Part shown: positions 1 to 41,277 of the stretch, one piece after another
How the letters are laid out: each line of letters starts with the position of its first letter
How positions within the stretch are numbered: the first letter of the stretch is position 1
Assembly (NCBI GenBank): GCA_009602725.1
Contig: WELB01000217.1
Coordinates: 56,282-97,558 of the forward strand
From: Spirogloea muscicola
Taxonomy: Eukaryota; Streptophyta; Zygnematophyceae; Spirogloeales; Spirogloeaceae
DNA: 41,277 bases
Direction: 5' to 3'
Translations under genes and position numbers: made by a program
Notes under the pieces: generated by a model
Told to the model about the DNA's origin: nothing
Database searches by the model: none
The model's input: only the letters and a program-made list of their open reading frames with translations

Positions 1-3000
1 GCGGCGGCGGCGGCTGCGGGGGCGGCGACGGACCTGCCGCCAGAGATCATGGCGCACGTCCTGGCGCTCGTCCCGGCGACGCGCGACCGCAACGCCTGCG
101 CGCTCGTCTGCCGCGCGTGGCGACGCTGGGAGCGCGAGACGCGCGCCGCGCTGCACCTGCGCGGCTCCATCGCCGGGCTCTCCGGCATCGTCGCCGCCTT
201 CCCCTCCGTCACCGACCTCGACCTCACCGACGTCAACCCCGGCTGGGACGGCAGGTGAGGCGACGGGACCGTGGTCTCCACAACCAAAGGTCAAGGGTTC
301 GAGTCCCCTTTCTCCTGACTCTGCAACTCTTCTTTCAAGACGGCTCTGTCGCCGCTGACGCCATTAGAGCTGCCGCTATCCTGCGGTATATAAGTTGACG
401 AGCTCGGCGTTGTGAATACTTGGTAGATTAGTGCAGTGCCAGTCTCATGTCTTGGCGCTTTGCTGCATGCAGCGAGGTGGAGCTTCGTGGGATTTTCCAG
501 GCGGCCTTCCCGCACCTGCGCAAGGTCAAGGCTAATGTCAGCCCCTCGGGCCTCAAGTACATCCGCCACTGCTGGCCCGACCTCCGCGAGGTACGATGGG
601 CCGGGGCCGCTGTTCGAGCCCTCTCCTGGACCCTCACTGTGAAGCTTCTAAGCCGTGCATTACAAGTATTAGTGTTCCAGTGAAGACAGATGTTATCGTT
701 ATCATCGTCAATACATGCCATAGTTGCGCCTAACATCAGCACTGGTGATTGTGCTGGGGAATTATCAGGCGCAACTGTTACACAGTACACAAATAAGTGT
801 TTTCCAGGCATTGTCATAAACAATACAGCTTAAGTCAGCTATCATAAAGTGACTGGCAGTCATCTGGAGGACAGCTGGTACTTACTCAGTGTTGGGAAGT
901 GCAGGTGGTCATTGGGCACTGGGACGGGCCAGACGACTTCCTGGAGGGCCGCCACGTTGCGGACCTGCTCGCGACGTGCTCACGCATCACCACCCTGGAC
1001 CTGTCGTGGAGCCGCACGTGCGACTTCAACGACCTGCCGCGCGAGCTCGGGCGCCTCCCTTTCGTCCGCCTGCGCGCCCTCAACCTGCTCGGCGGGCCCT
1101 GCAAGCTCCGCGACGCCACGCTCGCCGGTCTCGCGCAGGCCTGCCCCAAGCTCGAGGTCCGCTTCTGAAACCTCCACGAGATCCGGAGCTGATGCTCTTG
1201 CAATCGTTGCTGTTCCTCAGTACGTAGTTAGCTGCTAAGCTGGGCTGGAGTGTCAGCTGAGCGACGCTCACTGCGGTGCTTTTGCTGCAGGAGCTGTGCT
1301 TCTCCATTGGCCAGGGGACGGTCAGCGATGCGGGCATCGCAAAGCTGGCCGCCGGCTGCCGCGAGCTGCGGCTGCTGAGCATCGAGGACGAGGCACACGA
1401 CATCAACAACGAGCACAGCCTCACGGGACCCATCACCGCGCTTTCGCTCTACCAGCTGGCACGGTATTGGTACGTATCATCAACCCCCACCTGACCAATT
1501 GAAAGAAGTTGTACTGACCAATCAGCTTTATTCGTTTTGCTATTTGGTAATTAACTTCCCTCGCCACGACTTAAGATCGTGCAATCTAGATGTCTATATG
1601 CAGCCTTCTCTTTGCTGATGCTTCTGTTAGGGATGTGCATTAAAGACGTATGAAGTATTGGTCTGAATACTTCTCCCTGTGCGATTGCAGCTGCAACCTG
1701 CGAGTGTTGTCCCTGGTGCTGGCCAAGTACGTGCGGAGCTCGGGCATAGGCTTCGAGTGGCTCGGTGCACGCTGCCCACGCCTGCAGACGTTGCGCATCG
1801 CACGCTTCCTGGGACTTTGCTCCGCTGAGCCAATTGGCGAGAAGGGCGACCTCTGCCGGCCCGCCAACTCAGGCTTCGAGGTCTGGTCATGGGCTCCCAC
1901 ATCGTGCTCCATCAGCCGCTTGTGGTTGTATCCTTGCACCACAACAGTGATACGTCATGCCGCCACAACGGTGATGCGCCGTGCTTTCAAGTCTCAGCAC
2001 AATCCACTGGCAATCCCTTAAGGTTGCTCTCTGACGCAGGGGCTGGCTGCATGCCGGAGCTTGACTGAGCTGGAGATGCAGAGCTGCCAGGACCTGTCCA
2101 ACAAGGATGTGCGTGCCATCCTCGCAAGCTGCACAAAGCTTCGGCGTCTCCAGGTCAGGAATAGACATTGCTTGCATCCAGTCGTATACTGCATAACAGT
2201 TTAGGAAACCTGAATGACTTGTTGAATAAGTGACACCTCTTCCCAGCTTTCTGCTGCATCTGGAAGTAGTGTGCAGTATAGGACTGGCAACATTGTGATC
2301 ATCTGTGCTATGATGTTAATATTTTAACATGCCCGGAGATACGTCCCAGATCATGGCCAGTCAGAAGCTTACGGCGAAGGCCTTCAAGACAACAAGGGGC
2401 ACTAAGTGCTTGGCCACTCTGCTGGACCACCTTCGAATACTCCAGGTGTGCAGGGCACTCCGGCTGTTGTTGGGAAGGTCCCTTTGCCTCCGGGCGAACT
2501 CGTCTTGCAGCAGGAATACTGCTTTATGAAGAACCAAGCAAATTCCGACGGTTGCCGAATAGGATACATCAATAACATGTTGTAAATCTACTAATGTTCA
2601 CATAAGTGACATAGTTCACGCACACTGTCAGTGGATGCCCTTTGTTGACTTGAGTGAAAGTGGGTTGGCCTCGTCTGTCCCCAGTGCGACCGTGTCTCGA
2701 CAGTCGACGTTGTGCAGCGGGTGCGGCCGATGCGGGACTCCCTGGTCGGTCTGGAGCTGACGTGCAACTGGCAGCCGGGGGCCCCGTCCGAGCACCTCCT
2801 CCCGCCGCTGCCGCTCCAGGGCTTCCGCTCCCTTGTCTCCCTCTACCTCCAGTTCCGGATTGGGGCCTCCCTGCTCCCCCTCGCCAGGTAGACATACTCT
2901 TCATTGTGCAATTTATAGCTACCTCGATGATCATTCACATACAAGAAATGTGGTTGGCTAGTGTCGATGAGTCATAAAGAGAAATTTTTGTTGATTTACA

Positions 3001-3980
3001 TGAGTAGGAATCAGCTGCACGAGATAGGTAGCGAGCAGTAGCCACTGCACTGAATCACATGCGGTGACAAATGTGCAAAGTGCCTGTTTAATATAGTAGT
3101 CCAGGAGTGCAAAGGTGTTGCAAGAACGTTTCTTAATTGTGAGCTGCCTGGTGTCACTGCGTTCATGCAGAGCCGGGCTGGAGACATGCACCAATCTGAA
3201 GTTTGTCTACCTCACCGTGTACGGCGAGATTGATGCCCTGGCTGTGTGGACCAGCCAGGCGACGGACCTCTCATTCCTCACTGGCTGCCAGGCGCTCGAC
3301 TTCCTCTACATCGCCATGGAGCGCACTGGCGGCCCCCGGGCCGTTGTTGACCAGTGGGAGCGCGGCTACATGGAGGTGGGGTCACCAAGCACACATCAGA
3401 TAGCCGGAGATATAGCAATCTTTACATGTGATGCAACTGAGATGAGTTATGAAAGAAGGTCGACATGGTATGCATTTTAAGGCTTAAATTCTTCGATACC
3501 TGAACAGATGCCAACCTGCACTTAGCAGATGCCAAGTATGCTTGCACTACTCACTGACTTGATTTATAAATTGACCGAAGAGTTCTGTAAATGTATGAAA
3601 CAACTTGTGAAAAGCAGAAGCTACCGTGCCTGGACCTTTCCGAGATGGAGTACCACCCCGCTCCGAACGAGCACGGTCTGGACATGGTGTCAGTGGAGGC
3701 GGCGGAGATCTTGTCGCGCTGCCGGCTGCTGCGCAAGCTCTCGCTCGGCGGTGTCGCCCGGCAAGACGCGCTCACCGTGCTGCTCGAGAACCGCAGCCTC
3801 CGTGACGTGCTCTTCCACCTGCCGCCCGACTGCTCCGACAGCTTCCGGCAGGAGTTCTACCGCCGGCTCACGTCGCGTGACTACTCCGACCAGGTTCACG
3901 TGGCCAAGCCGCGTGCGGCCGCCCTGCCTGAGCTTCCGGGCCCCGTTACGCGTCAGCGGCGGCGCCTGCTTGAGCTATGA
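1..3980 (+). CDS. MAX2: MAX2/D3-like F-box leucine-rich-repeat protein, 5' partial, about 10 exons
   Basis: Proposed exons: 1-254, 473-590, 905-1156, 1291-1469, 1691-1880, 2040-2153, 2350-2445, 2685-2887, 3171-3375, 3618-3980. All have GT/AG borders and the phases join without a stop, giving at least 657 residues. The start lies upstream of the window; it opens in an Ala run, then an F-box (LPPEIMAHVLALV, RNACALVCRAW). LRR segments follow (LLATCSRITTLDLSW, CPRLQTLRIARFLGLC, LASCTKLRRLQ, AGLETCTNLKFVYLTVYGE). The order, and the end (QWERGYMEKL, LDLSEMEYHPAP, NRSLRDVLFHLP), match MAX2/D3 rather than TIR1 or COI1. In land plants MAX2 is the F-box subunit of an SCF E3 ligase in the nucleus; it works with D14/KAI2 receptors in strigolactone and karrikin-like signalling and targets SMXL repressors. 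Least sure: the exon at 2350 and the C-terminus. A donor-like site after codon DQ near 3894 could mean a further exon. Confidence 0.85.
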
Positions 3981-4720
3981 CTCCTAAGTGACTGCTCAGC
4001 TATGCTACCCATTAATATGCCCATTTTTAGTAAACCCCTGGACTTCAAATGCTTCAACTTGGATACTGACTTTCAGAGTCCTGTCTAGACAATAACCTCA
4101 TGTTCTGTGGCAACCTTCGTTTCTGCACTTACAGTAACCTGTGTCTTCCTATGTCTTCTTCGTCCCAGTAGTGGCATATCCATGTTCTCGCAGAGTCCAT
4201 GTGCAAGATTCCTGCAAGGTTTGGGTCAATCGTCAATCGTTGACCCCCATTGATGTAATTTCTGCCCCTGCAAAAGAGCTCTGTAAAAGTAACATGCTGT
4301 TTGCTCCTCGGCAGTCCTGAGCACTTGCTGTAAGAAATGCATCGTGCATCATGGTCTTTCTTTGCAGATGCAAATTCATACTTTGGAATACTATGAGGAC
4401 TCTGGGAAATTGTGGGTATGTACCATAGTTGTCATCTCTACAGTAAGCACTTGTTCAGGGTACATGATTAACATTAGGTGTAAAAGTGACGAAGGCGTCA
4501 GAGGGCCGGGCTTAAGATTACTTATACTGCAGTCTTTGTACTGACAAGGACTTCCCATACAGTGAGCTTTGCGCACTAGAGTTGCGTGGCTGTACGGCCA
4601 ATCTTAACAGATCCTCAAGCCTGTTCCGAGTCAATAATTGTTCAGACAATGTCCACATCTGGCACATGAGAGAGGGACAGTGCTCCTAGCTCGTGGTTAA
4701 CTGTCTGTGTAATTGACTAC
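3981..4720. other. Convergent intergenic region between MAX2 and DHAR
   Basis: This stretch separates the MAX2 stop from the DHAR stop and should hold both 3' untranslated regions. It is AT-richer than the flanking exons. Open frames are short and lack a recognisable domain. I see no repeat of the hairpin family here. Confidence 0.6.
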
Positions 4721-6680
<1,960 letters not shown>

Positions 6681-7050
6681 GGCAGCGCGAGTACGAGCCT
6701 GCGCCGCAGCGAGGCCCTTGCCGGCGTCGCAGCAACAGCAGCAGCGGCGGAGCGGCGGCGGGCGGCGAGCGCCGCGGCGGCGGCGGGCGATGGAGTGGCT
6801 GCTGCTGACATTGCTCGCCCAGCTTCCAGCAACTGGGTCTCACAGTGCCGCCTTCGCCGCCGCCGGCTCTGGCATAAGTGTGCCGCCGCCGCCGCCGCCA
6901 CTACTGGGCTTGCTATCTGTGCTATGCCTTTGCACCTGGCCAGCTCTGGCCCGGCCTGCTTCTCCGAGTGCTTCGTCCTCAGGAGGTGCGGTGGCTGGAA
7001 AGAACGGACAGAGTGGCAAACCTTCTTCGAGACGAAGGGCCCGCCCGTTA
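6681..7050. other. GC-rich 5' flank of DHAR
   Basis: This is very GC-rich sequence with CCG/CGG and CAG-type trinucleotide runs at about 6690-6790 and 6880-6905, just upstream of the DHAR start. It probably holds the 5' untranslated region and core promoter. Long open frames here on both strands have low-complexity Arg/Ala/Pro composition and no domain, so I treat them as chance. Confidence 0.5.
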
Positions 7051-8310
7051 AGGATAGGGGCTGGAAAAAGCCAGCCCAAGAAAGAATGAACGAAGGACGA
7101 GAAGGGGCCAGGGGAAGCACTAAGAACAACAAGCACTGTTCGTCCCAGACAAGCCGTCATTTCCCCGCCGCTGTGCTATCGTCCCTGAGGTCAGTCCGCC
7201 CGTCAGGCGGACTCTATCCCACGCCGTCCACACGCGAGCAGGCCGTGCTATGGCCGCCGCCTCTGGGTCTCGGCGCAGTGCCTCTTTCCCTGCAGCGAGC
7301 TACTCAGACCTGATGGTGCTCACTCGTGGGTACTGAGCTTCCCTCTGCATCGTCTATGTGTTTTGCAATGTTGTAGTGTAGTCCTTTTTCCGGCTCCTCT
7401 TTCTTTCCGACGCCTTGCATCTGCGTGCTGGCCGTGCTCTCGCTGCGGCCTCCCAGCTTTCGTCAGGGGGATAGTTTTCCGGCAGCTAGTCTGTCGGATG
7501 TGAGGCTCCTTACTCGTAACTACTGAGAGGTTCATCCTTCCCCCTTCTGCCATAGCCTCTTCAGGCCCCACAGTCGCTGCTTAGCTCGTAGTTTGGCCCC
7601 TTCGAACCTTGTCAATTCTTTTCGGCCTGGCTTCTCACAGCCCTTGCCCCCATTGGGAGAGCCACTTCTACTTTCTTTGGCTTTGGACATTGTGGTTCTT
7701 TTTTGGGCCGGCTTTGCCAGCCCCTCTTCTCTATGGGCGAGCACTTCTTCTATCCACAACCGATGCCTTTCGGCTTTGATTGTGGATATGCAAAATGCCA
7801 TATGTCGCGCTGTAGCTGCAGACTCTGGCAAGGAAGAAAGACGCTTCCAGGAGCCATCCATCCAGGAGCCATTTTGTCCATTCCTTTCGGGCTGGCCTCT
7901 GGCCTCTCCCCCTGACGTCTTAGCACTTAGTACCTTGCTTTCTGCTACATCCGGCTCCTTCAGCCTTTGTCCATTTCGTTGGGCTGGCCTCTCACAGCAA
8001 GCAGTCAATCTGGCCGCGCTTTCTTTTCCTGACGAAAGCCATAGGCTGCAGCGAGAGCACGGCCAGCACGCAGGTGCTGGGAGAGGCCAGCCCAGAGTAA
8101 AAAATGAACAAAGGTCGAAGGGGCCAGGGAAAGCGCTAAATCATACAGATTCAAGTAGCTACGAAACACTCAGTAACCCCTGCTAAGCAGCCGCAGGTCG
8201 GAGAAACTGGCAAGAAGAAAGACGCTGGGAAAGAAAGTGGTCGCCCATAGAGAAGAGGGACTGGCAAAGCCAGCCCAAAAGAGAATGGACGATGTCTAGG
8301 GAAAGCGCTG
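7050..8310. repeat. Cluster of short hairpin repeats (GGCTG-N8-CAGCC family)
   Basis: Copies lie near 7057-7110, 7595-7670, 7675-7755, 7950-8000, 8070-8130 and 8225-8310, in both orientations. In one orientation the order is: GTGGCTCTCCCAATGGG, a hairpin GGGCTG-loop-CAGCCC, then AGAATTGACAAGGTTCGA and AGGGGCC. A second module carries CGCCCATAGAGAAGAGGGG with the tight hairpin GGCTGGC-AAA-GCCAGCC and AGAATGGACAATGTCC. No coding content is visible inside the modules. In places they follow the C-terminal end of a LINE-like frame, so they may be LINE 3' tails. Confidence 0.75.
7200..7590 (+). mobile_element. Two overlapping fragments of a LINE-type element 3' end
   Basis: Frames at about 7240-7330 (AAASGSRRSASFPAASYSD, ending near TRGY) and 7415-7540 (LHLRAGRALAAAS, then frameshifted toward a TRNY-type end) repeat the terminal residues of better copies at 17.9-19.4 kb. 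Each stops at the same place. A shared tail of about 120 bases follows (CTGCCATAGCCTCTTCAGG and GCTGCTTAGCTCGTAG), then the hairpin modules. Both pieces lack everything upstream, as expected for 5'-truncated insertions. Confidence 0.6.
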
Positions 8311-8454
8311 AAGCTAGGACGGGGACCCCGCTACCCGCCACCCGAAGCCTAGTTTCTCTGACCTGCGGCTACTTCACAGGGGTTACTGCGTGCCTAGTAG
8401 AAGTTCTCTTCTCTCTAGTAGAAGAAGCTGTGAGCGCTTCCAGGAGAGAAGTGG

Positions 8455-8670
8455 CTCTCAAAGAGAAGAAGAAGTGGCTCTCCCAATGGGGGCAAGGGCT
8501 GTGAGAAGCCAGGCCGAAAAGAATTGACAAGGTTCGAAGGGGCCAAACTATGAGCTAAGCAGCGACTGCGGGGCCTGAAGAGGCTATGGCAGAACGGGGG
8601 AGGATGGACTACTCAGTAGTTACGAGTGAGGAGCCTCACATCCGACAGAAAATCTCAAAGAGAGGGCAGT
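8455..8670 (-). mobile_element. LINE-type 3' end with hairpin tail
   Basis: Read on the minus strand, the coding end (CGGATGTGAGGCTCCTCACT then TAACTACTGA) is followed by the CTGCCATAGCCTCTTCAGG tail. The hairpin GGCTGGCTTC-TCACAGCCC and the AATGGG/GAGCCACTTCTTC flank come next. The order and spacing match 7.49-7.67 kb on the other strand and the copies at 11.15 and 18.2 kb. Confidence 0.6.
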
Positions 8671-8689
8671 GGCTGTGACTCTCAACGCT

Positions 8690-9190
8690 CCGAAAATTCT
8701 TCATTCCTTTGTCTGGCCCGGCCCATATGGTCCGGTGCGCGCGGCGAGCGGACCAGCACCCACGACTTGCTACGCAATGCCATGTTTGACATATTCGTGG
8801 CCGCCGGTTACACTGTGGCGCTCGTGAGTACCAGCATCATGCCTCCGACCTCTGGGGCGGATGGCCGCCTCCACACCCGGCGCGCCGATCTCGTCGCTAG
8901 CGCGCTCGGCGGGGGGCCTCGGCTCATTGCCGACGTCGTCACAACTGACTCGTTCGATTCCAGGAGCGCCAAACGTTCGGCGGAGGAGGCGGGCTACGCA
9001 GTCCGCCAAGCGGCAGGCGCCAAGGATCGCAAATAACTGCAAATACTCGGATCACCCGGTGGGCGACGAGTTGTCCCACTCGCCGTCGACGTACACGGCG
9101 CCTTTGGCGCCGAATGGCTCACTCGTGGGTACTGGGCTTCTCTCTGCATCGTCTATGTGTTTTGCAGTGTTTTGTAGTGTAGTCCTTTTT
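8690..9190 (+). pseudogene. Broken LINE-type ORF C-terminal region (endonuclease-like segment)
   Basis: The frame at 8690-9033 reads ARPIWSGARGERTSTHDLLR, then RADLVASALGGGPRLIADVV and AGYAVRQAAGAKDRK, and ends at TAA 9034. The next motif, KYSDHPVGDEL, is in another frame. VPLAVDVHGAFGAEWL is in the original frame, so at least one small indel separates them. It then jumps directly to TRGYW, the usual last residues, showing an internal deletion of roughly 90 codons relative to the copy at 18.4-18.7 kb. RADLV...RLIADVV resembles the acidic core of restriction-like endonuclease domains found C-terminal to some LINE reverse transcriptases; that is inference. Reverse transcriptase motifs are absent. 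Confidence 0.55.
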
Positions 9191-9194
9191 CCGG

Positions 9195-9290
9195 CTCCTC
9201 TTTCTTTGGCTTTGGACATTGTCCATTCTTTTTTGGGCTGGCTTTGCAAGCCTCTCTTCTCTATGGGCGAGCACTTCTTCTAATGGCTTG
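9195..9290 (+). repeat. Hairpin repeat module downstream of the 8.7 kb LINE remnant
   Basis: It carries TTGGCTTTGGACATTGTCC, the hairpin arms GGGCTGGCTTTGCAAGCC and CTATGGGCGAGCACTTCTTC. This is the second module type, in the same order as at 7.68-7.76 kb. It follows directly on the LINE-like coding end. Confidence 0.65.
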
Positions 9291-9389
9291 ACCTGCTTCA
9301 CCGCCTTCACCAGAGCGCGGCGAGCAGCGCCCCGCCGCCACGGGCAGCAGGGCGAGCAGCCTGGCTCCCATGTCAAAACACTGCAGAAC

Positions 9390-9790
9390 ACAGAAACGAT
9401 GCAGAGGGAAGCTCAGTACCCACATCAGGTCTGAGTAGCTCGCTGCCGGGAAAGAGGCACTCCGCCGAGACCCAGAGGCGGCGGCCATAGCACTTCCATG
9501 TCGCCGGGTCCCTCGCCCAAGTCTTCCGGATGCGCTCGGCCGTCTCTTTGCAGCGGTCCCTAGCTTTAGCGATCCAATTGCGCGCAGGCCACGCTCTGGC
9601 GGCGGCCTCCGGCTTCCGTCAGGGCGACGTCTTTTCGCCTGCTAGCTATTCAGATTTGCATCTACTGCCTAGAGGTTACTGAGAGTCCGCTTGCTGCTGT
9701 CTCAGTCCTTAGCACTCCGGCTCCTTCAGACCTTGTTCATTCCTTTGGGCTGGCCTCTCCCAGCCACCAGTTAATCTGGCCGCGCTTGCT
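9390..9790. mobile_element. Back-to-back LINE-type 3' fragments and a hairpin
   Basis: At 9394-9490 the minus strand repeats the AAASGSRRSASFPAASYSD end. From about 9500 the plus strand reads SQVFRMRSAVSLQRSLALAI, then RAGHALAAASGFRQGDVFSP and SYSDLHLLPRGY with a stop. A spacer and a hairpin copy (TTTGGGCTGGCCTCTCCCAG CC) follow at about 9725-9780. The same domain occurs at 18.0-18.7 kb. No upstream domains are present. Confidence 0.55.
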
Positions 9791-9989
9791 TCTGGACTGG
9801 CCACTCCAGCCATCGCCTTCTACTTTGAAGAGATTTCTCTCACGATGAGCAGGCCGCGCTTTGGCTGCTGCTTCTGGGTCTTGACGTGTGGCAACAGATT
9901 CCGACTGTCAGCTACTCCAACTTGCGGCTGCTGACTAGCGCCTATTCAATGAGCACCCATATGTAGCCGCTTGCATAGCGCATGGTTGC

Positions 9990-11140
9990 GCTTTCTGGCA
10001 CCTGTGAATGTTGTCATTCTTTCTTGGATTGGCTATCGACCCCGTTGGGAGAGCCTCGTCTTCTTCCTTCGGGGCTGGCCTTTCACAAGCTTTGCCTCCT
10101 CTTATTTAAATGTGTTGCTCTATCATACGCTGATCTATCACAGCCTTGTTCTTCATGAAGACGATAATTTCCTCAGAAGGGGGCGATGGCTGTGAAAGGC
10201 CAGCCCACAGATGGATATACAAGGTCCAGAGGGGTCACAAAGTCATTCTTTCGTTTGAAGTGGCCTTTCACAGCCCTTGCCACCGTTGGAAATGCCGCTT
10301 TCTTCTGCACAGAAGATACTCTTCAAAGTGCGAGGGCCGTAAGTCCAGCCCAAAGAATCGCATGACGTCCAAAGAAACAGCTCTTAAGATATAAGGTAAT
10401 GGCTGTGAGACGCCAGCCCAAAGAAATGAGCAGGGTCTGAAAGGGCCCGAAGTTGCAAAATCACGAAATTAATCTTTGTGACTTCTGCGAATGGACACTC
10501 GATAACCTCTAGTCAGCAAGTGCAGAGTGGAATTATAAGAGTGCGGGAAGTTGTAGCCCTGTCGGAAATGAAGGAGTCGATTACGTCCTTCCTTATCAAG
10601 GAACGTGACACTCTATGCACTCGGCTGGCTTAGCAACCATTCTAATTGGTGCAAGCGGGTTGGTGGCTGTGAAGGGCCAGCCCCTAGGTCCGGACGAGGT
10701 CTAATGCAAGGCCCTACAAACGGCAGTAGCATCTTCATACTACCAGCCCATGTTGTGCAGTTGTCTAATCTTTCCGGGCTGCTTTGTGGGGCTTCCCTCA
10801 GACCTTGTTCATGCTTGTTGAGCTGGGTTTTCACAACAAGAACGAAAGTTTCTCACAACAAGAAAGAAAGACTCTTCCAGTAGAGGGCGATGGCTGTGAA
10901 TAAAGCCCTCGCCGCCTTAGAATGAGCTCATTTCTTTCACAGCGGCGGCTAGTCTTTCTGACCTGCGGCTGCTTACCAAGATCTTTACCTGAGTGTCCTT
11001 CCTTCAAGGTACTTGCTCATTTGTGATTATTAGCATTTCCCAGCCCCTTCGGACCTTGGACATACATTTCGGGCTGGCTTTTCACTGCCCTCCCGCCCCT
11101 TCTGATTGAGCTCCATTCCACAGCCACCGGCACCTCTCGA
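9990..11140. repeat. Dispersed degenerate hairpin repeats
   Basis: Copies of the GGCTG...CAGCC hairpin with recognisable flanks lie near 10010-10090, 10175-10240, 10245-10310, 10390-10450, 10660-10710, 10790-10840, 10870-10915 and 11045-11100. Both orientations occur. Several carry the variant left flank CTTCCAGTAGAGGGCG or a decayed version. The intervening sequence shows no coding potential that I can support. Confidence 0.6.
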
Positions 11141-11149
11141 GAGAGCTTC

Positions 11150-11385
11150 TTGTTGAAGAAGTGGCTCTCCCAATGGGGCAAAGGGCTGTGAAAAGCCAGC
11201 ACAAAAAGAATTGACAAACGTTCGAAGGGGCCAGATGAAGGAGGGGCCTAAAGCGCTATGTCAGAACGGGTGTAGATGGACCACTCAGAAGCAACGAGTG
11301 AGGAGCCTCAAATCCGACAGACTAGCTGCCTGTAAACAATTCCCCTGACGAAAGCCAGAGGAAAGACGAAACCTCCCTTGTTGAA
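11150..11385 (-). mobile_element. LINE-type 3' end with hairpin tail
   Basis: On the minus strand a short coding end (GGCTTTCGTCAGGGGAATTG, then CGGATTTGAGGCTCCTCACT) is followed by a TGA and a tail of about 120 bases. The hairpin module with AATTCTTTTTGTGCTGGC and CCATTGGGAGAGCCACTTCT comes next. This is an independent, more diverged copy of the arrangement at 8.46-8.67 and 18.16-18.48 kb. Confidence 0.6.
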
Positions 11386-12554
11386 CGGGTAGTTAACGTC
11401 TAGGAGGGGTAACCTCTCAGCTATCCAGGTGCTGCCAAAGTCGTCACTGTCTGATCTGCTGCATCTTTAAAAGTAAGCGCGGCCAAATTAACTGGTGGCT
11501 GGGAGAGGCCAGCCCAAAGGAATGGACAAGGTCTGAAGGAAGCCGGGGTGCTAAGGACAGCTGCATCGGACTTCCCCATTGGCGTCATCTCATCTTTATG
11601 GCACAGCCTGCTGACTGGCCTATCATATCCTCTCGTTGAGGAATGACTTCATCTTTGTAGAGTCCTTCACCTTTGCTTGGGGTGGTCAACATTGTCCCGC
11701 CACCGCTTCAGCGTGGACGTGAATTTATACTCGAATGACTTTTAATTAGAACGGCCTCATGCTACAAGAGACAGCTATACACTGAAGTCATCTCAGCTTC
11801 GATAAATGTCTGAGAAGGGGTCAATACTTGGTAAGCGGGAAGAGCATGAAAGATGTGTGAAGAATGTCGGTCTTGGTCGTTAGGTGGCGATCCACGTGAT
11901 TAGCGGGATCTCAGCTTTTACAGCATTGTGAAATTCGGATGTTGTCTTGCAAGGACCCAAGTCTGGAAGCCGGTCATAGCTGTTGCCCAAGGAGGTGCCA
12001 AGGTACACGCACCACTTCACGTCAGCTCGTTACTGCCGTTGCGAAGGAGGCCTTTGGCTCTTGAGCTTCACAAGCCAATAAGTAACAATTGCTGCAGATG
12101 AGTTGGCCTTCAGCCTGTATACAATAGGGGAAAGAGAGCTGAGCTTGACTACAAAAGTTGGAATACAAAGGTCTTCCGGTTTGTCTGAGTATGAGGAATT
12201 TCTGGAACGATCACATGCTGGACCCTAAGGAAAGAGGTATTAGCAGAGGATGTGTCAAAGTCTGTGAGTCAGTGCATGGAATTTAAGGACGTACGGCACG
12301 CTGGGGGACCCGACCTTGACTGGAGAGATATCAAGATGTAGGAGGCAGACGCCAAGAATGTGATGTCAACAAGCTTGCAATAGGCTGGTCAACGACTGAA
12401 ATTGCATGTCCATGCAGCCCACTTCTTGAAGCCTGATCAATGAATGAATGGTCTTCACGAAGTAACAGGCAACCGCCATCACATGCTCCTCTAGACTGCT
12501 GCCTACGCTGCCTACTCCTTTCTCCTAGCAATATTAGCGGCAGATGAGGGCTTG
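11386..12554. other. Intergenic, 3' flank of EXO1; one hairpin copy
   Basis: One hairpin copy lies at about 11490-11560 (ACTGGTGGCTGGGAGAGGCC then AGCCCAAAGGAATGGACAAG). The rest, 11560-12554, shows no convincing gene on either strand and no strong repeat; part should be the EXO1 3' untranslated region. Confidence 0.5.
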
Positions 12555-15500
12555 CTAAAAATCACCGGTGCTTAAAGCACGCGGCTGGAAAAATTGATGA
12601 ATGCCTTTCCGCCTACTTGTGCCAGGAGAGGTGGCATTGGAGGCGCGGTGCGGAAGCCTTCCAAAGGAGCTACTCTTCACATCTGTCTGCTTCACCAAGC
12701 TATTGAGAGCATCTTCTCCTTCAGCATTGGCTCCATCAGCAATTTGCAGATTGTGGCATCCATTGCAGTCAGCTACTGCTCCTCTTGCCCGCTTCACCAA
12801 CGGAAACGTGCTGCATTTCTGAACGTTCAGATGGACACATCCAGGTCTTTCAGGCAACATATCAGCTACGCATCTCTTGCTTGGAGTGGCCACAACCTGG
12901 CTGCTGCTGTTTTGCGTAGCCAACACGCCTAGCACGGTAACACAGCAGGGGGCGGTCCTCCAAGCACCAGAACCCACGCCATCACAAGCTGTGCCAAAGT
13001 CCAACATTTGGGGAGGAAGCTTAGAGTCTTGGCTGAAGTCTCCGCTGTGTTGAGGCATAGCTTCTGGCTGTGTGAGCCTCTGCAGGAAGCTCACGCTGGC
13101 TGCCTTTGTCACCTTGAAGGGATTGCTAGAGGGCAGCGAGGTAGGGGGCGGCAGGTCTCGGCTGCGTGACTGGCCTGCCCTTCTGGGTGTCGTAAAAGCA
13201 CCACTGGCACTGGTGGCTGCCGCTGCATGGCCTGTTTTATGGACAGCTCTGCCATGTGCTCCTGGAAGTCCGTGCTCATCTTCCAGAGCATTTTCCCTCA
13301 CACAATCATCACTAGGTGAGAAGCTGGTGGATGTCTCTGCCTTGACCGTGCGAGCACCAGCACTTAGGGTGCAGAGGACGCTGAAGTCATCTACAATGGG
13401 AGCTGCGGGCAGGGTTCACAGTGATGCAGACACGAGAGGATGGTCAGGTGCAAGTCAGGAGCTGCACAAAGCATTACGCTCTGACTCATCCAAGTGCTCG
13501 GCAGAAAGGCCAGAAGCCAAAAGGATATCTGTCAAGGTTTTCAAGCTGAAACGTCTCAGAGCGTGCAGGTCCTTGTACCAGGAGTGGCAAGTCCTGAAGC
13601 AATTAGAGTATGCGGCTACGACATGATTGTAGGTCTTATCCTGCTTACCTTCCTCAGATGCACACGTCCTGTCTGCTGGCAGCCAGGAGTCCTGTGGTTT
13701 GCTGGACTGGCACCTCCGGAGCATCCTAGGGCCAGTCATTGCCTTCAGCTTGGTTGCTTGCACCCTGCTTGCTGGACTGTCAGCTCTCATGGGACTGCCA
13801 TCTGCCTGCCAGCTGGTTCGTGGAGTTTGGTGGAATGCTTCCATCGTAAGTGGGTTGACCTCTCCCATAGCAATGGCTTGGGCCACGGAGATTGGCATAT
13901 CGCTTCTCATTGTCAAGGCCCACACTTGAAGGACAGCGGATATTAGTGGCCTTGAGCCAAGGAATGCAGTCCATGCCTACATGCCCACACAGCACATTGT
14001 GCGGCAATAGAGAGTTTGCATTTTCGGAGGATACGCGCCAAGAAAGTCAGTGTCATCCCCACACTGAGATAGGAAGTCTCTAGCCAGTGGTGACAAGTGT
14101 ATCAAACCTCCTGTGCATGCATCGTAACTGCAGGATGGGCGCATGCATAAGCTACTTAGTGACATGCTCAACAAGGCACTGAGGACCACAACCAACCTGA
14201 GCGCCAAAAGGAATTGCATGTCAAATGTAGGTCGATACAGTCATCACAGTCGAGCTGCTGAGACGATCAATGGATTTACTTGTTTACAGCAGGCTTTGCC
14301 AAATGCTTCTCCCTTGGCATGCCAGCAGTGGATGGGTGCAGGGCTGATTGTCATAGAAAAGGGATGACAAACAACACAGGAAATTTGGATGAGGCAGCAA
14401 CATACTCACACCCGAGCGTGCATGAAGGTGGCCATAGCCTGCCAGAAATGCACAGTGTAGTTCTTTGACACTTTGAGCTTTGGATCTTGAGCCAGCTTGA
14501 AGAGGACCTGGTGAGGACATATGCAGGGGCTCAAGAAGTAGAGGAGCTGGAGTGCTACTGCGTCAGATGGTCAGGTAACAGGCAAGTCACTCTGTCCCAC
14601 GTAGTCTTGGAGGATTGCAGTTGGCCACATTAAGATATGTCCTTGTACACATTCTCACCCGAGGTATATTGCCATTGTTGCGGTCAATAAGACCGTGTGC
14701 CCTCTTGATGCCGATACCAGGGATGGATGGCAAAAAGTCACAGCCAGAAAGGATGCACATCGCTGCACCACAACACTGTACTGTGAGTCATATTGAAGGA
14801 TATTGTTCGATGGACAGGCGCTCGGATATTAGATAAAGAAAAGAATATTGATTACTGACAGTCCCAATTGTGCTGCTCAGCCACAAACTGAGTATACTGA
14901 AAGTGGTCATTTCACCGCATGCCGGTCAAACTGTTGGCGATGATTAATCAGCATATTGTTGAGCAAGTTGTCAGGAAGCGGCCTAAGTCAAGACTGCTGA
15001 ATTGGTCAATAGTATACCAAGAAATTTCTGTCTGTCGAAGCGCTTGAAGGAGAAGCCCAACCCAGGCCGGCAGGGTGCTCCAAATATGTTTTTGAGGCTG
15101 ATTCTCTCTGCATGGCCATCCCTGTCCATCTTGTACATCACCTGCATGTGGCTGTGGAGAACGTCATTGACAGCAGAGACCAGATGACTTAAGTGTGGTC
15201 GTGTTGCACATTCGTGTGCATCCAAGCGGGTTGGCTAGGGCCAGACGAACATGAGCATGTTAACACTCCTGATGGGAAATTCGACAAGCTTGGAGAGAGA
15301 CAGCATAAGATGGAGCATGGCCCTGACTGCTGGACGCAAGACAGCCGCCAATAACGCGTGACTGACTCGACAATTGTTGTTAAGGTTACTATCCAGATGA
15401 CTGTTATCATAGATTTAGCAGTCTTGACCTCCATAATCCCTGCTCACCTCATCGCAACCGTATGCAAGGAGGTCACTGTCCTCGCTGATAACGGCCGCAA

Positions 15501-16967
15501 CCCCCCCCAACTCCGCTGGCAACCTCGCCAGGTACGCAAGCTGGGCGTCTGCCTCGTATGGCGCCACCACAAACTCCACACTCTCCTCCTTCAGCACCTT
15601 AGCTCCATCTCAGCACCAAAGCAATCATGATCAATAGTCCAACCCTGCTTTAATATCAGCAGCCGCTCAATATTATCATCAATAGACTGTGCTTCCGATG
15701 ACGAATTGGTATCTGAGCCCCCAAGCAAGAGCCTACAATGTAGTCAGTGAACAAGGATGCCTTCTCCAGAAGGACTGTGGTCCTATTGCAAGTGACTGTG
15801 AGTGCGGTCATCATGCATAAATGACAGAGGCAAGCTTGCCAGGTGTTGCTCTCGTTACAAAAGCACGAGCTTGCAGGTGACCAAGCTACCTGTATGAGCT
15901 CGTGCGCCATCTCAGGTCGGATCTCAACCGCCCTCTGCAGGGCAACCAGCTTTGGGAGTCAGCTTACACATTTGCCTCGGCACATTCTCCCTTTCTCCTC
16001 TACCTGGCCTCTGTCCTTGTTCACTACAACGTCGCTCTCGCCACTGACCATTATCGCTACCAGCAATGGTGCTGCTCCAGCGAGCAGCTCACCTGAAAGT
16101 GATCCGAGGCACCTTGCACATCGCCGACCTGAAGCCTCGTTCGTGCCTGCTCCATGCTCGCTTCCCTCCTCCTGCAACGTCGCCACAGTACTTCACTTGC
16201 TATGGTGCTAGCAAGACACTGGCTTGCAGTGCCGGTACTGGAAGCAGGGAGGAAAGTGTTCAAGATGGAGCACCTCTGGCGCTCCTGCTCAGTGGCCGCT
16301 TTCATTGGCAACCGTGCGCCATCAAGCACCATGACGGGCACGACCCCGTGGAAGCGAAGCAAGCGTACGCGGTGCATGCAGTAGGCTACATAGGCTGGCG
16401 CCTGGCCTGGCCCTCTGCCACTTGGCTGGGTGCCCTTCAGGCAGATGTCCATACTGCAGGCATATGCTGCATCAAAGCAGAGACCAATCAGTTAGGGGAC
16501 ACTTGACGATAATTCCTACACTACAAACCTATCGATAGAGAGCTCATTAAGTTCAGCTCAGCCTTAGACTAGTCAGTCACATCGAAGCTGGCTATCAGGC
16601 CTGTGAAAAAACGACGGCTCCATCTTCAAATCAGATTAAGGTGTTCGATAACCTAGATGTACATGGGGAGAGCAAGAAGTGCTCATTGCCGGAGCCGCAG
16701 CCTGGGGTGTGCTTACCGCCCTTGTGCAACCAGGAATAGGCATCGACCCCGACCTGCGCCATGCTTCATGACCGCCCCACTTCAGTGTCTTCTCTCACAG
16801 AGTGCACAATGTAAGTAAATGGCAGTCTGAGTCACAGGCTGTGAGGCATACAGACAACGCAGCTGAGAAGGCGATCTGGGAGAGCTCACTCGCTTGCCAC
16901 AGTATGCTGCAACGTGGACTGGCTCCACAAAAGGCTTCAGAGCTGGCAGCAGGCCCTGTATGCCCAT
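12555..16967 (-). CDS. EXO1: Exonuclease 1, Rad2/XPG family, about 12 exons
   Basis: Minus-strand exons: 16967-16890, 16753-16717, 16466-16274, 16171-16093, 15934-15890, 15597-15448, 15141-15018, 14762-14659, 14507-14410, 14127 to about 13990, about 13924-13478, 13402-12555. Phases agree at all junctions except the exon 10/11 border, which is uncertain. The product is about 780 residues. EXO1 is a nuclear 5'-3' exonuclease and flap nuclease acting in mismatch repair, end resection and meiosis. The N-terminal XPG block starts [19 protein letters not shown] and has [16 protein letters not shown]. The internal block has the acidic metal ligands: [36 protein letters not shown], and [17 protein letters not shown] (helix-hairpin-helix). 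[18 protein letters not shown] is the conserved end of the nuclease region. The last exon encodes a poorly conserved tail ending in [10 protein letters not shown], a PIP-like motif. Confidence 0.92.
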
Positions 16968-17358
16968 GGCTGCCGCAGAGCTTGTCCAGGTCGAACGAGC
17001 TGCGGCGGAGGGCCGCAGAAATGACTGCTTGCTTGCTGCTACCACTGGCAGGGTCAATGGGTACGTGCCATGGCGGTCCCACTCACTTCCTCAATGCATG
17101 ATCTACGCCTCCTCCCAGCAGCAGTCCGACGCAGCTCATATTCGGCAGGCAGGTTGCTGTATGTTGGTGCTGATGGCCTTGTTAGGTGTAAGCAGCGCGA
17201 AAGCCAATGACGGAGCTGGCGTAGGGGCGTCACTTGGGGTGTCACGCGCTGGGTTCGGCTGAAGTAAGCGGGAATAGCAGGGGTGCGAGAGGGCGGATGG
17301 GTAGGGAGGGGGAGAGTGAGAGGAGGGAGGGAGAAGGGGGGAGGGGTTTGAGCGAGCG

Positions 17359-17361
<3 letters not shown>
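16968..17361. promoter_or_regulatory. Presumed EXO1 promoter and 5' flank
   Basis: This lies directly upstream of the EXO1 ATG on the minus strand and ends at the purine tract. No TATA box is obvious. Open frames reading out of the microsatellite are low complexity. The role as promoter is inferred from position alone. Confidence 0.35.
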
Positions 17362-17441
<80 letters not shown>

Positions 17442-17556
17442 NNNNNNNNNNNNNNNNNNNNNNNNNNNNNNNNNNNNNNNNNNNNNNNNNNNNNNNNNNN
17501 NNNNNNNNNNNNNNNNNNNNNNNNNNNNNNNNNNNNNNNNNNNNNNNNNNNNNNNN

Positions 17557-17627
<71 letters not shown>
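17362..17627 (+). repeat. (GA)n microsatellite interrupted by a 115-base N gap
   Basis: Nearly pure GA dinucleotides run from 17362 to 17438 and from 17557 to 17627. Ns fill 17442-17556. The true length is unknown. On the EXO1 coding strand this is a (CT)n tract starting about 400 bases upstream of the start codon. Confidence 0.97.
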
Positions 17628-17633
<6 letters not shown>

Positions 17634-17676
17634 TGAGAGAGGGAGGGGGGCGGAGCGGCTGCAGTTTGTGCACATG

Positions 17677-17690
17677 TTTTGGCGGGAACG
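17677..17690 (+). promoter_or_regulatory. Consensus E2F-type site
   Basis: TTTTGGCGGGAACG matches the canonical E2F binding consensus on one strand. It is about 710 bases upstream of the EXO1 start, beyond the microsatellite. E2F factors drive S-phase and repair genes in plants, so control of EXO1 is plausible, but the distance is large and the match could be chance. Confidence 0.35.
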
Positions 17691-17959
17691 CGGGGTGTCG
17701 GGCGGCCTGCCGCCCGACGACGAACTCGTCGGGCAGGCGTTGACGTCCCCCTGCGAGGCAATCACCGCCTCAACTTGAGAGGAGATAAGGCGCGCTGAAT
17801 TAAAACATGAACTCAGGCGGAGGCCAGATTAAGCCAACACATTGTCCTGGCGGGTAGAAGTTCCTCTATGAATAAAGCGTTGGCGGCAATGTGCATGTAA
17901 CCTGCCCCTCGGGCTTTGTGCAGTCTATCTATGTAAGTAAGCAGTACGAAGCACTCTGT

Positions 17960-18165
17960 AACCCCTGCTAAAGCAACCGCAGGTCAGAGAAAGTAGGTTG
18001 CTGGAAGCGGGTCCCCTGGCCAGAGCCAGAGGCAGCAGCAAGGGCGATTCCGGCACGCAGATGCAGCGCGCGGGCCATCGACCTGTGCAGCGAGGCGGCC
18101 AAGCGCATGCGGTCCGCCTGCGATAACGACCCGGCTGCATGGAAGTCCATCGGGCTCCCCATTGA
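17960..18165 (-). mobile_element. LINE-type C-terminal fragment
   Basis: The minus strand reads DFHAAGSLSQADRMRLAASL, then HRSMARALHLRAGIALAAAS, and ends SDLRLL with a stop. It matches the copies at 18.4-18.7 kb and 9.5-9.7 kb and starts partway into the conserved domain. Its upstream edge abuts the hairpin module at 18.17 kb. Confidence 0.6.
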
Positions 18166-18330
18166 AGAAAGTGCTCGCCCTAAGAGAAGAGGGGCTGGCA
18201 AAGCCAGCTCGAAATGGATGGACAATGTCCAGAGCCAAAGAAGAAGAAGTGGCTCTCCCAATGGGGGCAAGGGCTGTGAGAAGCCAGCCCGAAAAGAATT
18301 GACAAGGTTCGAAAGGGCCAAACTACGAGC
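18165..18330 (+). repeat. Two adjacent hairpin modules
   Basis: The first module has AGAGAAGAGGGGCTGGCAAA and GCCAGC. The second has GTGGCTCTCCCAATGGGGGC, then AAGGGCTGTGAGAAGCCAGC and CCGAAAAGAATTGACAAGG. This is one of the best preserved pairs and serves as a reference for the family. On the minus strand it lies downstream of the LINE coding end at 18.41-18.48 kb. Confidence 0.75.
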
Positions 18331-18725
18331 TAAGCAGCGACTGCGGGGCCTGAAGAGGCTATGGCAGAACGGGGGAGGATGGACCACTCAGTAGTTACGA
18401 GTGAGGAGCCTCACATTCGACAGACTCGCTGCCGGAAAACTATCCCCCTGACGAAAGCCGGAGGCCGCAGCGAGAGCAGGCCATAACGCAGATGCAAGGC
18501 GTGGGCCATGGACCGCTGGAGGGAGACGGAATAGCGCATACGATATACCTGAGCCCACGAGCCAGCGGCGTTGAAGTCAGCCGGCTCACCGCACCTGCGG
18601 GACACAGCGCGCCGTGCAAGCCTGGCCAAATGGTCGAGCCAGTGGGATCCGAGAGCCCCGTGCACGTCCACAGCCAGGGGGACGAACTCATCGGCAGCCG
18701 GGTGGTCGGCGTGTTTGGCCGGAAA
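18331..18725 (-). mobile_element. LINE-type C-terminal domain, open over about 85 codons, with 3' tail
   Basis: Coding segment 18722 to about 18465 on the minus strand: KHADHPAADEFVPLAVDVHG, then ALGSHWLDHLARLARRAV, ADFNAAGSWAQVYRMRYSVS, LQRSMAHALHLRYG. A short frame-damaged end and the CTGCCATAGCCTCTTCAGG tail follow to 18331. The motif order (HPxxDEFxPLAxDVxGAxGxxW, then RMRxxxSLQRSxAxAxxL) is shared with the 18.8-19.2 kb copy and resembles the C-terminus of plant and algal LINE ORF2 proteins. No reverse transcriptase motifs are present. Confidence 0.55.
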
Positions 18726-18744
18726 GAGGAGCCGAAAAGGACCA

Positions 18745-19380
18745 TACTACAAAACACAAGACGATGCAGAGGGAAGCTCAGTACCCGCGAATGAGCAACA
18801 TCAAGTCTGAGTAGCTCGCTGCAGGGAAAGAGGCACTCCGCCGAGACCCAGGGGCGGCGGCCATAGCACGGCCTGCTCCCGTGTTGGACGGCGTAGGCAA
18901 GGGAGCGTTGAAACGATACCGCCAGGCGCATTCGCAATACCTGGGCGAGCGAATTGGCGGCGTTGAAGCCGGGCATCGCCCGTGGCAGACCCGGCCGCCG
19001 GTCAATGCCCTGATGGGCAAGCCGCTGGAGGAGATCCAGCCAGCGGCTTCCGAAAGCCCCTTGAACATCTATCGCCAGGGCCGCGAATTCATCACCCACC
19101 GGGTGATCGGCGTATTTTCGCTCTTTGCTCGGGGCCGCCATGCCGACCGCGTGCCCTGCAATCGACGCCGATCTGGTGGGATTGGCGGAGTTGACGCAGG
19201 AAGTGCCGGGCGGCGGCGGCGACCATGGAAGCGGCGACCGTTGGCGTGACGTGAGAGCTGGTTGAGCAGCTCGACCCACCGAGCACCCAAAGCCCCGTGC
19301 GTGTCGATGGCGAGCGGGAAGAACTCAGTCTTCCCGCAGGTGGTCTGCTTATGTGGGTTCCTTGGCCCGAGCGGCGCAGG
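18745..19380 (-). mobile_element. LINE-type C-terminal copy, longest in the window
   Basis: The minus-strand frame at about 19280-18840 contains AAPSKERKYADHPVGDEFAA, LAIDVQGAFGSRWLDLLQRL and NSLAQVLRMRLAVSFQRSLA. It then drifts out of frame near AVQHG; a second frame resumes at GRAMAAAPGSRRSASFPAAS and ends IRGY with a stop. It joins the next copy (18.72 kb) after a tail of less than 100 bases. Frameshifts show it is dead. Confidence 0.6.
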
Positions 19381-19424
19381 CTACCGCATACCCTCCTCTT
19401 TTTGTGCTTGTATTTCTTAGTGCT

Positions 19425-20165
19425 TCCCCTGGCCCCTTCTCGTCCTTTATTCATTCTTTTTTGGGCTGGCTTTTTCCAGCCCCTATCCTCAATGGGCGAG
19501 CCCTTCTTCTTTCTATATTCCTTGCATTCCTTATTTCTAGGCTGGCCTGTCGAACCCATTGTCCATATTTTGAAAAGTTCTTTAGCAAACAACTGGCAAG
19601 CAGCGCAGCTTCTTATGACGACGAGGCTGCTAAAATGAGCCCCAGACAGTAGCTGGACGTACGGCTCGACAGGAGGTGCGCAGCTGGTCAAGACAAGGGC
19701 TCGTTAAAACGAGAAGATGGCTCTTCATGAAGGAGGCTGTGGCTGAAAGGTGGCCACTAATCTCTGCTTCCAGCCCCTTTTAGACCTTGTACATTCCTTT
19801 GGGCTGGCCTTTTTCCCAGCCCCCATTGGGAGAGCCACTTCTGTATCACCCCAGCCACTACCTTATAGTAGACGAGCTACTTTCTGGCCTCTCACAGCCA
19901 TTGCCGTATATTGGACGAGCTCTTCTTTACTAACAAGAGAATTGAGAAGAGCTCTAAGTAATGTAGATCGTTGCTCAACTGGACCAGTAGCTGTGTGCGA
20001 TGTACCAAGCAAGCGAGCTGGAAAGATGATTCTTGCTTTCTCCAAAGCCTGGCCAGATTTTTTTCCCAGCACCTTTTCTGTGGCCTTTAGATATTGTCAA
20101 TTCTTTTCTGGGCTGGCTTGCTAGCCCCTCTTTTCTCTATGGGCGAGCAATTTCTTTCTTTCTTT
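19425..20165. repeat. Three hairpin repeat modules, minus orientation
   Basis: Copies at about 19430-19510, 19775-19835 and 20085-20165 carry GGGCTGGC...CCAGCCCC hairpins with TTTGTACATTCCTTT-type and CTATGGGCGAGC flanks. Coding-like frames between them (for example 19863-20072 on the minus strand) show no domain. Confidence 0.65.
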
Positions 20166-21319
20166 CGGCCAGTGGGCAACTGTGCCTTGGGTGAGGGGCT
20201 TCAGCCACTGCTACCCCAGGGCGAGGCATGGGTGTGGATGTACATGGACAGAATTGATGGCGGCAGGGTATTTGTATGCTTGAGCAAGGAGTATATGAAA
20301 CTCCAAATGTTGCTGTAGAATCAGAGGCAAGATTTACCTTCTCGTGCCGGCCACTGAAGCAAGGGGGCGCTCCTGCAAAGCTTTTCCTGCCACTCCGATG
20401 CAAGCCAAAGGCAGCATGACAACGGTAGCAACACATTTGAGAGGTCAACATGGTCAGAGCATGGCACAGGATAAGCAATGATTTCGATGCATGATGTCGC
20501 ATAAAGAGTTACTCACACCAATGATTGCACGCGATTCAGTTCCATCCAACTGTTATTTGGATAATTCAGTCATCAGAAACTGACAACAGTAACCGGACAA
20601 GCCAAGATGCTAGACATTTTATAGGACCACGTCGTGTCATAGTTTTCTATTCAGAGTATATGGTCGTGGTTTGAAGAGCCACTTTACAGTGACAGTGTCT
20701 ATGGCCAAGCTTCGTCTGGCAGGAATGACATGATTCAGTCAATCCACATTTCAGACGCCACGTGTTAATAGTGCGCCATTTCCTACTACATTGAATTTAC
20801 AGTGAAACTAGCAGAAGTCGTGGACCACATTGAGGTTATTTGCATCGAAGCTAATGTCTGCTCTGCCACGAAGATGGTGGGTCACATGCTTTGATAATGC
20901 CAATGGCAATGCTACATGCAGGAAAGTGACTATGCAACAGGGATGCAGTCTCGCATCCTGTGCATCACAATGGGTATATCATCGCATAACAAAGCTTGAA
21001 GGTGTTCACCTTCCAGCAGCAACAACAATTTGTATGTATTGTCAACATGGTCGACGGACCCAATGACAGCATTAGGTTTTAGGGTTAAGGCTTTTAGGGT
21101 TAAGGGTTTAGAGTTCAGGGGTTAAAGGTTTGTCAATCTGTTACACTCTCAGTCAGATAGCAGCTCCAGTCTAAAAGAATCATAAAGTTGGCACGGTATC
21201 AGGGAGTATTGGTATCGACTTGGCGTGCTGCTTAGCTAGCTAGCCAGCCAATTTGACGCACAGTAGCTGCGATCCATTTTTTCAATGCTAGCAGACTTCT
21301 TCTCTAGCTTCTAACAAAG
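20166..21319. other. Intergenic, 3' flank of beta-helix gene 1
   Basis: I see no supported gene. Open frames are 60-120 codons with no recognisable motif. The one notable structure is the telomere-like stretch at 21.07-21.13 kb, listed separately. Confidence 0.5.
21073..21131 (+). repeat. Degenerate interstitial TTTAGGG telomere-like repeat
   Basis: Seven or eight imperfect units of the plant-type TTTAGGG repeat: TTTTAGGG, TTAAGGC, TTTTAGGG, TTAAGGG, TTTAGAG, TTCAGGGG, TTAAAGG. On the minus strand this contains telo-box-like AACCCTAA. It lies about 190 bases beyond the stop codon of beta-helix gene 1. Confidence 0.75.
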
Positions 21320-23804
21320 TCAGTATCTGCGGCCAGCCCGGTAGATGTTGAAGTTGCTAAAATACACGGAAACTGCCACCTTCTTAGGCCCATTTTTGGA
21401 TTTGGGGCATGACTTAAAATTTGGGTTGGACGTGAGAATCGGGGAGTCAGGCTTGAGGCCATAGTCGTTTGCGGTGGCGTTCAGAAAATTGTCTTGAATT
21501 GCTGTTGTCTCGTTGTACACCGCCCAAGATTGGCTGTTGAGCTCAGGCACAAACTCCAAGCCCTGACACCCTAGGAAAGTTGGCAGATAGTTTCTAGTGG
21601 CAGGTGCCACGACCGCGTACTGCATAGCATGTCATGTCCAAGTCGCCGGCATCAATGAGAATTGGCAGTCTCTTGGGGCATTGAACGACTTGTAAGACTG
21701 CCTTTACATGTAGAATAGGTTCATACTTGTATAGTAGGTACAAACACATTTGTTTGTATTCGTCATTATAATACACATCAATATAGTACCAAGTACAGTG
21801 CCACAGTTCTGCTTATCTGCAATCTGGTGGCACAAGCTCAAGAGGAAGCATGGAGGGTGTTTCCGTGCAGGCCAGGATGAAATAAGCACCTGCTGTATAT
21901 TGTCGGTGGGAAGGCCGCTGCAATTGCCAGTCACGTCGGCAGGGTACTGTGCACCAGGTGGGTTGCACTTGACGCCATTCACATAGGTCTCGGAGCAGAT
22001 TGTGGAGTACCAGGGATTCTGATTTTCAATCACACCACCGGCGGGGTACTTGGCTGTGCCTCGGGTATACCACGTAGAGCCAGGCACATGCAGGCAGTTG
22101 TTCAAGTCGACAAGCTGGCAGCTTATCCACCCAGCTGTACCCTTAGCACCGACTACTACCACGCTTGTGATGTTGTTGTGCTTGCCGTTGTTCTCCTTGA
22201 TGCCATTGGTCTGGTTGACGCATACCATTCCGTCAATCGTTATACCAGAGCTGGCATAGTCGATGTAGAGGCAATGCTCCCCACCAAATATGTAGTTGCA
22301 GGACAAATAATTCCCTGAGACGCGTAGCAGCAGTAATCAGCACAATGTCAGCTTGCCAACTTATCAAGTACACGAACTCAATAAGCTCAGCAACAGAAGC
22401 GTGTGAGGAGGTCCCCTTGCCTAAGGTGTCCAGAAGCTCATTAGAAGCTGCTCAATCCTCACTGAAGTCATTTCAAATGCACGTACCAGGATTGTACCAG
22501 TGGGTTGCAAAATATATTCCTGCAGCGTCTGTGACCTTGTCTCTTGGACGGACGAGAATGAAGTTGTTGGTGATGTTATGATTCAAGGAGTCGGCAACGT
22601 TGGTGATGCCAAGCCCAACCTGGACGCATGTCCAATGAAGGTTGTGGCAGTAGTTGTTGGACACGGTCACACCAACTGCTGATCCGGCAAGAAGCACTCC
22701 AATATCACCGCTGTAGATACGGCTGTTGGTAATACGAATGCTGCTGTTTGCCAGGCCATTATTGTTTCCACAGCCCGTGCCAACACGAACGTTGATTCCC
22801 GCCTTGTAAGATGTGAGATTCATGTTGTCGAGTGTGATGAAGGAAGCATCGTGCATGTCTGAGGACGGAGGAAATGTGATCAGCTTGCTTTGCCAAATAC
22901 TGACGCCAGAGCACGTCCTTGATAAGTATAGCAAAGCTGCAGTAAGGGGTAATAGTGCTGTTTCTTGCGTTTAGTAGCTGTGATACCCTGAGCCTCCTGC
23001 TTTGCAAGCCGCATGAGTAACTTACCAACGCGCCCATAAACTGTGCCTTGGGTGATCTGTACGTCGAATGCGCCACTAACGAAGATGGCCGGGCAGGGCT
23101 GCTTCCCATTCTGGGACACCGTGACGGTGGCGAAAGGACAGGCAGTGTTGGAGGAATTGGCCGTGAGCGGGATGTTGAATGAGACACCATTGAAAAGGAT
23201 GTTGTGCGGCGATCCGCCACCAATGTTGAGAACTGCGAAGGAGTCGTTGGCAGCCGAGAGCGTGTAGCCTGGCGATGGCACTGCCGACATGAACATGGTG
23301 CAGGAGAATTTGCTGTTTAGAGCAAGCGTGGCGTTGAGCGTAATATTCTTCTGGAGCACAATGACAACCGTCTGGTTGGAGTGGTACTGCGTCCGATAGA
23401 GTATATCGGTGACAGTGTGTGCATTGATGAAGACCTGGGTTGCGGTGCATGGGCCCCCTGCATTGCTTTGCAGGAAAGAGAAATAAGGCAATTACTTGTT
23501 TCGCCAGCTATGGAGGTACGAGAAGAAGTCCAGAGATCGCTGTCACAAGCAATGCCGCTAGATGTTGAGCAGTGACCATGACACGATAGCCAAAACGCAG
23601 CTCACCCGAGACGCCAGGCGGGACGAGGGCTCCGCTGGTCTGACGATAGCGTCCGTGGGTATCATGATGGCCTATTTCACGCGGCAAGGGGCCGCCGCTG
23701 TGCCGCTGTGCCCGCTGCTGGACCTGGACGGCACCTGCAATCGGGTTAGCCACCAGCACAACGGCGAGCACGAGCGTAGCAGCTCGCAGAGCTCGGGCAG
23801 CCAT
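21320..23804 (-). CDS. Secreted right-handed beta-helix repeat protein 1, 5 exons
   Basis: Minus-strand exons: 23804-23606, 23457-23026, 22858-22487, 22314-21890, 21619-21320. All are GT-AG with intron phases 1,1,1,0; 575 residues. The N-terminus MAARALRAATLVLAVVLVAN is a clear signal peptide. Exon 3 shows regularly spaced short strands ending in Asn and Gly (GINVRVGTGC, SIRITNSRIYSGDIGVLLAG, VGVTVSNNYCHNLHW), typical of right-handed parallel beta-helix (pectin-lyase-like) folds. Exon 4 has GGEHCLYIDYASSGITIDG and many cysteines. The last exon carries DNFLNATANDYGLKPDSPIL, resembling the closing segment of bacterial beta-helix proteins. Many NxS/T sequons suit an extracellular glycoprotein. 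It may bind or cleave an acidic polysaccharide, but I see no diagnostic catalytic site. Confidence 0.85.
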
Positions 23805-24309
23805 GGCTGCAGGCGGGCCCTGCCGATCGTCGCCCACAAGCTGGGCTGGGGACGAGAGCAGGAGCAGCAGAGTGACTGGAGGGCAGAAGCAGCACTGGAG
23901 GCGGAGTGGAGCTAGGGAGCTGCCTGCAATGGCTGCGCCGAGCTTTCTAAGGCTGCAGCCGAAGGCCGGCTGGAAGCTGCAGGCAGCTCGGGAGCTCGGC
24001 CCGCCTGGCCGAGCAAAGGAGGAAGGGGGGGAGGGAGGGCAGGGGCCCACGAGTCCGGTGCGCGTCGTATGGGGTCCCGCCTGCAGTTACTTGGGCGGCG
24101 GAGTCTCCTGCGCCCCTCTCTCCTGCCCTCCCACCTCTCCTTCCCTCCTCAGCTTTCTCCACGTCGAGCTCAGAACACACCATCATGCGCCATCGTCCCC
24201 CAAAGGTCCGCCTTCTGTTCTTTCCCCACCCTCTGGCTCTCTGCAGGCGCTTTTGCAACCCATGAACCCGCCCCTCACTACCTCTCAGCTCTTTTTGCGC
24301 CTCTCTCCA
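23805..24309. promoter_or_regulatory. 5' flank of beta-helix gene 1
   Basis: GC-rich sequence between the ATG of beta-helix gene 1 and the (CT)n tract, presumed promoter and 5' untranslated region. No TATA box stands out. The frames that cross it continue into Leu-Ser dipeptides from the microsatellite and are not credible. Confidence 0.35.
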
Positions 24310-24328
24310 TATTCTCTCTCTCTCTCTG

Positions 24329-24423
<95 letters not shown>

Positions 24424-24424
24424 N

Positions 24425-24481
<57 letters not shown>
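24310..24481 (+). repeat. (CT)n microsatellite, about 170 bases
   Basis: Almost pure CT with a few imperfections at the left end and one N at 24424. It begins about 500 bases upstream of the beta-helix gene 1 start; on that gene's coding strand it is (GA)n. Confidence 0.97.
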
Positions 24482-24484
<3 letters not shown>

Positions 24485-26595
24485 CGCCTACCCTCCCTCC
24501 CTCCCTCCTCTCGCTCGCTCGCCTTCTCTCATTCTCGCGTGCGCGCTATCTCACCGCTACCTTAGCTGTGCTTCGCCACAAGCTCACGTATCGGTCTTCG
24601 TCTCTCATTGCCCATCAAACCCCCCGTCTTCCCACTCCCGCAGCCACCAGTTGCCCAGGACCAACTGCAGACAACGTCCCCTTCCTCCTGTCGTCCTGTA
24701 GCAGTCGCTGTCTCCCACCCCTCGTCTCCCATTTTAACCGCTTCTGCGCACGCTGGCCCCTTCGATCCCCTGTCACCTGTTCCCTAGAGATGCCTTATTC
24801 CGTTGAGAGAAGATGTCGTTGAGAGGATGCGAGCTCTTCCAGCGGGGGGCAGTGGCTGCGAGTGGCCAAGCTGGCACTCCAACATTTTGAATAATTGTCG
24901 ACCGAATCGATCAGGCTGGCTGCAAGAGCAATAAATACAAGACTTCATAAACGATCAAATGCGCGTGGTGTACAAGGTAGGGAGGCCAAGCTGAGCCAAA
25001 CCCCTGTCCATGCAAACGGCAAAAAATGTCCAGAAAATCGGGCTACACAAAGCGAGGAAAGGGTGGCTACAATACCAGGGCGAAAGAAGATAGGCTTCCA
25101 GTAGAGGGCGGTGGCTGTGAGAGGCCAAGGATAAAGAATGATCAAACTTCGAAAGCACGGCCGGAGCGAAATTTGGTACCCAAGAGTGAGCATTTACAAG
25201 TCGGACATGCTAATTTTGAGGAGCCGGAGCAAAGCCACGGAAGCCGGTGGCCTCGGCCACGCCCAGCGCCCCACATAGGGCCAGGGCCAGCGATGCAGGC
25301 TCAGCGAGAGCCCAACCTTGTGCAATGCAATGAATGCCCCTAAATTGCAACAAGAACGCAACAAAGCAGGAGGAAGAGCAGTAGCTCACTGGAGGATGGG
25401 CGTGTAGCAGCTCACCATTGAGGGCAGTGGTTGTATTGAGGGCAGTGGTTGTAAAAGGCCCGCAAAATATCTTCAGCAAAAGCAGAAGCGCCAGTAGAAG
25501 AAAATTACGGAGGGCAGCCCTCCTTTCTCACGCTCACCATGTAGCTGGCCCACTTTTATCGCTTCATATCAAGCGGGAGTATCACAGGGATACAGCATCC
25601 TTTAGAAGATTCTGCAATTGAAAGTGCTCATCGCCTTTTGTGTACACTATTGGTGATTAATTAGGTGATTGTAACCAAAAAAAAACTATCAGAAGGCAAT
25701 GAGATCTGCCATCAAAGACGACAATTAAGTGGCATGCAGCTTCAAGTAGTCGATGTGGAGCTGCTCCGATAGATTCAGCTGTTACAGGAAAGGAAGTTGC
25801 CAAGGGGCTATTGAAAGCTCAGCTGTTACAGGAAAGAGAGTGAAGTCAGAAATGTGCTTGCTGCATGCTTCTTGTGATGAAGTACTTCATTGACAGTTGC
25901 GGATACAGACAACAAACTAGAGTTGTCTCACACGCAGTTTGATTACGTCATAGTAGCAACAACACGTGATGAGGATGGCAGATGACTGCCAGTACAGCTG
26001 GGTGATGTATATGGTGATGTGTATGACTGTATACATGAGAAAGGAGGCCGACATAATGACCAGCCTAGAAATTGCTGGGAAATCAGTGGCTGCGTTTGGA
26101 TTCATTGTTGTACGGTGGATAGGTGTGGTTTAAGGTCAGTAAATAAGTCACATCAACTAGACTTTTGATAAGGAGGTGGTATCTAGAAGGAGGTGGTATG
26201 ACATGTAATTTGCAGCTCTTGCCTTGCCACTCGTGGAAGGCCGGCTTAATTTGTGATTGACTACAACATTCATTCTAGGTGAGAGACTGGAAGTGTATCT
26301 CCACTTTATGTCGGGTCTTCTGTTTAAGTAACCCCCTAAGCCGAGCTTGGCTACTGTATCGTGCTCTACTCTTGTACAAGTCGACAAATAACGGTCGTGC
26401 CTATGTTGGCGGAAACCTCGTAGGAGAAAGCTTCTTCCAGTAGAGGGCGATGGCCGAGAGTGGCCTGCCCAGATGAAAGAATGAAGTCGTGGCAATGTGC
26501 GCCAACGTTGGTGGACGCCTCGGATGTATGTAGAGAATATAGCAGTATATAGCGGAGCCCGATGACGGGCATTACGCTCAGACCGTGGAGCTGCC
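24482..26595. other. Intergenic between the two beta-helix genes
   Basis: Contains decayed hairpin repeats near 24837-24885 and 25098-25150 (CTTCCAGTAGAGGGCG, GTGGCTGTGAGAGGCCAAGG). A fairly intact one lies at 26430-26490 (CTTCCAGTAGAGGGCGATGG, GGCCTGCCCAGATGAAAGAA). Short direct repeats occur at 25418-25455 (GAGGGCAGTGGTTGTA twice) and 25774-25840 (CAGCTGTTACAGGAAAG twice). I see no gene I can support. Confidence 0.5.
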
Positions 26596-28921
26596 TCAGT
26601 ATTTGCGGCCAGGGCGGTAAACGTTGAACTCGGTGAAGTACGTCGCTGTTGCCACAGGCTGTGGCCCTGCCATGGACCTGGGGCATGACTTGAATCGCGG
26701 ACTGGTCGCCAGGATAGGAGCTCCTGCTTTTAGCCCAAAGTCTCCAGCAGCAGCGTTGACAAAGTTGTCCTGCAAGGCTGTTGCCTGGTTGTACTCCACC
26801 CAAGAGACGCTGTTGAGCTGGGGCACGGACACTAAGCCCTCACATTCTGTGAACATGGGCCGATGCTGGCTGGCGGCTCTTACAATTGCATACTGCACAA
26901 CAGAGAAGGAAATCGTGCTCTTCAGAATGTTACCAGAGTGCCTTGCGCACTGTATGCTTGTGCTTGATGGAACTCACTTCGTACTGTTTACGCGCTTACA
27001 GCAGGTTATAAGCAGGTGAGACGGATATGGCACTGAGAATGCAGCAGCAAAACTGTAATGTAGAAGTGGAGCAATAGTCGTACCTGGTGAATGTTGCCAG
27101 TGGGAAGGCCGCTGCAGTTGGCAGTCACGTTGGCACCGAAGGCGCCATTGTCAGGATTACAAGGAATGCCGTTCAGTTCAGTCTGAGAACACACATCAGG
27201 GTACCAGGGGTTCTGACTGGCAATGACGCCGCCAGGAGGGTACTTGGCCATGCCGCGTGCAAACCAGCCCGAGCCTGGCGCGTTGAGGCAATTATTCTTG
27301 AAGAAATTCTGGCAGCTGATCCAACCGGCGTTGTTCTTGGTGTTCACAGCCAGCACACTTGTGATCGTGTTGTACTTGCCGTTGTTCTGCTTGATACCAT
27401 TGGTGGTGTTAACGCAGACAGCGCCATCGATGGTCAGCCCGGAGCTGGCATAATCGACATAAAGGCAATGCTCGCCACCGATGACGTAATTGCAGGATAC
27501 ATAATTGCCTGAGGGATTGCATGACATTTGTCAGCTCAGATCATGGATATTGTCACGACTGCATGCTACAATGAAGCTGCTTGCCAAGGATAAGCCGTTG
27601 CACAGATGTAGAGCCAGCCGACGCTGCAGTCGGAGGGCTGAGGACAAACAGCCTATGCATTATGGCTTGAAAGTCGCAGAGGTGCAGTACACATACCAGG
27701 GTTATACCAGTGTGTGGCAAAGTAGATGCCTGCAGCGTCTGTCACTTTGTCGTTCTTGTGAACGACAATGTAGTTGTTCGACACATTGTTCATCTGTGCA
27801 TCCGCAACATTTCCAATACCGAGTCCAATCTGGACGCACGCCCAATGGAGGTCGTGGCAGTAGTTGTTGGAGACTGTGACGCCAACAGCAGATCCAGCCA
27901 CGAGCACGCCCGTGTCGCCACTGAAAATCTTATTGTTGGTCACACGGATGTTACTGCTTGTCAGGCCGTTGCTGTTGCCACAGCCAGTGCCCACGCGCAC
28001 ATTGATGCCCGCCTTGTACGAGGTGAGTGTCATGCTATCAATCGTGATCCAGTATGCGTCGTGCAGGTCTGCGAGCACGATATGGCAGTGGTGCGTGGTC
28101 AGTCAGAAGGCAACCTTATGCTGTCGCTTGTTGCCGCTGAGAAAGCACAGATATATATGTCTACGAAGCAAATGAAGCAAGCTTTTGCCACAACCGTAAG
28201 ACAGTCTCGTGAGCTTGAACTCACCAATTCGGCCGTACACCCTGGCTTTGGTGATCTGGACGTTGAAGGCGCCAGCGATGTAGATAGCGGGGCATGGCTG
28301 CGGCTTATTTTGCGATAAAGTGATGGCGGTGTAAGCGCATGCACTTGTGGAGGAGTTGCCCTCTATTGGTAAGAAGACGGAGACACCGGTGAAAAGAATG
28401 TCATGAGCGGACCCGCTCACGCGGATGGCTGCGAATGTGTCGCTAGCTGCTGAAAGCGTGTAGCCCGGGGATGCCGCTGATTTGAAAATGGTGCAGGAGA
28501 ACTTGCTGGTAATTGCAAGCGTGCTGCCAAGCACAATGTCTTTCTGGAGTACAACGACCACTGTCTGATTGGCGGGGTACTGGGTCCGGGAGAGAATGTC
28601 GGTGGTGCTGCTAGCATTGATGGTGACTTGGTCCACACTACAGGGGCCACCTGCATCGACTACGACAAGGAGGACATGAGCATGCTTGCAAGAAGAGGCT
28701 GAAGCCTCAAAGCTTGAGATCAAAAGTGGCTCCAAAGCTGCACGGTGCTTCGTTGATGGGACGTATGAGATTAGTTCTCAGCCAAAATGGGCATCGTCAT
28801 TCATGATCTGACCTGGGGGCCCAGACGGGACTAGCGTGCCGGTACTTGGTGCTACCAGCGAGCCAGCGGCTAGCGCCAAGGCCAGCACAAGGGCGATGGC
28901 CGAGACTCGGACGGCGGCCAT
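26596..28921 (-). CDS. Secreted right-handed beta-helix repeat protein 2, tandem paralogue, 5 exons
   Basis: Minus-strand exons: 28921-28813, 28650-28225, 28068-27697, 27508-27084, 26892-26596; phases 1,1,1,0; 542 residues. Exons 3 and 4 have exactly the same lengths as in gene 1 (372 and 425 bases), so the pair arose by tandem duplication. It starts with a signal peptide (MAAVRVSAIALVLALALAAG). Conserved blocks include SYKAGINVRVGTGCGN, AVGVTVSNNYCHDLHWACVQ, DAAGIYFATHWYNPG, GGEHCLYVDYASSGLTIDG, KNNAGWISCQ and DNFVNAAAGDFGLKAGAPIL. The first exon is 90 bases shorter than in gene 1, between signal peptide and helix. The fold is assigned from the spaced Asn/Gly strand pattern; the substrate is unknown. 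Confidence 0.86.
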
Positions 28922-29061
28922 GTCGCAGACGAGGTGAGCTCCTTGCCAAATGAGAAGCAGTCGAGGGAAGGGGCCTGGCGGGGTGGCCGCTGAGACGAGA
29001 AGTGTAGACGGGGAAGGGAAGGGAAAGCTGCCGGAGCTGCGGCGTCGGCAGCCATGGGCGG

Positions 29062-29068
29062 GTTTTAT
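29062..29068 (-). promoter_or_regulatory. TATA box of beta-helix gene 2
   Basis: TATAAAA on the minus strand in a GC-rich setting (CGCCTATAAAACCCGCC), 141 bases upstream of the ATG. Position and sequence fit a core promoter with a 5' untranslated region of about 110 bases. Confidence 0.55.
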
Positions 29069-29266
29069 AGGCGTGCCCGATCGCGCTCGGCTCTCGGCCT
29101 GGCCCACCAGCTCCCCAAGGAGGAGGGAGGACGAGGGGTCGTGGCAGGCGAGCGGCGAGGCGGCGGGGCGAGGCTCGTGGCCCTCCTGCAGCCGGCGCTG
29201 CAGATCCCCTCCCTCCCACTCGGCTTGCTCGATCTGAGGGACACTCATCTCTCTCTCCCTCTCTCC

Positions 29267-29655
<389 letters not shown>

Positions 29656-29656
29656 N

Positions 29657-30425
29657 TTCTCTACCTCCCCCTTCACTTCCCTCTCTCGCCTTCCCGCAGC
29701 AAATGGATCCTCCCTCGCTCGCTCTTTCGCAGCACCGCAACTCAAGAATCGTCCACTCCTTACTCCCCCTTCTCCTGAAGCGCCCTCCCCCTTTCCTCCT
29801 GCCACTGCCGTCCTCCCTCCCACCCCTCGCTATCTCTCCCCAGCTCTTTCCGCCCTCCCCTCGGCCTCCCTCTCCGCTCCCTTCTCTAATCACGTACCGC
29901 CATCTCTCACGGGGATCATGGAACTTCGTTACTTGCCGATGAGGAGGCAAGCTACGTGGGGGCGCCTCCCGCGGCCGCCCTCCGGCCCGATCGCCTCGCC
30001 GTACCATTTACTTTCATGCGCACGACGCGCCTTCTCTAACTGGGAAGATGGAGAATGTGGCTGCTAATTGATAAGAGCAAGCTGTAAAAGCCAGGTGCAG
30101 GTGGGAAGGGAGGGAGGCAGGCCCAGTTGCTGCAGCCGCCATGATGGGCACCGGACATGGGCGGTCCGCCTCCCCGCCCCGGCCGCCCACGACCCCCAGA
30201 AGGGTCTGCGCGCGGGGGGCGTGCAACGCGAGCGTCTCCACGCCTGGCAGCTTCCCTCCCTTCTTCCTACTGCTGACACGGGGTTACTAAGAGCGCCCTG
30301 GCTGTCTAGCCTGTGGCTCCGTCATGAATACCTGTATGCATCTGGCTGGCTTTCACAGCCGCTCTTTTAATATCAGCAGCCGCTTCCCGAAGAAACAACG
30401 CAACAGATTCTAAAGGAATCCAATC
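29657..30425. other. Intergenic, no gene seen
   Basis: Pyrimidine-rich at the left, then mixed sequence. Frames such as 30068-30370 (+) have no recognisable domain. I see nothing further that I can support. Confidence 0.45.
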
Positions 30426-31210
30426 TCAACCTTGTTAGTATCCTGGGCTGGCCAATCACAGCCTTCACCCTCTACTGGAAGAGTCGTTCTACCTTCAATG
30501 CTTAGGCAATGGCTGCGAAGAAGAAGTGGCTCTCACAATGGGCTGCGAGAGGCCAGCCCAAAGAAGTGGCTCTCCCAATGGGGGCAAGAGAGAAGGCGCG
30601 TAGTGCGCATGAAACGAACGGAGGTCATAGCCAATGCATCGTTCAGGCAAAAGCTACTGCAGAAAGTGGGAGAGGGAGAGAAGCGCGCGCCCATAGAGAA
30701 GAGGGGCTGGCAAAGCCAGCCCAAAAAAGAAGAGGAGAGAGAGCCTAAAAGGGCCCACTTTATTCCAATTTTGTTGTTCCAACATTCCAACATTCCAACT
30801 TCATTCCAACATTGAACCTAGTTCCATAGGGGATGGAGCCTTCTTCCGCAGCAGCGGCAGTGCCACAACAAGCTTCTGCTATTTGGTGATTCATCCTACA
30901 AAAACTGTGAGAGCGCTTTTGGCCCCTTTCAACCTTGTCAGTTTCTTTTCGGGCTGGCTTTGCCATTGCCGCAATTGAATGAGCCACCCTTTCCTGGAAG
31001 CGTCCTTCTCTCTTGAGAGAGCCACTTCTTCTGTGCACACCGGAGAAAGTGCTTCCAAATTGACTGGTAGCTGTGAGAAGTGGCTCTCCCACTGAGGGCA
31101 AGGGCTGTGAAAAGCCAGGCCGAAAAGAATTGACCAAGGTTCGAAGGGGCCACAATGACGGAGGGGCTTGAAATGCTGTGAGAGGCCAGACCAAAAGAAT
31201 GTACAGGATC
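30426..31210. repeat. Hairpin repeat cluster
   Basis: Copies lie near 30435-30490 (reverse), 30525-30600 (two fused, forward), 30690-30760 (forward, perfect GGCTGGC-AAA-GCCAGCC at 30705-30721), 30920-31045 (reverse), 31072-31155 (forward) and 31165-31205. A short ATTCCAAC-type direct repeat occurs at 30770-30815. No LINE coding sequence accompanies this cluster. Confidence 0.7.
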
Positions 31211-31555
31211 GGGAAGGTCGGGTGCACAGCCACGGCCAGGGCTGCCGTCGTTGCACGCCCCTCTTTGGAACAAGGACAATCACGTCACTAAGTGCTCCTG
31301 GCCCTTGGGCTGGGATCTGTACGATCTCCGCAGTAAGACACCGTGCCGCATGGGCCGCCCACGCGCGTGAACTCACGTGCGCGCTTTCTCTGTGCGCGTG
31401 CTAGTATGTACGGGCCTTCAAGGTCACGTGCCCGCCGTGCCCGTCGTCAAACCTGGCCATGAGGCGGCTAAAAGATACTCCCACGTACCCTGATGTGGCA
31501 CTCAACAACCGTCGCGTGGCCGCGCCCATCGGCTTTCATCAAGGAAGAAAGAGAA
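31211..31555. other. Spacer between hairpin clusters
   Basis: Moderately GC-rich sequence with no supported gene. Frames are short and lack motifs. Confidence 0.4.
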
Positions 31556-31850
31556 AAGAGAATTGCTCGCCCATAGAGAAGAGGGGGGGAAGAAAGAAGA
31601 AGAAGTGGCTCTCCCAATGGGGGCAAGGGCTGTGAGAAGCCAGCCCGAAAAGAATTGAAAGGGGGGGAAGAAAGGACACTTCCAGGAGAGGGCGGTGGCT
31701 GTGGAAGAAGTGGCTCAAAGACATCGGACAAGGTCCAAAGAGAAATTGCTCGCCCGAAAGAGAAAAGGGGCTGGCAAAGGCCAGCCAAAGAGAAGAGGGG
31801 CTGGCAAAGGCCAGCCCAAAGAGAATGGACAAAATTCAAAGAGCCAAAAC
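31556..31850 (+). repeat. Hairpin repeat array with 30-base tandem unit
   Basis: GTGGCTCTCCCAATGGGGGC with its hairpin occurs at about 31604-31660, then AGGAGAGGGCGGTGGCTGTG at 31683-31702. Two head-to-tail units GGCTGGCAAAGGCCAGCC follow at 31769-31786 and 31799-31816, exactly 30 bases apart. The repeat runs into AGAATGGACAAAATTC. Confidence 0.7.
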
Positions 31851-32340
31851 GAAGGTGTCGAAAAGAAAAATTACACAGCTAGACACGAGACGAAGGGACC
31901 AGAATATGCCAACCACGCAACTACTCAGGTCGCTTGCCATCGATGGGTGCTCGATAAGCCCCAGTTGACAGCGCAGCCTGTCAACTGGAGTTGCTCACAG
32001 CCAAAAGAGTGGCCATGCCGATTAGAAAGGTGCGTGGTGAGCATGAATGAGAGGGAAACCAAAAGCAACCCAATGCACTTTTGGGAGAAGACCAAAGAAC
32101 AATTCATGAGTTACTACAATGAGAAAGCGGGAAAACATAACTGAAAGGGGATTCAGTACTCAGAAGCAGCAGCTACGGCGTGGCCTGCCCGCAGGTGCCT
32201 GGGAGCAAGATGGAAAGGTGAAAACGGTACACCTGAGCGAGGGATGACCCGGCGGCACTGAAGTTGGCTTGCACCCTGCTAGAGTCATCGATCACCATTG
32301 GACGAGGTCGAGCGACCAAGCTCACTGTGGAAGTAGGCTT
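31851..32340. other. Intergenic, no gene seen
   Basis: Open frames are short (the plus frame to 32144 ends within the region) and have no recognisable motif. Confidence 0.4.
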
Positions 32341-33215
32341 TATTAAAAGGGGGCGAGGTCTGTGAAAAGCCAGCCCAGTAAAGAAAGGACAAGGTCCGAA
32401 GGGCCGGTAGGAGCTAAGACCACACAGCTATGCAAGAGATTAACGCGACCGGGAGCTTAGTAACCCCAAGTGGGGAGTCGATCACCAGCGCGACAAAGTC
32501 GTCTCCTGCGGGGATGAGCGTACTCCGCGGAGCTGTGAACAACCCCTTATTAAATGGCGCGTCGGGCGGGCTGGATTTCCTGGGCTGGCCTCTTCCAGCC
32601 ACCGCCCTCTCCTGGAAGTGTCTTTCTTCTTCCCCTGGACACGAAGAGCTCTCCACTTGGAAGCCATTAGTTGTAAGGTAGGGATTGGAATTTGTATTGA
32701 GTGATGGAGGGCCTGAGAGGCCAAGTACAAAGGCAGCAAGCACATTGACAGAGGCAATGGCGTGTGTATCGAGTGATAGAGGGCCTGAGTGGCCAAGTAC
32801 AAAAGCAAAAACATTGACAGATGTACATCATCTGCTGCCTAAACTCTTCCAGTAGAGGGCGATGGCTGTGATTGGCCAGCCCAGAAAATGAATGAACAAA
32901 CTTCGAAGGGGCCAGAAAATTGCTGAAGCCCAAAGCGACTCCAAGCGGCCACCGCGTGCTCAGCTGGTAAGCTGACCCAGGAGCAATGGAGACTGGCTAG
33001 TATTGGAATAACGGAAGGCCAAAGTGGCCAAAGTAACTGCGGCAAGCACATGTAATGACGAGCATTACCCACTGCAAACCCCACTGTGACGAGAAACAGC
33101 GCTTCCGTTCACGGTAGTGGCTGTGAGAAGAAGAAGTGGCTCTCCCAATGGGGGCAAGGGCTGTGAGAAGCCAGCCCGAAAAGAATTGACAAGGTTCGAA
33201 GGGGCCAAACTAAAC
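32341..33215. repeat. Hairpin repeats and a degenerate tandem repeat upstream of AFG1
   Basis: Hairpin copies: 32348-32410 (forward), 32575-32635 (reverse), 32848-32925 (forward, CTTCCAGTAGAGGGCGATGG then CTGTGATTGGCCAGCCCAG) and 33112-33215 (forward, close match to the 18.24 kb copy). A separate tandem repeat of about 60-70 bases occurs at 32692-32751 and 32764-32820 (GAGGGCCTGAG, GGCCAAGTACAAA, ACATTGACAG), with a decayed third copy near 32995-33050. Confidence 0.65.
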
Positions 33216-33301
33216 GAAAGTACAAAGTCTGAACCAGGGGGGTGAGAGGCCAGTCGGGCCAACTCCCGCCGCAAGCGGCGGCGGCGCTGCCGCCGNGGGC
33301 C

Positions 33302-36300
33302 ATGCGCCCGCCGCGGCTCGGCGCGCTCCCGAGCTGCGCCGCCGCAGCACTCCGCCGCGGTGGTGCAGCGGCGCCGCGCGTCGTTGCCTCCGCTGCCATC
33401 ATCCAATCTGTCGAACATTATCTCCGGATATTCCGGTCTGTCATTGGAGCGCCAATCCGCGGCGGAGACGGGCGGCTCGGTATGTCCTTGATTCCATTGA
33501 TCGCTTGCTGGCCTTCCGAGTAGGAGCCTTTGCCGAGCTCGTCAGTGATAGTGGACGGAATGGGAGAGCACGGCGTGTCAGGCCCTGTTGTCTCGAGACA
33601 ACGGCGAGGCGATCGCCGGACGTCATCATCTCCTGACGTTGTGGATGGCTCTTTGCCCTGCAGCCCTTGCAATCAGTCCGCGACATGGCTTCTGCTCCAT
33701 GCCACAGTATGTCGAGCGAGTCCCTCGGCCGTCCACTGGCGAGACTCAGCCGAATGATGATGGCGACCTGCGGGGCCCAGCTTGCGCCTACAGGCGCCTG
33801 ATCAAGGCTGGCAAGCTCTTAGATGGAGACAAGGCTCAGGTAACGCGCCTGCCGGTGTGACCTGGTATCGTCGGTCAATTAAGTTGTTCATCGCTAACGG
33901 CAGTGCTGCAATCTGTTGATTTCTGCCCCTGAGCGCAGGCTACATCCATGATATCATTACGTCATGCACACTGTTGCTTGACGGGGATAGGTAGTGACAC
34001 AGCTGCCGTGCACGTCGTCAGGCTGTCGTGCCTCTCCTTCACTTAACGAATCGTACCACCACAGTGTATCCAGTGTCTTCTAACCGGGTGAAGATTGTGT
34101 GCTCGGTCTCCAGGAGAGAGCTGTGCAGAGACTACAGCAGCTCTTTGAGGCCATCCAGGTTGCTCCAGTCTCCAGCCGGTGAGCTACTTGACAGCTTAAA
34201 GGTTGAGCTGTCAAGTAGAAGTACTCTGCTTTTATCCAACTGCAGCAGCCGGTTGCCTATAGTGGTTTAAGTGGTGTAAGTGGTTCATCTACAAGCTCCT
34301 GTCGCAGTTGGTGAAGCTTCGTCAGGCGCAAGGCTCAGTAGGGCTATGTCAGTTGCCAGGGTGTTGCATGTCATTGGCGTCCCTCATGTCGTGATCATGT
34401 GACAGAAGAGTCTTGTAAATTCAGGACTGGTTGGCGTTTGTGGCACTGGCTCTCTTCTGCTCAGAGATTCTCCTGGTTACTTGATGTAAGTGGCGTTTAC
34501 CTTTATGGTGGAGTGGGCACCGGGAAGACAATGCTGATGGACCTCTTCTTTGCACAACTGAACGTGCCGCAGAAACGGAGAGTCCACTTTCACTCATTCA
34601 TGTATGTCCCTCTCGTAATCGGCACGCTCAATCTGTTGACCTGGCAGTGGAGAGAAGGAGGTTGTGACAATAATGAATACTTGTGATGTTAATAGTTTGT
34701 CTTATTAATGCCATGCAGAGCTCTCTTTTGTCACTGTCTACTTATGTTGTGTCTCTTTTGTGACAGAGATTTTTAAATGAAGGAAGTTGTCGATGTGGTA
34801 AGACTCTGACTGAGTACTATTGAGCAGGTTGGATGTCCATAGCAGGCTTCATGTACTCAAAGGCAGCCACAAGACGACAACTAGCAACCACCTGCTAAGC
34901 ACAATTGCTGATGAGCTCATACAGGAGACTAGGGTCCTCTGTCTAGACGAGATTGAGGGTATGCACCATCAAGCAAAAATTATCTTTGCATTGCCTACCA
35001 AAGAATGTAGATGTTCCTTTGTCATGGTCAATGACCAGGTCGTTAAGCTGCTTGTGATGGTAGCGTGTGGTGGTAGTCAAGGAAGCTATCACCTGGTCTA
35101 ATGGTGCAAGGGTGCAGTCAGATAGACAGGAAATCAGTCAAGGGTGCAGTCAGATAGACTGGAAATCAGTCACATGCTTCAATTGTAGCATCAAGAAAGA
35201 ATTGGACGAGAAAGTCAAGGTCTGTTGACACCCTGACGAGTGTATGAACTGCAGTGACGGATATTGCTGATGCCCTTCTCCTCATGAGGCTGTTCACTGA
35301 GCTCTGGAAAAGAGGAGTAGTACTTGTTGCTACTTCCAACATCGCACCCGAGCGACTCTACTGCGGTCTAAACCGGTCTAAACCGCCATCTTGTACGTTT
35401 GTCATAAGCTTGCAGCAATGAATGTTACAAAACCTGCATGTTAGGTAGGACGGCTGTTGAGACGGCAATTGTGGTATGTGCCTTTGTTGTTGTGCTGATC
35501 GATGTCCCCTCTGAAGAGGACACTAAGCAGCCTTGCTCTGTGGGAACATGATGGCAGTTTCTGCCATTTATTAAGCAGCTCCAGGAGCACTGCGTTGTTG
35601 AGAATTTGGATGCTTATTCGAGTGGCACTGACTTTAGGATGGGACATAATAGAAGGCAACAGCTCTATGTATGGCCAAACGACAGAGCAGCTGATTTGAT
35701 CCTCGATGAAGCCTTTACACACATCTCAGGTAATCACCATGTACCCAAGGGCCGGATGGATCTGATCCCTTTCAGTATCGCATCTGCTGATGAAAGGGTT
35801 TTAAGTCAAGTTCCTCTGACTCTTGCACCTCTCTTGCAATACTAGCGCACTAGTCGTGATAGTCCACATCATAACGTGGTGTACATAGATAAGTTGGCTT
35901 GCGTCCAACACAAGCACTTGCTGAGAGTCACAAGATATGCGGATTGGCGCAGCAGGCTTGAGGATTTACACGTGCAATTCTGCTTACGTCAAAGATGCTG
36001 CCCTCAAAGATGCACACGTTTGGGATCTGTGTATCATATTTCAGATGGTGCAGAGGAACTGTCTACAACCTTGGAAGTAACAAAGGGAAGGGGCTTCAGT
36101 GTGCCAAGATCTCGTGGGGATGTGGCACGCTTCTCCTTCCACGAGCTCTGCGGCTCACCTGTTGGAGCAGCTGACTACCTGACCTTGACCATGCACTACC
36201 GAGCTGTAATAGTGGACAGGTAGAATTGCGACAATGATGAGCTTTGGGGTGTATACTGACCTGAATTGAAAGGCCTGTTCAGTGCCCTGTCACTGATGAA

Positions 36301-37043
36301 GTGATGAGGCCATATTGTATAATGACCTGATCTACGTAATGTCGAGCGCGCATCCACACACACCTGACACACACATGTCCTCGTTCTGCCAGGGTACCTT
36401 GGCTTGGAGATGCGCTAGCCGAAAACGAGACAAGACGATTCGTTACATTAGTGGATTGCTTGTACGAGCACAAGACCATCCTTGTGGTATCTGCTTCTGT
36501 GCCCTTGGAGAAGCTCTTCCTGGCAGATCCGGCGCATGAGGTTTGCGTGACACTTCCTCATCAGCACCAATTACAACAGTAGGCTCTCTTGTGTCTGCCC
36601 ATTGAGCTGGTGATCGCGTTTCTGACAACACAGTCGAGGATAAATTAGCTACTCCCATACTCACTTACCCCCTTATGCTGAAATTGGCACAGGCTTTGAC
36701 GACGTCGGTGGCCACGCCTCGTGATGACGAAGGAAACGACGATGTGGAAGATGAGGCAGCCATATCAATGTGTGTCCTTGGTGAAGGCGGGAGCTCTGGG
36801 CGGTCAACTACAACAATTAATGACGTCGAATGGAGTGCCACAGGACTAGTGGGAGCATCGCTCGCGCAGTTGCAGGCTTACCAGGCAGGTCCTAAGCGGA
36901 GCAACTGCACATTTGTGCGCTTTGCTTCGAGGAGGGCATTATCGAGGTTGTTTGAGATGCAGGGTGACAGATATCTTGCACAGAACATGGTTGTAGGCAG
37001 GCGAGCTCTCAATTGGTTGACGCGGTTGAGCAAGTCAGAATGA
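33302..37043 (+). CDS. AFG1: AFG1/LACE1-type mitochondrial AAA+ ATPase, about 10 exons
   Basis: Proposed exons: 33302-33479, 33664-33839, 34114-34158, 34465-34601, 34828-34958, 35255 to about 35402, 35558-35729, 36045-36219, 36393-36540, 36693-37043; about 550 residues. AFG1 is a mitochondrial inner-membrane AAA+ protein that helps degrade or turn over respiratory-chain proteins. The start [20 protein letters not shown] is an Arg/Ala-rich, acid-free presequence. [17 protein letters not shown] is the family N-terminal block. Walker A is [18 protein letters not shown], followed by [16 protein letters not shown]. Walker B is [18 protein letters not shown] and sensor 1 is [14 protein letters not shown]. 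Then come [59 protein letters not shown] and the terminal [11 protein letters not shown]. The exon 6 donor is unclear. N at 33296 is just upstream of the ATG. Confidence 0.9.
34184..34218 (+). repeat. Perfect 13-bp inverted repeat in AFG1 intron 3
   Basis: CTACTTGACAGCT and AGCTGTCAAGTAG are exact reverse complements separated by 9 bases. They lie in the intron 26 bases after the exon 3 donor and could form an intronic RNA hairpin. Confidence 0.85.
35108..35171 (+). repeat. 32-bp tandem duplication in an AFG1 intron
   Basis: Two copies of AAGGGTGCAGTCAGATAGAC plus GGAAATCAGTC occur head to tail with period 32 and one mismatch. They are intronic and probably neutral. Confidence 0.9.
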
Positions 37044-37090
37044 TCCAGCTTATGTTCCCAAGGACAGTGCTTCGCATCAGGAGGGATGTT

Positions 37091-37147
37091 AGGTTGTTTG
37101 AGATGCAGGGTAACAGATATTATGCGCTGAAGATGGTAGTTGGAAGG
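37091..37147 (+). repeat. Duplicated copy of the AFG1 terminal-exon motif
   Basis: This 57-base stretch repeats 36945-37001 with several differences, offset by 146 bases. It encodes LFEMQGNRYYALKMVVGR against [18 protein letters not shown] in the terminal exon. Unlike the first copy it ends at a good donor (GGAAG then GTAGGT), with an AG just before it. It could be an alternative exon or a decaying duplicate. Confidence 0.7.
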
Positions 37148-37291
37148 TAGGTGATACCTCGCTTGGTATTTGCCGTCGAGCTAGTTACTGTAATACAGCA
37201 CAGACCACTATGTCACGAGTCAAGTTGGGCATGATGTGGCTACGTGTTACAGAGATGAGCGTATGTGCTGCACAGTCTAGGCCGCCTCTCC

Positions 37292-38340
37292 TGAAGACCT
37301 CCTTGATGAGAAATTTGCAAGTATGACCTTTGAAGCTCAAGCTGTAAATGCTGAGTGAAGGCACAAATCAAACCTTCTTGCACAACAAACAGAAGTGCTC
37401 ACATTTGCAGCGGCTCGTGGAGTCGACACAATCTAGCCTCCTTGAGTCCAAAGCGACAGGTAAGATGCTCACTTTGCCTGGCCGATGGCACAGGAATGAT
37501 AAGGCAGAACAATTGGGCTCATAACAGACTCAAGTTGATCTAGCTGCTCAATTTTTCCCCGGCTGTAATGAACGGCTGGCATTGGCGGCCACCACTACAT
37601 TGCCATAAAAGATGTGAAAGGAGGTCTCTATCCGAAAGTAGGGCATGGAGCTGCTTGCTCAAGCTGCTAGTGGCGGGGCTCAGATGCCCAACAAGCCGGG
37701 GTAAGCGCGTCCTAATGTGGTTTGCGCTCCTCCACTCTCCTTGTTAGGCATCACATTACTGTAGCTTCTAAGAAGCATCTGATGGTTGCCTCTACTGTAC
37801 AGGCGTGCACTTGGCTGACGTTGAGATGAGCAAGGAAATAAAAGAATGGGTAGAAGCACAAATGCAAGAAAGCGGTAAGCGCTGAGAGTGGCTTTTTGAT
37901 GCTAATATGATGTTTGGAGCTGCTGTTGCTAAGGAAGGCCAAGCACGTCGCCCTGACAATGTCATAAGCGTGGGTTGATGATGGTGGCGAGATTGAAGCT
38001 TGGAGCCAGGCTGCTCTGCCGCTGCAGACTTCAATGGCTGGACTAGAGGCGTCCTGCCACACTGGGGGAAGGAGGGGGCGGCTGCAGTGGCTGAGGCTGG
38101 CGGGAGTGCTGGTCCCTCTGCTTGCGGTAGGTAGCCCTCCACGTGTCGGCGGCGCCAGTGCCTTGGCCATTGGCCTTGCTTTTAGCACGCCGCTTGCGCC
38201 CGCGCGGCGACTGGCGTTTTGGCTGGGACTTCAACTTGCTGCCTGCGGAAGCAGAAGGCGGCGAGTCAAGCGACTCCGCCTACATATCCAGCCTCAACAC
38301 GACTATGGTGGTTCAACGTGATATAACAGCAAAGGTTTAG
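37292..38340 (+). CDS. Unrecognised multi-exon coding segments downstream of AFG1
   Basis: Exon-like blocks with GT-AG borders lie in a row. They are about 37290-37352 (SPEDLLDEKFASMTFEAQA), 37412-37459 (RLVESTQSSLLESKATG), 37646-37700 (MELLAQAASGGAQMPNKPG), 37802-37872 (VHLADVEMSKEIKEWVEAQM), 38014-38128 (DFNGWTRGVLPHWGKEG) and 38252-38340 (GGESSDSAYISSLNTTMVVQ, then a stop). Phases agree for the last four blocks but not at the second/third junction, so an exon may be missing. I do not recognise the protein. It may be a separate small gene, or an alternatively spliced extension of AFG1 through the duplicated exon at 37.1 kb. Confidence 0.35.
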
Positions 38341-38369
38341 TCGTCAAATTGAACTCTGCCAAGAAGAAG

Positions 38370-38525
38370 AAGCACTTTCAAGGCGGGGCGATGGTTATGA
38401 TAGGCCTGCCCCGTAAGAGTGTGGACAAGGTCGAAAGGCGCCCGAAAAAGAAGAAGAAATACTCTTCCAGTAGAGGGCGATGACTGCAATCGGCCAGCCT
38501 AGACAAAGAATGAGCAAAGAGGAGA
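38370..38525 (+). repeat. Two hairpin repeat copies at the 3' end of the EXORDIUM-like gene
   Basis: The first, about 38375-38440, is diverged (GGCGGGGCGATGGTTATGAT, then GGCCTGCCCCGTAAGAGTGT). The second, about 38459-38525, has CTTCCAGTAGAGGGCGATGA, then CTGCAATCGGCCAGCCTAG and AAAGAATGAGCAAAG. It overlaps the last codons and stop of the minus-strand gene. Confidence 0.7.
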
Positions 38526-40750
38526 AGGAGACGGCCTTGGGGTTGGGCTGAGAGTGGGCGTGATGATGGTGGGATCCTTACTGCCGGACGCTGGAGACGG
38601 CGGCGGCGGTGACAGGTGAGGCGGCGATGGCGTCGGAGGCGGCGACCTTGGTGGCGGCAAAGGCCGCGGCGGCGGCGGCGACGGCTGCGGTGGCGGCAGT
38701 GAGTGGGGCGGCAATGGCGGCGGCGGTGAAGCTTTCAACGGAGGGGCGAAGGAGTGGCTCGGTGGCGGCTGCAGTGGCGACGGCGGCGAAGGCGGCGCCG
38801 TTGCTGCAGCGGCGGCGGCGTAGTGAGGTCCCTGCTGCACGCAGCCGCCGCGTGCGAGGTCGTAGTTGAGCTGCACCAGGAACGGCTGCCCGTCGGCGCC
38901 CACCAAGTTGGTAGCTGCCGCCTGAGAGCACACCACATACATACTGCCACATACAAATCAGCTACAGAAAGTCATGCGAAAATACATTGAGTCAATGTTG
39001 CTAATTGTCCACAAAAAAGTGGTAAGAAGCGTGAGGGTCGCCTAGATGCAGATGAGGTCAAGGATGGGATCATTACAAAGCGGCTCTGGAAGCTAATGGC
39101 AGGTAGCCAGCAGCGCAAGCTACAGGATATAATAGTTTCAGCTTAGGTCCACGAATTAATACAACTTTAGAGGTGTTGCTCCGAAATGCGGAGGTAGATG
39201 GGTGTAGAGATGGGCCGCACCGGAGGGCGTGGCGTAGGTGGTGCCGAATTGCCAGGAGCAGAGGTCGGCGCTCTCATCGCCGCCGCTGGGCTGGCCCCAC
39301 GCGGAGATGAGCGGGTCGTTGGCCGCTTCTGCGAGCTCGTGCGCGAGGATGGAGATCATGCCGTCAAGGCCGTCGTCACCGTGAGGCGCCACAAAGGGCG
39401 AGCTGATGCAGGTGCAACACAAGCGACGAGGGGCCTCAAGCAAGTCAGTCCTATTGTACAACCACTAGGTGACAGCAGACAATTGAGGCTTTAGAAGCTT
39501 AGTCGCAATTACTGTGCTTAAGAAACTTGAAGGAGGGAGAGAAAAGAGACAAGCGGGCGAGCTCTCACCCGCCACCATAGGGCGTGCATGCAGTAGCACA
39601 CTGTGTTTGTGCGTTGCCCACAAAGACGTACTTGAGCGTCGCTAGGGACGGCCCAAAATTGTCCCACGTGTGATATCCGCACATGGCGCTCATGCAGAAT
39701 TCGCGCACGACGACGTCGGCGGAGGTGAGCACGACGTAGAGGCCGCTGTCCGTGTCGTATGGCAGTTGGCCCGCGGCGGTGTACGTGCTGATCAGGCTGT
39801 TGATGCTGTCGTCTGTTAGCACGCCCTTGCCAAGCGAGTAGCTGTCATCCAGCTGCCCCTTCACGGCAATGGCAGCCTGCATTATGGTAATGCGGAAAAC
39901 AGAAGTGTGTCAGTCAGTCATGGCGGCCATCTGAAAGCAGTGGTTAGTGCGCTATGAAGGCTGGAAATAAGAGCAGTGGCAAGCCTGTAAGTATAGATTA
40001 CAATCGATAAGATTCGACCTGCTTTACTTGCGTGGTGACTTCTGCTAACGATGCAGCATATGCCATCATACACTTACCTCCATATGTATATATTAGCATA
40101 TTTAAATTCTGAAAGCACGATAAGTAGCTGATGTGCATAAATGACAGCCGATTCAGGAGAAAAGGGAGAAGCGTTACCGAGACGGCGGCGCCGGTGCTGT
40201 CGGTGTAGCCCGTCTGGATGTCCCACCAGCCCTGCACGGTGGGCATACCGGCGGGCAGCAGGCCCGGCGGCGCGCCGCCGCTGAGGGAGGCCAGGAAGCT
40301 CAGCACGACGGCCTTCTCGGCGGCGCTCCAGCCGCCATACCAGATGACGTAGACGTTGACGCCACGCGACATAATGGGCCCGCCGCGGTACGCCGGCGGC
40401 GCCGACTTAGCGAAGCGGGCGCCGCCGCCGAGGGCACCGCCGGCGGCCGCTCGGCCGAAGCCGCGCGGCCGCACGTCGTCGTCGTCCGGCGCAGTGCCTG
40501 GCCTCCCCCCATCCCCTCCTTCCTCCTCAAGCCCTCTCCTTCTCCCCGCCGCCATGGCGGCTCCAGAGAAGCCATGGCCGGCCCTCCTCACAGTCGAGAC
40601 CCCCAACAATGGCTGCCGTGCTCCGCTACCGGTGCCGGTGGCTACGAGCACAGAAGCCCTGCTCGCCCCGCATGGCTGCAGCGAGGAGAGGGCGACCGCC
40701 GCCACTGCGAGCGCTGCGGCCGTAGCGAGGAGACGGCTGCCGGAGCGCAT
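38499..40750 (-). CDS. EXL: EXORDIUM/PHI-1-like secreted protein with proline-rich C-terminal extension, 4 exons
   Basis: Minus-strand exons: 40750-40178, 39876-39569, 39402-39221, 38914-38499, about 492 residues. The exon 3 donor and exon 4 acceptor are the least certain; an acceptor at 38922 is an alternative. EXORDIUM/phosphate-induced-1 proteins are apoplastic and linked to growth and carbon status. MRSGSRLLATAAALAVAAVA is the signal peptide; a low-complexity Arg/Gly stretch follows. The family blocks are NVYVIWYGGWSAAEKAVVL, VQGWWDIQTGYTDSTGAAVS, YVVLTSADVVVREFCMSAMC, KYVFVGNAQTQCATACTPYG, DGLDGMISILAHELAEAAND and GADGQPFLVQLNYDLARGGC. Plant members are about 310 residues and end near there. 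Here about 105 residues rich in SPPPP-like motifs follow, as in hydroxyproline-rich wall proteins. The stop lies inside a dispersed hairpin repeat. Confidence 0.85.
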
Positions 40751-41277
40751 GGCGGCAGCCGCAGCCGCTGCGCTGGGCACCGGCGCTGAGCGAGCGTGGC
40801 ATGGCGGAGCTTGCCACGACGGCAGCAGACTGCAGAATAGTGGAGGCGGAGCCCTCTGAGGCGGCGGCAGTGGTGGCGGCGGTGGTGGCGAGTGAGTCAA
40901 TGGGCAGTGAGAGGATGGCGGCAAGGGGGGAGGAGAGAGGCGGGGGAGGAGGGGGGTTTGCTCGCTGTTGCTGTCGCTTTCTCTCTCCCTCAGCGGAAGA
41001 AGAGTGCGGCTGCTGCTAGAAGCGGCTGTACAGGCCAGCCAAGTGAATGCGGAGAGGGGGTGGTGAGCAAGGTGGGGCCCGAGGAGGGCCGAGCCAACGA
41101 GGGCGGAGGGAGTGAGAGGGAGTGGCGCCTCGAAGCCGGATAGCGGAGGGAGGGGAGGCGCCCGGCCGACTGAGAGAGCGGGAGAGAGGAAGAGAGAGAG
41201 CGAGAGAGAGAGGGGCAGAGAGAGGCAGAGAGGGAGGTGGGAAGGGAGGGAGGATAGGGGGGGGGAGGAGAAGAGAG
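40751..41277. promoter_or_regulatory. 5' flank of the EXORDIUM-like gene with purine-rich tract
   Basis: GC-rich to about 41150, then a GA-rich purine tract from about 41160 to the window end (imperfect GAGAGA, GGGAGG). On the coding strand it is pyrimidine-rich. The tract starts about 410 bases upstream of the ATG, a placement like that seen at EXO1 and both beta-helix genes. Confidence 0.45.

Follow-up and report, generated by a model that had tools for sequence, protein, structure and literature searches.

A diverged, intron-rich second MAX2-type gene in the alga Spirogloea muscicola

The window analysed here, a stretch of 41,277 nucleotides of the Spirogloea muscicola genome (contig C217, bases 56282-97558; the genome comprises 153 Mb in 471 contigs), begins with an F-box/LRR gene, referred to below as gene B, which is a second, diverged MAX2 gene under strong selection. 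The gene of the same genome that is closest to true MAX2, referred to as gene A, is also intron-rich. All evidence considered, B is very probably a functional but divergent MAX2 paralogue and not the MAX2 orthologue. A literature search of one collection found no published description of gene B.

Structure and conservation of gene B

Gene B occupies positions 1-3980 of the forward strand of the window and consists of ten exons separated by nine GT-AG introns, the phases of which are 2,0,0,2,0,0,0,2,0. When joined, the exons give a single open frame of 657 amino acids, which is followed by a stop codon and is incomplete at the 5' end. The features are the following.

1..254, + strand: exon 1, encoding the F-box and the first part of the LRR domain; incomplete at the 5' end, with a run of N directly upstream
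473..590, + strand: exon 2, preceded by a phase 2 intron; GT-AG, equal length in the three copies
905..1156, + strand: exon 3, preceded by a phase 0 intron
1291..1469, + strand: exon 4, preceded by a phase 0 intron
1691..1880, + strand: exon 5, preceded by a phase 2 intron
2040..2153, + strand: exon 6, preceded by a phase 0 intron
2350..2445, + strand: exon 7, preceded by a phase 0 intron
2446..2523, + strand: beginning of intron 7, with unusually high conservation between the copies
2685..2887, + strand: exon 8, preceded by a phase 0 intron
3171..3375, + strand: exon 9, preceded by a phase 2 intron
3618..3980, + strand: exon 10, preceded by a phase 0 intron; last LRRs, diverged C-terminal region and stop codon
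3891..3977, + strand: C-terminal tail of 29 codons, following the site where D3 has its terminal Asp and absent from the five other aligned MAX2-family rows

The ten exons and nine introns had been proposed in the first-pass annotation, the coordinates and counts of which proved correct: the exons form one open frame, and GT-AG borders were found at 27/27 introns when the nine introns were examined in each of three genomic copies. Pfam analysis of the protein detected the F-box and LRRs, the F-box_5 match in exon 1 reaching 35.3 bits for a cut-off of 25.5. The GC content is 68% in exons and 47% in introns. The sequence directly upstream is N in all three copies and the start codon is not in the sequence; this run of N is probably an assembly gap. 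It cuts the three copies at approximately the same GC-rich, alanine-rich 5' end (window position 1, and near 4220-4400 in L005 and L006).

The three copies of B are located on C217 (the window), C56 and C68. Exons 2 to 10 are identical in length across the copies (9/9); the start of exon 1 is N in C56 and C68 and thus not comparable, and its remainder aligns without gaps. The introns contain gap columns in nine of nine cases in the comparison with C56 and in eight of nine in that with C68, and they diverge by 7.9-26.5% between copies. For the coding sequence, dS is 0.130-0.147 and dN 0.0056-0.0069, corresponding to a dN/dS of 0.04-0.05. Over the last 100 amino acids no nonsynonymous difference was found against 6-10 synonymous ones, and the 29-residue tail likewise shows none, with 1-3 synonymous differences per pair. 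Gene B is intact and under purifying selection. That it might instead be a pseudogene or a gene-model artefact is scarcely credible: the start codon is not visible and the model was built from DNA alone, but the three copies are open over their sequenced part, all their introns have GT-AG borders and their dN/dS is low.

The start of intron 7 (2446-2523) is nearly identical in the three copies despite an 8-base insertion in C56. A search for an RNA element in this intron identified no Rfam family at the gathering threshold in the window, and the z-score of the fold, -0.73, indicates an ordinary folding energy.

Elsewhere in the window, a match to the N-terminal domain of glutathione S-transferase is found downstream of B on the opposite strand (5758-5952), and an open frame at 40001-41275, also on the minus strand, matches Phi_1 (phosphate-induced protein 1) with 46 bits. 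The window further contains two long TC dinucleotide tracts, at 24313-24482 (85 copies) and 29248-29655 (204 copies), and a short interstitial array of AGGGTTT-like units at 21074-21124, which we take to resemble the plant telomere repeat.

B and KAI2 are each found at three places in the genome, and the six SKP1-domain matches fall by score into two sets of three, which fits a triplicated genome. Passages of a preprint on S. muscicola (PMC9915684) mention "all the three copies" of one feature.

Family membership and the closer MAX2 gene

A phmmer search of the B protein against the PDB returned eight distinct sequences at E values up to 0.001, five of which are MAX2-type, the others being TIR1, COI1 and FBXL2. 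The best match was 9kkx_C, which is named only "F-box protein" in the PDB, its source not being stated (E 5.9e-50, 174 bits, in two stretches covering query residues 1-431 and 454-603). Four D3 constructs named "MAX2 homolog" matched with E values of 2e-36 to 6.9e-32 (114-129 bits), and TIR1 through its F-box only (E 8.2e-12, 48 bits). B was also aligned to the MAX2-type chains, with which it is collinear over most of its length, at 143-186 bits compared to 64 for TIR1 and 40 for COI1; this B-TIR1 score exceeds that of any other MAX2 row to TIR1. Three MAX2-type references were used, namely AtMAX2 (a sequence without a database accession), D3 and 9kkx_C. B thus has the F-box, the LRR array and the long collinear similarity, above that to the other FBXL proteins compared (those of the PDB, TIR1 and COI1), by which the MAX2/D3 family can be broadly defined. 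Judged by its sequence, B is a MAX2-family member, and the family assignment of the first-pass annotation is borne out by the 174 bits to the best MAX2-type chain versus 48 to TIR1. An identity to the MAX2 references of only 28-29%, and the fact that an AtMAX2 query reaches B through the F-box exon only, could be taken to mean that B belongs to another FBXL family, TIR1/COI1-like or generic, and merely resembles MAX2. This is highly improbable in view of the long collinear match and of the rejection of a clade of B and TIR1 in the trees described below.

Further genome matches of the B protein, on C161, C28 and C180, represent a second MAX2-type gene, gene A, for which exon models were built in the copies on C161 and C28.

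L016 (C161), 2451-6089: copy of gene A
L018 (C28), 2741-6339: copy of gene A
L017 (C180), minus strand: copy of gene A

The copies on C161 and C28 have a complete frame of nine exons encoding 702 amino acids plus stop, with eight introns in phases 2,0,2,0,2,0,1,2; the copy on C180 is without the exon 3 acceptor and the exon 4 donor that are present in the other two. Between C161 and C28, dS is 0.142 and dN 0.034, and the constraint on A is weaker than that on B.

The first-pass annotation had gone further and called the window gene the MAX2/D3 orthologue, a claim that had to be abandoned. When the genome was searched with the AtMAX2 sequence, A came first and accounted for 15 of the 31 matches, all at E 1.5e-6 or better, whereas the B trio was reached only through the F-box exon, at E values of 5e-5 to 3e-4. 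Two other loci, C95 and C123, which match AtMAX2 by their LRRs alone, score above B in this search, and with the same query B is not in a reciprocal-best relationship with land-plant MAX2. A reaches 456 bits against 9kkx_C and 400-406 bits against the D3 constructs. Its identity to the three references is 36-38%, compared to 28-29% for B, and A and B are 30% identical to each other. The search order, the bit scores and the identities together indicate that A is the better MAX2 orthologue and B a divergent paralogue. The third-position GC content (GC3) is 0.87 in B and 0.56 in A, and the higher value may exaggerate the apparent divergence of B.

Passages of PMC5490202 describe MAX2 as single-copy and conserved, without additional or divergent copies in any non-angiosperm lineage. 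Recent duplicates aside, this single-copy state does not hold here, as types A and B both occur, at three places each. It might be argued that B simply is the MAX2/D3 orthologue of this alga, since its best solved relatives are MAX2-type proteins and since one of four trees contains A and B as a clade (90/99), which would make them co-orthologues. We consider this very improbable, because the A trio resembles the MAX2 references far more closely, be it in sequence identity, in score or in the C-terminal motif, and B is treated as a divergent paralogue in what follows.

Introns and the age of the split between A and B

Four trees were computed, with ten rows each except for one with nine. For the tree that joins A and B, the alternative topologies were not rejected (p-AU 0.26 and 0.16). 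The other three place B outside A and the references with supports of 62/55, 100/99 and 81/87, and joining A and B in these trees gave p-AU values of 0.246, 0.006 and 0.162, in the same order. The tree with the 100/99 support and the p-AU of 0.006 uses TIR1 as the sole outgroup and is open to long-branch attraction; B is the longest ingroup branch. A clade of B and TIR1 was rejected (p-AU 1.8e-12), and TIR1 and COI1 pair without B at 100/99-100 in all three trees that hold both, B not being nested in TIR1/COI1. Grouping B with TIR1 and COI1 together amounts to the same split as B outside A and the references, and was not rejected (p-AU 0.28). In the phylogeny with TIR1 and COI1, which the first-pass annotation had named as a check on its assignment, a union of B with TIR1 is firmly rejected, and three of the four trees, two of them weakly, leave B outside A and the references.

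In the alignment of the two proteins, five of the nine B introns have an A intron at most 18 nt away (P 0.004, random placement). Two are within 3 nt (P 0.022), one being 3 nt away in the same phase and the other 1 nt away in another phase, so that a single one combines this proximity with the same phase (P 0.12). As the periodicity of the LRRs could produce such closeness, we do not claim a shared ancestry of these introns. Passages of one paper describe MAX2 as intronless in any species examined; an intronless coding sequence, which is not strictly defining for the family, is found neither in B nor in A. The contrast with intronless land-plant MAX2 drawn in the first-pass annotation can thus be maintained, with nine introns in B versus none reported in that paper, and both MAX2-type genes of this alga are rich in introns. 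Because the comparison covers one algal lineage, intron loss in land plants and intron gain in algae are indistinguishable, and a few more genomes could tell whether the land-plant lineage lost its introns.

As to the timing, an old split between A and B is somewhat more likely than a young one. B might, as a possibility that falls a little short of even, be a younger and fast-evolving duplicate of A within the algal lineage, a proposal that differs in timing only and is compatible with B being a functional, divergent MAX2 paralogue. It agrees with the tree joining A and B, with the failure of two of the other three trees to reject that grouping, with the long branch of B and with the single B intron that agrees in phase with an A intron no more than 3 nt away. 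Against it stand the three trees with B outside A and the references, of which the one rooted on TIR1 only rejects A plus B, the mostly different intron positions of the two genes, and the 64-bit score of B to TIR1. A further reading, to which we likewise give somewhat less than even odds, is that two streptophyte MAX2 lineages existed before land plants. A would have kept the switch based on the C-terminal Asp, and B, a switch-free SCF adaptor, would have lost it or never had it, this second lineage then being lost toward land plants.

C-terminus, receptor setting and comparison with known systems

According to passages of PMC11371169, the final helix of D3 alternates between engaged and dislodged states, and citrate is able to displace D720 at the C-terminus. 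This terminal Asp is the last residue of full-length D3 chains and of A, whereas 9kkx_C has the Asp at position 765 and continues for six more residues, to 771. The C-terminal helix motif ending in Asp (D720 of D3) is present in A and missing from B. Among 23 columns of the helix region that are invariant in the references, A keeps 16 and B 6; the F-box has 13 such columns, with 11 retained in A and 10 in B. In the LRR segments B keeps 30-46% of the reference-invariant columns, conservation being counted by region and not by receptor-contact residue, and some contact of B with KAI2 may persist.

Since B has other residues at the position of the last helix of D3, and 29 more beyond it, it should not use a D3-type switch. 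B would serve an SCF ubiquitin ligase as its substrate adaptor, with the F-box of B docking SKP1 and the LRR horseshoe binding the target. The F-box is above the Pfam cut-off and the genome has six SKP1-domain matches, SKP1 docking itself being a prediction. B would then have kept the docking end and rebuilt the receptor end; it would be unable to use the switch in the manner of D3, and would either read a different receptor or substrate or work switch-free, with A presumably carrying out the KAI2-coupled work. Taken by itself, this mechanism of an adaptor without a D3-type switch is plausible, but we would not rate it quite as an even proposition.

KAI2 is found on C4, C7 and C11, with three exon matches at each place and the motifs GHSVS and GHLPQLSSP. 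The algal protein scores 469 bits to PpKAI2-like C versus 326-340 to D14-type chains. Searches for KAI2-type genes beyond this trio, with AtKAI2 as the query at E values of at most 0.001 and with the algal protein at E values of at most 1, gave only two weak matches with internal stops. These KAI2 searches lend no support to the idea that B is paired with NK2, a receptor type of Zygnematales described in passages of PMC5490202.

For SMXL, the Pfam profile NBD_SMAX1 gave no candidate in the genome; the profile matched in 8 of the 14 control genomes, bacterial or other, two of them over the cut-off, and the search has a low sensitivity here, as the genome has a ClpB-like gene and yet gave no candidate. 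A SMAX1 query gave four weak matches, with the top one looking like ClpB by eye, in an exon-by-exon search that does not prove absence. These null results, from searches that are not strong, agree with passages of PMC6728956 reporting SMXL to be absent from algae. A TIR1 query identified no orthologue in the genome, three of its five weak matches being the F-box of B itself, and the AtMAX2 search shows that the same method detects relatives of about 36% identity. Passages of PMC9270392 are in line with the lack of a TIR1 orthologue here.

No SMXL target was found in the genome, yet A has the C-terminal Asp. If the two-lineage explanation is true, the Asp switch of A would be older than the SMXL targets, and B would show the work of the module before strigolactone signalling. 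With a canonical MAX2, a diverged and selected one and KAI2, and without detected SMXL or TIR1, this alga offers a natural comparison for determining the order in which the parts of the KAI2-MAX2 module arose.

Compared with known systems, B is similar to MAX2/D3 (AtMAX2, and the D3 chains of PDB 5hyw, 8if6, 6bro and 7sa1) and to the 9kkx F-box chain in having an F-box followed by an LRR domain, mostly collinear with theirs. It differs from them in its identity of 28-29%, the loss of the C-terminal helix motif, the added 29-residue tail and a long insert between LRRs that is much reduced in B, and from MAX2/D3 in its nine introns, MAX2 being reported to have none. TIR1 and COI1, which are hormone co-receptors, share the F-box/LRR architecture but match B more weakly, TIR1 by the F-box alone in phmmer, and the tree test rejects a grouping of B and TIR1. 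The MAX2 of Coleochaete nitellarum and the weakly similar Klebsormidium sequences mentioned in passages of PMC5490202 are, like B, charophyte MAX2-type, a likeness drawn from descriptions and not from sequences. Gene A is, like B, an intron-rich MAX2-family gene in three copies; the two are 30% identical. A differs in having eight introns, most of which are placed differently from those of B, in retaining the DYYPxPE..EMR motif and in having the terminal Asp as its last residue.
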